Origin: Gammaproteobacteria bacterium
Lineage (GTDB): Bacteria; Pseudomonadota; Gammaproteobacteria; GRL18
Assembly (NCBI GenBank): GCA_016744395.1
Contig: JADGEK010000004.1
Coordinates: 1,967 to 65,966 of the forward strand
Length of the DNA stretch: 64,000 nt
Direction: 5' to 3'
Made by a program: the position numbers and the translations under genes. The notes beneath the pieces were generated by a model that saw only the letters and a program-made list of their open reading frames with translations, did no database searches and had not been told where the DNA came from. Of the stretch, positions 1 through 64,000 are shown piece after piece (within the stretch, counting starts at the first letter, position 1; the number at the start of each line of letters is the position of its first letter).

Positions 1-19
1 ATCAAAAAAGTGAAAGGAA

Positions 20-65
20 CAAGCCACCAATACAATTCAATACAGTCAATAGTATTGGTGGCTTG
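20..65 (-). terminator. Probable intrinsic terminator of htpG
   Basis: A perfect 14-bp inverted repeat (arms 20-33 and 52-65, 18-nt loop) lies about 95 bases past the htpG stop. Read on the minus strand, the stem is followed by a T-rich stretch (positions 19 down to 5). The stem is moderately GC-rich. It could instead serve a plus-strand gene left of the window, but no T-run follows it on that side. Confidence 0.5.
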
Positions 66-160
66 CTATTATACCGATTACAGGCATATATGAACGAGCT
101 ATATCCATTATTTTAGAAAAAAAGCATTACTTCATATCCAAATATAATGAGTATCAAAAA

Positions 161-2098
161 TTAACTCGTTAAATCGAGTAACATTTTGTTTAGACGACTC
201 ACAAATGTTGCTGGATCTTCTAATTGACCACCTTCACTGAGTAAAGCCTGTTCAAATAAAATACGAGTCCAATCATCAAAACGATCACCTTCTATCTCAG
301 AGCTTAAACGCTTGACCAACGGGTGTTCTGGGTTCAATTCAAAAATAGGCTTGTGTCCCATCACATCCTGACCTGCTTGTTGTAATAATCGTTCCAGATT
401 GGCACTCATGTCGTGTTCGCCTGTCACTAAACACGCTGGAGATTCTGTCAGACGGTGAGTCATACGCACTTCTTTGACATCTTCACCAAGAGAATCAGTC
501 ACTTTCTTCAAGAAATCTTTATATTCTTCCTGAGTTTTTTCGTGTTCTTTCTTTTCTTCTTCATCTTCCATCTCACCCAGATCTAACTCACCACGAGCAA
601 CAGAGACAATGTTTTTCTCTTCATAAGTTGGTAAAGAAGACATTAAGAACTCATCAACACGATCCGTTAATAATAGAACTTCAATGCCCTTCTTACGGAA
701 AACTTCAAGATGAGGACTATTCTTTGCTGCGGCAAAACTATCTGCTGTAATGTAGTAGATGTCTTTCTGCCCTTCTTTCATGCGAGAGATGTAATCATCC
801 AAAGACACTTCTTGTTCTTCTTTATCATCAGACGTACTGGAAAAACGAATGAGTTTGGCAATCTTGTCGCGATTTCCAAAATCTTCTCCTGGACCTTCTT
901 TCATCACACGACCAAATTCTTTCCAGAAAGTCTGATAGTTTTCTTTATCATTATTAGCCATTTTTTGTAATAGGCTCAATACTTTTTTTACTGAACCAGA
1001 ACGGATATTATCCAAAACTTTTGAGTTTTGAAGAATTTCACGTGACACGTTCAATGGCAGATCGTTTGAGTCAATAATCCCTTTAACAAAACGCAAATAA
1101 TTAGGCATTAACTTTTCAGTTTCATCCATAATGAATACACGACGTACATAAAGCTTAATACCATGCTGACGTTCGCGATCCCACATATCAAAAGGCGCAC
1201 GTTTAGGTATAAATAACAGAGAAGTATATTCGTATTTTCCTTCTACCTGATTGTGTGAACGAGCAAGAGGCTCTTCAAAGTCATGACCGACATGCTTATA
1301 GAACTCAGTGTACTCTTCATCTGAAATGTCACTTTTTGAACGAGTCCAAAGTGCAGAAGCACTATTAACCACTTCATATTCAATCACATCTTCGATTTCT
1401 TCTGCTTTGTCTTCCTCTTCACCTTCTGCATTTGGCATAGGAGGCATTGCTTCTTTAAGCATTTCAATGGGCACAGTAATATGATCAGAGTATTTACGAA
1501 CAATCGTTCTTAAACGTGAACCATCAAGAAATTCGCCTTCATCATCCTTTAGATGCAAAGTAATTTCTGTGCCGCGAAATTCTTTATTAACGGTTTCAAT
1601 ACTGAACTCACCTTCACCTGCCGATTCCCATAAAACTGCCTGATCTGCATCAGTACCTGCACGACGAGTACACAAACTGACTTTGTCAGCAATAATAAAT
1701 GAAGAATAAAAGCCCACACCAAATTGACCAATGGCATTTGCATCTTTCTTCTGATCTCCTGTCAATGAGTCTAAGAATTGACGAGTACCTGATTTTGCAA
1801 TCGTACCAATATTTTCAACCACTTCATCGCGAGACATGCCGATACCATTATCTGAAATAGTAATCGTGTTCGCCTCTTTGTCAAAAGACAATGAGATTTT
1901 CAGCTCAGTATCGGCTTCATACAGTTTACTCTCACTAATGGCTTCAAATCTCAGTTTATCAATAGCATCTGACGCATTAGAAACCAGTTCTCTCAGAAAA
2001 ATTTCTTTGTTACTGTAAAGAGAATGAATCATTAATTTTAATAATTGATTTACCTCTGTCTGAAAGCCTAATGTTTCTTTATGTGCTTCAACACTCAT
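161..2098 (-). CDS. htpG: HtpG, Hsp90-family molecular chaperone
   Basis: Cytosolic ATP-dependent chaperone that helps remodel client proteins, often with DnaK. The 645 residues are a normal bacterial Hsp90 length. The N-terminal GHKL ATPase domain shows the signature [20 protein letters not shown] near residue 30, the ATP-lid motif DNGIGM near residue 83 and [11 protein letters not shown] near 124. The middle domain contains NVSREILQ and the C-terminal dimerisation domain runs to the end. The ATG is preceded by a strong AGGGGA ribosome site. It is a single-gene unit, divergent from pgm. A sigma-32-like promoter upstream (2155-2184) suggests heat-shock induction. Family identification is secure. 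Confidence 0.98.
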
Positions 2099-2154
2099 TC
2101 ATTTTCCCCTTAGGATAGATTCTTAAAATAAAAACTAACTAATAATGTTAGAAA

Positions 2155-2184
2155 ATGTGGGGGTTAAATTGAGACTTTCAAGGC
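2155..2184 (-). promoter_or_regulatory. Sigma-32 (heat-shock) promoter of htpG
   Basis: Read on the minus strand, GCCTTGAAA (2176-2184) matches the -35 element of sigma-32 promoters exactly. After a 12-base spacer follows CCCCCACAT (2155-2163), close to the -10 consensus CCCCATNT. It lies about 57 bases before the htpG ATG, and htpG is a classic heat-shock gene. The position and match make this one of the better regulatory calls in the window. Confidence 0.7.
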
Positions 2185-2245
2185 TTTGTATTTACCTTTC
2201 TCGAATAGTCAGCTTGAATCAGTTAAAATAGAAGCTCTAAACGCC

Positions 2246-2273
2246 TTGATAATCGCTTTTTTAGATTCATTAT
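2246..2273 (+). promoter_or_regulatory. Possible sigma-70 promoter of pgm
   Basis: TTGATA (2246-2251) and CATTAT (2268-2273) are 16 bases apart, just upstream of the pgm ribosome site. The match is moderate and would leave a leader of only about 15 bases, so this is a weak call. Confidence 0.25.
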
Positions 2274-2291
2274 CTGAAGACAAAGGAATAA

Positions 2292-3929
<1,638 letters not shown>

Positions 3930-4002
3930 GGCTACATTGTTATCAGAGGCTATAGAGTTTCTACCACTCCCCTCCCATAAAAACTTGGATACTGAGAATA
4001 AA

Positions 4003-4617
4003 ATGTTTACAGGAATTGTACAAGGTACTGCCAATATCGTACGTATCATTGAGAAAGAAAATTTTCGTACTCATGTCATCAAACTTGAAGAAGATTTAGT
4101 ATCTGATTTAAAGACTGGCGCTTCCATTGCCCATAATGGATGTTGTCTGACTGTCACAGAAATCAATGGCCAGGAAATTTCTTTTGACCTTATGCAAGAA
4201 ACTCTTCAAGTCACCAATCTTGGTGACTTGAAGCTCGGCAGTTCGGTCAACATTGAACGTGCAGCATGCTTTGGTGATGAGATTGGTGGTCATCAGATGT
4301 CAGGCCATATTTTATTTACAGCTCAAGTTACTGACGTCATAAAGACTGACAATAATTGTCAAATCTGGTTTGAAATTCCACAGCAATTTAAAAAATATGT
4401 GTTTAGTAAGGGGTATATTGGTATTGATGGAATCAGCCTTACCATTGGAGATGTTAAAGAGACAAAATTCAATGTCAATTTAATTCCAGAAACACTGCAA
4501 CGAACCAATATAGCGACAAGAGAGCCAGGAGATCGGATTAATATTGAAATCGATCCTCAAACTCAGGCCATAGTTGAAACTGTAGAGCGCGTATTAGCTT
4601 CACGAATAGCAGAATAA
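4003..4617 (+). CDS. ribE: Riboflavin synthase, alpha subunit
   Basis: Catalyses the dismutation of two 6,7-dimethyl-8-ribityllumazine molecules to riboflavin, the last step of vitamin B2 synthesis. From the ATG at 4003 the protein has 204 residues and begins MFTGIVQ, the canonical start of this family. The longer frame, from a TTG at 3937, adds 22 unrelated residues and is unlikely. Two lumazine-binding repeats are visible: the first from residue 1 and the second from about 97, with [11 protein letters not shown] and [12 protein letters not shown] motifs. No other rib gene and no FMN riboswitch is nearby. It starts 73 bases after pgm and may share its transcript. It is also called ribC in some genomes. 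Confidence 0.95.
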
Positions 4618-4809
4618 AGCAAAAATGATGAGCACTATTATTTATGCCAGTGCTTTGACACATTCGTTTTAACCTTTTGCAACAGCCCAAGACAACTGTT
4701 CAACTGATAATGCAGCATCACAGATAAATTCTCCAGAATCAGGTTCATTCATCTACTTTTTAGTATTCGTTGTTTATCAGCCATCTTTTACCCTAAAGAC
4801 TTAAAGCAT

Positions 4810-7164
4810 TCAAAATGCTTTCTCATCCAGGATAAGTCTGATCCGTGTTGCAACCTCTATATGATTATAGGGTTTACTCAACAGGTTGACCTTGAAGCGA
4901 GCCTGTCTATTTCTATAAAGTGTTTTGCTGGAATAACCCGATGTTAACAACACCTTAAGCTGTGGATAGAGTGTTGATGCCTGCTCAGCTAATTCAAAAC
5001 CATTAATATCACCAGGCATGACGACATCACTGAACAACAGGTCAATATTGGGTTTTTCTGCCAGAATACCCAGAGCCTGATGACTGTTTGTAGCAGTTAG
5101 TACCGTATAACCCAGATCTTCCAGGTATTGCTGTGCCAGTAAAAGCAGGTCCAGTTCATCATCCACAGCAAGCACCGTTTCCCAGCCTCGTGGTAGTTGA
5201 GCTTTATCTGCAGCCGACATCTGTTGTATTTCAGTCATGTGATCAGAGCGAGGTAGATAACAGCGAATTGTAGTGCCAATACCAAGCTCTGAATAGACTT
5301 TGATATGCCCTTTAGAGCGCTGAATAAAACCAAAAACCATGCTCAGTCCAAGCCCTGTTCCCTTACCTTTGGGTTTAGTGGTAAAAAAAGGATCAAAGAT
5401 ACGGTCCAGGTTTTCTTTCGTTATCCCACTGCCAGTATCATTAATCACTAATTCAACATAGTCACCAGGTACTACTGGCAAATTTTTCTCAGCATAAGCC
5501 GAATCAAGCATTTTATTGTTTGTCTCTATGGTTAATTTTCCACCATTGGGCATGGAATCTCGTGCATTGAGAAGCAGATTGATCAAGACATCTTCAAAGT
5601 CAGCGGGATCAATTTCTGTCAACCATAGATCATCAGAAAAATACTCTTCGATCTCAACCTGTGGAGTAACAGAGCGAGCGATGAGATTGTCAAGGCCTTT
5701 AATTATCTCATTAATATCAATAACTTGTACCTGTTGAGCCTGATGTCGCGAAAAGCCTAACATTTGCCGAGTTAAATCCGCGGCTCGCTGGGCAGCCTTA
5801 TCTGCTGCATTTATCCGTTTGAGAGCCTTTTCATCCTGGCCTGCCTCACGTTTTAGAAAACTGAGATTGCCAATTATAATACCCAGGATATTATTAAAAT
5901 CATGGGCAATACCGCCCGACATCTGGCCAACAGCCTCCATTTTCTGAGCACGTTGGAGTGACCTTTCAGTTTGTTTATAGCTGGAAATATCAAGAATACT
6001 GACTGGGATACTATTAAAGCCTTCTGCTGTTTGTGGAATCAGAAAAGAAATAATACAGGTAATGTTCCTGCCATCCAGGGTAAGAAAGTCTGTTTCTGAG
6101 CGAAAAACAGACTTTCTATCCCAGATAGCACAAAGTTCATTAATAAAAACATGAATAGAGTCTGGTCCAAACACTTTATCTATTTGTTCTATTAACTCAG
6201 CCTCATTTTCTGCACCAAATAGCTTCAGAGAGACTGTATTCACCTGAATCACCTTGATACTGAAAGCCATCTTTATTGCCAATTCAGGGTTTTCTTTGAG
6301 GTAAGATTTTAAATCTGTTACACCTTGCAAACGCAATTTTTCAAATTTTTCATACACTCTGGAAAAATCTTCATTCCAGATTGAAACATCTGAATTCTCA
6401 AATAAATTTCTAAAGCGTGACTCACTTTCTTGTAATTTTATGATCGTCCCAACTAATTCAGTTTGCATATTGTTGATGGCATGGACAACCTGACCTAACT
6501 CATCTTCTGAATCAGCGTTTGTTGTATGTCGGTCGAGAATCAAAGGTGAGGCACGTTCTTGTTGGTCAATAGCAATGGAAGAGGTATATTCAGCCAGTTT
6601 AATGAGATGACGAACAACCAAATAATAAACAATGAACAAAATAAAGATTGAAACAAAAAATGTTTTCAGCCCCTGTGATACCAAAATCAACCAAAACTTT
6701 TTGGTCAAGCGCTGAACAACACCGTCTAAATTAGACTCAATGTTAAGGTGGCCGACCAGAATGATTTTATCAAATGTTTTATACCGCACATTCACTTCAT
6801 AATGTCGTAAATTCTCACCGTGTCTTTGCTCTCCCTGATGATAAGTTTCACCATTTAAAATTTGGATGCCAGTATAATGAACATCTTCAAATTTCATTAT
6901 GCCAGTGAGGATTGTTTCAATTTGACTCATATCGAAATCCCACATGGCTTTGGCAAGGCTATTGCTATAACTTTGCTCAATTTGTATCATTCGTTTTTCA
7001 ACAATATCAGCCTGTTCCTGATAGTAATAGTAAAGCTGAACCACGGTGACAAACAAGGTTACAAAGGAACTGAACAACAGGATAAAAAATAAAATCTTAT
7101 ATGAGAGTGAATTGATACAGCCCGCACGAAAAACTTTTCTAAAGAAATGAAAGTGTGACGTCAT
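4810..7164 (-). CDS. Hybrid sensor histidine kinase with receiver domain
   Basis: Membrane two-component sensor of 784 residues. The order is a transmembrane segment at about 18-42, a periplasmic sensor part of about 110 residues, a second membrane segment at about 155-180, a HAMP-like linker and a PAS-like region (about 250-400). Then come the HisKA helix with GGIAHDFNN (phospho-accepting His near 420) and the ATPase domain with NLLLNARDSM, DTGSGI and GKGTGLGLSMV. A C-terminal receiver domain carries VDDE and the acceptor Asp of FSDVVMPG near 713. The NTRC-type H-box is clear. There is no DNA-binding output domain and no response regulator gene beside it, so its partner is unknown. It lies downstream of the efflux operon on the same strand but about 515 bases away. 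Confidence 0.9.
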   Translation of the reverse strand: MTSHFHFFRKVFRAGCINSLSYKILFFILLFSSFVTLFVTVVQLYYYYQEQADIVEKRMIQIEQSYSNSLAKAMWDFDMSQIETILTGIMKFEDVHYTGIQILNGETYHQGEQRHGENLRHYEVNVRYKTFDKIILVGHLNIESNLDGVVQRLTKKFWLILVSQGLKTFFVSIFILFIVYYLVVRHLIKLAEYTSSIAIDQQERASPLILDRHTTNADSEDELGQVVHAINNMQTELVGTIIKLQESESRFRNLFENSDVSIWNEDFSRVYEKFEKLRLQGVTDLKSYLKENPELAIKMAFSIKVIQVNTVSLKLFGAENEAELIEQIDKVFGPDSIHVFINELCAIWDRKSVFRSETDFLTLDGRNITCIISFLIPQTAEGFNSIPVSILDISSYKQTERSLQRAQKMEAVGQMSGGIAHDFNNILGIIIGNLSFLKREAGQDEKALKRINAADKAAQRAADLTRQMLGFSRHQAQQVQVIDINEIIKGLDNLIARSVTPQVEIEEYFSDDLWLTEIDPADFEDVLINLLLNARDSMPNGGKLTIETNNKMLDSAYAEKNLPVVPGDYVELVINDTGSGITKENLDRIFDPFFTTKPKGKGTGLGLSMVFGFIQRSKGHIKVYSELGIGTTIRCYLPRSDHMTEIQQMSAADKAQLPRGWETVLAVDDELDLLLLAQQYLEDLGYTVLTATNSHQALGILAEKPNIDLLFSDVVMPGDINGFELAEQASTLYPQLKVLLTSGYSSKTLYRNRQARFKVNLLSKPYNHIEVATRIRLILDEKAF

Positions 7165-7679
7165 GATTTATGATACTTTTCAATAAATGTGAGTTGAATA
7201 ATCGTTCAGCACTTTGTGTTTTATTCTTATGATTTCAGTATAGTATATTTTATTGTATAAATGTCATAAATAATTTTTGTTCCCTGTTAATTCCTTATAC
7301 GCTGAACTGTTATTATAAACAATGTACTTATTATAAAAATTCAATCCCTGCAAATATTTACTGCCCCTCATTAATTATAAAGTGTTAATCATAAAAACCG
7401 ATTCAAAATACTTATTGGAGGATAATTTCATTATTTTTATCGTGGTGTGAATGAGATTCGGGATGAACTTGCTCTCTATGCAAATGATCTGGTCATTGAA
7501 GATCACATCATATTATTTTATCCTTATCCTGTTTTTTTTATTGGTAAGCCAACTATTATTAGCCTGGAAAACCCAGTTATACCTCCAAATACACGCTCAA
7601 TTGATACTAGCTGGTGGCTACCAAAGTAAGTCATCCAAATTAAATAAGTGGTGTCAGATGAGTAGTGACAGATAAATCG
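7165..7679. other. 515-base intergenic stretch
   Basis: This AT-rich stretch separates the sensor kinase start from the end of the efflux operon. The part next to the kinase (7165-7440) would hold its promoter. I see no convincing consensus or terminator hairpin. A short plus-strand frame at 7451-7675 is listed separately. No RNA gene is recognisable. Confidence 0.5.
7451..7675 (+). CDS. Possible small single-span membrane protein
   Basis: The frame of 74 codons encodes a hydrophobic helix (YYFILILFFLLVSQLLLAW, about residues 21-39) followed by a Lys/Ser-rich tail ending KLNKWCQMSSDR. An inner ATG at 7463 is also possible. There is no good ribosome site, and a second frame shifted by one base (7447-7629) is also open, which weakens the case. 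No family is recognised. It stands alone on the plus strand between two minus-strand units. It could be a chance frame or the remnant of a membrane gene. Confidence 0.2.
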   Translation: MRFGMNLLSMQMIWSLKITSYYFILILFFLLVSQLLLAWKTQLYLQIHAQLILAGGYQSKSSKLNKWCQMSSDR

Positions 7680-9185
7680 TTATTCACCTGAAAAACCATT
7701 GGGTAAAGTAATCGATGGGAAAGCTTTACCGATCCTTTTTTCTTCTGGAAAATCAATCTCATTAGCAATATTTTCAGCGTTATCAATCCAACCACCACCC
7801 ATTGATTTGTACACTGCAATCAGAGCCACAAAAACATCACCTTGCTTTTTTATCAATTCCAGTTCCGCATCAAATAAACTCCGTTCTGAGTCTAAAACTT
7901 CAATATAACTCACATAACCATCATTGTAGCGAATATGAGCAAAATGCATATAATTGTTTAATGCGGCTACCTGTCGTTCTTGTGCTTGATATTCTTCCTG
8001 AAGCTTTTGCATCGAGATCAAAGCATCGTTCACTTCCTGCAACGCTGTTTGAATGGCTTTCTTATATTGCGCTAAAGCTCTTTGTTGTACCGCTTCAGAT
8101 ACCCTGAACTGTGCATCAATTGCACCACCAGAAAAAATTGGGCCCAATAAGTCGCCTCCCGCGGACCAGACATTTGCAGAATTATTGAGTAGTTTAGAAA
8201 GTGAATCACTGGAATAACCCAACAACCCCGTTAATGAAATGCTTGGGAAATAAGCTGCTTTAGCAACACCAATACGAGCATTAGCTGCAATTAAATTATT
8301 TTCAGCCTGTTGAATATCAGGTCTTTGCTCTAATATTTTAGCAGGAATTCCAGAAGGAATGTTAGGCAAACTTAAGTCAATCATTGGTTTTTTTCTGATA
8401 ATTTTATTCGGATTTTGGCCAAGCAAAATAGACAACGCATTTTCTAATAAAGCCGATTGACGTTCAATCGCAGGAATACGAATTCTTGCAAACTCATATT
8501 CAGATTCAATCTGTGCCACTTCCAATTCAGAAATAACCCCTCCAGCAAATTTTACCTTAAATAAATCCACTGTTTCCTTACGTCGGTTCACAGTGTCTTC
8601 GGCCGTTTTAAGCTGTTTATCGAGATTCAGTAGTTGCGAGTAACTTGAGGCCACAGAGGAAACCAGAGTAAGAATGACCACTTGTCTGGCAGCTTCTTCA
8701 GCCAGCAAATCCGCTCTAGCGGCTTCAGTAGCCCGTGCAATTTTACCCCAAAAATCCAATTCCCAGCCAATGTTCAAACCAGCACTAAAACCGCTATAAA
8801 CTCTTGAACCCGAGGATGGGCCATTAAATGTTTCTCGTGACAGTTGATTTCGACTTGCATCGCCACTATAGCCAATTTGAGGATAAAATCCAGCTCGAAT
8901 GATATCAACCCGAGCAGCATATTCAGTCACACGAGTGGCTGCAATTCGGATATCCTGATTGTTTTTTAATGCGGTGACAATCAGCTCATTAAGTATGGGA
9001 TCATTAAAGTTCTTCCACCATTGCAACTCAACAATAGCCGCTGAATTTGCGGGATTAATACGCCAATTTTCGGGTATGTCTAACTCAGGTTTTTGATATT
9101 CAGGACCAACAACAGTACAGCCTGAAAGGATAAAAGCAAGAACAGACACTGACCATAATTTAGTTTTAAAAATGTTCAGTATCAT
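7680..9185 (-). CDS. RND efflux outer-membrane channel lipoprotein (OprM/NodT family)
   Basis: Outer-membrane exit duct of the tripartite pump encoded with the next two genes. The 501 residues begin with a lipoprotein signal peptide and lipobox LSGC (Cys23), then VGPEYQKPEL, the usual start of mature OprM-like proteins. Two outer-membrane efflux repeats follow, with the family motifs IGWELDFWGKIARATEAA in the first half and the ISMQKLQEEYQAQERQVAAL helix in the second. The ATG overlaps the pump gene stop by four bases, so the two are translationally coupled. The substrate cannot be read from sequence. Confidence 0.93.
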   Translation of the reverse strand: MILNIFKTKLWSVSVLAFILSGCTVVGPEYQKPELDIPENWRINPANSAAIVELQWWKNFNDPILNELIVTALKNNQDIRIAATRVTEYAARVDIIRAGFYPQIGYSGDASRNQLSRETFNGPSSGSRVYSGFSAGLNIGWELDFWGKIARATEAARADLLAEEAARQVVILTLVSSVASSYSQLLNLDKQLKTAEDTVNRRKETVDLFKVKFAGGVISELEVAQIESEYEFARIRIPAIERQSALLENALSILLGQNPNKIIRKKPMIDLSLPNIPSGIPAKILEQRPDIQQAENNLIAANARIGVAKAAYFPSISLTGLLGYSSDSLSKLLNNSANVWSAGGDLLGPIFSGGAIDAQFRVSEAVQQRALAQYKKAIQTALQEVNDALISMQKLQEEYQAQERQVAALNNYMHFAHIRYNDGYVSYIEVLDSERSLFDAELELIKKQGDVFVALIAVYKSMGGGWIDNAENIANEIDFPEEKRIGKAFPSITLPNGFSGE

Positions 9186-12100
9186 GACTTAATCTCTATT
9201 GCAGGAGTTGATTGTTTTTTTCTCTTTGAAAGCCGCTCTTTACCTTCAGTGATCAGATAATAAAAAAGAGGGACAAAAAATAGAGCCAAAGAAGTGGCAG
9301 CAATCATGCCACCAATAATACCTGTTCCAATGGAATGTCGAGCATTCGCTCCAGCACCGCTGGCCAAAACCAGGGGCATAGAACCTAAAATAAATGAAAA
9401 AGAAGTCATTAAAATAGGTCGTAAACGCAGTGCTGCCGCATTGAGTGCCGCATCAAAAGCACTTAAACCTTCTTTATATTTAAGCTCAGCAAATTCAACA
9501 ATTAAAATAGCATTCTTGGCTGATAAACCAATTAACGTCACAAGGCCAATTTGAAAATAAACATCATTTTGCATGTCCCTACCCCATACAGCCACTAAAG
9601 CACCAAATATTCCAAAAGGAACAGCGGTGACCACCGCTAAAGGTAATGACCACTGCTCATATTGTGCAGCCAGAATAAGAAACACCATAACAATGGCAAA
9701 GGCAAAAATAATTGTTGAGGTACTACCTGCTTTCTTCTCTTCAAATGCTTGACCAGCCCAGGCATAACTAAAACCATCGGGAAGTGATTCCTCTGATACA
9801 CTTTCCATGGTATTGATCGCATCACCTGAACTAAATCCTACCCCCGCATCACCTGTAATTTTTGCCGCAATAAAACCATTAAAACGGGAAACTAAATCAG
9901 GACCTGACACGTATTCAGTCGTGACCAATGAAGACAGAGGTACCATCTCACCCTCTTTTTGACGAACAAATATATTTTGAATATCTTCAGGTTTTGAGCG
10001 ATATTGCGGTTCTGCTTGCAATATAACTTGCCAGATACGGCCATTTTTATTGTATTGACTCACATAGAGTGATCCAAACAAAGTTTGTAATGAGGCATAA
10101 ATATCTTGTATTGGCACACCAAGCGTTTCCGCTTTAGCGCGATCAACATAGGTCATTAATTGTCGTGACTGTGCATTAATTGTCGTATTTAATCGAGACA
10201 GTTTTTCTTCCTTTTTACCTTTTTCGATAAATTTTTTCGTCATTTCAGCTAAATAGGGCACACCTCCCTGACCTCGGTTTTGCAGCCAGAATTCAAAGCC
10301 ACCCTGAGCACCCAGACCAGGTATGGCGGGTGGATTGATCGGAATGACAATGCCTTCTTTAATTTTTCTTAGGCGAGGTGTCACATATTTCATTAATGCT
10401 TCAGCTGATAGTGACGGATCTTGTCTTAAGTCAAAGTCTTTTAACGAAACAAACACCGTCCCTACATTGGTTTTAAACTGACCATCAATCAGACTGTATC
10501 CAGAGAGTGCTGAAAAGTCTTTCACCGCAGGATGTTCGGAGAAAATTTGAGCCACTTGATTGGTTAACTCTTCTGAGCGATCCAGACTTGCACCATCAGG
10601 CATAATAATCACTGCAAACATAAAACCCTGATCTTCCTGAGGCACAAAACTGGTAGGGATAGTTTGGAATAAAAATACCATGCCGTATAGCATTGCTCCC
10701 AAAAGAGTCAAAGAGATTACAAGACGCCGCATGGTTGCTGAAACACCCAGCGTATATGTTTTAACTAAAGCTTTCATTCCCTTATTAAACCAACCAAAAG
10801 GCCCGCTAGTCGCTTCTTCTCTGGGTTTTAATAATAAAGCAGACATCGCAGGTGTCAGAGTTAATGCAATAAAACTGGAAATGGCCACTGAAATGGCAAT
10901 TGTAATTGCAAATTGTTTATATAAAACACCCGTGGTACCACTCATAAAAGCAACTGGAACGAAAACAGCAATCAAAACCAATGAGGTGGCCACAACAGGC
11001 CCAGTGACTTCTTTCATTGCAGCCAGAGTCGCTTCACGTGGAGCCATTTTGAATTCGGCCATATTACGTTCAACATTTTCAACCACAACAATCGCATCAT
11101 CACAGACAATACCAATGGCTAATACTAAACCAAATAGAGTCAGGAGATTGATTGAAAAACCCAGGGCTATCATGCCCACAAAAGTTCCTATGACTGAAAC
11201 CAAAATGGCAATGGTGGGAATTAAGGTAGCATTAAAGCTTTGTAAAAATAAATAGGTCACTATGACCACAAGAATAATAGCAATAATGAGCGTTTCAACC
11301 ACTTCATCAATTGAAGCCTGGACAAACTGAGTCGTATCCAGAGAGACGGTGTAATCAATGCCTTCTGGAAAGCCTTTTTTAAGTCTTTCCATGAGTGCTC
11401 TCACATTTTTAGAAACATCAACTGCATTGGAGTCAGGCTGTTGATAAACGGCAATAAAACTGGATGCTTTACCATTCAGGTTAGAGCGAAGCAGATAGGT
11501 TTTTAGGCCTTCTTCTGCCCGTCCCACATCTTTGAGACGGACAATCGCAGTGCCTTCTTGCTCTGATTTAAGTATAACCTCCTCAAACTGTTCTGCTGTG
11601 GTAAAACGACCTTCAGTTGTCACAGGAAATGTCATTGTCACTGGCTCATTTGTCGGTGCCTGACCAAGACTACCAATCCCAAATTGCTGATTTTGAGCAC
11701 TAACTGCCGTTTGAATATCACTGGCGGTTAAGCCCAAACTGGCCATTCGATCGGGTTGTAGCCATAAGCGCATAGCTAAATCAGGAAAGCCCATCACACT
11801 CGCCTGATTAGCACCTTGAACTCGTTTAATTTCGTCTAGAACGTATAGATCGGCATAATTGCCAATAAATTTTTCATCATAACGCCCATCAGGTGAAAAC
11901 AAACCAATGAGCATTAAGATACCTGATGAACGCTTCTGGACAGTCACACCCGCATTTTGTACCACATCAGGCAAAAGAGGTAATGCCTGATTAACACGAT
12001 TATTAACCTGTACCTCCGCAGTATCAGGGTCAGTACCAATTTCAAAGTATATAGTCAGACTCATTTGCCCTGTTGCTGAGCTGCTTGAACTCATATACAA

Positions 12101-12328
12101 CATATTATCGACACCATTGACTTTTGTTTCGATAGGACCTGCAACACTATTCGCAACAGTCTCTGCATCTGCACCAGGATAACTGGCACTTACTGTGACC
12201 TGGACAGGGGTAATTTCTGGATACTGTGTAATAGGTAGTGAAGCCAGTGAGACTAATCCTGCAATGACGATCATTATTGATAGTACGGTTGCAAAAACAG
12301 GACGATTTACAAAAACATGAGAAATCAT
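9182..12328 (-). CDS. RND multidrug efflux pump, HAE1 family (AcrB/MexB-like)
   Basis: Inner-membrane proton-driven exporter that takes hydrophobic or amphiphilic compounds from the periplasm and membrane and passes them to the outer-membrane duct. The 1048 residues are standard for the family. The N-terminus (MISHVFVNRPVFATVLSIM) is typical. Two large periplasmic loops alternate with twelve membrane segments. The proton-relay Asp pair is visible in GIVCDDAIVVVENVER in segment 4. The second-half signature GLSAKNAILIVEFA is also present. It sits second in the MFP-RND-OMF operon, 37 bases after the adaptor gene. It belongs to the multidrug rather than the heavy-metal branch because of this DD motif and overall similarity. 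Confidence 0.96.
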   Translation of the reverse strand: MISHVFVNRPVFATVLSIMIVIAGLVSLASLPITQYPEITPVQVTVSASYPGADAETVANSVAGPIETKVNGVDNMLYMSSSSSATGQMSLTIYFEIGTDPDTAEVQVNNRVNQALPLLPDVVQNAGVTVQKRSSGILMLIGLFSPDGRYDEKFIGNYADLYVLDEIKRVQGANQASVMGFPDLAMRLWLQPDRMASLGLTASDIQTAVSAQNQQFGIGSLGQAPTNEPVTMTFPVTTEGRFTTAEQFEEVILKSEQEGTAIVRLKDVGRAEEGLKTYLLRSNLNGKASSFIAVYQQPDSNAVDVSKNVRALMERLKKGFPEGIDYTVSLDTTQFVQASIDEVVETLIIAIILVVIVTYLFLQSFNATLIPTIAILVSVIGTFVGMIALGFSINLLTLFGLVLAIGIVCDDAIVVVENVERNMAEFKMAPREATLAAMKEVTGPVVATSLVLIAVFVPVAFMSGTTGVLYKQFAITIAISVAISSFIALTLTPAMSALLLKPREEATSGPFGWFNKGMKALVKTYTLGVSATMRRLVISLTLLGAMLYGMVFLFQTIPTSFVPQEDQGFMFAVIIMPDGASLDRSEELTNQVAQIFSEHPAVKDFSALSGYSLIDGQFKTNVGTVFVSLKDFDLRQDPSLSAEALMKYVTPRLRKIKEGIVIPINPPAIPGLGAQGGFEFWLQNRGQGGVPYLAEMTKKFIEKGKKEEKLSRLNTTINAQSRQLMTYVDRAKAETLGVPIQDIYASLQTLFGSLYVSQYNKNGRIWQVILQAEPQYRSKPEDIQNIFVRQKEGEMVPLSSLVTTEYVSGPDLVSRFNGFIAAKITGDAGVGFSSGDAINTMESVSEESLPDGFSYAWAGQAFEEKKAGSTSTIIFAFAIVMVFLILAAQYEQWSLPLAVVTAVPFGIFGALVAVWGRDMQNDVYFQIGLVTLIGLSAKNAILIVEFAELKYKEGLSAFDAALNAAALRLRPILMTSFSFILGSMPLVLASGAGANARHSIGTGIIGGMIAATSLALFFVPLFYYLITEGKERLSKRKKQSTPAIEIKS

Positions 12329-12365
12329 AAAGTTAAGTTAGCCTCAGAAGGAATTACAATCAGTA

Positions 12366-13505
12366 TCATTTTTGAGTCTCAGTTTTTTTCTTGACTTGTA
12401 AAACTTGCGCACCTGCTCTTACTTTTATACCACCCGTCGCCACTATTTTTTCACCATTTTTTAAGCCATGATTAATAAACCATTGCTCCCCTTCCCAGGC
12501 ACCAGCTGTGACAGGCCTGAATTCTGCTTTATTTTGCGCATTAATCACCCAGACAAAGCTCCCTTTTGCTCCCTGTTGAACGGCTGTTTTAGGGACAAGA
12601 ATGGCATTAGGGCGAATTGCACCTTGTATTTTAGCTCGAACAAACTGTCCAGGCCTTAAAATAGAATTGGGATTGGCAATCTCTGCCCTCATCAGAAAAG
12701 TGCCTGTTTTTTCATTCAGTGAAGCATCAGTGAAAGTAATTTTTCCTGAGTGTGGATAGATACTACCGTCACTGAAGATAATATCTACATCAAAATTATT
12801 ATTTTCAGGCATCTTTAATAAACCTGACTGTTGTGAAGCACGAGATCTTAACAATTGATTTTCTGATACACTAAACTCAACCCACATTGGTTCAATTTGA
12901 GCCACGTAGGTTAATAAACTTTGAGAACCCATACCGATATAAGCACCTTCTTGTTGAACAGCGAAACTGGTCAAACCATGGACTGGCGAATAGATATTAG
13001 TATATCCCAGATCCAGCTCAGCCTGAATCACATTAGATTTTGCAACCTCTACCGATGCAGCAGAAGCACGATAATTCCCGAGAGCATCATCCAACTCCTT
13101 TTGGGCAACTGCTTTTTTCTTAACCAGAGGTCGAACTCGGTTCAGATTAATTTTGGCAGTTTCCATACGGGCTTGTTGCTGAGCCATTTCTGCTTTAGCC
13201 GCATTGAGTTTCGCCTCAAAAGGTTTTTTGTCCATTTTAAATAAAAGTGCACCTTTCTCGACAAACGAACCTTCCTTATACAGGCGTTTTTCAAGAAAGC
13301 CTTCCACCCTAGAACGTATTTCCACTTTTCGAGAACTCGCTGTCTTACCAACAAATTCAAATGAAACAGGAGTATCATGGGATGTGACGGTATATGCTAC
13401 CACTTCAATTGGCTTCGATTTTTTTGTTATTTCAACTTTTTCATTACATGCGGATATTTGCAACGCAAAAAAAATAAAGACAAGTAATTCAAGGACTGAT
13501 TTCAT
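12366..13505 (-). CDS. RND efflux periplasmic adaptor lipoprotein (AcrA/MexA-like)
   Basis: Membrane fusion protein that links the inner-membrane pump to the outer-membrane channel. The 379 residues start with a lipoprotein signal and lipobox ISAC (Cys20). Next come a barrel-sandwich lipoyl half-motif (EIRSRVEGFLEKRLYKEG), a coiled-coil hairpin at roughly 95-175, the second lipoyl half (IYSPVHGLTSFAVQQEGAYI) and beta-barrel and membrane-proximal domains. It is the first gene of the operon, so the promoter should lie in 13506-13977, where a dyad (13680-13695) could be a repressor site. No regulator gene is adjacent. Confidence 0.94.
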   Translation of the reverse strand: MKSVLELLVFIFFALQISACNEKVEITKKSKPIEVVAYTVTSHDTPVSFEFVGKTASSRKVEIRSRVEGFLEKRLYKEGSFVEKGALLFKMDKKPFEAKLNAAKAEMAQQQARMETAKINLNRVRPLVKKKAVAQKELDDALGNYRASAASVEVAKSNVIQAELDLGYTNIYSPVHGLTSFAVQQEGAYIGMGSQSLLTYVAQIEPMWVEFSVSENQLLRSRASQQSGLLKMPENNNFDVDIIFSDGSIYPHSGKITFTDASLNEKTGTFLMRAEIANPNSILRPGQFVRAKIQGAIRPNAILVPKTAVQQGAKGSFVWVINAQNKAEFRPVTAGAWEGEQWFINHGLKNGEKIVATGGIKVRAGAQVLQVKKKTETQK

Positions 13506-13679
13506 ATTAACTGGCTTTTGCTTTTAGATAAATAAAGATAATAATAACATTTTGAGCAACAGTATGGACATTTAAATGCACATTGGAATCCAGAATAACC
13601 ATTTTGTATAGTTCTTAATATAGAAAAATGACAGTTCAACCCCAATCAAGCCATTTCAAACCATTATTTACCATGGACT

Positions 13680-13695
13680 AAATGAGCACTCATTT
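13680..13695. promoter_or_regulatory. Palindrome, candidate repressor operator of the efflux operon
   Basis: AAATGAGCACTCATTT is a perfect 16-base palindrome about 175 bases before the efflux adaptor start. Its form resembles TetR-family operators often found before RND pump operons. No regulator gene is nearby, so any repressor would be encoded elsewhere. This is inference from symmetry and position. Confidence 0.4.
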
Positions 13696-13777
13696 TTATA
13701 CTTAAGAGATTTCTTGTGTGGAATTTTAAAAAATAGACTGTATTATCTTTGAGGAATTAGAATATACATTTTGAAAG

Positions 13778-13823
13778 CATATTAGAGTCACTTTATGCTT
13801 TTCTACAAAGTGACTCTAATATG
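13778..13823. repeat. Perfect 17-bp inverted repeat with 12-base loop
   Basis: Arms 13778-13794 and 13807-13823 pair without mismatch around a 12-base loop. The stem is long, but no clear T-run follows on either strand, so it is not a textbook terminator. It lies about 155 bases past the end of the T6SS operon on the minus strand and could end or stabilise that transcript, bind a protein, or be the relic of a small mobile element. Confidence 0.6.
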
Positions 13824-13977
13824 AGCAATTAAAAACATCATTCAGTTAATGAAAGCAAAATAGTAACTGCACAGCGTAATTTCAGTCTAAAATAAAAACT
13901 GGTAATTTTTTATCAAATATTTTTAAATTACTCAATGACAAACAATCTGTTACCATTTCAGCAGATTATAATGCAAT

Positions 13978-16900
13978 TTAGTTAATCAATCTAATCACTC
14001 TAAAACCAGTTGATGAATTACCTTGAGCAACATTTTTCTGCATGTATTCAATGGTACAATCTTTAATAGAATCCTGATAAGAACCGCCTCTCACAATGGT
14101 TTGATTATTATCAATTACATATTCACTGGCATTTCCAATAATATTCATTATTCCCCAGGGATTGGACTGCCCCGTATTTGCAGCCAACAAATTTTGTCCT
14201 TTTAGAAGTTTACTGCCAAATTTAATACGACAATTGACATCATTATAGGAGACAGGCTTATTGGTTTTCGCAGCATGTAGCCACTGGTCTGAAGTTGGAA
14301 TAGAATATTGTCTGTGTGTTGTTTTACTCAACCAGTTCACATAATTTTTAACATCAGTAATTGGTATACTCGTTATTGGTAATGAGCCCCTCCCCTTTTT
14401 CATTGAACAGCCTCCTGATAGTTGGCAATAGTTATTAAAGTCTTTAATAGTGATTTCATACTTTGAAATAGCAAAGACTTGTTCTCCTGGTTTTTTACCT
14501 GGTAAGACAACTAAAGTCGGTGCTTTAATATGTTTTCCTATTAAATCATTACAATTTGCCCTTCTTTGTTTTCCATAACCTGCAAACTTTGCTTTACAGG
14601 TGTCATTCAATTTTGGAAATATTTTTGAACTTATTTCCTGTTCTTTATTTTGCTTTTCCTCAACGAGGATTTTATTAACAGCTTTTAATTGAGATGCCTG
14701 TTGGGCCATAAGACGACTATTGCTTAAAAGTTTTTTTTGTTTTTCAGCTTTTTTTCGCAATGATCTCAAACCACTATGATATGATTCAAATTTTAAGCCA
14801 TTATTGACTACTTTTAATGTTTTATCATACTTCTTAACTATAAAGAGTGTATTGGCTTGCTTATAAAAAGATTGTGCAATGGCTTGTTTGGCTTCACTTG
14901 AAATATAAGGATCGTTGCGGCCCAAAATTCTTTTCAAATCTTCATATGTTCTTAGTGCAGACTCCATTTCCTCAGCTTTTAACTGGATGGAAAGCGACAT
15001 TTTCAGGCCTTCAATTTTAACCAGTTGCTGCTTTGCTTTATGCCTGACACGAACAATGTTTTCCAAAGCGATTAAAATAGCTTCTTCATCTTTTAAACCA
15101 AAAATAGCATTATTGTATTGTTTTGCTTTTTCCAGGAAACGTCTGGATTCAACAAAGCGTTTATCATCACGCATAGCAACCGATTTTTGCAAATACAATG
15201 TGGCTAAAGTTTGATTTTTTTCATTCAGCCATATGGAATGACGGCCCAATTTTAATGACAGTTGAGAATATAGAGTGGTCACTTGTTTATCCCAATCATC
15301 GGTCAATTCAGGATTTAAGATCAGTAATGACAATTGTTCTTTTAATTTTGAGATATTCAATGTTGACAGTGGTTCATTTATTTCTTGTGAATGAATCATT
15401 TCATTTGAATCATCTGTTTTAATTGATTTTAATTGATCAATTAAATTTTGTAATATAATTTCATTTGGAAAGATCACTCTTGCTTTGGCTAACAAACTTT
15501 TAGCCTCTTCTGTTTTCAACTCTGAAAAAAACCTTTCTACATTATCTTGATAGATCAATAATAATCGTTGGTCTTGAATTAAAGGATGAGCTATATCAAT
15601 TTGTTTAATACTGCTCACGATTTCAAATATTTGTTCTTGCTCAACACTATCACTAGTCAATTCAGAAAACTGCAAGGTTTCAATCAGTTCATTAAAATGA
15701 CTGTTAAGCTGATTTAATTGAACAAATTTTTGTTTTTCAAACAGTTCAAAAAGTCTAGCGACTTGTGCTGAATCAGAATAATAGCTTTGTGAAATCAGTA
15801 ATAACTCATCAATTTTATGATATTGATTTTCTGTATTATCGGTGTATAAGCTATCAACTTTAACCTCAACCAAGCTTAACCACTTATTCTTAATACTTTT
15901 GAGTACATGAGCTTTCGTTGAACCATGGAGTAAACTAATATGTGTTCGGATGGATCTTAAATCCTCGTCTTTAAGTTCTGATTTTATTGAAAGAACCCTT
16001 TCAATAAAACGAGTTTGTTTACTAAACTCATACTGTTCCATTATTTGTGGAAAAAAAACAATTAATAAAAAAATCAATGAAGTCAGTATTGAGAAATAGG
16101 CAGGCTTTCTGCTCTTTTTTCTATAGTTATATGATTTTAAAAACTGTTCGATATTGGAATACCGATTTTCACCCTCAATTTCTAAAGCTTTCAATAATGC
16201 TTTTGATTTTTCTTTATGTTGTGATTGACCAAAAGCAGATATTTGCTTTACTTTTAATTTTTTTTCTTTAGCCTTATCTGCTGGTAACCTTTTATACGGA
16301 TGATTCCCTGTCAGTAATTCATAAAACACACATGCAATTGAATAGATATCATCATGAGGTTCTGGTGACTTTCCTTCAAGCATTTCAAGACTGGCATAAG
16401 TGGGCGTTAGTGCACCAAGTTCTGTTGGATCAAATAAGGTTTTATTTGAATTATGATCTTCAGACTGACCATGTGATAAGTGACAGGCACGCGCAATACC
16501 AAAATCAAATATTTTGGCTATATTATCATCCGTAATAAAAACATTACTGGGTTTTAAATCTGAATGAATGATACCGTGTTGATGGGCATATAGGACAGCA
16601 TTTGCGACTGCATTGATGATAGGTGTCGCTTCTGATTCAGGCACACCATGAGGATAATCTTCGGCAATGACTTGATCCAGTGGTCTTCCACGCAATAATT
16701 CCATCGTCATAAAAACAACATCACCATCGCGATCAAAATCATGAACATTCACAATGTTGGGGTGAGATAATTGTTGTGATTTTCGAGCTTCACGTTGTAA
16801 AGCAATTAAAGACTCTGGATGCTCTCTAAATTCATCATTTAATAGTTTAATAGCAATAAAAGGATTTTTATCATGGGCTTCTTGTTTTCTAAGATCAAGC

Positions 16901-17334
16901 GCTTTATAAACCTTTCCCATTCCGCCCACACCCAAAACCTCTTTGAGTACAAATCGTTTATTGATGACACTGTCTGTGCTGACCGTCATTAAATCTGAAA
17001 TAGAATGATGATCTTTTGTTTGAATTGACTGATGAATTGATGGATTAAAATATCGCGTTGCACCATTATCTGGTTCAGATTCAGGATGCAATTGAATGTT
17101 TATTTTGTCATGTTTATCTAAACAGTCTTGTTTCTCAGAACAATTATCGACAGTTGGGTTCACAAAAACAGTACGATCATCAATACAAGCAGATGAAACG
17201 GCAGATTTAACTCGAATGACAGTTTGATTATTAGCTTCTTTAACTGAGACAGATTTTTTATTTTCATCAGCTTCATTGGCATAAGCCAAATAAGACTGTT
17301 TGTCGATGAGTTGAATCTTATCTTTAGTTGTCAT
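13978..17334 (-). CDS. ppkA: PpkA-type T6SS Ser/Thr kinase fused to an FGE-like domain
   Basis: Membrane kinase of the T6SS threonine-phosphorylation switch, 1118 residues. The cytoplasmic part has an N-terminal tail with Thr38 (NQTVIR) and Thr55 (DDRTVF). The kinase domain begins near 125, with a Gly loop GVGGMGKVY, the IAIK lysine, HSDLKPSN near 260 and DFG near 276. HSD replaces the common HRD, so it is a non-RD kinase. One membrane segment lies at about 415-435. A long helical, probably periplasmic region follows, then a formylglycine-generating-enzyme (FGE/SUMF1) fold from about 938 with KYEITIKDF, VRGGSY and the terminal GFRVIR. P. aeruginosa TagR, which acts upstream of PpkA, is as I recall a separate FGE-like protein. 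Here the two seem joined. It is the last gene of the operon, five bases after the phosphatase. Confidence 0.9.
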   Translation of the reverse strand: MTTKDKIQLIDKQSYLAYANEADENKKSVSVKEANNQTVIRVKSAVSSACIDDRTVFVNPTVDNCSEKQDCLDKHDKINIQLHPESEPDNGATRYFNPSIHQSIQTKDHHSISDLMTVSTDSVINKRFVLKEVLGVGGMGKVYKALDLRKQEAHDKNPFIAIKLLNDEFREHPESLIALQREARKSQQLSHPNIVNVHDFDRDGDVVFMTMELLRGRPLDQVIAEDYPHGVPESEATPIINAVANAVLYAHQHGIIHSDLKPSNVFITDDNIAKIFDFGIARACHLSHGQSEDHNSNKTLFDPTELGALTPTYASLEMLEGKSPEPHDDIYSIACVFYELLTGNHPYKRLPADKAKEKKLKVKQISAFGQSQHKEKSKALLKALEIEGENRYSNIEQFLKSYNYRKKSRKPAYFSILTSLIFLLIVFFPQIMEQYEFSKQTRFIERVLSIKSELKDEDLRSIRTHISLLHGSTKAHVLKSIKNKWLSLVEVKVDSLYTDNTENQYHKIDELLLISQSYYSDSAQVARLFELFEKQKFVQLNQLNSHFNELIETLQFSELTSDSVEQEQIFEIVSSIKQIDIAHPLIQDQRLLLIYQDNVERFFSELKTEEAKSLLAKARVIFPNEIILQNLIDQLKSIKTDDSNEMIHSQEINEPLSTLNISKLKEQLSLLILNPELTDDWDKQVTTLYSQLSLKLGRHSIWLNEKNQTLATLYLQKSVAMRDDKRFVESRRFLEKAKQYNNAIFGLKDEEAILIALENIVRVRHKAKQQLVKIEGLKMSLSIQLKAEEMESALRTYEDLKRILGRNDPYISSEAKQAIAQSFYKQANTLFIVKKYDKTLKVVNNGLKFESYHSGLRSLRKKAEKQKKLLSNSRLMAQQASQLKAVNKILVEEKQNKEQEISSKIFPKLNDTCKAKFAGYGKQRRANCNDLIGKHIKAPTLVVLPGKKPGEQVFAISKYEITIKDFNNYCQLSGGCSMKKGRGSLPITSIPITDVKNYVNWLSKTTHRQYSIPTSDQWLHAAKTNKPVSYNDVNCRIKFGSKLLKGQNLLAANTGQSNPWGIMNIIGNASEYVIDNNQTIVRGGSYQDSIKDCTIEYMQKNVAQGNSSTGFRVIRLIN

Positions 17335-17339
17335 AAATG

Positions 17340-18083
17340 TTATTTTTTATCAATAACAATCATTGATATATTATCAGCAGCATTACCAAGCAGAACCTCT
17401 CCTAGTAATTTATTAGCCACTTTATCAATCTTTTTCTCATTGAGACTGGAAATAATCACATCATCTGTAATTTCATTGTACAAACCGTCACTGCACAAAA
17501 GTAATCTATCTCCAAATTGGATCTCGAATTGATTGAGATCAATCTTTAAATCTTCAGAAACTCCAATTGCACGTGTGATTACATTGCTTTGTGGGTGAGA
17601 TTTTGCTCCTTCATTGGTCAGCTCACCTCGGTCGATCATTTCTTGCACGATAGAATGATCTTTAGTGATTTGATACAATTTATTATTTCTATAGATATAT
17701 AAACGACTGTCTCCTACCCATAAACAACTGCATAAATTATCAACAATGTAGGCAATCACCACTGTGCTTCCAGCAACAACAGGTTGATTATCACCCTCAT
17801 TAAAATCAATCTGCTTTTCAAAAAAAACACCTGAATGAATTTTTTCATTAATAGATTTCAGCGTTTTTTTAATTTTATTAATTGAATTTTGTAGGCTTTC
17901 TTCAATGAGTTCTAGATTCAATAAGGCATCAGTAATGGACTTACTCGCTAAATCACCCGCTGAATGTCCACCCATACCATCTGCTATAACAAAGAGACTG
18001 TACTCAGGATGAGTCAAGATAGAGTCTTCATTAAATTTTCGTACATAGCCTGTATGTGTTCTCTGAGCACTGTAAAGCATCAT
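17340..18083 (-). CDS. pppA: PP2C-family Ser/Thr phosphatase of the T6SS switch
   Basis: Removes phosphate from phosphothreonine targets of the neighbouring kinase and so opposes T6SS activation. The 247 residues have the PP2C motifs in order: an Arg-containing start (HTGYVRKFNEDS), the metal-binding VIADGMGGHSAGD near 33, CLWVGDSRLY, LLLCSDGLYNEI, and the terminal DNISMIVI. The length is normal for PppA/Stp1. The start overlaps the tagF stop by one base (TAATG), and the kinase follows after five bases. Such a pair next to tssM is characteristic of HSI-II-type T6SS loci (stp1-stk1). There is no membrane segment, so it is cytoplasmic. Confidence 0.93.
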   Translation of the reverse strand: MMLYSAQRTHTGYVRKFNEDSILTHPEYSLFVIADGMGGHSAGDLASKSITDALLNLELIEESLQNSINKIKKTLKSINEKIHSGVFFEKQIDFNEGDNQPVVAGSTVVIAYIVDNLCSCLWVGDSRLYIYRNNKLYQITKDHSIVQEMIDRGELTNEGAKSHPQSNVITRAIGVSEDLKIDLNQFEIQFGDRLLLCSDGLYNEITDDVIISSLNEKKIDKVANKLLGEVLLGNAADNISMIVIDKK

Positions 18084-18844
18084 TACACTCCAATCAATGC
18101 AGGAGTATCACCAACCGAAAACAATGATTTAATGTTATGCCAAACTTCACGATCCCAATTACCATCTAATAGAGATGAAAATCCATCACGTTCTGGTAAG
18201 CCTTCACAGACTAAAAATGAAGGTTTAATCTCTTCAGAACCCGAAGTCCACCAAAAACTATAGGATGAAAATGCCTGTTCTATAAAAAAATGACTGATGG
18301 CGGGAAATGAGCTTAACGGATTGGCATTAACAGAATCCATAGAAAAGTGCCCCTGAAACCGATTTTCTTTATGAATTTCATTCGGATTGTCATTATTATT
18401 AATGCGACTAACAATAGGATCGCCTAATTCTACTAGACTGGCCTCTAAGTTTTCTAATTGAAAATCATCATCTAAGGTAGAAAGTGCAATTTCTTCAGCC
18501 TGTTCAAGCCAATGATGACATTCATCAATCAAAGCAATAGGTTTAACAGTTTCAGTAATGTGTGATGCAATGGTTAAAGGAAAATAACGACCCACTCTAT
18601 CAACACTTGGAATTATGATACCTACCCAGACATCTTCACCACAATTGCCATCTGATATAATAAATTTCCAAACTGGTGCGACCAAAAAAAAGTCTAACCA
18701 TTCATCACCTAATTGTTCCTGGCTGGCTGCCATTGCTGTTTGTAGCCATTCATCCCATGGGTCAATAAAAGTACGCGGTAGATTCCGTGATAAAAAATCA
18801 CCATGGGTAGGCAGTTTTCCATAAAAGCCATTCAGTTTACTCAT
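18083..18844 (-). CDS. tagF: TagF (ImpM family), T6SS-associated repressor
   Basis: TagF proteins hold back T6SS assembly after translation, in P. aeruginosa by interaction with Fha. From the ATG at 18844 the protein has 253 residues and begins MSKLNGFYGKLPTHGDFLSRNLPR, the conserved opening of the family. The longer TTG frame at 18853 sits too close to the AAAGG ribosome site, whereas the ATG is at a fitting distance. The central VAPVWKFIISDG and GVIIPSVDRVGRYFPLTI motifs are typical. It lies between tssM and pppA, so the negative regulators are coexpressed with the membrane complex. It is about 20-40 residues longer than many homologues because of an inserted loop near 145-175. Confidence 0.93.
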   Translation of the reverse strand: MSKLNGFYGKLPTHGDFLSRNLPRTFIDPWDEWLQTAMAASQEQLGDEWLDFFLVAPVWKFIISDGNCGEDVWVGIIIPSVDRVGRYFPLTIASHITETVKPIALIDECHHWLEQAEEIALSTLDDDFQLENLEASLVELGDPIVSRINNNDNPNEIHKENRFQGHFSMDSVNANPLSSFPAISHFFIEQAFSSYSFWWTSGSEEIKPSFLVCEGLPERDGFSSLLDGNWDREVWHNIKSLFSVGDTPALIGV

Positions 18845-18857
18845 TTTGATCAAACCT

Positions 18858-21800
18858 TTAATTTAAAGAGATGGGTGCTCTATAGCGTTTTAATAAATTA
18901 TGGTTAAAGGGGTTTTTAACACTATTTGCAATCAACTCAAATTTCGCTTTCTTACCTTCTAATACATAATCAACAATAAAATGATCATTGAGTTTCGTGG
19001 ATTTTAGATCATAATTATCCATTATTCTAAAAAAAGCCCAGGGGCCACTTTCTTTATAAGCGACTCGATCACCGTGTAGATCTTCAAATATGATCTTAGC
19101 TTCGTTGTAATCAGTACTACCTGGCCAGGTCATTTTACTGGATATCAATGGACCATGTTGATAAATGACATTTTGATCACCCTGTCTCAATTCAAACTTT
19201 GCAATATTGGAATCCAGATACATAGGGCGGAGTGAATAATTGATCTTAGGAAAATCATGATCCATTTTAAAAAAGACTTTCCTGATACTTTCAGCTCGTT
19301 CAAACTGACGCAAAGCTTTGGGATTGATCGATAAACTGAAACCTTCAACCTGTTTCAAGGTCCATGGTTTTCTTTTCGTATTCACAAAATCTTTGAGGTA
19401 AGTATTGAAAAATGTCGATTCAATACCATCAGGCTTAAAGTATTCAGTGAAATCAGCCAGTGAAGCTTCATCATTAGCCTTTGAATGTAAAGGATAACGA
19501 TTTTTCATGCTGCGTTTATAAAAAGTCATAACACTGGATTGATAAACAGTATTCAGATATGAGTTTGACTGTGATAAGACTAAATTCCAGGAATCTTTAG
19601 AAATGTCTTTTAACCAACTTCTCAATGGCTCAGGAGAGCGTGTAGATAACAGTTTTAATTGACCAACAGGATCTTGAGCACCACCTTTCAAACGATTTTT
19701 TGCCAAACGATAGGCTGTTTCACCGTCATCCATGGTGTTGGCAAGATTATTTAAATATCCTTGAAGTTCTGCCAGGGCCATCATAACATCACTCAGATGT
19801 GAGGGACGACCGTTTTTCTGTTCGACCGTCTGATTCAAATCAAAAAACTGTTTTTCAACAATATCAGTGGGCTTATCAGGTAAGTTTATTAATTTTCTTG
19901 AAGACACCCTTTTCACCATCCGAACAATGGAACCAGTTCTACCTGTTATTCGACGTGTCACTTCATTGGTTAATTCTTTATTATTTTCCAGTGTTTTTTT
20001 ATCAATGGCTAACTGACCTAAACGTGTGTTTTCAGCAACATTTTCTATCACACCTCGAAACGGTGAATAGGGTCCAGTGATTTGAGTCAAAGTATCAATT
20101 GCCTGGTTAACATTTGAAAAACGATTTATAGTCAATTCATTTAATGCATTGTTCCAGTACCGAGCATAATCTTCTAAATAAAGTGACTTTACTTTATCTT
20201 TAAATAATGAAATATCAGAAATTGTAAAATCACCATTCTTAGTACCTAAAACCCAATTTTCTTCTGCAATTTCTCTGACATATAATAGACTGTCTTTTAA
20301 AAAAATATTTTTATAGCCATCATAGGTGTATAAATACGGTACTGATTTTGTCGTACCAGAAAAAATCATATTCATTTCTGGACCAACTTGTGCTGAAAAT
20401 GTAAATGCTTCATCATTCGCATTTTTTGCTTCCAGTTTAATACGATTATAAATTTGTTGATGTAAGGGTACTTTTCTTAAAATCATACGTGCTTTTTCAA
20501 CTAACGCTTGATTGATTCGAATTTGTCCATAATCTGTAGCCAACAAGCTATCCAGATGCTTTTTAAGCTGAGATTGCAATTCAGCTTCCCCTGTCATATG
20601 AGTACTCCAGTCTAACTCCATCCATTGCTCAATAAATTCTTTTTCAAAGCGTTTAGGAAGTCCCATCATTAAATAGGCTTTTAATGCCTCAAATAAATAA
20701 TCAGGTTGATTAATGCTTAAACGTATTTGTTCTTCAAGACGATGTTTTAAAGCAGGTAAGAAGAGTTGTTTAAGTTGTTCCATATAAGCCTGATACATAG
20801 ATTCATGAAAACTTTTTCCTTGATACAAACCTAATTGCATGGTCGTTGGAATCGCTTCATCAGGCGGGAATATAGAATCGGCTGAATTTAAGCGTTGTAA
20901 TTGAGCATTGACCTCATGAAAACTTATACGCTTTAAAGTTGATAAACCATCATTATATTGAGTAAGCTGTTCATCTACTTTTTTAATATTTCGTTCATTT
21001 AATGTAAAACTGGTCGACCATGCCAAAGCACTGGCAGTTGCAACAAAAATTGCCGTGACATAGGATACACGTTGAAACCATAACATTTTATTTTCAAATC
21101 GACGATTAACACCCACTAAATCAGCCTCAGTAAATATCACCTGCTGCAGTAGGTTTTTAATGAAATAGCTTTTTCCCCGAGTTTTAATCGCAGATAAGGA
21201 CTGCCTGTCAATATCGAATGAATCAATAAGATTATTCATAATACGATCAATTGGTGTCCCCTCTTGAGTACCACTGGTCAGATAGACGCCACGAAGGTTT
21301 GGTCGCTCATAAAATCTTGAAGAGGAAAAGGTTTGTTCGATAAAACTACTCAGTGAAGCTTTAATGGCTTCCAATTGCACAGGAAATTCAACAATTTTTC
21401 CACGTCGTTTAGGGTCACGCTCATAATTAAGACGCCACAAGATTCTATCATTGGCATTTTTCAGTAATTGATCAAATTCTTCATTGAATAAATAGCCTGG
21501 TAAAAGCTCACTGGCAGTATGATTCATGGCGCTTTCAGGAAATGTCATTCCCCATACCTGTTCTCTTTCATCACGGCCCAGATCATCAAAGAATTCTGAA
21601 AATCCAGCCACCATATCGACTTTTGTGATCAATAAATACACTGGGAACTGTATGTTCAATTGATTTTGAAGCTCTAGTAACCGACTTCGTATCGAATGGA
21701 TATGAGCAGTCTTTTCTTGTTCGGTTTGAGTTAAAATATCATGAATGCTAATGGCAACCATCACACCATTAATAGGACGTCTTTTACGATGTTTTTTTAA

Positions 21801-22421
21801 TAAATTAAGGAAACCACCCCATGCTGCTGAGTCATTAGCAGCATGGCTATCCTGTGTCGTATATCGCCCGGCAGTATCAATAAGCACGGCTTCATCAGTA
21901 AACCACCAATCACAATTTCTTGTACCACCAACACCTTTAACAGCTTCATGACCATATTTTTCAGCCAGCGGAAATTTTAAGCCTGAATTAACCAAAGCCG
22001 TAGTTTTTCCTGAACCAGGAGGCCCTATAATGACATACCATGGCAAATCATATATATATTGTTTGCCTCGATTATTTTTGCTTGAGTGTTTTAAAACATG
22101 CATCGCATCATCAAAACGCTCACTTAAAAGTTTAACCTCTTCATCAGAGACATCATCATCTTTACTATAACTGTCTTCTTTTAAACCTGCTATAAGCTGC
22201 TCGTCATTTTTTTTTGCCTGTGCCTGTATTCTTAAGTTATTTACTCCCCATAGCAGTAGTAAAATCATAATCGTAACAAGACGAACTGTCTCAGAGGCAA
22301 ATGGTATTTTTTCTGCAATCGCAACGAGTGGACCTACAAACCAGATAAGAATAGATAAGGCAATTATACCTAGTAAAGTAATAAACCATTTTTTTGTAAA
22401 AATTAATTTTAAGGCCTTCAT
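18858..22421 (-). CDS. tssM: TssM (IcmF/VasK), T6SS inner-membrane complex ATPase-like subunit
   Basis: Large inner-membrane component that, with TssL and TssJ, forms the trans-envelope complex that anchors the baseplate. The 1187 residues have two membrane segments near 10-60, a cytoplasmic NTPase region with Walker A GPPGSGKTT near 134 and VLIDTAGRYTT near 180, and a third segment near 455-475. A long periplasmic part follows, ending in the DUF1215-type C-terminal domain. The Walker A motif is intact, unlike in some TssM proteins that have lost it. The ATG overlaps the tssL stop by four bases (ATGA), showing coupling within the operon. Confidence 0.97.
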   Translation of the reverse strand: MKALKLIFTKKWFITLLGIIALSILIWFVGPLVAIAEKIPFASETVRLVTIMILLLLWGVNNLRIQAQAKKNDEQLIAGLKEDSYSKDDDVSDEEVKLLSERFDDAMHVLKHSSKNNRGKQYIYDLPWYVIIGPPGSGKTTALVNSGLKFPLAEKYGHEAVKGVGGTRNCDWWFTDEAVLIDTAGRYTTQDSHAANDSAAWGGFLNLLKKHRKRRPINGVMVAISIHDILTQTEQEKTAHIHSIRSRLLELQNQLNIQFPVYLLITKVDMVAGFSEFFDDLGRDEREQVWGMTFPESAMNHTASELLPGYLFNEEFDQLLKNANDRILWRLNYERDPKRRGKIVEFPVQLEAIKASLSSFIEQTFSSSRFYERPNLRGVYLTSGTQEGTPIDRIMNNLIDSFDIDRQSLSAIKTRGKSYFIKNLLQQVIFTEADLVGVNRRFENKMLWFQRVSYVTAIFVATASALAWSTSFTLNERNIKKVDEQLTQYNDGLSTLKRISFHEVNAQLQRLNSADSIFPPDEAIPTTMQLGLYQGKSFHESMYQAYMEQLKQLFLPALKHRLEEQIRLSINQPDYLFEALKAYLMMGLPKRFEKEFIEQWMELDWSTHMTGEAELQSQLKKHLDSLLATDYGQIRINQALVEKARMILRKVPLHQQIYNRIKLEAKNANDEAFTFSAQVGPEMNMIFSGTTKSVPYLYTYDGYKNIFLKDSLLYVREIAEENWVLGTKNGDFTISDISLFKDKVKSLYLEDYARYWNNALNELTINRFSNVNQAIDTLTQITGPYSPFRGVIENVAENTRLGQLAIDKKTLENNKELTNEVTRRITGRTGSIVRMVKRVSSRKLINLPDKPTDIVEKQFFDLNQTVEQKNGRPSHLSDVMMALAELQGYLNNLANTMDDGETAYRLAKNRLKGGAQDPVGQLKLLSTRSPEPLRSWLKDISKDSWNLVLSQSNSYLNTVYQSSVMTFYKRSMKNRYPLHSKANDEASLADFTEYFKPDGIESTFFNTYLKDFVNTKRKPWTLKQVEGFSLSINPKALRQFERAESIRKVFFKMDHDFPKINYSLRPMYLDSNIAKFELRQGDQNVIYQHGPLISSKMTWPGSTDYNEAKIIFEDLHGDRVAYKESGPWAFFRIMDNYDLKSTKLNDHFIVDYVLEGKKAKFELIANSVKNPFNHNLLKRYRAPISLN

Positions 22422-23569
22422 GCATTACTCCTTAAAGTCAACCATTGAACCATAGATTCATTGATTCTTTGCAGGTTCTTTTTGTGAAACAAGAGGTTTA
22501 ATGAGTTATTCAGTGACTTGTCCAAAGAGCTTTGTACTCTTTTTGCGGGTTTGACTAAGCGTTCTGTTCCCGAATTGGAGTCATCTAATAACTCATTGTC
22601 TTCTGTAAGAATTAGAGCTTGCTCAGAAGACACATTAGGTCCAAGCTTGATTATTTCATTAATCACGGGTGTCGAGGACTGGTCAAGCATATAGGAAAAA
22701 CTAGAAAACATGGCTAATAGAATCACACCTGATAAAGCACCTACCACCCATAAAGGTACATAACGTATGAGCGCACCTCGTCTATCAGAAACACCATGCC
22801 AATGACTGGATAGTTCTTTATTAAAGTCATTTTTTAAACTGCGTAACTGGCGGTATAGATCTTCTCTTAAGTGCTCAACCTCTCCAAGACCATTATCAAT
22901 CACACGGTACTTCCCCTGAAAACCAAGACTCATACAAATATACATTAACTCAAGAATATCCAAATTTTTAATAGGTTCTTTCAATAAGCGTTCCAGTAAT
23001 AAATAAAACTTTTCTCCACCCCATGTTTCACCATGAAAAAGACTCAATAAACTTTGTTGACTCCAGTCACTTTCTTTCCCCCAGGGAGTACTTACAACAA
23101 TTTCATCTAATGATGTACAGAGTACATATCGAGCCTGAAGAATTTTATCATTCGCAATTCCAGCACGACCTGAATCTATTTCAAAATGTTTGATTTCATC
23201 TTGAAGCTTATATTTGAGTGAAGGAATGTCATTATGCATGACAGAACTGGATAATTTGATCATCATCGATAATAGAGTTGATGCACAATAGACTAACTCA
23301 TTATGAGCATTCGTTGATGTATAGTCCTCATTAGGATCTGAAGCATTTTTTGGCATAGGACGATAATCTGCCATAATATCGCATGATGATTGTGAATAGA
23401 TACGCTTAGACTCTGCTGGTATCGGTCTTGGGGAAGCGACAGTTTGCCTGTTTCTAAAACTTACTTGTGTTTTATCATTTGCATGGGAAATAGCTTGACG
23501 TTTTCCACCTGGTCTTGGTCTTATAACCGTATTATCGTTTGGGAAACGAATAACTGTTTTATCATCCAT
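22418..23569 (-). CDS. tssL: TssL (DotU/IcmH), T6SS inner-membrane complex subunit
   Basis: Inner-membrane partner of TssM. The 383 residues consist of an unusual N-terminal tail of about 75 residues, the DotU cytoplasmic domain (NELVYCASTLLSMMIKLSSS through the HLREDLYRQL region), one membrane segment at about 272-295 and a periplasmic tail of about 90 residues. No OmpA-like peptidoglycan-binding domain is present. The tail has repeated threonine motifs: DKTVIR (Thr5), DNTVIRP (Thr14), DKTQV (Thr34) and RQTVA (Thr43). In Agrobacterium, Thr14 of TssL is phosphorylated by PpkA and then bound by Fha, so these are likely switch sites. The ATG is well supported and lies 39 bases after tssK. Confidence 0.95.
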   Translation of the reverse strand: MDDKTVIRFPNDNTVIRPRPGGKRQAISHANDKTQVSFRNRQTVASPRPIPAESKRIYSQSSCDIMADYRPMPKNASDPNEDYTSTNAHNELVYCASTLLSMMIKLSSSVMHNDIPSLKYKLQDEIKHFEIDSGRAGIANDKILQARYVLCTSLDEIVVSTPWGKESDWSQQSLLSLFHGETWGGEKFYLLLERLLKEPIKNLDILELMYICMSLGFQGKYRVIDNGLGEVEHLREDLYRQLRSLKNDFNKELSSHWHGVSDRRGALIRYVPLWVVGALSGVILLAMFSSFSYMLDQSSTPVINEIIKLGPNVSSEQALILTEDNELLDDSNSGTERLVKPAKRVQSSLDKSLNNSLNLLFHKKNLQRINESMVQWLTLRSNA

Positions 23570-23608
23570 AATAAATAGTATCCAAATTGATTCTTTTAAA
23601 TTAGTTTA

Positions 23609-24946
23609 TTAATTATGTTTTATTGCCCAGAATTCCATTTCCAGATCGGGGAAGTTGGCACTGACATGGATTGCAAAGCCACCTGAGTTTGCTAATTGTG
23701 TCCAGGTTTCAGACTGACTGTCTAATTGAAAATAAGTATAACCTGAATGAAATGGAATTTGACGTGGTGCAATCGGTAATACCTGTATCTTTACACCAGG
23801 TAATTGTAAATTTACTAAGTCACGAATATGTTCTACAGGTCCAATTTTCACTTGTGTTGGAAAGCTGTTTCGAATCACTTCATTTGCCACACTGGCTTTA
23901 ACTGCAATAATAAAATGAGCCGTTTTCAGCAGGTTTTTATCATTAATAGCGGCAACACTGATTCCATAATTTCTATCTTGTAATGGTATTTGAATGGCAT
24001 TTTGTTCTAAGACCATACTTAATGACTGTCTTATACCCGACATAATTTTTGCAAAACAGGCCGTTTGATTTTCATGTTCATAAACAACAGAAAACTCTGG
24101 ACGCCTTGTGGACACAGTAAAAGTGGACAATTCACCATAAAGCGTACACATATTCTCAAATAAATATTCGGGATGTAAAATATCATTATTAAGTAGATGT
24201 CTGAATATTGCTTCATTTTTATTCACCAGTTGCAATAATAAAAAATCAGTAATATCTGAAGTCCCACCCTTACCAGATTCTGTAATACGACCCGCAACCG
24301 ATTCAGAACGATGCGATAATAGACTAATCACTTCTTTATGGTAATTTTGAATATTCACAGAAGAAGTGCAATCCAGAGTGGTTGAAATAAAGTCATCATC
24401 CAAAATAATACTTTTATCTGAACGGGACTCGACAATTTTGCATAAACTCAGGGCGATAAATTCACCTTTTAACTCACTGCTAAGCTGAACATTAAATCTT
24501 AAGTGGCCCAAATCAACCCGAGCAACGGAGTCTATCCCCACATTGTTATCACGAACATCATGCTCGTCAACTAAAAAACGACTGCTATCAGATTCAAAAG
24601 AAGACTTCTTTTGTGCTTCTGGTCTCCCTTCAGAAACAACAGGTAAGACAAGATACACAATCTCATCCTTAATTTCTTCTGACACTTGCAATATCAAGGG
24701 TATATCGTCTATATTTTTTACAGAAAAGATAGTACCATCAGGCATAACACCCTCACAATGGTTTATGACAATTTTTCCTAAACCAAGATGTTGCTCATCA
24801 ATAGAAAGACTCTTAACACCCCATGCATAGCTGTTATAAAATCGAACCATTTTTTTATTTTGATCAGATATATAACGATCATGTTGCTGAAAATGTTGTG
24901 GTCTTAAAAACATACCTTCTGACCAAACGACTTTACTATTAAACAT
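23609..24946 (-). CDS. tssK: TssK (VasE/ImpJ), T6SS baseplate adaptor
   Basis: Trimeric cytoplasmic protein that connects the baseplate wedge (TssF, TssG, TssE) to the TssJLM membrane complex. The 445 residues begin with the family hallmark VVWSEGMFLRPQHFQQHDRY near residue 6. The middle and C-terminal regions agree with TssK, including the late RQIPFHSGYTYFQLD stretch, and the length is usual. The ATG follows AGGGAGA at a good distance. It lies 13 bases after tssJ in the tssJ-K-L-M run common to most T6SS loci. Confidence 0.96.
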   Translation of the reverse strand: MFNSKVVWSEGMFLRPQHFQQHDRYISDQNKKMVRFYNSYAWGVKSLSIDEQHLGLGKIVINHCEGVMPDGTIFSVKNIDDIPLILQVSEEIKDEIVYLVLPVVSEGRPEAQKKSSFESDSSRFLVDEHDVRDNNVGIDSVARVDLGHLRFNVQLSSELKGEFIALSLCKIVESRSDKSIILDDDFISTTLDCTSSVNIQNYHKEVISLLSHRSESVAGRITESGKGGTSDITDFLLLQLVNKNEAIFRHLLNNDILHPEYLFENMCTLYGELSTFTVSTRRPEFSVVYEHENQTACFAKIMSGIRQSLSMVLEQNAIQIPLQDRNYGISVAAINDKNLLKTAHFIIAVKASVANEVIRNSFPTQVKIGPVEHIRDLVNLQLPGVKIQVLPIAPRQIPFHSGYTYFQLDSQSETWTQLANSGGFAIHVSANFPDLEMEFWAIKHN

Positions 24947-24959
24947 GTTAAATTCTCCC

Positions 24960-25487
24960 TTAATTTTTTTTATTCAACAAAATGCTATTTGCATTTAAAG
25001 AGAGAGAAAGATAGTTGTGATCACCCTTTTCTAATGGTAAAACCATGCGCCACTTTGACTGTTCAATATCCTGAAAAGCAACCATGATTCCAATAAAATT
25101 TGCTTGTTTGGTAAATTGAAGTTGTGCTTCAAATTTCTCACTGGGTTCAAAATTCTTTTCTTCCATTCTAAGAAAATCAGAACCCAATATTTCTGGCGCA
25201 TTTTGATAAAGTGCAACAAAATCTGAATTTTCAAAGTTAGAGGGTGAGACAAGAGAATATAAGCGAACGACCACAGGTGATGGGCGGCCTGTTTGATCAG
25301 GGTTTAAGTCTTGACTTGACGTGATATAAATATCGAGTTTTGTTTTTTCAGACAAAAGCTTTTTTGGATCGAGTACTTCACGTAATACTTCACTGGATGT
25401 ACATGAAACAATTAATTGTATTGTAATTAATAATAGACTGAAAGAGGTTATTTTTTTTATTTTATTTGTATTTATTATGATAGCCAC
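24960..25487 (-). CDS. tssJ: TssJ (VasD/Lip), T6SS outer-membrane lipoprotein
   Basis: Lipoprotein anchored in the outer membrane that binds the periplasmic end of TssM. The 175 residues start with a signal peptide and lipobox IVSC (Cys29). The mature part has the transthyretin-like fold signature: TKLDIYITSSQDLNPDQTGRP, VVVRLYSL, and the later FIGIMVAFQDIEQSKWRMV. The start is GTG, supported by AAAAGGA seven bases upstream. It is 67 bases from fha upstream and 13 bases from tssK downstream. Confidence 0.94.
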   Translation of the reverse strand: MAIIINTNKIKKITSFSLLLITIQLIVSCTSSEVLREVLDPKKLLSEKTKLDIYITSSQDLNPDQTGRPSPVVVRLYSLVSPSNFENSDFVALYQNAPEILGSDFLRMEEKNFEPSEKFEAQLQFTKQANFIGIMVAFQDIEQSKWRMVLPLEKGDHNYLSLSLNANSILLNKKN

Positions 25488-25553
25488 AACAATTCCTTTT
25501 CTTGTGTTTAAATTCTATAAATAATTTATAGATAAGTGAATTTTTAAAAGTAT

Positions 25554-27086
25554 TTATTTTCTTGCTTGTCGAATATCTTCAATTTGACGTTCATAGGCTC
25601 TACAAAACTCATTACCAAACATCATTGTAAATGCATCATCTTCATTTTTTATATCATTGTATAATTCATTAAACCCATCCCAATAACGCGATTTCTTACT
25701 ATTCAAAGTCAGAGTTTTGGATTTTGTTTTATTCGTCTTTTTAATAATTTTTTCTGGTGATAGTTTTTCTAACATGTAACTTAGGGCAGATTTCATACCG
25801 GCCATAACACCCACTTGATGTTCCTGTAACTCATCAAATGACTGAATGACAGCCTGTTCAGAATCCATGTAGCCTGACATGGGTTTAACCAACATATAAT
25901 GTACGAGTTGTTCATAATTAATGCAAAATTTAAGTGGATTATTTTCTTTTGTTTGAATAGTAGTCATAGACATACGAAATTCATTTTTTAAATGTGCCCT
26001 AGACATCATGATTTTCATGATGCCTGACATTGAATTTTTTGTGATTAGACCAATATTTTTAAGTAATTCTGGCAGATGTTCAGGGCTCACATCATTAGAA
26101 TTAATTCCAAGATTTTCTAATAAAATTTTGATAAGTTCCTGATTATTAATTAATGATGAAACTGCTGCTGAATCATGACATTCGTTATTTTGTTTCTTTA
26201 AAATTGATTGTTGTTCTTGTCGATTAAGGTTAGTGGAATTATGTTTTGGTGTAATAAATTCTGATTCGGACACAAAGTTATCTTTGTCAGGATCAGTAAT
26301 ATTAAAGTCACTTTTAAAATCTTCAAAGTCACCGACAATATTTTCTTTAGTCATGTTGTTGTTTTGTTGAACAATACTATTACTTTTCAATAATGTTTCT
26401 TTATGGGATGACTGACTATGAGCATAATTCTGTGATGAATTTGAATGGATAATTTTGGTATGCGTGTCCATATTATCCGTATCATTTTTTAACCAGTTTT
26501 CTGGAATTGCTTTAGGCAGATCAAAATAGGATTGAGTTGAAGGTATTGGATCTAATACTGAATTAATTGCATCAGGCTCTGCTAAAATATCTTTTTCCAG
26601 TAATCTGCCTGGAGCCAAACCATCATTTAACTGACTCAATGGGTCAATGAATTGGCTTGAATTTTGTGGTAATTCATGGGGAAACAATGGTATTGACGCT
26701 TCATTAACAGGACAAGTATTGAAGGCATCATGTGCACTCTGAGAAAAAACAGCCTTGGCTTGAGTAGAAATAATTGTTGCTTGAATTGAATACTGGCCAA
26801 GTAAAAAAATATCACCATTAGTAATGACATGATGAAATTGCCCCAAAGCTTGTTGTTCATGGTTAACAAAAAGGCCATTGGTACTATTATCAAGAATAAA
26901 AAATTGATTCTGTGCAAACTGAATTGATGCGTGCTGGCCTGAAATTAAACGTTCAGGATCATCAATTGACCAATCGTTATCTTGATTCCGGCCAATGGTG
27001 CCACCCGCTGCTTTAAAAACAAATTTTGACTGATCTTCAGTCATAGCATGTCTTTGATGACTGATTATTTCAAGTAATAAATCCAT
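25554..27086 (-). CDS. tagH: TagH/Fha, FHA-domain T6SS scaffold protein
   Basis: Cytoplasmic phosphothreonine reader that promotes T6SS assembly when partners are phosphorylated by the kinase. The 510 residues have an N-terminal FHA domain at about 28-95 with the key residues in GRNQDN, SGQHASIQF and DNSTNGLFVN, all intact. A low-complexity Asn/Ser/Asp-rich linker follows (roughly 150-310), then the conserved T6SS-FHA C-terminal domain (about 320-510, with YWDGFNELYNDI and the closing FCRAYERQI). It is the HSI-II fha2/VasC equivalent. About 190 bases separate it from the sigma-54 activator upstream, enough for its own promoter, but I find no sigma-54 box there. Confidence 0.94.
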   Translation of the reverse strand: MDLLLEIISHQRHAMTEDQSKFVFKAAGGTIGRNQDNDWSIDDPERLISGQHASIQFAQNQFFILDNSTNGLFVNHEQQALGQFHHVITNGDIFLLGQYSIQATIISTQAKAVFSQSAHDAFNTCPVNEASIPLFPHELPQNSSQFIDPLSQLNDGLAPGRLLEKDILAEPDAINSVLDPIPSTQSYFDLPKAIPENWLKNDTDNMDTHTKIIHSNSSQNYAHSQSSHKETLLKSNSIVQQNNNMTKENIVGDFEDFKSDFNITDPDKDNFVSESEFITPKHNSTNLNRQEQQSILKKQNNECHDSAAVSSLINNQELIKILLENLGINSNDVSPEHLPELLKNIGLITKNSMSGIMKIMMSRAHLKNEFRMSMTTIQTKENNPLKFCINYEQLVHYMLVKPMSGYMDSEQAVIQSFDELQEHQVGVMAGMKSALSYMLEKLSPEKIIKKTNKTKSKTLTLNSKKSRYWDGFNELYNDIKNEDDAFTMMFGNEFCRAYERQIEDIRQARK

Positions 27087-27274
27087 TATAAACTTCCGTG
27101 TTTCACTGTCTCAGTTTGAGAACGCACTGTTTTATTCGACATTAACCTTTAATCAACTAGCGTTTAATCGATGCCTCAATTTCTTGAGTATAGTTTTGAA
27201 AACAGCTTTAAATATATCATATCCATATGTAAATATTTGTGAACATTATACCATTAAGCCTTAATTATTTGTAG

Positions 27275-28990
27275 CTATTTATATTTAGGTATTACAATGT
27301 TCAGTCTTGATATTTTTTCAACTAATGTTCTTCTTGGTAATTTTAACATTTGTGCTGTGAGTGTCTGATTCCAATCATTCGCTCGTAAATTATTTTTTAT
27401 CAGGCTTGCCTCATATTTTTGCACAGCACTTTTGAGTGAGTTAAGTGGAAACAAACAAATATTGTTATCACTGTCAATATGACTCATATTAAAGTTGTTG
27501 TTTTTATTAATATATTGACTTGAATTATCTACAACTTCAATGGGTAAGTGTTCTTCAAGTAGAATACTGTCATTGTCACAAAGTAAAACAGAACGTTCTA
27601 TAATATTTTGCAGTTCACGAACATTACCTGGATAATCATAACGAGCCAAAATATCAATGACATTTGGAGAAATACTGCTAATTTTTCGACCATAATTTTG
27701 ACAATAATAATCAATAAAGTATTTTATTAACAAAATCACATCATTTTCACGATCACTTAATTTAGGTAAGTGAATTGGAAATATATTCAATCGATAAAAC
27801 AAATCTTGTCTAAACTCACCTTCAGCAATCTTTTTTTCTAAATTGCAATGTGTGGCCGCAATCAATCGAACGTCTACCTTATGACTAAATCTTGAACCTA
27901 ATGGTCTAATTTCTTGTTCTTGGATCGCACGTAACACTTTAGTCTGAAGATTAATGGGCATATCACCAATTTCATCAAGAAAGAGTGTTCCACCATCTGC
28001 CTGATCAAATAAGCCAGGTTTATCATGAGTTGCGCCAGTAAAAGCTCCCTTCTTGTAACCAAACAATTCACTTTCCAATAAGTCTTCAGGTAATGCTGCA
28101 CAATTCTGAGCAATAATGGATTCATTTTTTCTGGAACTTTTTTTATGAATGGCCTTGGCAAACACTTCCTTACCCGTCCCTGTTTCACCACGTAATAATA
28201 CCGTCACGTTGGAATCGACTACTTTATCCAGTAATAAAAATATTTTTTTCATTACTGTACTTTGACCAATAATTTCATAATTTGATTTTGTTTCTATTGA
28301 CTGTTTTAGGCGACTATTCTCAGTTTCAAGGGCCTGATTACTCTCATCTAATACTTGTATTAAATGATTATTACGTGAAACCAAATTGGTGTTATTAATC
28401 AATACTGCAGATAAAGAAGAAAAAGCATTCAGAAGATTATGATTAATTTTTTTTGAATAGTTATACAATTCAAGTAAACCAATGGTTGAACCGTCATGAT
28501 CACATAAAGACATCACTAAAACTGTTTCAGTTTGACAGGAAAAAGCCATATCAAACTCTTTAAGATGAGACATTTTATAAGATGAAAAATTATCATCTCT
28601 CCTTAACTCCATCAAACTGCCTGTAATTGCAGAATAGATAAGATAATTATTGCTATTGATAACACCTTTTTCCTGTAAACACACTCTTGATATATTATAA
28701 TGTCGTGATTGAATATGTACTCGAAAATCAATTTCTTTAATTTTAGAATGTTCATCCACAAGGCAGACATGTTGCAAATCAAAATATTTTTTGGTGACAT
28801 CAGGAAGGTAAATTTTGCCTCCTTCTGCCTGTGTGATATTGATACTTTCTTTAATTATTGCTCCCAATAATTTATTAATATCATTTTCACTGGCTAACTC
28901 ACGAGTCAAATTAATGAAATCTTCCAATGACTGCTTGTTTTGTTTCTTTGTATCCATACTTTTTCTCATAGAGAGTGAGTTCCGATTCAC
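27275..28990 (-). CDS. vasH: Sigma-54-dependent activator with GAF domain (VasH/Sfa-like)
   Basis: Enhancer-binding protein that drives open-complex formation by RNA polymerase with sigma-54, in known systems at hcp/vgrG and T6SS operons. The 571 residues have an N-terminal GAF-like sensor region (about 25-190), a short helical linker, an AAA+ domain with Walker A GETGTGKE near 270 and the sigma-54 contact loop GAFTGA near 315, and a Fis-type helix-turn-helix at the C-terminus. The GTG start is preceded by AGGAAA, but a 9-bp hairpin (28970-28995) covers it. An inner ATG at 28969 is the alternative start. It sits between clpV and fha, exactly where HSI-II has sfa2. Confidence 0.93.
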   Translation of the reverse strand: MNRNSLSMRKSMDTKKQNKQSLEDFINLTRELASENDINKLLGAIIKESINITQAEGGKIYLPDVTKKYFDLQHVCLVDEHSKIKEIDFRVHIQSRHYNISRVCLQEKGVINSNNYLIYSAITGSLMELRRDDNFSSYKMSHLKEFDMAFSCQTETVLVMSLCDHDGSTIGLLELYNYSKKINHNLLNAFSSLSAVLINNTNLVSRNNHLIQVLDESNQALETENSRLKQSIETKSNYEIIGQSTVMKKIFLLLDKVVDSNVTVLLRGETGTGKEVFAKAIHKKSSRKNESIIAQNCAALPEDLLESELFGYKKGAFTGATHDKPGLFDQADGGTLFLDEIGDMPINLQTKVLRAIQEQEIRPLGSRFSHKVDVRLIAATHCNLEKKIAEGEFRQDLFYRLNIFPIHLPKLSDRENDVILLIKYFIDYYCQNYGRKISSISPNVIDILARYDYPGNVRELQNIIERSVLLCDNDSILLEEHLPIEVVDNSSQYINKNNNFNMSHIDSDNNICLFPLNSLKSAVQKYEASLIKNNLRANDWNQTLTAQMLKLPRRTLVEKISRLNIVIPKYK

Positions 28991-28995
28991 TCTCT
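28970..28995 (-). promoter_or_regulatory. Perfect hairpin across the vasH translation start
   Basis: Arms 28970-28978 (AGAGAGTGA) and 28987-28995 (TCACTCTCT) pair perfectly around an 8-base loop. The GTG start codon (28988-28990) lies inside the stem, the AGGAAA ribosome site just outside it, and an in-frame ATG (28967-28969) directly after it. It could limit translation of the activator or serve as a protein-binding dyad. No T-run follows, so it is not an obvious terminator. Confidence 0.5.
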
Positions 28996-29023
28996 TTTCC
29001 TGCCATAAATCAATTAAGGAGTA

Positions 29024-31726
29024 TTATGCAAAGCTATAATTAAAGGCCCCTTCGTTATTGACATCAATTATTAAACTATCATAGTTTTTTTCTTGACTGA
29101 GATTTTGAATCAAATAGGATGAAATTTTAGGAATAATATTATTCGTAATGATGTAATCAATATTTCTTGCCCCCGTTTCAACTTCTTGACAACGTTGTGA
29201 TATTTTTTCTAACACACGACTATCATATTTTAATTTAATTTTATGTTCATTATTAAGACGCTGAGCAATACGTTCTAATTTCAATTCAGTGAGCTCTGTC
29301 ATAACATGACCATGAACAGGGAAATAAGGTATTATTGTCATACGAGCCAATAGCGCGGGTTTGAAATATTGACTTAGCACAGGTCTGATTGCATCTAATA
29401 GGTCCTTATGAACAGGACGTTGTATCGTACCATCAGAAGCAGTGCATAAATTAGCAATCACATCGGATGCCAAATTACTGGTCAATAGAATGCTCGTATT
29501 TTTAAAATCAATTTCTCTTCCTTCACCATCACTTAATATGCCTTTATCAAATACCTGGTAAAACAAATTCATGACTTCAGGATCGGCTTTTTCAACTTCA
29601 TCCAAGAGAACAACCGAATAAGGCCTTTGACGAATGGCTTCAGTGAGTAGGCCACCCTCTCCATAACCAACATAACCAGGTGGGGAGCCAATGAGTCTAG
29701 AAACTGTGTGTTTTTCCTGAAACTCTGACATATTAATGGTCGTCATAAAACGTTCCCCACCATATAATAAATCTGCTAATGCAATGGCCGTTTCAGTTTT
29801 ACCGACACCACTCGGCCCAACCAGTAAAAAGACGCCATTGGGTGCATCAGGATTCGACAAACCCATTTTTGCTGCTTTTACGGCATTATCTAAAATTTCA
29901 ACGGCATGATCCTGCCCCTTTATTCGATCTTTCATTTTTAGTTGAAAGTTCATTAAATCATCACTTTCATCGGCCAACATTTTTCCTAAAGGAATACCCG
30001 TCCAATCAGAAATAACGCCACCAATAAGTTTCGAATCAACTTCATATGAGACTAAGGCCAATTGACCATTATCATCTATCAACACATTCAATTCATGAGT
30101 TAACGCAGATAATTGCAATATTAACTCATCAGTTTGAAGAGTATCATCCTTTTCAACCGCCGGTTTAACACCATCTGATGACATTTCACTTAATGTTGCA
30201 TCTTTTGCTTCTAAAGATGACATTACGAGATTTTTGGCTAATTTTTTACGAAGTTGTAGTATCTGATTGGCAATATTTGATTCTTTTATCCATTGGACAT
30301 TAATTTCTTCAAAAAGAGCTTCTAGATCAAATAATTGTTTTTTTAACGTCTTAATATTCTCCTCATCCTGCATCAAACCCATATCAATATCACGTTGAAC
30401 AGCAGTCAATTCACGTTTTAAGGAAACAATTCTTGATTGATGTTTATCAAGAATTGCTGGCTGAGATGAAATGCTGATCTTAACGCGAGCACAAGCTGTA
30501 TCCAAAACATCAATGGCTTTATCGGGTAGTAAACGACCTGAAATATATCGTTTCGATAAACGTGCAGCTGCTTCTATCGCTTCATCACGAATGTAAACAC
30601 CATGTGTTAATTCATATTTATCTTTAAGACCCCGTAATATTATCATGGCCTGTTCTGCAGATGGCTCCTCTAGTTTAACCAGCTGAAAACGTCTTGCTAG
30701 GGCAGGATCTTTTTCAAAATATTTTTTATATTCACTCCAGGTCGTTGCGGCAATAGTTCTCAGTTCTCCACGAGCTAAAGCTGGCTTTAATAAATTAGCA
30801 GCATCACTGCCACCAAGCTGTCCACCTGCACCAACTAAGGTGTGAGCCTCATCAATAAAGAGAATAATGGCTTCCTCTGATGATTTCACTTCTTCGATAA
30901 CCGCTTTTAAACGCTTTTCAAATTCACCTTTAACACTAGCCCCTGCTTGCAAAAGTCCCATATCCAAACCAAGTAAGCGGACTTCTTTTAATAAATCCGG
31001 GACTTCACCATTGACAATTTTAAGTGCTAAACCTTCAACAACAGCCGTTTTACCAACTCCAGGCTCACCAACAGCAATAGGATTATTTTTACGACGTCTG
31101 CCAAGTACATCAATTATTTGGCGAATTTCAATATCACGACAAAAAACAGGATCAATTTCTCCATTCTTTGCCTGAAGTGTAAAGTCCACCGTATATTTTT
31201 TTAGTGCATTTTCTGTTGTATTGATTTGTCTGCTGGTATTGTTTGTTAAATCTGAATCAGTTGATTCTTTAGTCATCATACCCTGCAGTAAATTAAATAA
31301 TTTTTCCAGGGAAATTGATTCCATTAAATCAAAATAAGCCATTCTACCAAATCGATTAGGATTTGATAATAATGCCAGAATCATTGCCCCTGTAGATATA
31401 CAATCAATTTTAAATTTGAGAGAACACAATAACCAGGACTCCTGCAACCAATCGATAAATAAAGGTGAAAAAACAGGATGGGAAGTATTTCCAGAACGTA
31501 AATCCTGACTCAGTTGTATGGCACGATTGACTTTGATAACTGAAATTTCAAATTGATTGAGAATTTTAGATAAGTCATTGTCTGGTGTATCCAATAATTC
31601 TAACAAGAAATCTTCAATCGTAATTTCGTAACCACCTCTAATAACACATTTACTACTAGAACCTTCTATAACTTGATGAGCATCCATGCCTAAATGTGCT
31701 ATCAATGAATCTAAATCAATATCCAT
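29024..31726 (-). CDS. clpV: ClpV (TssH), AAA+ ATPase of T6SS sheath recycling
   Basis: Hexameric ATPase that unfolds the contracted TssB/TssC sheath for reuse. The 900 residues have the ClpV-type N-domain (1-160), a first AAA+ domain with GEPGVGKTAVVEG near 224 and Walker B IILFIDEAHTLVGAG, a coiled-coil middle domain (about 420-570) and a second AAA+ domain with GPSGVGKTETA near 642 and VVLLDEVEKADPE. The N-domain and the missing ClpP-binding loop class place it in ClpV rather than ClpB, as does its position next to tssG. The ATG follows AAAGGA. Both ATPase sites are intact. Confidence 0.97.
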   Translation of the reverse strand: MDIDLDSLIAHLGMDAHQVIEGSSSKCVIRGGYEITIEDFLLELLDTPDNDLSKILNQFEISVIKVNRAIQLSQDLRSGNTSHPVFSPLFIDWLQESWLLCSLKFKIDCISTGAMILALLSNPNRFGRMAYFDLMESISLEKLFNLLQGMMTKESTDSDLTNNTSRQINTTENALKKYTVDFTLQAKNGEIDPVFCRDIEIRQIIDVLGRRRKNNPIAVGEPGVGKTAVVEGLALKIVNGEVPDLLKEVRLLGLDMGLLQAGASVKGEFEKRLKAVIEEVKSSEEAIILFIDEAHTLVGAGGQLGGSDAANLLKPALARGELRTIAATTWSEYKKYFEKDPALARRFQLVKLEEPSAEQAMIILRGLKDKYELTHGVYIRDEAIEAAARLSKRYISGRLLPDKAIDVLDTACARVKISISSQPAILDKHQSRIVSLKRELTAVQRDIDMGLMQDEENIKTLKKQLFDLEALFEEINVQWIKESNIANQILQLRKKLAKNLVMSSLEAKDATLSEMSSDGVKPAVEKDDTLQTDELILQLSALTHELNVLIDDNGQLALVSYEVDSKLIGGVISDWTGIPLGKMLADESDDLMNFQLKMKDRIKGQDHAVEILDNAVKAAKMGLSNPDAPNGVFLLVGPSGVGKTETAIALADLLYGGERFMTTINMSEFQEKHTVSRLIGSPPGYVGYGEGGLLTEAIRQRPYSVVLLDEVEKADPEVMNLFYQVFDKGILSDGEGREIDFKNTSILLTSNLASDVIANLCTASDGTIQRPVHKDLLDAIRPVLSQYFKPALLARMTIIPYFPVHGHVMTELTELKLERIAQRLNNEHKIKLKYDSRVLEKISQRCQEVETGARNIDYIITNNIIPKISSYLIQNLSQEKNYDSLIIDVNNEGAFNYSFA

Positions 31727-31763
31727 TATTATAATCCTTTATCATTTTTTCAATTGTAAAACC

Positions 31764-32792
31764 TTATGCTCTTCCTGGAACAATGACAGATTTATTTTCT
31801 TGTATTTGTGCACCAAACCATGTTGTCCAACCCAATTTTTCCTGATTGTGGTGACTGAGTGATAATTCAGGGACCGCATACTTAACTAGTTGAAGTTCAA
31901 TGTCATAGTCAAGCTGATCTCGAAGTACATAATCAACAATTTTTCTAAGTGATTGATAGTTTTCACCCTCAGGTAAAAATTGAATAAATCGCTCATAGCT
32001 TAAGTTAGTAATTTTTATACGAAACTTGCCACTACGGTCTTCGACTAAATTACCTAAAACCAGATCATCACTCAAAGTTGAACACTGTTCGCCCAAACGG
32101 TTTTGTTGATCATCTTCAATCTCAACAAATCGCTGCATATTTGAAACGATATGAAAATTTTTGTAGTTAAAATAAAATCTTAATATTGATTCAATCACAC
32201 TGGCTGAATGGCAACGCATACCCAACATACCAAGAAATGGTAATAATCTATGCCAATTAACATCAGAATCATTTCGTTGTTCTGGTCTGACTAAGCCGCA
32301 TAAAGCAAACATCCTGTTGGTAAATACATCTGAGCTACCTTCTTTTTCACTGCTCATTTTATACTGCTGATAATACCTGTATTTTTCCCAGCATTTATAA
32401 ACCAGGGATATCATTCTATGGTTAAACAAATCCATAAAATCCTGTGTTGAATCAAAGCCATTTTTAGCCTGTAAAATGCTTTCACTATAAAAAGCAGGTA
32501 AGGGTGATGTGGATCCATAAAGCCCTAAAAAATTGACTGACATTTGTGCAATCATTTTTTCATTGCTTTCATTAATCGAAACTGAATCCACATCTGATTT
32601 ATTAAAGATTAATTGTGGATTGACACTAAACTGAATCAATGTTTCCTTTAAAGATTCTTTACCCTCATCATCCTTTACGAGTTTATTAAAATCATTTAGC
32701 AATTGTACTGCCTGGAAAAAGGAGTACTGCTTACTGTGTTTAACAAGATCATAAACTATATGATCGGCTGTTGACCGATTCTGGCTGGCCAC
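31764..32792 (-). CDS. tssG: TssG (VasB/ImpH), T6SS baseplate wedge subunit
   Basis: Cytoplasmic baseplate component that forms a wedge with TssE and two TssF copies. The 342 residues show the family opening ADHIVYDLVKHSKQYSFFQA, then FLGLYGSTSPLPAFYSE near 90 and the FLGMLGMRCHSA region near 185. The start is GTG inside the end of tssF, with a strong GGGAGAAG ribosome site seven bases upstream. The overlap is 37 bases, so the two genes are coupled. The length is normal. Confidence 0.95.
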   Translation of the reverse strand: MASQNRSTADHIVYDLVKHSKQYSFFQAVQLLNDFNKLVKDDEGKESLKETLIQFSVNPQLIFNKSDVDSVSINESNEKMIAQMSVNFLGLYGSTSPLPAFYSESILQAKNGFDSTQDFMDLFNHRMISLVYKCWEKYRYYQQYKMSSEKEGSSDVFTNRMFALCGLVRPEQRNDSDVNWHRLLPFLGMLGMRCHSASVIESILRFYFNYKNFHIVSNMQRFVEIEDDQQNRLGEQCSTLSDDLVLGNLVEDRSGKFRIKITNLSYERFIQFLPEGENYQSLRKIVDYVLRDQLDYDIELQLVKYAVPELSLSHHNQEKLGWTTWFGAQIQENKSVIVPGRA

Positions 32793-34537
32793 TTATAAAC
32801 TTCTCCCTGCTCAATACCATGTACTATCAGTTCATGAAATGAATTTAACGATACATAAAGTGAAAAAAACTCATTTAATATGGTGAAAAATAAAAACATT
32901 TCACCTTCATTAGTATATTTAGATTCTAATACTCGCATTGTTGACCGTATTCCACGTACAGGACGTCCTTGGTACAATCGGTCCACTCTATCCACTTTAA
33001 TGGTTTCAATGCCATCTAAACGATGTTGACTCGCTCTTGCCTGTTGTCTATCATAGTAACGGCGATAATCATATGTGGATAAAATAGTACTTAAAGCCTC
33101 TTTATTCATCAACGATTGATAATTGAGTGACATATTTGAAATCAATTGCCAATGAAAGCCCTTATCCATGGGTGGAATAAATTCAGGGGTCACCTGAGAA
33201 ATATTGGTCACATCAACATACTCAGGTATACCATCACCTGGAATATTAATATCACCAATGCCTAATTTAATGGGTAAATTACGATTGGTACAAATTAAAC
33301 TGGCTTCGATGGTTTCATCTTGTGGTGACTCACCCTGTTCTCTTTGGTTGACAAAACTGATGTAACTGTCTAAAGCCTGTCCATCCTGAGACTCTTTAAT
33401 ACTCATTTTATAATACAATTGTGACCTGGTATCATTAAGACCGTGCTCAAAGGATTCAAAAGCTGGGTACTTTTTACGTTTATGATCACTATGCCCCCAT
33501 GCTTCAACTTCATTGACCTCATAAATTTCATAATGTTTTGGGTTAATTGCCGAAGGTAATAAACGATAGTCCACATTTTTGTGATCCAATTGTATTGGTG
33601 ATGATTTATGCTCAAACAAGTTCACCACTGGAGTGCAATACAGTTTGAATGAATCCCTATTAATCGAAACACTTGTGTCAAATTTTCTTGAAAAAGCACA
33701 TTCGATTTCAAGATGTGAAATATCCTCTATCTCTAATACATCGATTTGCTTTGCCAGACCATTGAGTCCCGTAAAATCAATAAAAAGATATTTTTCTGAC
33801 AAGGCAAAGTATTCTTGCAAGATACGATAGCCATTAAACAAATTATCTGAATAAGGGAGTAAATGCTCATTTTCAGAAAAACCAGTTGGCAATACAGTGC
33901 TCACAGGCAATAAACCTATATCGATTTTATTTCCTTGTGAATCTACAGCACTGACTCGGACGTCTTGTAAATAACGACAAAAAAATAAATAGAGTGTATG
34001 AGACGTATGTAAATCACCAAAAAGATGAAACCGAAGTATATTCAAAGACATTTCATCAATATTGGCTTTATCATCTAACAATGACAATTGAATGCTGATA
34101 TTCGAACCTGTCGGGTGAATTGAGTGATGCGCCTCAGAAACAACAATGGGATACAAGTCCACATCAAAGCAGGTTTGAAACTGACATTGAGTGCCATCAA
34201 CAGGCGTTGATATTACCTGACTTTTCCGTTTTATCTTCTTTTTTTCTGATATACCTTCTAGCGGTGACATTTGTACCATACTTAAAGATGGAATAGGTTT
34301 TAAGAAATTTGGCCAAAGAAGATTCATCACAGAGTGCGTGAGCTCTGGCAATTCATCTTCCAGTTTTTGCCTTAAACGCCCCGTTAGGAAGGCAAAACCT
34401 TCTAATAATCGTTCAACATCTGGATCCTGAGCCTCTGTCGCTAAAAAAGGAGCCAGACGAGGATTTGTATCAGCAAATTCTGACCCCAGAATTCTTAAGG
34501 CCGTTAGTTCATCCTGAAAGTATTTATTGACAGACAT
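32756..34537 (-). CDS. tssF: TssF (VasA/ImpG), T6SS baseplate wedge subunit
   Basis: Largest wedge protein of the T6SS baseplate. The 593 residues begin with the family signature YFQDELTALRILGSEFADTNPRLAP, followed by DPDVERLLEGFAFLTGRLRQKLEDELPELTHS. The RLYQGRPVRGIRSTM motif lies near 520, and the C-terminal EGEMFLFFTILNEFFSLYVSLNSF is also typical. The ATG is clear. It begins five bases after the tssE stop and overlaps tssG. Nothing is missing compared with the family. Confidence 0.96.
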   Translation of the reverse strand: MSVNKYFQDELTALRILGSEFADTNPRLAPFLATEAQDPDVERLLEGFAFLTGRLRQKLEDELPELTHSVMNLLWPNFLKPIPSLSMVQMSPLEGISEKKKIKRKSQVISTPVDGTQCQFQTCFDVDLYPIVVSEAHHSIHPTGSNISIQLSLLDDKANIDEMSLNILRFHLFGDLHTSHTLYLFFCRYLQDVRVSAVDSQGNKIDIGLLPVSTVLPTGFSENEHLLPYSDNLFNGYRILQEYFALSEKYLFIDFTGLNGLAKQIDVLEIEDISHLEIECAFSRKFDTSVSINRDSFKLYCTPVVNLFEHKSSPIQLDHKNVDYRLLPSAINPKHYEIYEVNEVEAWGHSDHKRKKYPAFESFEHGLNDTRSQLYYKMSIKESQDGQALDSYISFVNQREQGESPQDETIEASLICTNRNLPIKLGIGDINIPGDGIPEYVDVTNISQVTPEFIPPMDKGFHWQLISNMSLNYQSLMNKEALSTILSTYDYRRYYDRQQARASQHRLDGIETIKVDRVDRLYQGRPVRGIRSTMRVLESKYTNEGEMFLFFTILNEFFSLYVSLNSFHELIVHGIEQGEVYKWPARIGQQPII

Positions 34538-34542
34538 ATTGT

Positions 34543-34953
34543 CTAACCTCTCACTATGGTCTGTCCTGAGCTGGTCAGAACGGTTTCAAAAGAGAGGTTT
34601 TGAACATCATCATCGACAAAGACCTTAGTTACAATATTAAATTTGAGTTCAAGGGGTTTGTCAATATCAGGCTCATGAGTAATTTGAACCGATTGAATTC
34701 TTGGTTCAAAACTGTGTAGATAGTCTCGAATTGATAATTTGAGTTTATTAATAGCATCTGGAAATTGAGACACAAATTCAGAAAAGTCTGGAACACCATA
34801 ACTTTCTAAAGAGATAAGACTGCCCTTTCTGACATTGAGCATTTTTTGAAGACTATTCAAAATAGAATAGTGTAAACTAGTGTAATCAAAACGAAGCGAA
34901 TAGCCGTGGCTATCACTGTTGATACGATCAAATAGTGATTTTTCTGAAATCAT
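34543..34953 (-). CDS. tssE: TssE (ImpF, gp25-like), T6SS baseplate subunit
   Basis: Small baseplate protein related to phage T4 gp25, which helps start sheath polymerisation. From the ATG at 34953 it has 136 residues. A TTG three codons earlier (34962) is also open but has no better ribosome site. SLISLESYGVPDFSEF and LRDYLHS-like IRDYLHSFEPRIQSVQI are the gp25 hallmarks. It is separated from tssC by about 144 bases and is followed at once by tssF. A possible promoter lies in this gap. Confidence 0.93.
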   Translation of the reverse strand: MISEKSLFDRINSDSHGYSLRFDYTSLHYSILNSLQKMLNVRKGSLISLESYGVPDFSEFVSQFPDAINKLKLSIRDYLHSFEPRIQSVQITHEPDIDKPLELKFNIVTKVFVDDDVQNLSFETVLTSSGQTIVRG

Positions 34954-34997
34954 GTTCTGCAATCATCTGCGTTGTTATTGTTATTCCCTTGTGCTAT

Positions 34998-35026
34998 ATC
35001 ATATTATAATAATATATGAATGTCAC
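34998..35026 (-). promoter_or_regulatory. Possible sigma-70 promoter before tssE
   Basis: On the minus strand GTGACA (35021-35026) and TATGAT (34998-35003) are 17 bases apart, in the 144-base gap between tssC and tssE. This could give tssE and the downstream genes a start separate from tssC. The region is AT-rich, so a chance match is possible. Confidence 0.35.
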
Positions 35027-35097
35027 ATGGGTTTACCCTTGAATTGCGCAATTTTTTGCTCACTTCGTCACATTTTGTCAAACTAAAATGACTGAGT

Positions 35098-36660
35098 TTA
35101 TACTTGTTGACGGTGTTGCTGCGCATCTTTACTGACCTCCAGTTTGCCCACTAAAGACAGTGTAAAGTCAGCCCCCATATATTTAAAATGAGGCCGAACT
35201 TGTACCGAAGCACGATACCAACCAGGCTCTCCATCTACAGGTAAAACCTGTATACTGGCTTGTCGCAGTGGGCGTCGATTTCTTATTTCGATGGAGGGAT
35301 TTTCCTGATCGGATACATATTGTTTTATCCACTGATTTAAGCCTCGCTCAACATCGACTTTCTCTTTCCATGAGCCAATATTTTCTCTTTGAATCACTTT
35401 GAGATAGTGTGCTATTCTATTTATAATAAAAAGATAAGGCAGCTGAGTTCCCAACTTATAATTAGTATGAGTCTCTTTTTCATCAAGTGAGTGACCAACG
35501 TGTTTACTAGTTTGTACTGAATTCGCTGAGTAAAAAGAGGCATTATCTTTTCCACGCCTGAGAGTTAAAGCAATAAAACCTTCCTCAGTTAATTCATACT
35601 CACGTCTATCAGTTATCATAACTTCTGTGGGAAGTTTAGATTCAATAGTTCCCATAGCCTGATAAAAATCATGTGTCATCTCTTCGACTAAACCGCCTGC
35701 AGAAGGACCGATAATATGGGGACACCAACGAAACTTAGCAAAACTTTCTGTTAATCGAGACGCAAATAAAAATGCTGGATTTCCCCAAAGGGAATGTTCA
35801 TGTGATGTACTAATGTTTTCGATATAATCCATACCATAATTTATGAGCTTTTCATCGATTGACTGATAGGATCGACGTAGCAAAAAACGAGGCAAAACCA
35901 GACCGATATAACGTGAATCTTCTGTTGTCCTGAAACGGTTCCATTTTTGAAATTTAGGACTTGTAAAAATATCCTGCATATCAACAATTGAAGGCAGCTC
36001 CCTCATGTCATCAATATCAAAAAAATCACAATCTGCAGCGGCAATAAATGGCGTATGGGACATGGCACCAATACTCGCTATTTTTTGCAGTAATTTGATA
36101 TCGGGTCCCTTCGGTGTTATCTGGTAGTTTCCAATCATTACACCATAAGGTTCACCACCGTATTGACCATACTCCTGACTGTAAACCAATTTATAAAGAC
36201 CTGATTTAACAATTTCAGGTGCATCTTCCAGGTCTTCCAATAAATCAGACTGAGATAGATTGACCAGCTCAACTTTGATATTTTCATTGAACTGAGTTTG
36301 TTTAATGAACAGATTCAGGCTACGCCAAGCGGATTCCAGAGCCTGAAATATAGAATGATGTAAAATTTCATCGATTTGATTTTTTATTTTACGATCAATT
36401 TCAGCAATGATAATACTGACTAAAAAAGCATCAACTAATGGTTGGCTAAAACTTTCAGGTTGAGTGTCTTTTAACGCGCTTTTAAGGATAAGTCTAAGGG
36501 CACTTTGAAGGGAATCTTGATCAATTTCCCTTATAGTATTCCCGAAAAAAGAAGGATGATGGGCCTCGTGTACAACGTAAGTTTGTATGAGTCCGTATAA
36601 AATAGATGAATCCAGCATTCCAGAAACAGGAGATGCGTTCTGCTCGTCCAGTTGAGCCAT
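35098..36660 (-). CDS. tssC: TssC (VipB/ImpC), T6SS contractile sheath large subunit
   Basis: Large subunit of the contractile sheath, which must pair with TssB to polymerise. The 520 residues match the family in length and in motifs: IFQALESAWRSLNLFIKQT near 105, GEPYGVMIGNYQI near 175, PFIAAADCDFFDI near 208, RFLLRRSY near 265, and the C-terminal RPLRQASIQVLPVDGEPGWY. The ATG follows AAAGGAA. It is the first gene of the cluster here. tssB, which nearly always lies directly upstream, is absent: the 216 bases before it lead only to the end of ftsK. A promoter must lie in that gap, but I cannot place it. Confidence 0.97.
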   Translation of the reverse strand: MAQLDEQNASPVSGMLDSSILYGLIQTYVVHEAHHPSFFGNTIREIDQDSLQSALRLILKSALKDTQPESFSQPLVDAFLVSIIIAEIDRKIKNQIDEILHHSIFQALESAWRSLNLFIKQTQFNENIKVELVNLSQSDLLEDLEDAPEIVKSGLYKLVYSQEYGQYGGEPYGVMIGNYQITPKGPDIKLLQKIASIGAMSHTPFIAAADCDFFDIDDMRELPSIVDMQDIFTSPKFQKWNRFRTTEDSRYIGLVLPRFLLRRSYQSIDEKLINYGMDYIENISTSHEHSLWGNPAFLFASRLTESFAKFRWCPHIIGPSAGGLVEEMTHDFYQAMGTIESKLPTEVMITDRREYELTEEGFIALTLRRGKDNASFYSANSVQTSKHVGHSLDEKETHTNYKLGTQLPYLFIINRIAHYLKVIQRENIGSWKEKVDVERGLNQWIKQYVSDQENPSIEIRNRRPLRQASIQVLPVDGEPGWYRASVQVRPHFKYMGADFTLSLVGKLEVSKDAQQHRQQV

Positions 36661-36876
36661 AATAATAATTCCTTTTATATTATCAGGCTATTCTACACTT
36701 TTTGCATGATTATTTACAGTACCAGGAAAAATGAACAATTAAACAAACAACATATTAAATTAAGTGATTAATTTTAAAGTTTATTTATTAATATCTGAGG
36801 ACAATACTATAGAACAATGCTTCACTTCAGAACAGTTATACAAAAAATTTCATAATAGCCTAATATGGCTCAGTCA

Positions 36877-39375
36877 TTAAATTGGCGGTGGAGCAATGAC
36901 TTCTCTTTGGCCATTAGACTGAACGGCACTAACAACTCCAGCTGCTTCCATATCCTCTACCATACGTGCAGCACGGTTATAACCGACTTTAAGACGTCGC
37001 TGTAGACCTGAAATAGAGGCTCTACGAGTTTCAGTGACAATTGAAACCGCTTGATCATAAAGAGGATCTGTTTCACTTTGAGGATCGGCATCTCCAGGGA
37101 TTAAACCGCCTGTTGAAACACCTTCTCCAGATAAAATTTCTTCAATGTATTCAGCTTTACCACGTGATTTCAAGTCATTAACCACTGCATGGACTTCGTT
37201 ATCTGAAACAAATGCACCATGAACCCGTATTGGATATCCCATGCCAGGTGGGAGATAGAGCATATCACCATGCCCCAGGAGATTTTCAGCTCCCATTTGA
37301 TCAAGAATAGTACGTGAATCAATTTTTGAAGAGACTTGAAAAGCGATTCTTGTCGGTACGTTGGCCTTAATTAATCCCGTAATAACATCGACAGAAGGCC
37401 TTTGTGTTGCAATAATAAGATGCAAACCTGCCGCACGTGCCTTCTGGGCCAGACGAGCAATCAACTCTTCAACTTTCTTGCCGACAATCATCATCATATC
37501 GGCAAATTCATCAATGACAATAACAATGTAGGGTAAGGCTTCAAGTTCTGACGCTTCTTCATCTGGTGTAAGAGGGTTGGGAGTAAATAAAGGATCTTTT
37601 ATGGGATCACCTGCATCAATTGCCGCTTCAATTTTTTTATTAAATCCAGCTAAATTCCTGACCCCCATGGCAGCCATCAGTTTATAACGTTTTTCCATTT
37701 CAGCAACACACCAGCGTAGGGCATTAGCTGCTTCTTTCATATCGGTTACAACAGGGGCAAGAAGGTGAGGTATGTCTTCATAGATGGACAATTCAAGCAT
37801 TTTTGGATCAACCATAATCAAACGCAACTGATCAGGAGCCAACTGAAAAATCATACTTAAAATCATTGAGTTCACACCAACAGATTTTCCCGAACCTGTT
37901 GTACCAGCAACCAGAAGATGTGGCATTTTTGCTAAATCGGCCACAATGGGCTTACCACTAATATCATGTCCCAGCCCTAAAGGTATACTGGCTTTACTGT
38001 CTGAAAACTCTTTAGCGCCTAGCACTTCACTAAAATAAACAATTTCACGGTGTTCATTGGGTATTTCAATACCAACAGTGGATTTGCCAGCAATAACTTC
38101 AACCACTCGGATACTGACTACTCTTAATGAACGAGCCAAATCTTTTGATAAATTAGTAATTTGACTGACTTTGATACCAGGAGCCAACAAGAGTTCAAAG
38201 CGCGTAATAACAGGCCCTTGACTGACTGAGTCAACTTCAACGCTTAAGTTATAGTCGGCCAGTTTTTCTTCAATCAAACGTGACGTTGCTTCAAGTTCTT
38301 CTGGTGAAGTAACATGAGAAGAAGGTTGAGCATCATCTAATAATGACAGTGATGGTAATCCATCAATCGCATCATGAGCAAATAACTTGGTTTGTTTATC
38401 CTTATTAACTCGCTCACTCTTTTTATTACCTTGAAACCTCGGCTCAATTTTTAATGCACTGGACGCTTTGGCATTTTTAGCGTCCAATTTTCTTTGCTGA
38501 GCAGCCTGTTTGAATGCCTCTTTATCTGCTTTTTTCTTTTCTTTAAGTCGATTTGTTTCTTCAGTTCTGGAAGACGCTAGCTCTGCATTAGAAGCTCTAA
38601 GCAATGCTTTTTCTGCATTTTTACGAGCAGAATCATCTCTCCATTGATACCACCGATTGATGAGCCATTTATTCCCATTAAGAACAGCCCCACCAATAGA
38701 GTCCATAAGCCATAACCAGGATAAGCCTGTAAAAAAAGTAATTCCTATAAGAAAAAAAGTTAATAATAATAATGTGGCACCAACAAAACTGAATAATTGT
38801 TGGAGTTGAATAGAGGTAACTTCACCTAAAATTCCTCCAGCATTAAGAGGAAATATAACCGATGGGTGAGTAAAGTGCATACTGGAAAGGCCTGCTCCAG
38901 CAATAACCGTGATTATAAAACCAATTGTCCGTAGAGTAATGTGCCCGCTATGAAACACTTCTTCTTCATTTCGCCCACGATAAACAAGCCAGCCACTATA
39001 AAGGAGCATAGTTGGGAAGAGGAAGCCCAAATAGCCAAACAAATAAAGAAATAAGTCTGAAAACCAGGCACCAAATTTACCGCCACTATTATGCAACTTT
39101 GAAAGATCTATGGTCTCTGCAATACTATGTGACCAACCAGGGTCAGAGGGAGAGTAGGTAAATAAAGAGATAAACAAATACAAGCTAATGGCTATAAACA
39201 GAAAAAATACACTCTCTTTTATACCGCGTATAACTTGTGCTGAAAGTGGCTTTTTAATGTGTTCTTTATTAGCTGGTGCTTTTTTAGACGAAAGCGATTT
39301 ACTCGAAGCGGCTTTTTTTGAACTTGCTTTTTTCTTTGTACTGGTCTGGGCTTTCTTTTTTACGGTTTGCGGCAA
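36877..39375 (-). CDS. ftsK: FtsK, septal DNA translocase
   Basis: Membrane-anchored motor that moves DNA at the division septum and activates XerCD dimer resolution. The 832 residues begin with a Lys/Ala/Ser-rich tail (1-45), then four membrane segments (about 50-225), a short charged linker, the alpha/beta motor with Walker [14 protein letters not shown] near 492 and Walker [14 protein letters not shown], and a C-terminal winged-helix gamma domain (from about 770). The linker is short compared with E. coli FtsK. The start appears to be TTG at 39375, as no ATG lies within the tail, with a weak ribosome site. It lies 49 bases after the ald stop on the same strand. Confidence 0.95.
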
Positions 39376-39424
39376 AATTTAACTTCTTATTTAATGAAAT
39401 AAACAATGAGATTCAAACAACTCC

Positions 39425-40480
39425 TTATTTTAATGCAGGATGAATAATTACTCCAGCATCAATGTTGACTCCAGCTTGTAACGGCTGAGACAATTTATCT
39501 GGAGAATCAGCCAGTTCGATTAAAAAAGGAATTAAACTCGCTGATAAAGATTGTGACGCAGTTCTAGGTACACTTCCTGGCATATTAGTTACGCCAAAAT
39601 GTGTCACACCGTATCGCTGAAAAGTAGGGTCTTCATAACTGGTTGGTCTTGTCGTTTCAATGCACCCCCCTTGATCCACAGAAATATCAATAATGACACT
39701 TCCAGCCTGCATTTGTTGGACATCATTTTCACTGACTAGATGCGGTGCCCTTTCACCCACAACGAGCACGGCACCAATTAATAAATCAGCTTCTCTGACC
39801 TGTTTTTGAATACTGGCTTGATGTGGGTAGAGTGCAGTGACATTATGACCGATATTACGTAATGCTTCCATTTTTTCACGACTGCGATCAAAAACAACAA
39901 CCTCTGCCCCCAAACCCGCAGCAACATGAGCAGCATTGCCACCTGCCATCCCTCCACCAAGAATAACTACTTTTCCTCTTGGAGCAGCAGGCACACCGCC
40001 TAAAAGAACGCCCTTTCCACCCATCGACGTGTGCAGTAAGTGTGTGCCAATTTGTACCGAAAGACGGCCTGCAATATCACTCATTGGTGCAAGAAGAGGT
40101 AATTTACCATCACCCATTTCGACTGTTTCAAAAGCAATGGCTTTAAGACCAATGTCACACAATCGTTGAATTAAATCCGGCAGCGCCGCTAAATGAAGAT
40201 AGGAAAATAAAATATGCTCTTTCTTTAACAAAGAAAGTTCTGGTCCAATAGGCTCTTTAACTTTAACAATAATCTGAGCGACATCATAAAGTGCGGGAGC
40301 ATCAGGGACAATATGTATGCCTAACTCACTATAGTCATCATCACTATAACCACTGATGATACCAGCCTGGCTTTGAATATAAACTTGATGTCCATGTAAT
40401 ACCAATTGAGCGGCAGCCTCTGGTATAAGAGCAACCCTTCCCTCTTTTAGTTTAATCTCTTTTGGTATGCCTACTCTCAT
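39425..40480 (-). CDS. ald: Alanine dehydrogenase
   Basis: NAD-dependent oxidative deamination of L-alanine to pyruvate and ammonia, or the reverse. From the ATG at 40480, which follows GGGTGG, it has 351 residues. A GTG three codons earlier is the alternative. Visible are the substrate-lobe opening RVGIPKEIKLKEGRVAL, the catalytic Lys in VKVKEPIG and His in SYLHLAA, the NAD fold GGGMAGGNAAHVAAGLGAE and TNMPGSVPRTAS. It is about 20 residues shorter than most homologues because the usual tail after the VNI segment is missing. The stop is clean and no shifted frame continues the tail. All catalytic residues I can identify remain. Confidence 0.93.
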   Translation of the reverse strand: MRVGIPKEIKLKEGRVALIPEAAAQLVLHGHQVYIQSQAGIISGYSDDDYSELGIHIVPDAPALYDVAQIIVKVKEPIGPELSLLKKEHILFSYLHLAALPDLIQRLCDIGLKAIAFETVEMGDGKLPLLAPMSDIAGRLSVQIGTHLLHTSMGGKGVLLGGVPAAPRGKVVILGGGMAGGNAAHVAAGLGAEVVVFDRSREKMEALRNIGHNVTALYPHQASIQKQVREADLLIGAVLVVGERAPHLVSENDVQQMQAGSVIIDISVDQGGCIETTRPTSYEDPTFQRYGVTHFGVTNMPGSVPRTASQSLSASLIPFLIELADSPDKLSQPLQAGVNIDAGVIIHPALK

Positions 40481-40571
40481 TTTTACCACCCGTTTATTTC
40501 AACAATAGCACCATATATAAACCCATCGTGCCGTTAATTACAATTTTATTACATATGACATCAAATAGTAC

Positions 40572-40600
40572 TTGGAATTTATTTTAACAAACCCCATAAT
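40572..40600 (+). promoter_or_regulatory. Probable sigma-70 promoter of trxB
   Basis: TTGGAA (40572-40577) and CATAAT (40595-40600) are exactly 17 bases apart and lie 65 bases before the trxB ATG, in the divergent gap with ald. Consensus matches are 4/6 and 5/6. Confidence 0.45.
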
Positions 40601-40653
40601 TCTAACTATAAATTATTATCTCTATCTTTCCACCTTACTCACCATCTTTTTAG

Positions 40654-41622
<969 letters not shown>

Positions 41623-41755
41623 TTATTCTTCTTCAGTTGTATTTTTGCTAGAAAGTTACCCATTTTATTTTTCAGCTCTAAACAATAATGTGGGTATTTT
41701 TCATCCCCCCTATGTTTACCCTAGGTAATAAAAGTACATTCCCTAAAAATAACAA

Positions 41756-41784
41756 TTGACAGTTACGGCATAATTGCTTATTTT
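41756..41784 (+). promoter_or_regulatory. Probable sigma-70 promoter of the tolC-like gene
   Basis: A perfect TTGACA (41756-41761) is followed after 17 bases by TATTTT (41779-41784, 4/6). It would give a leader of about 100 bases before the ATG at 41892. The preceding trxB stop is 130 bases upstream. Confidence 0.45.
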
Positions 41785-41891
41785 GATACATATTTACCCT
41801 CTTCTTTCTTTTAAAAGATATTATTTTAACTTGGTATAGGTTATTATTTCGCACCAGAGCAAGACTGGATCTTTTAATGGAATAATAATAG

Positions 41892-43307
41892 ATGAAACAG
41901 GATATGTTGACAAAAAATACTCTTTCAGGACAAAAGCATCAATATCTTAAACAGAATACGCTCAACCTTATTACATTAAGAAAAAGCAATCTCGCTAAGA
42001 TGATTAGGACTTCATGCTTTTTAACCACTCTTTCTTTTAGTGTGACCACTCAAGCTGAAAATTTACTTGATGTATATGCAATGTCATATCAAAGTGATCC
42101 AATCCTTAAACAGGTTATCTCACAAAGAGAATCTATAGGTGAAGGTTCAGTACAGGCTTTTGCAAGATTTTTACCTAAAATTGACTTAACAGCCAGTACC
42201 ACAGGAACCAATCAGGATAAACCCACTGCTCAGGAGTCGGACGTTTCATACAATAGCCATGGTTACAGTCTCGACTTAAATCAAAGCATTTTTGATAATC
42301 AGAATATTGTCAATTACCGTATTGCCAATATTAATATTAACAAAGCAGAAGCCAATTTAAGTGCTGCCCAGCAAGACTTAATTATTCGCGTTTCAGATGC
42401 CTATTTTTTAACATTATCCTCCATTGATTCTGTTGACTTTTCAAAGGCCGAGAAAAAAGCCATTGGTCGTCAACTCGATCAAGCAAAGCGTCGCTATGAA
42501 GTAGGTATTATTGCCATTACAGATGTCCATGAAGCTCAGGCAGGTTTTGATAATGCTAATGCTCAAGTCATTGCTGCTGAAAACTCACTTCTTGTTGCTA
42601 AAGAGGGTTTGAGAGAACTTGCAGGGCAATACATTGACCAAGTTTCTCCTTTAGCTGAAAAAATTCCTTTAGATCCACCAACACCCGCAAAAATCCAACA
42701 TTGGGTTGATCAAGCACTCGAAGGTAATTTCTCCTTAATCGCTGCCAAAGAAACGACCTACGCACAAAAAGAAAATATTAACCTTCAGCGTTCTGGGCAT
42801 TATCCTACTTTGGGATTAAAAGCATCGTATGGGTACAATAAAGCAAATGGTCCTAACTCAGGTGTTGCACCTCAATACCATGAGAGCTCTATTGGTTTAA
42901 ACCTGTCGATACCAATTTTTGAAGGCAACTCCGTCACTTCTAAAACTCGACAAGCTCAATATGACTTTCAACAAAGTCAGGATGCGTACAACGAGGTACT
43001 TAATACCACTGAAAAAAATGCTCGAAGCAGTTATTTAAATGTTTTATCAGAAGTCAGTCGTGTACAAGCACTAAAACAGGCTGTGATTTCAAATGAAAGT
43101 GCTTTAAAAGCGACTGAAGCGGGCTTTGAAGTTGGTACGCGTACCATTGTTGACGTCCTGAACGTTCAACGAGATCTCTACCGGGCAAAACAAGAACATT
43201 CAAACTCTCGCTATACCTATATTTTAAATGTTCTTAAGCTAAAACAAGCTTCTGGAGAATTAGCTCGAGTGGATCTTGAAACGGTCAACGGCTGGCTAAG
43301 TCGTTAA
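41892..43307 (+). CDS. tolC: TolC-family outer-membrane channel
   Basis: Outer-membrane and periplasmic duct used by type I secretion and tripartite efflux. The 471 residues from the ATG at 41892 include an atypically long N-terminus. The signal peptide core (RTSCFLTTLSFSVTTQA) starts only near residue 39, so the ATG at 42000 may be the true start (435 residues), though neither has a strong ribosome site. The mature part begins ENLLDVYAMSYQSDPILK, characteristic of TolC, and ends with the second repeat GFEVGTRTIVDVLNVQRDLYRAK. It has no lipobox, unlike the channel at 7680-9185. It stands alone, with no adaptor or pump gene beside it, so it probably serves several partners. Confidence 0.92.
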   Translation: MKQDMLTKNTLSGQKHQYLKQNTLNLITLRKSNLAKMIRTSCFLTTLSFSVTTQAENLLDVYAMSYQSDPILKQVISQRESIGEGSVQAFARFLPKIDLTASTTGTNQDKPTAQESDVSYNSHGYSLDLNQSIFDNQNIVNYRIANININKAEANLSAAQQDLIIRVSDAYFLTLSSIDSVDFSKAEKKAIGRQLDQAKRRYEVGIIAITDVHEAQAGFDNANAQVIAAENSLLVAKEGLRELAGQYIDQVSPLAEKIPLDPPTPAKIQHWVDQALEGNFSLIAAKETTYAQKENINLQRSGHYPTLGLKASYGYNKANGPNSGVAPQYHESSIGLNLSIPIFEGNSVTSKTRQAQYDFQQSQDAYNEVLNTTEKNARSSYLNVLSEVSRVQALKQAVISNESALKATEAGFEVGTRTIVDVLNVQRDLYRAKQEHSNSRYTYILNVLKLKQASGELARVDLETVNGWLSR

Positions 43308-43322
43308 TATTACATAACCTCT

Positions 43323-43360
43323 TGCCCTGAACACAACATCAGGGCAGCTATGTTTCTTAT
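43323..43360 (+). terminator. Probable terminator of the tolC-like gene
   Basis: An 8-bp perfect GC-containing stem (TGCCCTGA at 43323-43330, TCAGGGCA at 43339-43346) with an 8-base loop begins 16 bases past the stop and is followed by a T-rich tail on the plus strand. Confidence 0.6.
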
Positions 43361-43451
43361 TTTCAGACTGTATTTCTTAAGCTATCTCACTTTACAAACC
43401 ATTATTAGCCTCTATAATTATACTATTCCTCTAAATGACTGAATTTTAAAT

Positions 43452-43820
43452 ATGTCGAAGTATTGTGTAATATTTATTGGTGAAATTAATGATACTTTTC
43501 AACTTGATGCAGTGAAACTGAATTTTAAACATCAATTCAAACTCTCTGAAATTCAGACTCAATTTATTTTTTCTGGAAAAGAAATCACTTTAAAAAAAGG
43601 TTTATCACAAGAAAATGCTTTAAAATTTGCCATGCATTTGGATGAAATGGGTGCTGTGAGTTACATTGAAACAATGGCCTCTGAAATTCAATTTCCAGAA
43701 GGTGTTACGAATGATAGACGTACAGATATAAGACGTCAAAAATTTGAACGTCGCAATCATGCAAGAGCTGGAATAAGTGCTGATAGAAGAGTACACAGTG
43801 AACGTAGAAAACAAGACTAA
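43452..43820 (+). CDS. Small protein with Arg-rich tail, function unknown
   Basis: A protein of 122 residues. The first 80 form a small alpha/beta unit (YCVIFIGEIND, then FKHQFKLSEIQTQFIFSGK, then HLDEMGAVSYIE). This resembles a short domain common in gammaproteobacterial proteins, which I know as a conserved but unnamed module ahead of membrane or regulatory domains. The tail is strikingly Arg-rich with repeats of the type DRR-x-x-x-RR (NDRRTDIRR, ERRNHAR, ADRRVHSERRKQD). Similar DRR/ERR strings are often seen in PilZ-containing or c-di-GMP-linked proteins. The neighbouring convergent gene has a PilZ-like motif, but a link is only inferred. The ATG is preceded by no strong ribosome site. Confidence 0.75.
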   Translation: MSKYCVIFIGEINDTFQLDAVKLNFKHQFKLSEIQTQFIFSGKEITLKKGLSQENALKFAMHLDEMGAVSYIETMASEIQFPEGVTNDRRTDIRRQKFERRNHARAGISADRRVHSERRKQD

Positions 43821-43836
43821 AAAATCTTATTTAAGA

Positions 43837-45519
43837 TTATACTTTTTCCCATATTTTATGAAATAAATCTGTCTTTTTTTGCTGAACATCAAACGGAAAC
43901 TCTGTGTTATCCGCTTTTTCAAAAAGATATAATGAATAACCCAAAACTTCATCTACTTTTTGAATCAGGTTTATATTAATTGAACCAGTCTTATGTGTCA
44001 GAATAAGATGATCCATTCGTGAATTATAAAATTTTTCAACAAATGTGTGGGTAAAAAGTATGGGTTTGTATTGATGCTCTTTGCTACCAGGAAAAACAAA
44101 GCTGTCTAAAACTGTTTTTTTATCACATGAAGAAGACAGTTCAGTGTCTTTTGATAACTGAACAGCTTCAACCATTGCACTCAGGTATTCAATACCAAAT
44201 TCAATGTCCCCTTCTGAAGTTTCACGAATCCAGCGTAAATAACCCACTTGTATACTGTCATCAATATGCTTAATAGCAATAACTTCACCCATATTGGGGG
44301 AAATTGATTTTTGTGTTTGATTGTTGAGTTTAAGACGGATTCCCTTTTTAGATTCATCAATCAAATAAGCTTTGTAAAAAGACTTATTTGAAGAATGAGT
44401 TGACATGTTATTACCCAGGCTCTGAGGGTTTTCATTATCGAATTTCAGGATCTTTGGCACAATATCAACTTGTGTTAAAAACTGTGAGATACTCGAAACA
44501 CCGATGACAATATCAACAGGTTCAATGAGTTCATTTCTTTGAGTTTTGCGAATATTATGCCCCATCCAGGCACGAATTAACCTTTCTCGATAATAGTCTG
44601 AAATTTTTGTATATTTGTTTTTTTTATCTAATTGTTTAATTAATCTCTTTGTTTCCAGTCCCCATACTGAATCAGAAGTGAAATCAGATAAATCAAAATC
44701 ACTGATACTACCAGAACTTTCAGCATTATGATTAGAAAAAGGCGCATTATCACTATAAGGTTTAACAATAAATGGATAGTCTTTTTTTATAACTTGAACA
44801 GTGTTTAGATTCACATCCGAAAGTTTTGCCCAATCATCTAAATAGGACCAGAGGGATTTCATTTCTTGTGTTGATAATTGGTAGGGGTTTGCTAAAGAAA
44901 ATAAAAGCATTTTCTTATAGAGCTCTGCAATTGTGTGCTCAGTATCATGTTGCTCAGTTAATATTTTATTAGACAAATTTCTTTTGGATGCAAAGCGGTA
45001 CACTTGATGAATATCACGCCAAACAGTATCACTGCATCCAGAATATAAACGATAGTTTGAATACAACTGACCATTTAAGTAATAAAGCACATTATATAGA
45101 GCAGAAGTTAAATCTGTTTGTTTAATAAAAAAAGTAAAAAAACTACTTTCAGATAAATCATCAATAATGATTTTGTAACCTTTGGCCATCTCAGACCAAA
45201 ACGTATTCACAACTTCAACGTATTTTGATTTATCATCAGCAAGTGGCAGTCCTGAACCCTCATAATTCTTTGATAACTTATCTATCAAAGTAAGAATTGG
45301 TGTATGCAAATGTTCTAAAAATACTAAGCGCTTAGGTACTGATAATTCAAGCTGATTGACTTCAACTAAGAGCTGGAAGTATAAGTGTGCACGCTCACCT
45401 GTTTTTAGATTTGAATTCCGCTGAATCCATTGACCCAAGTCTTTAATAGAAGAATAAAGATCCTTACCATCAGATTTGTTTCTTTTCTCCAGTTGAAGCC
45501 ATAAAATGGTATCCTTCAT
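43837..45519 (-). CDS. Protein with PilZ-like domain, function unknown
   Basis: A soluble protein of 560 residues with no signal peptide or membrane segment. The N-terminal 300 residues are helical and match no family I recognise. A PilZ-like region lies near 375-460. It has the pattern D-E-S-K-K-G in YLIDESKKGIRLKL (consensus D/N-x-S-x-x-G), followed by GEVIAIKHIDDSIQVGYLRWI and GDIEFGIEYLS, typical strands of the PilZ barrel. The Arg pair (RxxxR) expected before it is not clear, so c-di-GMP binding is uncertain. A likely role is regulation or surface behaviour, but this is inference. It lies 54 bases downstream of purL on the same strand. Confidence 0.7.
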   Translation of the reverse strand: MKDTILWLQLEKRNKSDGKDLYSSIKDLGQWIQRNSNLKTGERAHLYFQLLVEVNQLELSVPKRLVFLEHLHTPILTLIDKLSKNYEGSGLPLADDKSKYVEVVNTFWSEMAKGYKIIIDDLSESSFFTFFIKQTDLTSALYNVLYYLNGQLYSNYRLYSGCSDTVWRDIHQVYRFASKRNLSNKILTEQHDTEHTIAELYKKMLLFSLANPYQLSTQEMKSLWSYLDDWAKLSDVNLNTVQVIKKDYPFIVKPYSDNAPFSNHNAESSGSISDFDLSDFTSDSVWGLETKRLIKQLDKKNKYTKISDYYRERLIRAWMGHNIRKTQRNELIEPVDIVIGVSSISQFLTQVDIVPKILKFDNENPQSLGNNMSTHSSNKSFYKAYLIDESKKGIRLKLNNQTQKSISPNMGEVIAIKHIDDSIQVGYLRWIRETSEGDIEFGIEYLSAMVEAVQLSKDTELSSSCDKKTVLDSFVFPGSKEHQYKPILFTHTFVEKFYNSRMDHLILTHKTGSININLIQKVDEVLGYSLYLFEKADNTEFPFDVQQKKTDLFHKIWEKV

Positions 45520-45573
45520 GTATTATTAACCTCTATCCTGTGGGTGAGTAACAAGCACAATTAAAGCAAAATA

Positions 45574-48500
45574 CTAATCAGTCCACTTTCTTGCATTTCT
45601 AAACATTCTCATCCAGGGAGCATCTTCTCCATGATGCTCAGAAACCCACGTATTCTGCACAGAGCGAAAAACTCTTTCTGGATGCGGCATCATAATCGTA
45701 AAACGACCATCCTCACTGCATAGTCCAGTCACACCTTTTGCAGAGCCATTTGGATTAAATGGATATTGTTCAGTTGCTAAACCTTCATTTGATACATAGC
45801 GTAACGGCACTAAACCAGAATCAAGCGCTTGCTGTGCAGAGCCGCCTAATTGAAACTCAGCTTTTCCTTCACCATGAGCAACAGCAATTGGTATTATTGA
45901 ACCTTCCATACCCTGAAAAAACAATGAAGGTGTTGGTAATACTTCAACCATAGCGGTACGAGCTTCAAACTGATCAGATTCATTTCTAACAAAATGTGGC
46001 CAATGAGAAGTGCCTGGGATTAATTCATGCAAGTTAGACATCATTTGACAGCCATTACAGACCCCTAAACCAAAAGTATCCTGACGGTTAAAAAATGACT
46101 CAAAGTGATCTCTTGCACGTTCATTAAACAAAATGGATTTAGCCCACCCTTCACCTGCACCAAGAACGTCACCATAAGAAAAACCTCCGCAAGCGACAAT
46201 CCCCTTAAACGCATCCAGTGATAAGCCACCCTCTAATATATCAGACATATGAACATCACGAGTTGAGAAGCCAGCTCTTTCAAATGCTGCGGCCATTTCA
46301 ACCTGACCATTAACACCTTGTTCACGTAGAATTGCCATTGTTGGCCTGACACCAGTATTAACATAAGGTGCTGTAATATCTTCATTGACATCAAAACCAA
46401 CTTCATAATGAAGTCCTGGATTCCCTGCTTTAAGAAGATCATCATATTCTTCTTGCGCACACTTAGGATTATCACGGAGTTTTTGCAACTCAAAAGAGGT
46501 TTCAGACCAGGCTCTATGAAATTGAGTACGTGTATCACTTAACACAAGAGATTGATTATAATTAAAATCAATTCTATCCATTAGAACAGGATGAGCAATA
46601 ACGTGCGTCATGCTTTCCAAATTCATTTCTTTAATGTATGCCAAAATGGCATCATGGTCGGATTTTTTGATTTGTAAAACAGCCCCAAGTTCTTCATTAA
46701 ATAATGCAGGCAAAATATCATCTTTGGTAATGCACAATTTATTCAAATCAACATTAATACCACAATGTCCTGCAAATGACATTTCCAACAAGGTAGTAAA
46801 TAAACCACCATCAGAGCGATCATGGTAAGCCAATAATTTACCATTTATATTGAGTTCCTGAATAACGGTAAAAAATGATTTAAAGGAATCTATATCATCT
46901 AAGTCAGGTGATTCATCACCAATTTGACGATAAACCTGAGCCAGAGCAGAGCCACCCATGCGGTTACGACCACGACCCAGGTCAATCAATACCAACTCTG
47001 TTTGACCTTGATCCATTTTAATTTGGGGTGTCAATGTAGAGCGTACATCTTGAACTCGACCAAAGGCAGAAACGATCAATGATAAAGGGGCTGTGACTGA
47101 TTTATCTTTACCCTTATCATTCCATACAGATTTCATGGACATAGAATCTTTGCCAACGGGTATTGTAATACCTAATTGGGGACAGATCTCCATGCCCACT
47201 GTTTTTACTGCATCATAAAGACCTGCATCTTCACCATCATGCCCTGCAGGTGCCATCCAGTTTGCAGAAAAAACAATATCTGATAATTGCGCAATACTTG
47301 CAGATGCAATATTAGTCAAAGCTTCACCAATCGCCATGCGAGCTGAGGCGGCCTGATCAATTAACGCTATGGGTGTGCGCTCCCCAATTGACATAGCTTC
47401 ACCTGTTACTTCCTGATAACCGCTACAAGTGACGGCTGCATCTGCAACAGGTACTTGCCACGGACCCACCATTTGTTCTTGGACAACAAGCCCTGTCACT
47501 GAACGATCACCGATGGTAATTAAAAATGATTTATCAGCAACAGATGGCAGATGTAACACTCTGTTTGCAGCTTCAGAAAAATCAATATTTTTAGTATCAA
47601 AAGCATCCTGAACCTGTTTAGTGTGCACAACATCACGAGACATTTTGGGTGGCTTGCCTAATAATATTTCAAGCGACATATCAATTGGCTTATTAGCAAA
47701 ATGCTTATCAGCCAAAACAAGGCGCTGCTCTTTAGTGGCTGAACCTAGAATGGCATAAGGTGCTCGCTCACGTTGACAAATTTGTTCAAACTGCTCAATA
47801 TTATCAGGGCTGATAGCCATCACATACCGTTCTTGAGATTCATTGCACCAAATTTCCATTGGCGACATACCATGTTCATCATTAGGTACTTCACGCAATT
47901 CAAACTCAGCACCTCTACCTGCATCATTTACAAGCTCAGGCAATGCATTAGAGATACCACCCGCTCCGACATCATGAATCGATAGAATGGGGTTCTTGCT
48001 CCCCAGTTGCCAACAACGATCAATCACTTCCTGACAACGGCGCTCCATTTCAGGGTTACCGCGCTGAACAGAAGCAAAATCAAGATTTTCACAACTACTT
48101 CCAGAATTCATTGAAGATGCAGCACCACCGCCTAAACCAATTAACATGGCAGGACCACCCAGGAGAACAATTTTGGAACCTTCTGGTACTTCACCTTTAA
48201 GGACATGCTCATCCTTAATATTGCCCACACCACCCGCTAACATGATTGGCTTATGGTAACCTCGGACTTCAGTGCCATTTTTAGTTTTAATTTTTTCTTC
48301 AAAGGTACGAAAATACCCACAAATATTAGGTCGGCCAAATTCATTATTAAATGCTGCTGCTCCGATAGGTGCATCAAGCATAATATCTAATGCTGAAACA
48401 ATACGATCAGGTTTGCCATAATCATGCTCCCATGGTTGCATAGCATTTTTTATTTTTAAGTTAGATACAGAATATCCACTAAGACCTGATTTTGGTTTTG

Positions 48501-49482
48501 AACCTTGTCCCGTTGCACCTTCATCACGAATTTCACCACCAGAACCCGTTGCTGCTCCAGGAAAAGGAGAAATGGCTGTAGGATGATTATGAGTTTCAAC
48601 TTTCATTAAAATATGGCTATCTTCTTGCGAATAAGCGTATTCTGAAGTTTCACTATTTGGATAAAAACGTTTAACATTAAAACCTTCTATCACCGCACAG
48701 TTATCACTATAAGCTGATAAAATGCCTTCCGAATTTTCATGATAGGTATTTCTGATCATAGAAAATAGTGATTTATCTTGAACTTCACCATCAATTGTCC
48801 AGTCTGCATTAAATATCTTATGGCGACAATGTTCTGAATTTGCCTGAGCGAACATCATTAATTCAACATCGGTTGGATTTCGCTTCAGTTGAGTAAAGCT
48901 ATTCACCAGATAATCAATTTCATCTTCAGCTAATGCCAAACCCAATTGAACATTAGCTTCAACTAATGCTTTTCGCCCTTCTTCTAAAATATGAACACAG
49001 GTAAAAGGTTTAGGATGATGCTGTTGAAATAATGCTTCGGCCTGTTCTATCTCATAAAAACACGTTTCAATCATTCTATCGTGTAATTCTTTAGCCAATT
49101 CATCTCGCTGGAAATCAGATATTGCCATATTATTTGGCACATCAATGGTATAGAGTATACCTCGCTCAATTCGACTGATACCTTTCAAATCACAATTATG
49201 TGCAATATCAGTTGCCTTACTGGCCCAGGGTGAAATCGTACCAATTCGTGGCACCACCAGTATTTCAGTACCCGAAATATTTATGTCATTAGTATGAGCA
49301 CCGTACATTAAAATTCTTTCTAAAGTCGTTTGCTGTACAGGTGATATTGCTTCTTCAGATTCCACAAAATGGATGTATTGACTAGTAACGGCATGAATAC
49401 TTGGTACAACTGCGCGCAGTTTATGTAATAATTTTTCAATTCTAAAGGGAGATAAGGCTGATTTGCCACGCAGAATTAGCAT
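45574..49482 (-). CDS. purL: Phosphoribosylformylglycinamidine synthase, single-chain
   Basis: Converts FGAR, glutamine and ATP to FGAM in step four of purine synthesis. The 1302 residues are the long gammaproteobacterial and eukaryotic type, which combines PurS-like, synthetase and glutaminase parts. Visible are the N-terminal domain, the linker with [26 protein letters not shown]-type sequence near 200, the first AIRS-like motif [32 protein letters not shown] (in part, near 295-325), and [10 protein letters not shown]. The C-terminal amidotransferase has [10 protein letters not shown] (nucleophile Cys near 1142) and MPHPER. The ATG is clear. It is divergent from the RDD gene. No PurR-like box is seen in the 162-base gap. 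Confidence 0.97.
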
Positions 49483-49644
49483 TTAGATAGTCTCTTTTGT
49501 AAAGATAACGTGAAAGATAGCGGATAAGCCAACATTTTAACAAAATATGAGCATTTTAGGGTAGAGACTATTTAAATTTTAGTAAAAAAAGTAGAATAAT
49601 CTTCTTCTTAATAACAAAATTTGAGTTGAGCCACAATATTAACA

Positions 49645-50244
49645 ATGAGTAACCCAAAAAACACTGTATCAGGCAGCACAGGCAATGAACCCAAACAACT
49701 TTCTCCTGCTTCTTTTTTTAAATTATTAGGTTGTTGGTTATATGATTTTATGTTGCTTTGTGCTGTATGGCTTGTCGCAGGCATTGTTTATATCATACCA
49801 GCTCAGATGTTAGTACAGCTTGATGCCACTAAAACAGACAACCTCAGTACTACGGAGTTTGCTGGTCCAATTTTTTACAGTTATCTCTTTTTCATCACCT
49901 GGTTCTTTTTTGCCTGGTTTTGGACTCATGGAGGACAAACTCTCGGTTTACGCTCCTGGTCTTTAAGGTTACAGACTGAAGATGGTTATATCCTAAATTG
50001 GACTCAAACGTTCTTAAGGTTTTTAGTTTCAGGCACCCCCTGGCTAATATCTCTCTTCGCTTATGAGCAAGTCATTTCCAGACAATTATTACCTTCACCA
50101 TATCAGTATAGTGTTTTTATTATTGGTTTCATTGGCCTACTTTGGATCTTAGTTGATAAAGATAAACGAAGTATACAGGATATTCTTTCACGCACTCGTA
50201 TTGTCAATGTACCCAAAAAACCAGCTAAGCAAAAATTGTATTGA
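49645..50244 (+). CDS. RDD-family integral membrane protein
   Basis: A protein of 199 residues with three to four hydrophobic segments. RDD domain features include LLGCWLYDFMLLCAVWLVAG in the first helix (the R-D-D triad is relaxed, with YD), the THGGQTLGLRSWSLRLQTEDG loop and the late DKDKRSIQDILSRTRIV. RDD proteins are of mixed, mostly unknown function. Some are linked to sodium/proton exchange. The ATG is preceded by no clear ribosome site. It is divergent from purL and convergent with the lipase-like gene, so it is probably transcribed alone. Confidence 0.85.
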   Translation: MSNPKNTVSGSTGNEPKQLSPASFFKLLGCWLYDFMLLCAVWLVAGIVYIIPAQMLVQLDATKTDNLSTTEFAGPIFYSYLFFITWFFFAWFWTHGGQTLGLRSWSLRLQTEDGYILNWTQTFLRFLVSGTPWLISLFAYEQVISRQLLPSPYQYSVFIIGFIGLLWILVDKDKRSIQDILSRTRIVNVPKKPAKQKLY

Positions 50245-50304
50245 TCATTGTTTTTATTTTTAATAATAGTGCTTACTTGTCAAAAATCTGCTTCACGACC
50301 ATAG

Positions 50305-51546
50305 CTACTGTTTGGATTCCAAGAGCTGATTTATCAACATGGAGACCTCTGAACTTTCTAAAATAGTCAAATGATCTTCATTAAAGCCACGAATTAAACT
50401 TGCATCTTTTTGTGCCGATGAGCGAAGTTGACTGGCAATAGAAACCACACTATCACTATTTTCTCCAGCTACCTGACTTCTTCCTTTAAAGCTAAATAAA
50501 AGGTAGTGCTTAGTTTCATCCGACAAACCAGTCAAATATAAATCATTCAAAAACTGGCTTTTAGGTTCCATATCACGCCAAACAGGAATAATAACAGGCG
50601 ATAGCTTTAAGCCACGAGTCACAGAAGCGTGACCACTCCAGGGTGTTGAGATGGTAATAAGCTTATCAACCAATGACTTATTATGAATTGATTGAATATT
50701 AACAAACTCCCTGGATACCAGACCGCCCATAGAATGTGCCACAACTGATACCTGTTCAAAGCCGAGTTTAATATGGAGTTCCTCAACAAGACTATTCAGG
50801 TATTGCCCAACAAGAGACAATGGAAAACCTGATGGGTAATAGACTAGCATAGATTGAAAACGAGAATGATCTAAACGATTAATAATGCTTTTAAATTGCG
50901 CAGGTGACCCCGAAATGCCATGTACAAAAAGAACTACTTTTTTATTCGGAGCATAATCATCAAGTAAAAATAAACCATATGGTACTTCTTTAACAGAGCG
51001 ATAAGGCTGCCATAACCCCTTTCGTTGATTCTTTCTAGAAAAAGTATCTGAATCCAGCGATATGATTTGACCAAGATTCAGTTTTAACTCATGAAAAGAA
51101 ACCAGACCGTTTCTTTTTATCTTATGAATTTCTTCCGCCAACTTATCATCAGCTGATTGATTAAGAACAAGCTTAATATGTTTTTGCTTACCTGGTGTAT
51201 TCATTTCAAGCATAGAACTGCGCTCTACTCGCTCGGCATAATTATACTTCCCATCTCTGTTTATGTCTTCAAATGCAAAAATACGGTATAAACCAGGCTC
51301 TGTTAAAAAGTGAAATTTTCCTGATGACTTCAGTACTCTGTAATTAGTGGCGACAGGTTGAGTGATACTGTCATTGATTAAGACAACAATAATAGGTCCT
51401 GATGATTCAGGAAACGCTTGAACAGTGCCTGTGATCGTCACAAGCCGATCTATTTTTTTGAGGTCATGACTTAAATCAACAAGTGTGCATCCTGTTAAAA
51501 TAACAACTAAAGAAACACCTATTAATAATCGATAAATTCTTGTCAT
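50305..51546 (-). CDS. Lipoprotein alpha/beta hydrolase (lipase-like)
   Basis: A lipoprotein of 413 residues with signal peptide and lipobox LTGC (Cys20). An N-terminal beta-rich region (about 35-130) contains GLYRIFAFEDINRDGKYN, a transthyretin-like or EF-type DxNxDG loop that may bind calcium. The hydrolase domain follows from about 200, with the oxyanion motif FVHGISGSP, the nucleophile elbow VVAHSMGGLVSRE (Ser near 265), and a candidate catalytic His in the late NEDHLTIL. Substrate unknown. It starts five bases after the YqiA-like gene and probably belongs to an operon with it and the Sel1 gene. Envelope location is inferred from the lipobox. Confidence 0.85.
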   Translation of the reverse strand: MTRIYRLLIGVSLVVILTGCTLVDLSHDLKKIDRLVTITGTVQAFPESSGPIIVVLINDSITQPVATNYRVLKSSGKFHFLTEPGLYRIFAFEDINRDGKYNYAERVERSSMLEMNTPGKQKHIKLVLNQSADDKLAEEIHKIKRNGLVSFHELKLNLGQIISLDSDTFSRKNQRKGLWQPYRSVKEVPYGLFLLDDYAPNKKVVLFVHGISGSPAQFKSIINRLDHSRFQSMLVYYPSGFPLSLVGQYLNSLVEELHIKLGFEQVSVVAHSMGGLVSREFVNIQSIHNKSLVDKLITISTPWSGHASVTRGLKLSPVIIPVWRDMEPKSQFLNDLYLTGLSDETKHYLLFSFKGRSQVAGENSDSVVSIASQLRSSAQKDASLIRGFNEDHLTILESSEVSMLINQLLESKQ

Positions 51547-51551
51547 TTTTC

Positions 51552-52127
51552 TTAGTCACTGCATAAGAATTGATAAATACTATCACAATGTTCGGAAAAA
51601 TTTTGAAATGAGTGATCGCCACCTGATTCAATGATCAGATGTGCCTGAGAATATTTTAGTTCTGCAAGTCGATAATCCAAAACTTCATCCTCCGTTTGAA
51701 GCATCACCATAAGCTCTTTGGGGCGCTTCAAATGTTTAATAATGAGCTGTTGCAACTGCTCAATATGTTCATGGGTAAATTCATATTCTTCACCTGTATA
51801 ATAGTTTGTATTGTCCCCCAGATAATCAACCAATAGCTCATGAGGGTTAACTGCAGGATTAACCAACACCGCTTTAAGTTCATATTTCTGAGCCAGAAAT
51901 GTCGCATAAAAGCCACCAAGTGAACTACCAATTAAGGTAATTTGAGATTTACCAATGTGTTGCTCAATACATTGCGACAAAGTATCTATTGCTTCTAAGG
52001 GTTGATCGGACAATTCAGGTGCAATAAATTCATCATCAGGGAATTTTTTCTTTAAAAAAAGTTTAAAACACTCGGCTTTAAAGGACTTCGGTGAGCTATT
52101 AAACCCATGTATATAAATAAACAGCAT
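51552..52127 (-). CDS. YqiA/YcfP-type alpha/beta hydrolase (esterase-like)
   Basis: A small cytoplasmic hydrolase of 191 residues. It begins LFIYIHGFNSSPKSFKAE, the signature of the UPF0227/YqiA group. It has the nucleophile elbow GSSLGGFYATFLAQK (Ser near 68), the NPAVNPHELL stretch, QTEDEVLDYR with the acid residue, and the terminal His in GGDHSFQNF. This is a complete Ser-Asp-His set. Known relatives act as short-chain esterases of unclear physiological role. It lies nine bases after the Sel1 gene and five before the lipase-like gene, which suggests a shared transcript. Confidence 0.88.
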   Translation of the reverse strand: MLFIYIHGFNSSPKSFKAECFKLFLKKKFPDDEFIAPELSDQPLEAIDTLSQCIEQHIGKSQITLIGSSLGGFYATFLAQKYELKAVLVNPAVNPHELLVDYLGDNTNYYTGEEYEFTHEHIEQLQQLIIKHLKRPKELMVMLQTEDEVLDYRLAELKYSQAHLIIESGGDHSFQNFSEHCDSIYQFLCSD

Positions 52128-52136
52128 AAAAAAGAC

Positions 52137-52598
52137 TTACTTCAATTTAAACTCTTTTTTAATACTGATAATTTTTTCATCTGCTTTCTTTTTTTCACCT
52201 GACGACAATTCATCACCTAGTTGCTTAACAGAGTCTTCAGCAGCAGAATAACCATTGTTAGATGAAATTTTTAACCAGGCATAAGCTTCAATCAAGTCGG
52301 CACTACTTCCATGGCCATTTGCTAACATAATGCCCAAATTGTATTGAGCTTGACTATGATTTTGTTCAGCGGCTTTACGTATCCATTTTTGTGCCTGAGC
52401 CAAATCACTCATGACACCATTCCCCTGATAGTACAAAACACCTAAAGAAAATTGTGCATTTCTATCACCTTTATTGGCCATAGAAGTACAAATATCCGAT
52501 GCCTCATAAAACTCTTCTTTTTGCATTAAATCAACACATTTGTTTGCGAACACAGTTTGACTAAACAACAATGCAAGCAAGACCGTTAGATATCTCAT
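52137..52598 (-). CDS. Secreted Sel1-repeat (TPR-like) protein
   Basis: From the ATG at 52598, which follows AAGGAAT, the protein has 153 residues. The longer frame from 52619 would put seven residues before the signal peptide and is less likely. MRYLTVLLALLFSQTVFA is a cleavable signal, so the product is periplasmic or exported. Three Sel1 repeats follow: DRNAQFSLGVLYYQGNGVMS, SQAQYNLGIMLANGHGSSAD and the AYAWLKISSNNGY unit. Sel1 proteins mediate protein contacts and often sit in envelope or signalling pathways. It is the first of three closely packed minus-strand genes, 145 bases after lptF. Confidence 0.85.
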   Translation of the reverse strand: MRYLTVLLALLFSQTVFANKCVDLMQKEEFYEASDICTSMANKGDRNAQFSLGVLYYQGNGVMSDLAQAQKWIRKAAEQNHSQAQYNLGIMLANGHGSSADLIEAYAWLKISSNNGYSAAEDSVKQLGDELSSGEKKKADEKIISIKKEFKLK

Positions 52599-52743
52599 AA
52601 TTATTCCTTTTTTAACCATTTTTTATAAAGCAGTATTGACATATGCAGACAGTTTATATCGCATTGAGATGATTATTACTCATCGATAATTTAGCTACAT
52701 TAATCAATTCAACGTTCGTCTCTCTTCACACATTAATTATTTT

Positions 52744-53871
52744 TTAGCGTTCAACCAGTTCATCAAATTCTTTTGGGCAATGCAACACATTATGTGTGTT
52801 TTTCTTTAATCCACGTAACCACCCCATTTGTCGAAAAAATAAAACTAAAAACAGTATAAAGAAGATAACATGAACCCACCATGAACCAATCAAAGGATCC
52901 ACAGTCCCTTTACGAACCCAGTTCATTGCCACGACTAATAAGTTTGAATACAGAATGTACAATAAAATAGCAATGGCCATTTTAGCATAACGCCCCTGAC
53001 GGGGTGCACTTTTACTTAATGGCACTGCTATAATAGCTAAAATAATCATCATCATAACTTGTGAAATTCGCCATTGTAATTCAGCAATATAATTCAATTT
53101 ATCACTATGAAAGAGCTCAATGGTAGGAACTGAACTGCGATCAAGAACAATATTGGCCAATGCCTTACCTTCCAACAACACACCATAGTCTTTAAAACGA
53201 ATATAACGATAATCTAAAGCACCAGGAGAGCCGTCATAACGATTACCATTTTGAAAAACGATGTATCGAGCCCCTTGTCTATTGTCCGTCACAATATTTG
53301 CTTGATCGGAAGCCATAACACTACTGGTATCACCATTGTCAACATGAAGAAAGACATTTTTTAACTTACTTGGGGCTGGCATTTCTTCTGTATACAAGAC
53401 TCTTAAACCATTATCAGCGACATTAAACTGTCCAGGGGTGATCAATTCTATATCAGCTTCTGCCTTAAAGGATTCTTCTGCATGTTGCATTTTATTGCTT
53501 GCCCAGGGAGCCAGTACCATTGACAATCCAATTTCAAGAAAAATAAATGAAAAAATGATAATAGAAATGCTTTTTAAAAGACTTCCAGGGCCAATGCCAC
53601 AAGCTGAAAGAGCAACCATTTCACTGTCTTTATAAAGACGACTTAAGGCCAGCAAAATAGAAAAAAACAATGTCAAAGGAATAATAAGCACAAGACTTTC
53701 AATGTTTTTTAAGAAAATAAGAGTAAAAAGGAAATCCAGTGCAATTTTCCCTTCCGCAACAGCTGAAAGTGAGCGCAATAATTGAGTGCTAAGAATAATT
53801 AGAAAAAGGACTGTAAATACACCAGCAAATGTTCTTATCACTTCTTTTATTACATAATCTCTAATAATCAA
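52744..53871 (-). CDS. lptF: LptF, LPS transport ABC permease
   Basis: Inner-membrane permease of the LptB2FGC exporter that extracts LPS from the inner membrane. I take the TTG at 53871 as start. It gives MIIRDYVIKEVIRT, the conserved beginning of the family, with AAAGG eight bases upstream, and 375 residues. The frame is open further to a TTG at 53931, but the extra 20 residues do not fit. Six membrane segments and a central periplasmic jelly-roll (about 130-260, LITPGQFNV) are visible. LSACGIGPGSLLK is the coupling-helix region. It is divergent from pepA as in many gammaproteobacteria. The usual partner lptG is not downstream. Confidence 0.93.
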   Translation of the reverse strand: MIIRDYVIKEVIRTFAGVFTVLFLIILSTQLLRSLSAVAEGKIALDFLFTLIFLKNIESLVLIIPLTLFFSILLALSRLYKDSEMVALSACGIGPGSLLKSISIIIFSFIFLEIGLSMVLAPWASNKMQHAEESFKAEADIELITPGQFNVADNGLRVLYTEEMPAPSKLKNVFLHVDNGDTSSVMASDQANIVTDNRQGARYIVFQNGNRYDGSPGALDYRYIRFKDYGVLLEGKALANIVLDRSSVPTIELFHSDKLNYIAELQWRISQVMMMIILAIIAVPLSKSAPRQGRYAKMAIAILLYILYSNLLVVAMNWVRKGTVDPLIGSWWVHVIFFILFLVLFFRQMGWLRGLKKNTHNVLHCPKEFDELVER

Positions 53872-54289
53872 TCGGTTGACCTTTACAATTAAATCAATTA
53901 GCCGCCATTTACAGGCATAATTAACAAACAAAATAGTAATTTTTACTGGATTTGTTCAGCATTTTAGTTAAACTACTTACTATAGTATATTTTAGTTAAA
54001 TGAAGGCCTAATTCTAAAATGATATAAAAGACTAGAACAGCCTTAATTTTATTAGGCCTATCCTACAATAAAACACCTAAAAAATATAATGCGATTTAAC
54101 ATAGATAAAACATTTTCAGTTATTAAAAATTAGAAGCAGTTTTGCTCTAAATCAATGGCCTAACTTATAAGAATAATAATAAGACCCAGTTTCGAACAGA
54201 CATAATAATAAGAAAAACTACAGCTTCTGACAACCCAATTAATCATTAGTTACAAAAATTATATAAAAAAATACCGTTATGGAGTCAAC
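53872..54289. other. Divergent promoter region between lptF and pepA
   Basis: About 418 AT-rich bases with no credible coding frame. Two exact copies of the 12-mer ATTTTAGTTAAA lie at 53961-53972 and 53989-54000, 28 bases apart. A 9-base inverted repeat AGGCCTAAT/ATTAGGCCT lies at 54004-54012 and 54051-54059. Both could be regulatory. I cannot place the promoters reliably. The pepA ribosome site GGAG is at its right end. Confidence 0.5.
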
Positions 54290-55789
54290 ATGGAATTTAG
54301 TGTAAAAAGCGGAAGTCCCGAAAAGCAGCGCACAGCATGTGTTGTTGTTGGAGTATATGAGCCAAGACGATTAACCCCTTCAGCCCAAAGGCTGGACGAT
54401 CTCACTGATGGTTATATTTCTAGCCTGATTCGTCGGGGTGATCTAGAAGGAAAACCAGGACAAACATTACTGCTACATAACATCGATAATACACTTTGCG
54501 ATCGAATTTTATTGGTTGGTTGTGGTCGTGAACGCGATTTAAGCTTTACTCAATTTCGCAAAATTATTTCTCATGCCGTTAATACACTTAATGACACGGG
54601 CTCTATGGAAGCCGTTTTTTATCTAACGGAGCTCCCCGTCAAAGGATGTACGAGCTCTCAACGGATCCGACATGCAATTGAAGCCGCACAAAACTCTCTT
54701 TATCGCTTTGATCAATTAAAAAGTAAAAAAGATTCCACCCGTCGCCCACTAAGAAAAATTGTTTTAACAGTACCCAATCGACGTGATCTTGCAGATGGTG
54801 AGCAGGCTGTTCGAGAAGGAATGGCCATTACTCAAGGCATTAAGATGGCAAAAGATTTAGGCAATATGCCTGGCAATATCTGTACCCCATCTTATCTTGC
54901 TGATCGCGCAAAAACACTCAGTCGTGTTTATTCAAATCTCAGTGCAGAAATTTTAGACGAAGAAGAATTAGAAGAGCTGGGGATGAATGCCTTTTTATCC
55001 GTATCAAAAGGTAGCCGCCAACCTGCAAAAATGATTGTGATGAACTTTCTCAATGGCAACCCTGCTACCCCCCCCATTTGTTTGGTTGGTAAAGGTGTCA
55101 CCTTTGACTCTGGAGGAATCTCATTAAAACCTGGTGCTGGCATGGATGAAATGAAATATGACATGTGTGGTGCAGCCAGTGTTTTAGGCACATTAAATGC
55201 GATTGCAGAGTTACAACTTGAAATCAATATTGTTGCAGTCATTCCAACCACCGAAAACATGCCAGATGGCCTGGCGAGCAGACCAGGCGATATTGTCACC
55301 AGTTATTCAGGTACCACCATAGAAATATTAAATACGGACGCAGAAGGACGACTCATTTTATGCGATGCTTTAAGTTATTGTGAGCGCTTTAATCCATCAG
55401 TGGTGATAGATGTCGCTACTCTAACTGGCGCTTGTGTCGTTGCTCTGGGTAAACATGCTACAGGTCTGTTCAGTAACCACAGCCCATTATGTCATGAACT
55501 CATTAATGCTGGAAAATCAACTGGGGATCGTGTTTGGGAAATGCCTTTATGGGATGAATATCAGGAGCAACTTAAGAGCAACTTTGCTGATTTGGCCAAT
55601 ATTGGCGGCAAAGAAGCGGGCTCTGTGACGGCAGCAACGTTTCTTTCTGCTTTTTGTAAAAAATATAATTGGGCTCACCTCGACATTGCAGGAGTTGCTT
55701 GGGATTCAGGCGCTAACAAAGGAGCTACAGGTAGACCAGTCTCTTTACTCACCCAATATGTTATTGACCAATTAGAAACAAGCAAATAA
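54290..55789 (+). CDS. pepA: Leucyl aminopeptidase PepA
   Basis: Hexameric two-metal M17 aminopeptidase that removes N-terminal residues. In E. coli it also binds DNA for Xer recombination and regulation. The 499 residues have the variable N-domain (1-165) and the catalytic domain with [16 protein letters not shown] (metal Lys and Asp near 270), [14 protein letters not shown] and the signature NTDAEGRL near 348. GLASRPGDI precedes it. The ATG is preceded by GGAG. holC overlaps its stop by one base, giving the classic pepA-holC-valS order. Confidence 0.97.
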
Positions 55790-56256
55790 TGCAAATTGAT
55801 TTTTATATTTTAGGTGATGATTCAAAAAGAGATGTTAATCAAATGGTCTGCCGCTTATGTGAAAAAGCACTTGAGCAACAAATGAGTGTACTCATATATG
55901 CAAAATCACTCGAACAGGCACAACAAATTGATGAATTGTTATGGACATTTAAGGCGAATAGCTTCATTCCTCATAAATATCAATTGACAAAATTGGAGAC
56001 TGATGATGCTATTGATGCCTCATTTTTTTACCCCGTCCTTATTTGTACAGAAGTTGCCATTGAGAGTACAAAAAAGCTATTAGCACAATATCAACAATTA
56101 TTAATTAACTTAACACCTGAACCCCCTGCTTTTTTTACTCAATTTGATCGAGTCGCTGAATTAGTTGATAAAAATGATGATGACAAAGAACAAGCACGAA
56201 ATCGATATCGGAGCTATCGTCAAAAAGGCTACAATTTAAAAAAATATGATCTCTGA
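55789..56256 (+). CDS. holC: DNA polymerase III chi subunit HolC
   Basis: Chi subunit of the clamp-loader complex, which contacts SSB on the lagging strand. The 155 residues begin [11 protein letters not shown] and show the family's RLCEKALEQQMSVLIYAKS stretch near 22, the LLWTFKANSFIPHKY segment near 46 and the late AELVDKNDDDKEQARNRYRSYRQKGYN. The start overlaps the pepA stop by one base (TAATG), so translation is coupled. The place between pepA and valS supports the call. Confidence 0.93.
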   Translation: MQIDFYILGDDSKRDVNQMVCRLCEKALEQQMSVLIYAKSLEQAQQIDELLWTFKANSFIPHKYQLTKLETDDAIDASFFYPVLICTEVAIESTKKLLAQYQQLLINLTPEPPAFFTQFDRVAELVDKNDDDKEQARNRYRSYRQKGYNLKKYDL

Positions 56257-56294
56257 AGATCTTTACAAATTCTATAAATTTGGTATTAATTTCT

Positions 56295-56921
56295 GTGAAT
56301 GATAAAAACGATAATAAAAAAAGTAACAAATTTTCTTCAGCAATGGGAGATCTTAAAGGTCTTTTAGACAAAGAAGGCATTAACCTCAGTTTTGAATCAG
56401 ACTCTGAAGCCACACCTGATAATCCCTTACATACGGTAGACAGTCCATCTGATATTCTTAATATTCAAATCCCTTCATTATCAGAAGAGATAAAAAAAGA
56501 TAATGTGTCTTCAACCCTAGAAATTGATATACCACTAATCAGTAATGAGGTGCCTCAACCTAAATTACCGACCCTAAATGGAACTATTACGGTCGTTGAT
56601 GAAATCGATTCAGACTCTATGCCAAAAAGTGATTTAGACGATTATATTTCTGACTTTGATGAAGATAAGAATGAATTACTGGGGTTTGCAAATACTATTG
56701 AGGAATTAGAAGAAAAAGTTGAAGCCATTACTGATCCAGAACACCTGCAGTTATTTGAACAAAACGAAGCTCAAAATATTCAACTTAGACATTTAAAAGC
56801 ATCTTTTCATAAAAACCTAGCGCATGAAATTGAAACATCGATTGAGACAATGAAAAGCAAGCTACTTGAATCCATGGAATCTGAAATCAATGACTTATTT
56901 AATCGCTTATCAAAAAAATGA
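56295..56921 (+). CDS. Acidic protein of unknown function between holC and valS
   Basis: I do not recognise a family with confidence. From the GTG at 56295 it has 208 residues. A TTG at 56280 and an ATG at 56343 are alternatives, none with a clear ribosome site. The N-terminal two thirds are acidic and probably disordered. The last 75 residues are helical (ELEEKVEAITDPEHLQLFEQ and a C-terminal ETMKSKLLESMESEINDLF coiled coil). No signal peptide or membrane segment is present. A gene of this kind often stands between holC and valS in gammaproteobacteria. Its C-terminal amphipathic helices suggest a binding role. Confidence 0.75.
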   Translation: MNDKNDNKKSNKFSSAMGDLKGLLDKEGINLSFESDSEATPDNPLHTVDSPSDILNIQIPSLSEEIKKDNVSSTLEIDIPLISNEVPQPKLPTLNGTITVVDEIDSDSMPKSDLDDYISDFDEDKNELLGFANTIEELEEKVEAITDPEHLQLFEQNEAQNIQLRHLKASFHKNLAHEIETSIETMKSKLLESMESEINDLFNRLSKK

Positions 56922-57007
56922 AAGGCTCTCTGAGTAGATAAATAGAGAAATAGCTATAATTAAGTTTAACTTCTCACTTCCCCTGTTAAATACTATACAT
57001 AAAAGTA

Positions 57008-57036
57008 TTACCTTTCCTATAAGAACGGACTATAAT
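57008..57036 (+). promoter_or_regulatory. Possible sigma-70 promoter of valS
   Basis: TATAAT (57031-57036, perfect -10) lies 17 bases after TTACCT (57008-57013, weak -35) and 44 bases before the valS ATG. This suggests valS has its own promoter as well as read-through from holC. No T-box or leader peptide is seen. Confidence 0.45.
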
Positions 57037-57080
57037 ATCAGGTCTAATTCTACCGCATCTTTAAAGAGTAAGCCTCCAAC

Positions 57081-59894
57081 ATGGAAAAAATATACAATCC
57101 TCATGCAATTGAACAGCGTTGGTATGAGACTTGGGAAAATAATGGTTATTTTTCCCCTAACCTAGCTCAAGACCCATCTCAAAACAAAGAATATCAAGAA
57201 AAAGACAGTTACTGCATCATGATTCCCCCCCCAAATGTGACGGGGAGTTTGCACATGGGACATGCTTTTCAAGATACCATAATGGACACACTCACACGCT
57301 TTCATCGAATGAAAGGTGACAATACACTATGGCAACCAGGTACCGATCACGCTGGAATTGCAACCCAAATGGTTGTAGAACGCTTAATTAATGCTGAAGG
57401 TAAAACGCGTCATGATGTGGGGCGAGATGCCTTCATTGAAAAAATATGGGACTGGAAAAAAGAATCTGGCAGCACCATTACAAAACAGTTACGTCGCATG
57501 GGAGCCTCTTTAGATTGGCCAAGAGAACGTTTCACTATGGATGATGGGCTTTCTGAAGCCGTCAAAGAAGTCTTTGTTCAACTCTATGATGAAGATTTAA
57601 TCTATCGCGGCAAACGTCTCGTAAACTGGGATCCTGTTTTACATACCGCTGTGTCTGATTTAGAAGTCCTATCTGAAGAGGAAAATGGCCATTTCTGGTA
57701 TATGCGTTACCCTTTAAGCGATGGCAGTGGTGCATTGGTAGTAGCCACCACTCGACCTGAAACCATGCTAGGTGATTCTGCTGTCGCGGTGCACCCTGAA
57801 GATGAACGTTTTAAATCATTGATTGGTAAAACCATCACATTACCACTCTCAAATCGAGAAATTCCAATTATTGCCGATGATTATGTCGATCCAGAATTTG
57901 GTACTGGTTGTGTAAAAATTACCCCTGCACATGACTTTAATGACTATGAAATGGGCAAGCGTCATGACTTACCTATCATTAATATTTTTACAGTGGATGC
58001 AGCCATTAATGACGAAGCCCCTGAAAAATATCACGGCATGGATCGCTATGTCGCCAGAAAAGCCATAGTCAAAGATCTTGAAGACGCTGGTTTACTTGAA
58101 AAGATTGAAGATCACCGCCTCATGGTCCCTCGTGGCGATCGTTCAGGTGCAGTCATCGAGCCCTATCTCACCGATCAGTGGTATGTAAAAATTGCTCCCT
58201 TAGCAGAACCCGCTATAAAAGCAGTTCAGGATGGTGACATACGTTTTGTCCCCGATAATTGGAAAAACACCTATTATGAATGGATGAACAATATTGAAGA
58301 CTGGTGTATTTCTCGTCAAATCTGGTGGGGACATCGTATTCCTGCCTGGTACGACGATGATGGTAAAGTCTATGTAGGTCATGATGAACAAAGCGTTCGC
58401 AAAAAGCATCAATTAGATGACTCAATCAATCTAAGGCAAGATGATGATGTGCTTGATACCTGGTTTTCATCCGCCTTATGGCCTTTCTCTACTTTAGGCT
58501 GGCCTGAAAAGACGCCCGAATTTGATACCTTCTATCCGACCAATGTGCTGGTCACAGGTTTTGACATTATTTTCTTCTGGGTTGCCCGAATGATTATGAT
58601 GGGTCTTAAATTTACAGGGCAAGTGCCCTTTAAAGAAGTTTATGTGCATGGTCTTGTCAGAGATTCTCATGGCCAAAAAATGTCTAAGTCAAAAGGCAAT
58701 GTTCTGGACCCAATCGATTTGATTGATGGTATTGAACTTGAAACTTTAGTTGCCAAAAGAACTAAAGGCATGATGCAGCCACAAATGGCTAAGAAAATTG
58801 AAAAAGCGACTCGTAAAGAATTTAAAGATGGTATACCTTCTTTTGGTACCGATGCTTTGCGTTTTACCTTTGCAATTCAGGCAACAACAGGACGTGACAT
58901 TAAGTTTGACATGGGGCGTATTGAAGGTTATCGCAACTTTTGCAACAAGCTATGGAATGCCTCTCGTTATGTTTTAATGAATACAGAGGGTCATGACTGT
59001 GGTATTGGTGGTCAGGAAAAACACAGTGCGATGATCTTCAGCCTAGCGGATCAATGGATTATTTCACGTTTACAAGAAACTCAACAACAGGTCATTGATT
59101 CACTTGATACTTATCGTCTTGATCTTGCCGCTCAAGCTATCTACGAATTTACCTGGAATGAATATTGCGATTGGTATCTGGAACTTTCTAAATCCGTACT
59201 CAGCAGTGATGAAGAAAATTCTAGAGAAGCACAACAAGGGACCCGCCATACACTGGTTTATGTGCTTGAAAGTCTTTTACGTATTACCCATCCAATCATG
59301 CCTTATATTACAGAAGAAATTTGGCAACGCGTTGCACCTTTAGCTGGCATATCAAAAGAGACCATAATGCTGCAAGCCTATCCGCAACCTGATACAAATA
59401 AAATCAATCAATCTTCATTAGATGAAATGAATTGGCTGCAACAATTTGTACTCGGTGTACGTCAAATTCGAAGCGGCTATGATATTAAACCAGGAAAACT
59501 TCTGACTGTTTTATTACAAAATGGCTCCACAACGGATAAAGAAAGACTCACAAATAATGAGCTCATGCTCAAAAAGTTGGCACGCCTTGAAAGTATTAAT
59601 TGGCTGGAAGCCTCTGATGAAGTCCCAGAGTCTTCTACTGCACTAGTGGGTGAGATGCAAATTTTAATCCCTATGGCAGGATTGATTGACGTCGCTGCCG
59701 AAAGAGAAAGACTTAATAAGGAAATAAATAATAATCAAAGCTTTATTAAAGCTTTAGAAGGCAAGCTCAGCAATGAAAATTTTGTCAGCCGTGCCCCTGA
59801 AAATGTGGTGGCTTTAGAACGTCAAAAACTCTCTGACGCTCAAAGCAAACTGAATAGTCTTACTGAACAGCTAGAAAAATTAAAAGCCTTATAA
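57081..59894 (+). CDS. valS: Valyl-tRNA synthetase
   Basis: Class I aminoacyl-tRNA synthetase charging tRNA-Val, with editing of threonine. The 937 residues begin [20 protein letters not shown]. They show the HIGH motif as HMGH in [12 protein letters not shown] (near 60), the editing domain ([20 protein letters not shown] near 220), and KMSKS in [14 protein letters not shown] near 534. The anticodon-binding domain and a C-terminal coiled coil (from about 870) follow. All motifs are intact and the length is normal. Confidence 0.98.
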
Positions 59895-59914
59895 ATAATA
59901 ATTCAATTATTTTT

Positions 59915-59943
59915 TGTCAGAGTGGTTAGTTTAAACTCTGACA
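59915..59943. repeat. 9-bp inverted repeat after valS
   Basis: TGTCAGAGT (59915-59923) and ACTCTGACA (59935-59943) pair perfectly around an 11-base loop, 20 bases after the valS stop. A T-run precedes the stem but none follows on the plus strand, so it is a doubtful terminator. Confidence 0.35.
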
Positions 59944-60141
59944 CTCTCCTGACACAGCAAGTGATTTTAGCAGTTATTTTATCATTTTGTTGCTCAGGTT
60001 ATTCAGAGTAATACCTTTATTACTCTTCCGACCCTTTGTTTTTCAAAGTGTGTCTGGACTTATTTAGGCAGAATCGAAGATGATGAACTTGTAAACATCT
60101 TGTACTGCCCATTATATTACGATTCAATTAGGATAACTCCC

Positions 60142-63100
60142 ATGGCTCAAAAGAAAGTAGCTCAAGAAAAAAGTTTTTTCAACAAACTCTTTAATCCCCT
60201 CTTTTCATCTTTCTCAAAAAACAAATGGCAAAGCCGAAATCCTGAAGTTCGAAAAAAAGCAGTCCAAGAACTGCCTGTCAGCGATCAAGAAACTTTAAAT
60301 CATCTTGCTATGAATGATCCTGAAGAATCCATTCGTGCTATAGCGGCTAATAAACTCAGTGACATTGACTTATTACAAACCATTATTATGAAAGGCACCA
60401 ATGGTACTGTAAAAGAAGCCGCTCAGAATCGGCTTTTTCAATTAATCTGTGGCCTCAAGCACCCTATTCCTGAATTTGATGTCCGTGAAAAAATGATTCG
60501 CGGTAGTCGTAACGCTGCATTATTAGAATTCGTTGCTACCAATGCACACGAAGCAAGTTTAAGAGAGATCACCATTAAGAAAATTAGCAGAGATGCTTTA
60601 TTAGGTGATGTTGCTCTGCTTGATGAAAGTCCTCATATACGACAGTTGGCAGCTCAACAAATTGCTAAACGATCAACTCTTGAACGAGTTACCAAGAAAT
60701 CTCGTCGAAAAGACAAACGTGTCTATAAAATTGTTAAAAGCAAACTTGACCAAATTATTGAAGATGAACTACGACCCGCTTTATTATCAAAAGAAGTGGT
60801 TGATATTTGTGTTAAATTAGAAAAACTTCAAAAACGTAACCTTCTATTACAAGAAAAAATCACTTTTGAAAATTATGTCGCACGTTGGAGTGAAATTCAA
60901 AACTTTGCGGATGCTGGCACCACTGAGCGCTATCATACTATCTGTACTGTCATTATCAATAGCATGGACAAGCTTGAGCTAGCTCATCAAAAAGAACACG
61001 ATGCCATTCAAAATCTTGAAACACTTTTAAGCAGTTTATCAAATGCAGTTGATGACTTGTTGAACGCGAAAGAGAATGAAACAGATGATATAAGTAAATC
61101 TCCAGAATCTGTTCATGAAATTATAAAAACAGCAGAAAAAACCATCCTAAACCTTGGGCGAGAGTGGGATGAAACCATCAAATTAATTTCACAAGAGAAA
61201 TTGGTCGCCAAATTTAATGGCACATTTCAATCCATTCTTGATTTAGCTGATGCAAAAATAGATTCTGAACAGGCTGCTATGCCTTCTGTTGATACAAATG
61301 GTATCAAAAAAATCCAGGCCATCTGTGAACAAGCAGAAAATATGCTCAAAAAGAATGGTTTTATTTTGGAAAAGACCCTCTTAACTCTTGAAAATAAGTT
61401 TCAACAACTGATCAATTCTTCGGTACAACAAGTTGAAGATCTTCCAGATGAATTTAATCAATACCAACTGAAATTTAATGCTGCTATAAAAGCGTTAAAA
61501 GAACAGCTTTCTGTTCAGCAACAGCATGCGAAAAAATTTAAAGAAGAAATAAGCTCACAATCAGAAAAAATAAGGTCTTTGATTGATGAAGGACATGTAT
61601 CTAGGGCTGAAAAACTAGTCAAAGAACAACTTAAAAAAATTGAAAAATCAGAAATTATTTCAAAAATAGAAAAACAAACCTACCATAATGATCTTCAAAA
61701 AATACATGCACAATTGGGAGACCTATCTTCGTGGCGTGATTGGGCACATGATCATGAGCGTGAAAATTTAGCAATAAAAGCAGAGAAACTTTTCGAATTT
61801 GCCACCCAATCAAAAGAGCTTGAAAACGAGTACTCCGACATCACTTCTCAAATTAAAGAATTCAGAAGTCAGTGGAAATCAATGCGCAGTCATACACAGG
61901 AAGAGCTTTGGTCACGCTTCAATAGCGCCTGTAATTCAGCCTATGAACAGTGTCAACCATATATAGACAAACAAAATGAAGCACGTCAGACAAACTTTAA
62001 AGCCAAGCAGGAACTCTGTGAACAATTAGAAGACTATATTTCAAAAATGTCCTGGCCTTCAAATAATCCTTCTGAAATTGATGAAGCCATTGATTGGATT
62101 CAAGTTGACAAGATTACCAAACAAGCTCGAAAAGAATGGTCTTCCATTGGTTTTGTTGAACGAAAACATCATAAAGCCATTAAACAGAGATTTGATAAAG
62201 CCATTGAGCTCATACGTGATGAACTCAAAAAAGTCTGGCGAATTAATCATGAAAAATTCTTTAATCTTATTCAGAATACTGAAGAACTGAATGAAATTTT
62301 AGAAGTTGATATATCAGGTGCTATCAATAAAGCCAAAGATTATCAAAAGCAGTGGAAGCAGATTGGTCCCGTTTCATCCTATCAGCGAAATAAGCTCTGG
62401 AAAAGATTCCGTACAGCTTGCGATGTAGTATTTAACAAACGTCAAGAAACAATTGATCAAAAAAATGAACAAAACACAGAACAACTCAGAGAAAAAGAAG
62501 CCATCTGTGAAAATCTTGAAGCACTTAACTTGCAACCACTTAGCCAGAAAGACTTAGAACAAGCTTTTAGTGACATCGAAAACCTTTGGCTTGAATTAAT
62601 ACCACAAGCAAAGCAATTCAGTAAAGAAGTAAACCAACGTTATGCTAAAGCGCTTGTAGCCTATCAAGATAAAATTAATCAATTAATCATTGAACAACAG
62701 AAAGAGCAATTAGTTCTACTGATACAACAAGCCGATATCTGCGCAGAGATAGAATCACTCACCGATATCAATAATGAAAGCACCAATGAATTTAACACAC
62801 GCTGGAATGTTCTAAAAGAAAAGACATTGAACAAATCACAACTGAATACACGCTATGAAAAGGCACTGGAATCCATCACCTCCAGCAAAGATGAGTTCAT
62901 TAAAAATGAGCTTGGAGAAAAACAACAGTTTTGTTTAAAGTATGAAATTCTGCTTGGTAAAGAGACACCAGAAGCTCAGCAACAATCACGCATGGAAATG
63001 CAAGTGGAGCTACTCAATTCTAATTTAGGACAAAACAGAGTGGAAACTACTAATGATACAGTTAAAACTGAATTTGAACTGCATTTAGAGTGGTCTAAGA

Positions 63101-63159
63101 TAAGTAACTATTCACAAAATGAAGAATTAGAAAAGCGCTTTAAAAACTTACTCAATTAA
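60142..63159 (+). CDS. Large DUF349-repeat coiled-coil protein
   Basis: From the ATG at 60142, which follows AGGATA, the protein has 1005 residues. A TTG at 60100 would add 14 residues. The first 190 residues are helical repeats of HEAT-like type (NPEVRKKAVQELPVSDQETL, DPEESIRAIAANKLSDIDLL). The rest is highly charged coiled coil with several DUF349 units, recognisable by W-K-x-x-G and RFRxACD patterns (YQKQWKQIGPVSSYQRNKL, RKEWSSIGFVERKH, SRFNSACNSAYEQ). DUF349 proteins are widespread and mostly uncharacterised. There is no signal peptide or membrane segment, so it should be cytoplasmic. It stands alone, 247 bases after valS and convergent with the DUF302 gene. Confidence 0.85.
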   Translation: MAQKKVAQEKSFFNKLFNPLFSSFSKNKWQSRNPEVRKKAVQELPVSDQETLNHLAMNDPEESIRAIAANKLSDIDLLQTIIMKGTNGTVKEAAQNRLFQLICGLKHPIPEFDVREKMIRGSRNAALLEFVATNAHEASLREITIKKISRDALLGDVALLDESPHIRQLAAQQIAKRSTLERVTKKSRRKDKRVYKIVKSKLDQIIEDELRPALLSKEVVDICVKLEKLQKRNLLLQEKITFENYVARWSEIQNFADAGTTERYHTICTVIINSMDKLELAHQKEHDAIQNLETLLSSLSNAVDDLLNAKENETDDISKSPESVHEIIKTAEKTILNLGREWDETIKLISQEKLVAKFNGTFQSILDLADAKIDSEQAAMPSVDTNGIKKIQAICEQAENMLKKNGFILEKTLLTLENKFQQLINSSVQQVEDLPDEFNQYQLKFNAAIKALKEQLSVQQQHAKKFKEEISSQSEKIRSLIDEGHVSRAEKLVKEQLKKIEKSEIISKIEKQTYHNDLQKIHAQLGDLSSWRDWAHDHERENLAIKAEKLFEFATQSKELENEYSDITSQIKEFRSQWKSMRSHTQEELWSRFNSACNSAYEQCQPYIDKQNEARQTNFKAKQELCEQLEDYISKMSWPSNNPSEIDEAIDWIQVDKITKQARKEWSSIGFVERKHHKAIKQRFDKAIELIRDELKKVWRINHEKFFNLIQNTEELNEILEVDISGAINKAKDYQKQWKQIGPVSSYQRNKLWKRFRTACDVVFNKRQETIDQKNEQNTEQLREKEAICENLEALNLQPLSQKDLEQAFSDIENLWLELIPQAKQFSKEVNQRYAKALVAYQDKINQLIIEQQKEQLVLLIQQADICAEIESLTDINNESTNEFNTRWNVLKEKTLNKSQLNTRYEKALESITSSKDEFIKNELGEKQQFCLKYEILLGKETPEAQQQSRMEMQVELLNSNLGQNRVETTNDTVKTEFELHLEWSKISNYSQNEELEKRFKNLLN

Positions 63160-63180
63160 AAACGAAGCTTTGAAACAAAA

Positions 63181-63230
63181 AATGTTGGAGTAAGCATCGG
63201 ACAACAAAATTTGATGCTTAATTCAACATT
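63181..63230 (-). terminator. Hairpin between convergent genes, probable terminator
   Basis: Arms 63181-63198 and 63213-63230 form an 18-bp stem with one mismatch and one G-T type pair and a 14-base loop. On the minus strand it is followed by TTTTTTG, so it most likely ends the DUF302 transcript. It may also stop the plus-strand DUF349 transcript. Confidence 0.6.
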
Positions 63231-63241
63231 GATAGTTACCC

Positions 63242-63814
63242 TTAAAAGTCACCTTCAGCAGCACGTTCCATTACTTCAAGAATAATGCTCTTAACGCCTT
63301 CAGCTTCTTCTTTTAATTCAGGAGGTAATGTTTTACCACCATGAATCATAAGATCCATATTAAGGCTATACAACCAGAGTTTACCTTCTTTATCTTCAAC
63401 TAAACTAATACGACATGGTAAATAGGCTGAAAAAGCATCATTGTAATCCAGCATTTTTGCTGCCGTTAAAGAATTACAAAATAGGAAAATTTTAACAAAA
63501 CGATACTCTTTACCTGATCTGGCTGAAATATCCTTTGATAATGGTAATTCACCAACATTAGCAATATTGAGTTCATTAGCAATCATTTTAAGACTTTTTT
63601 CAACATCTTCTGTCGTTAAACCTTCTTCAACGGGATAACGCCAAACGGTTGCACTAGCAGCATCTTTATATTTTAAAATATTCTGAACGAGTTCTGTATA
63701 GGTCTTCGTTGCACCTGGATCAAATTCACTTAAAGAGTTTTTAACATTAAGGTAAAGGATGCCTACAGCAATGACCGCGACTAAACCAATTAAGGCAAAG
63801 ATATTCTTAAACAA
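63242..63814 (-). CDS. DUF302-domain membrane-anchored protein
   Basis: A protein of 190 residues with an N-terminal membrane segment (about 4-22, NIFALIGLVAVIAVGILYLN) and a soluble, presumably periplasmic part. The core at about 75-155 (KMIANELNIANVGELPLSKD and FCNSLTAAKMLDYNDAFSAYLPCRISLVED) matches DUF302, a small alpha/beta domain of unknown function often seen near sulfur or metal genes. None of those is nearby here. The start is TTG, supported by GGAGA seven bases upstream. It is convergent with the DUF349 gene. Confidence 0.85.
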   Translation of the reverse strand: MFKNIFALIGLVAVIAVGILYLNVKNSLSEFDPGATKTYTELVQNILKYKDAASATVWRYPVEEGLTTEDVEKSLKMIANELNIANVGELPLSKDISARSGKEYRFVKIFLFCNSLTAAKMLDYNDAFSAYLPCRISLVEDKEGKLWLYSLNMDLMIHGGKTLPPELKEEAEGVKSIILEVMERAAEGDF

Positions 63815-63925
63815 GATGATTCTCCGATTATTAGATTACTTAAATATACTATTTTAATTGTCAAAGGAGTTGAAGCTTTCTATCATCCTGATAGATGCAT
63901 TCAGCATTGATTATGTAGTGCTTTA

Positions 63926-63955
63926 AGCGATTGAACCATCGCTATTTATTATTTT
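63926..63955 (+). terminator. Small hairpin with T-rich tail, weak terminator candidate
   Basis: AGCGAT (63926-63931) and ATCGCT (63938-63943) form a 6-bp stem with a 6-base loop followed on the plus strand by an AT-rich, T-rich tail. No plus-strand gene precedes it in the last 750 bases, so its role is unclear. The remaining bases to the window end show no gene. Confidence 0.25.
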
Positions 63956-64000
63956 TATAATATAGCACAAATATTGAGCAAATTTGTCTCTTTTTTTGAT

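Follow-up and report, generated by a model that had tools for sequence, protein, structure and literature searches.

A T6SS-linked Ser/Thr kinase with a predicted periplasmic, non-catalytic FGE-fold cap marked by six conserved cysteines

The DNA analysed here, referred to as the window, is a stretch of 64,000 nucleotides from a gammaproteobacterial contig. It carries one cluster encoding PppA, TagF, TssM, TssL, TssK, TssJ, an FHA protein, a sigma-54 activator, ClpV, TssG, TssF, TssE and TssC, next to the kinase gene that is the subject of this study (Table 1). The presence of T6SS core genes together with PppA, TagF and FHA genes bore out the T6SS setting that an earlier note on this DNA had proposed, and linkage of the kinase gene to these genes is a feature of PpkA-type kinases. 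We found that only 5 bases separate the stop codon of PppA from the ATG of the kinase gene, so that the two are likely co-translated.

Table 1. Features discussed in the text; positions are those of the window unless a locus is named.
Feature	Position	Strand	Basis and remarks
Kinase - membrane helix - alpha-solenoid - FGE-fold gene	13978..17334	minus	ORF, Pfam, AlphaFold models; 1118 aa, one frame
N-terminal region, residues 1-114	16993..17334	minus	pLDDT <50; probably disordered
Ser/Thr kinase domain, residues 118-405	16120..16983	minus	Pfam, structure match, motifs
Membrane helix, ~residues 412-432	16039..16101	minus	Hydropathy; RKKSRK on cytoplasmic side
Predicted periplasmic alpha-solenoid, residues 433-887	14674..16038	minus	AlphaFold helices, pLDDT mostly 80-93
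Six-cysteine FGE-fold cap, residues 913-1118	13981..14598	minus	Conserved cysteines, model, structure matches
PppA (PP2C phosphatase)	17340..18083	minus	Pfam, ORF
TagF	18083..18853	minus	Pfam
TssM	18858..22421	minus	Size, place between TssL and TagF, recurrence in related operons
TssL (DotU)	22418..23569	minus	Pfam
FHA protein with T6SS_FHA_C	25554..27086	minus	Pfam; likely phosphorylation target
Non-T6SS island examples	L088 1-8349; L095 400-8326

In Pfam, the product of the kinase gene gave a Pkinase match over residues 129-368 (2.5e-40) and an FGE-sulfatase match over residues 953-1114 (2.1e-9), the latter scoring 37.8 bits where the cut-off is 23.3. ORF, Pfam, hydropathy and AlphaFold analyses agreed with the earlier description of a kinase, one membrane helix, a helical part and a C-terminal FGE domain in a single frame. 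The full-length AlphaFold model had a mean pLDDT of 72 and a pTM of 0.39, and it should be read for its separate domains only. This domain order was found again in 56 homologous frames, indicating that the architecture is not due to chance.

In structure comparison, the kinase part of the model matched PknB (VIA Z 27.5) and the solved PpkA structure 5hnv (VIA Z 25.1). The domain retains the active-site residues K163, D259, N264 and DFG, and HRD is replaced by HSD, which is nearly invariant among the relatives. It is followed by the single hydrophobic segment of the protein (residues 408-435), with RKKSRK N-terminal to it; in nearly all of the 56 fusions the best hydrophobic stretch lies just after the kinase, preceded by positive residues. 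One membrane helix and an extracytoplasmic C-terminal region, as in PpkA-type kinases, are thus predicted. Beyond the membrane segment, the AlphaFold model showed helices throughout residues 410-887. A TPR match to this solenoid was obtained in one of 25 relatives and also in the Pseudomonas-like locus L159, and the structure comparison of the full-length model returned kinase matches only.

Residues 896-1118, modelled alone, adopted an FGE fold with a pLDDT of 82.6 and a pTM of 0.83. It matched PvdO (Z 20.2, rmsd 2.5, 189 aligned), TvpA (Z 18.8), CarF (Z 18.2), PorK (Z 16.8), T. curvata FGE (Z 16.2) and human FGE (SUMF1, Z 15.3). These values (Z 15-20) place the cap in the FGE/SUMF1 fold superfamily, and the comparison with SUMF1 that the earlier note had called for therefore favours its assignment. 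A Pfam match above the cut-off might also suggest formylglycine-generating activity for the cap. However, the cap reads GGSYQDSIKDC at the place of the canonical FGE motif, GGSYxCxxxxC, which contains Cys336 and Cys341 of human FGE. The first catalytic cysteine was present in none of 85 distinct homologues, which carry D, T, S or similar residues there, and the copper-binding cysteine pair of catalytic FGE (SUMF1) is missing from the cap. The full catalytic cysteine pattern is hence lacking, as noted earlier; an active FGE is rejected on the basis of the 85 rows, and we regard this function as extremely improbable.

The cap contains six cysteines, C913, C928, C970, C976, C1035 and C1093, which were conserved in 81/81, 84/84, 85/85, 85/85, 84/85 and 84/85 rows, respectively, and no other cysteines follow the membrane helix in the protein. 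The single row without C1035, a partner protein, is also without C1093; this one case is compatible with a bond between C1035 and C1093. At locus L143, a cap homologue occurs as a free protein of 275 aa with a signal-like N-terminus, adjoining PppA and FHA. The six conserved cysteines, the positive-inside flanks of the membrane helix and this signal-like free relative suggest, at the level of sequence, that the cap is probably located in the periplasm, and its cysteines are likely to form disulfides. One possible role for such a domain would be that of a periplasmic sensor, either of the redox state or of a small ligand, working through its disulfides or a lectin-like pocket. The six conserved cysteines and the occurrence of C-type-lectin-like folds, for example TvpA, among the best structural matches are in line with this, but plain structural disulfides explain the conserved cysteines equally well, and we consider a sensor of this kind unlikely.

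The earlier note had called the FGE part TagR-like. TagR was picked by synteny, on the basis of the P. aeruginosa gene order, TssM-TagF-PppA-PpkA-ABC genes-TagR, which is carried by five Pseudomonas-like loci. The TagR of the representative locus starts with a signal-like stretch, matches FGE (3.3e-26) and extends into a long C-terminal tail reading as helical. Like the cap, it is extracytoplasmic and has an FGE fold without the catalytic cysteines, and the two are homologous (hhalign probability 98.2), at ~21-26% identity over the domain. These common features, and the lack of any match to TagR and TagS queries, run without a positive control, in the genome of the window, would suit a TagR gene that had fused to PpkA and performs the same job within one molecule. 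Several observations argue against such a built-in TagR. All kinase-fused caps grouped into a single clade of the FGE tree (95/98), and TagR fell outside on a long branch; its exact place is unsure because of the long branches, and its lack of the six cysteines holds independently of the tree. TagR has one cysteine in its domain, is secreted as a protein of its own and carries a helical tail, whereas the cap is fused and the protein ends with the FGE fold. Its partner PpkA is of a different type, with a VWA-like region (a weak VWA match of 0.008, below the cut-off, in the representative that was scanned) and a kinase domain ~30% identical to that of the window, and the two ABC-transporter genes adjoining TagR are missing from the cluster of the window. 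The tree, the cysteines and the architecture rule out the cap as a TagR orthologue, and the separate clade, the missing six cysteines, the extra tail and the other type of PpkA indicate that the protein is not a TagR fusion. The FGE fold recognised in the earlier note therefore stands, but a derivation from TagR is not supported, and we judge it rather improbable that the cap does the work of TagR.

A scan with short peptides over 84,980 species genomes yielded 26 relatives, 23 of which have kinase and FGE in one frame, including Zooshikella, Colwellia, Psychromonas and Chromatiales. In at least 16 of these relatives, TssM, TagF and PppA lie directly upstream, and the order TssM-TagF-PppA-kinase is thus present in at least 16 loci from other taxa. 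The search for the same domain order in other T6SS loci was accordingly successful, and a fusion unique to this host is ruled out. The six-cysteine domain was detected in 32 of 369 same-class genomes, the window counted (E <1e-40), where it is well apart from generic FGEs, and in 43 of 294 genomes from the order that includes Zooshikella (E <1e-45), hence in about 9-15% of the sampled genomes. Most frames with a six-cysteine FGE are long enough for a fusion, and nearly all inspected loci were fused. We found the fusion in two settings: T6SS operons, in which the frames are mostly 840-1200 aa, and a non-T6SS island composed of a cyclase-FHA, a PP2C and a kinase-solenoid-FGE frame of 1400-1800 aa. 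The island often adds a second membrane-anchored FGE protein after the kinase-FGE and has mlaA/ubiG/gph-type neighbours (names read from the sequences). In one island copy (L092 3808-6837), a 771-aa frame that includes a membrane segment is followed by a 238-aa FGE frame, with no kinase match nearby. At L142 4206-6954 and L043 5572-8366, kinase and cap occupy two overlapping frames, which may reflect a frame break, an assembly error or a real split.

Within the genus of the window, the fusion is kept in three species (the window, L010 and L011). In L048 and L049 of the same genus, the protein stops at the solenoid boundary, at ~residue 888, and a riboflavin-synthase-like gene comes next; in L047, the cap is split from the rest by a frame break together with an insertion element. 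A second type of T6SS kinase without FGE is also found in this genus (L050, L057), and the Pseudomonas-like loci L159-L161 carry a related operon without FGE, with identities of 46% for TssM, 53% for the kinase and 28% for the solenoid. L054 and L016, in which the contig ends inside the gene, were left out of the cap-less kinases. Since the cap is missing from L048, L049 and L159-L161 and broken in L047, it is not needed for every such kinase, and it is an optional module. The idea that sensing and kinase output are one molecule holds to the extent that the kinase and a predicted extracytoplasmic FGE are on one chain; this arrangement is, however, neither particular to the host nor constant. 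The same losses might also mean that the cap is a decaying leftover without a role, the kinase and solenoid doing the work. This has little likelihood, as the six cysteines are invariant across ~85 diverse homologues and, in comparison with the two nearest relatives, the cap (64 and 61% identity) is as well conserved as the protein as a whole (62 and 60%).

By analogy with the PpkA systems of P. aeruginosa and Serratia, we prefer, with moderate confidence, the hypothesis that the protein is a T6SS receptor kinase with a disulfide-stabilised, non-catalytic FGE cap that docks an envelope partner or ligand. In both of these organisms PpkA is the target of a periplasmic factor and phosphorylates Fha (PMC6082577, PMC10482370), and in Serratia the activation of PpkA runs through its periplasmic domain (PMC6082577). 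The gene product would be the receptor kinase of a threonine-phosphorylation pathway for the T6SS of the cluster, which it probably switches on. The solenoid may act as a stalk that holds the cap out in the periplasm, where docking of the partner or ligand would position or dimerise the kinase, dimerisation being a conceivable route of activation. The cytoplasmic kinase domain would then phosphorylate, most likely, the FHA protein encoded in its own operon; PppA would reverse this phosphorylation and TagF would restrain T6SS assembly. A docking role finds its precedent in PorK, in which an FGE fold lacking the catalytic cysteines, as the cap does, serves as a docking hub for a partner (PMC12421860). 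Of the earlier suggestion that the FGE part binds rather than catalyses, the sequence speaks against catalysis, and binding is suggested by this analogy. A broader proposal, tentative and on the whole doubtful, is that six-cysteine FGE-capped kinases are a wide family of envelope receptors, wired to T6SS or to PP2C/cyclase-FHA, in which the caps have one envelope cue in common as their input and one protein replaces the TagQRST-PpkA relay. If this were true, the T6SS would sense attack or contact with one protein, not with that relay.

The protein resembles PpkA of the P. aeruginosa H1-T6SS in being a one-pass Ser/Thr kinase whose gene adjoins those of PppA and TagF in a cluster that also encodes an FHA protein, but its solenoid and FGE cap stand in place of the VWA region and the separate TagR. 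PvdO, PorK/GldK and SUMF1/FGE share the fold of the cap and none of them is kinase-fused; SUMF1, unlike the cap, is catalytic. One-pass kinases with SUMF1-type domains are already known, and such periplasmic domains are described as common in Planctomycetota (PMC11032199); cyanobacterial C-type-lectin kinases likewise join a Ser/Thr kinase to an FGE/C-type-lectin-type domain (PMC7517822). In the portions of these two reports considered here, neither group is reported as T6SS kinases. Other periplasmic domains are also known from T6SS-linked kinases: PknS of Xanthomonas citri depends for its signalling on a TPR region in the periplasm, but no FGE cap is described for it and its target is a sigma factor (PMC13147305). 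In the literature searched, with the main TagR and FGE immunity-protein papers outside it, no T6SS kinase fused to an FGE domain was described, and an earlier mention is possible. A candidate sensor that shares one polypeptide with the kinase and is marked by six cysteines offers a handle on what PpkA kinases sense, and the loss of the cap in some close relatives provides natural controls with and without it. Such caps should be named neither TagR nor formylglycine-generating enzyme, which corrects a likely mis-annotation.

Some further observations concern the window and its genome. A minus-strand ORF of 560 aa at 43837-45519 of the window had no Pfam match at E 0.001. At 35098-36877 of the window, where ftsK directly follows TssC, no TssB-sized ORF was seen between the two; copies of TssB are located on other contigs of the genome (C13, C84 and C6). 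A second T6SS cluster was found at C13:104000-124000 (L109), in which a 575-aa frame has TagF at its start and apparently runs on into a PP2C phosphatase.
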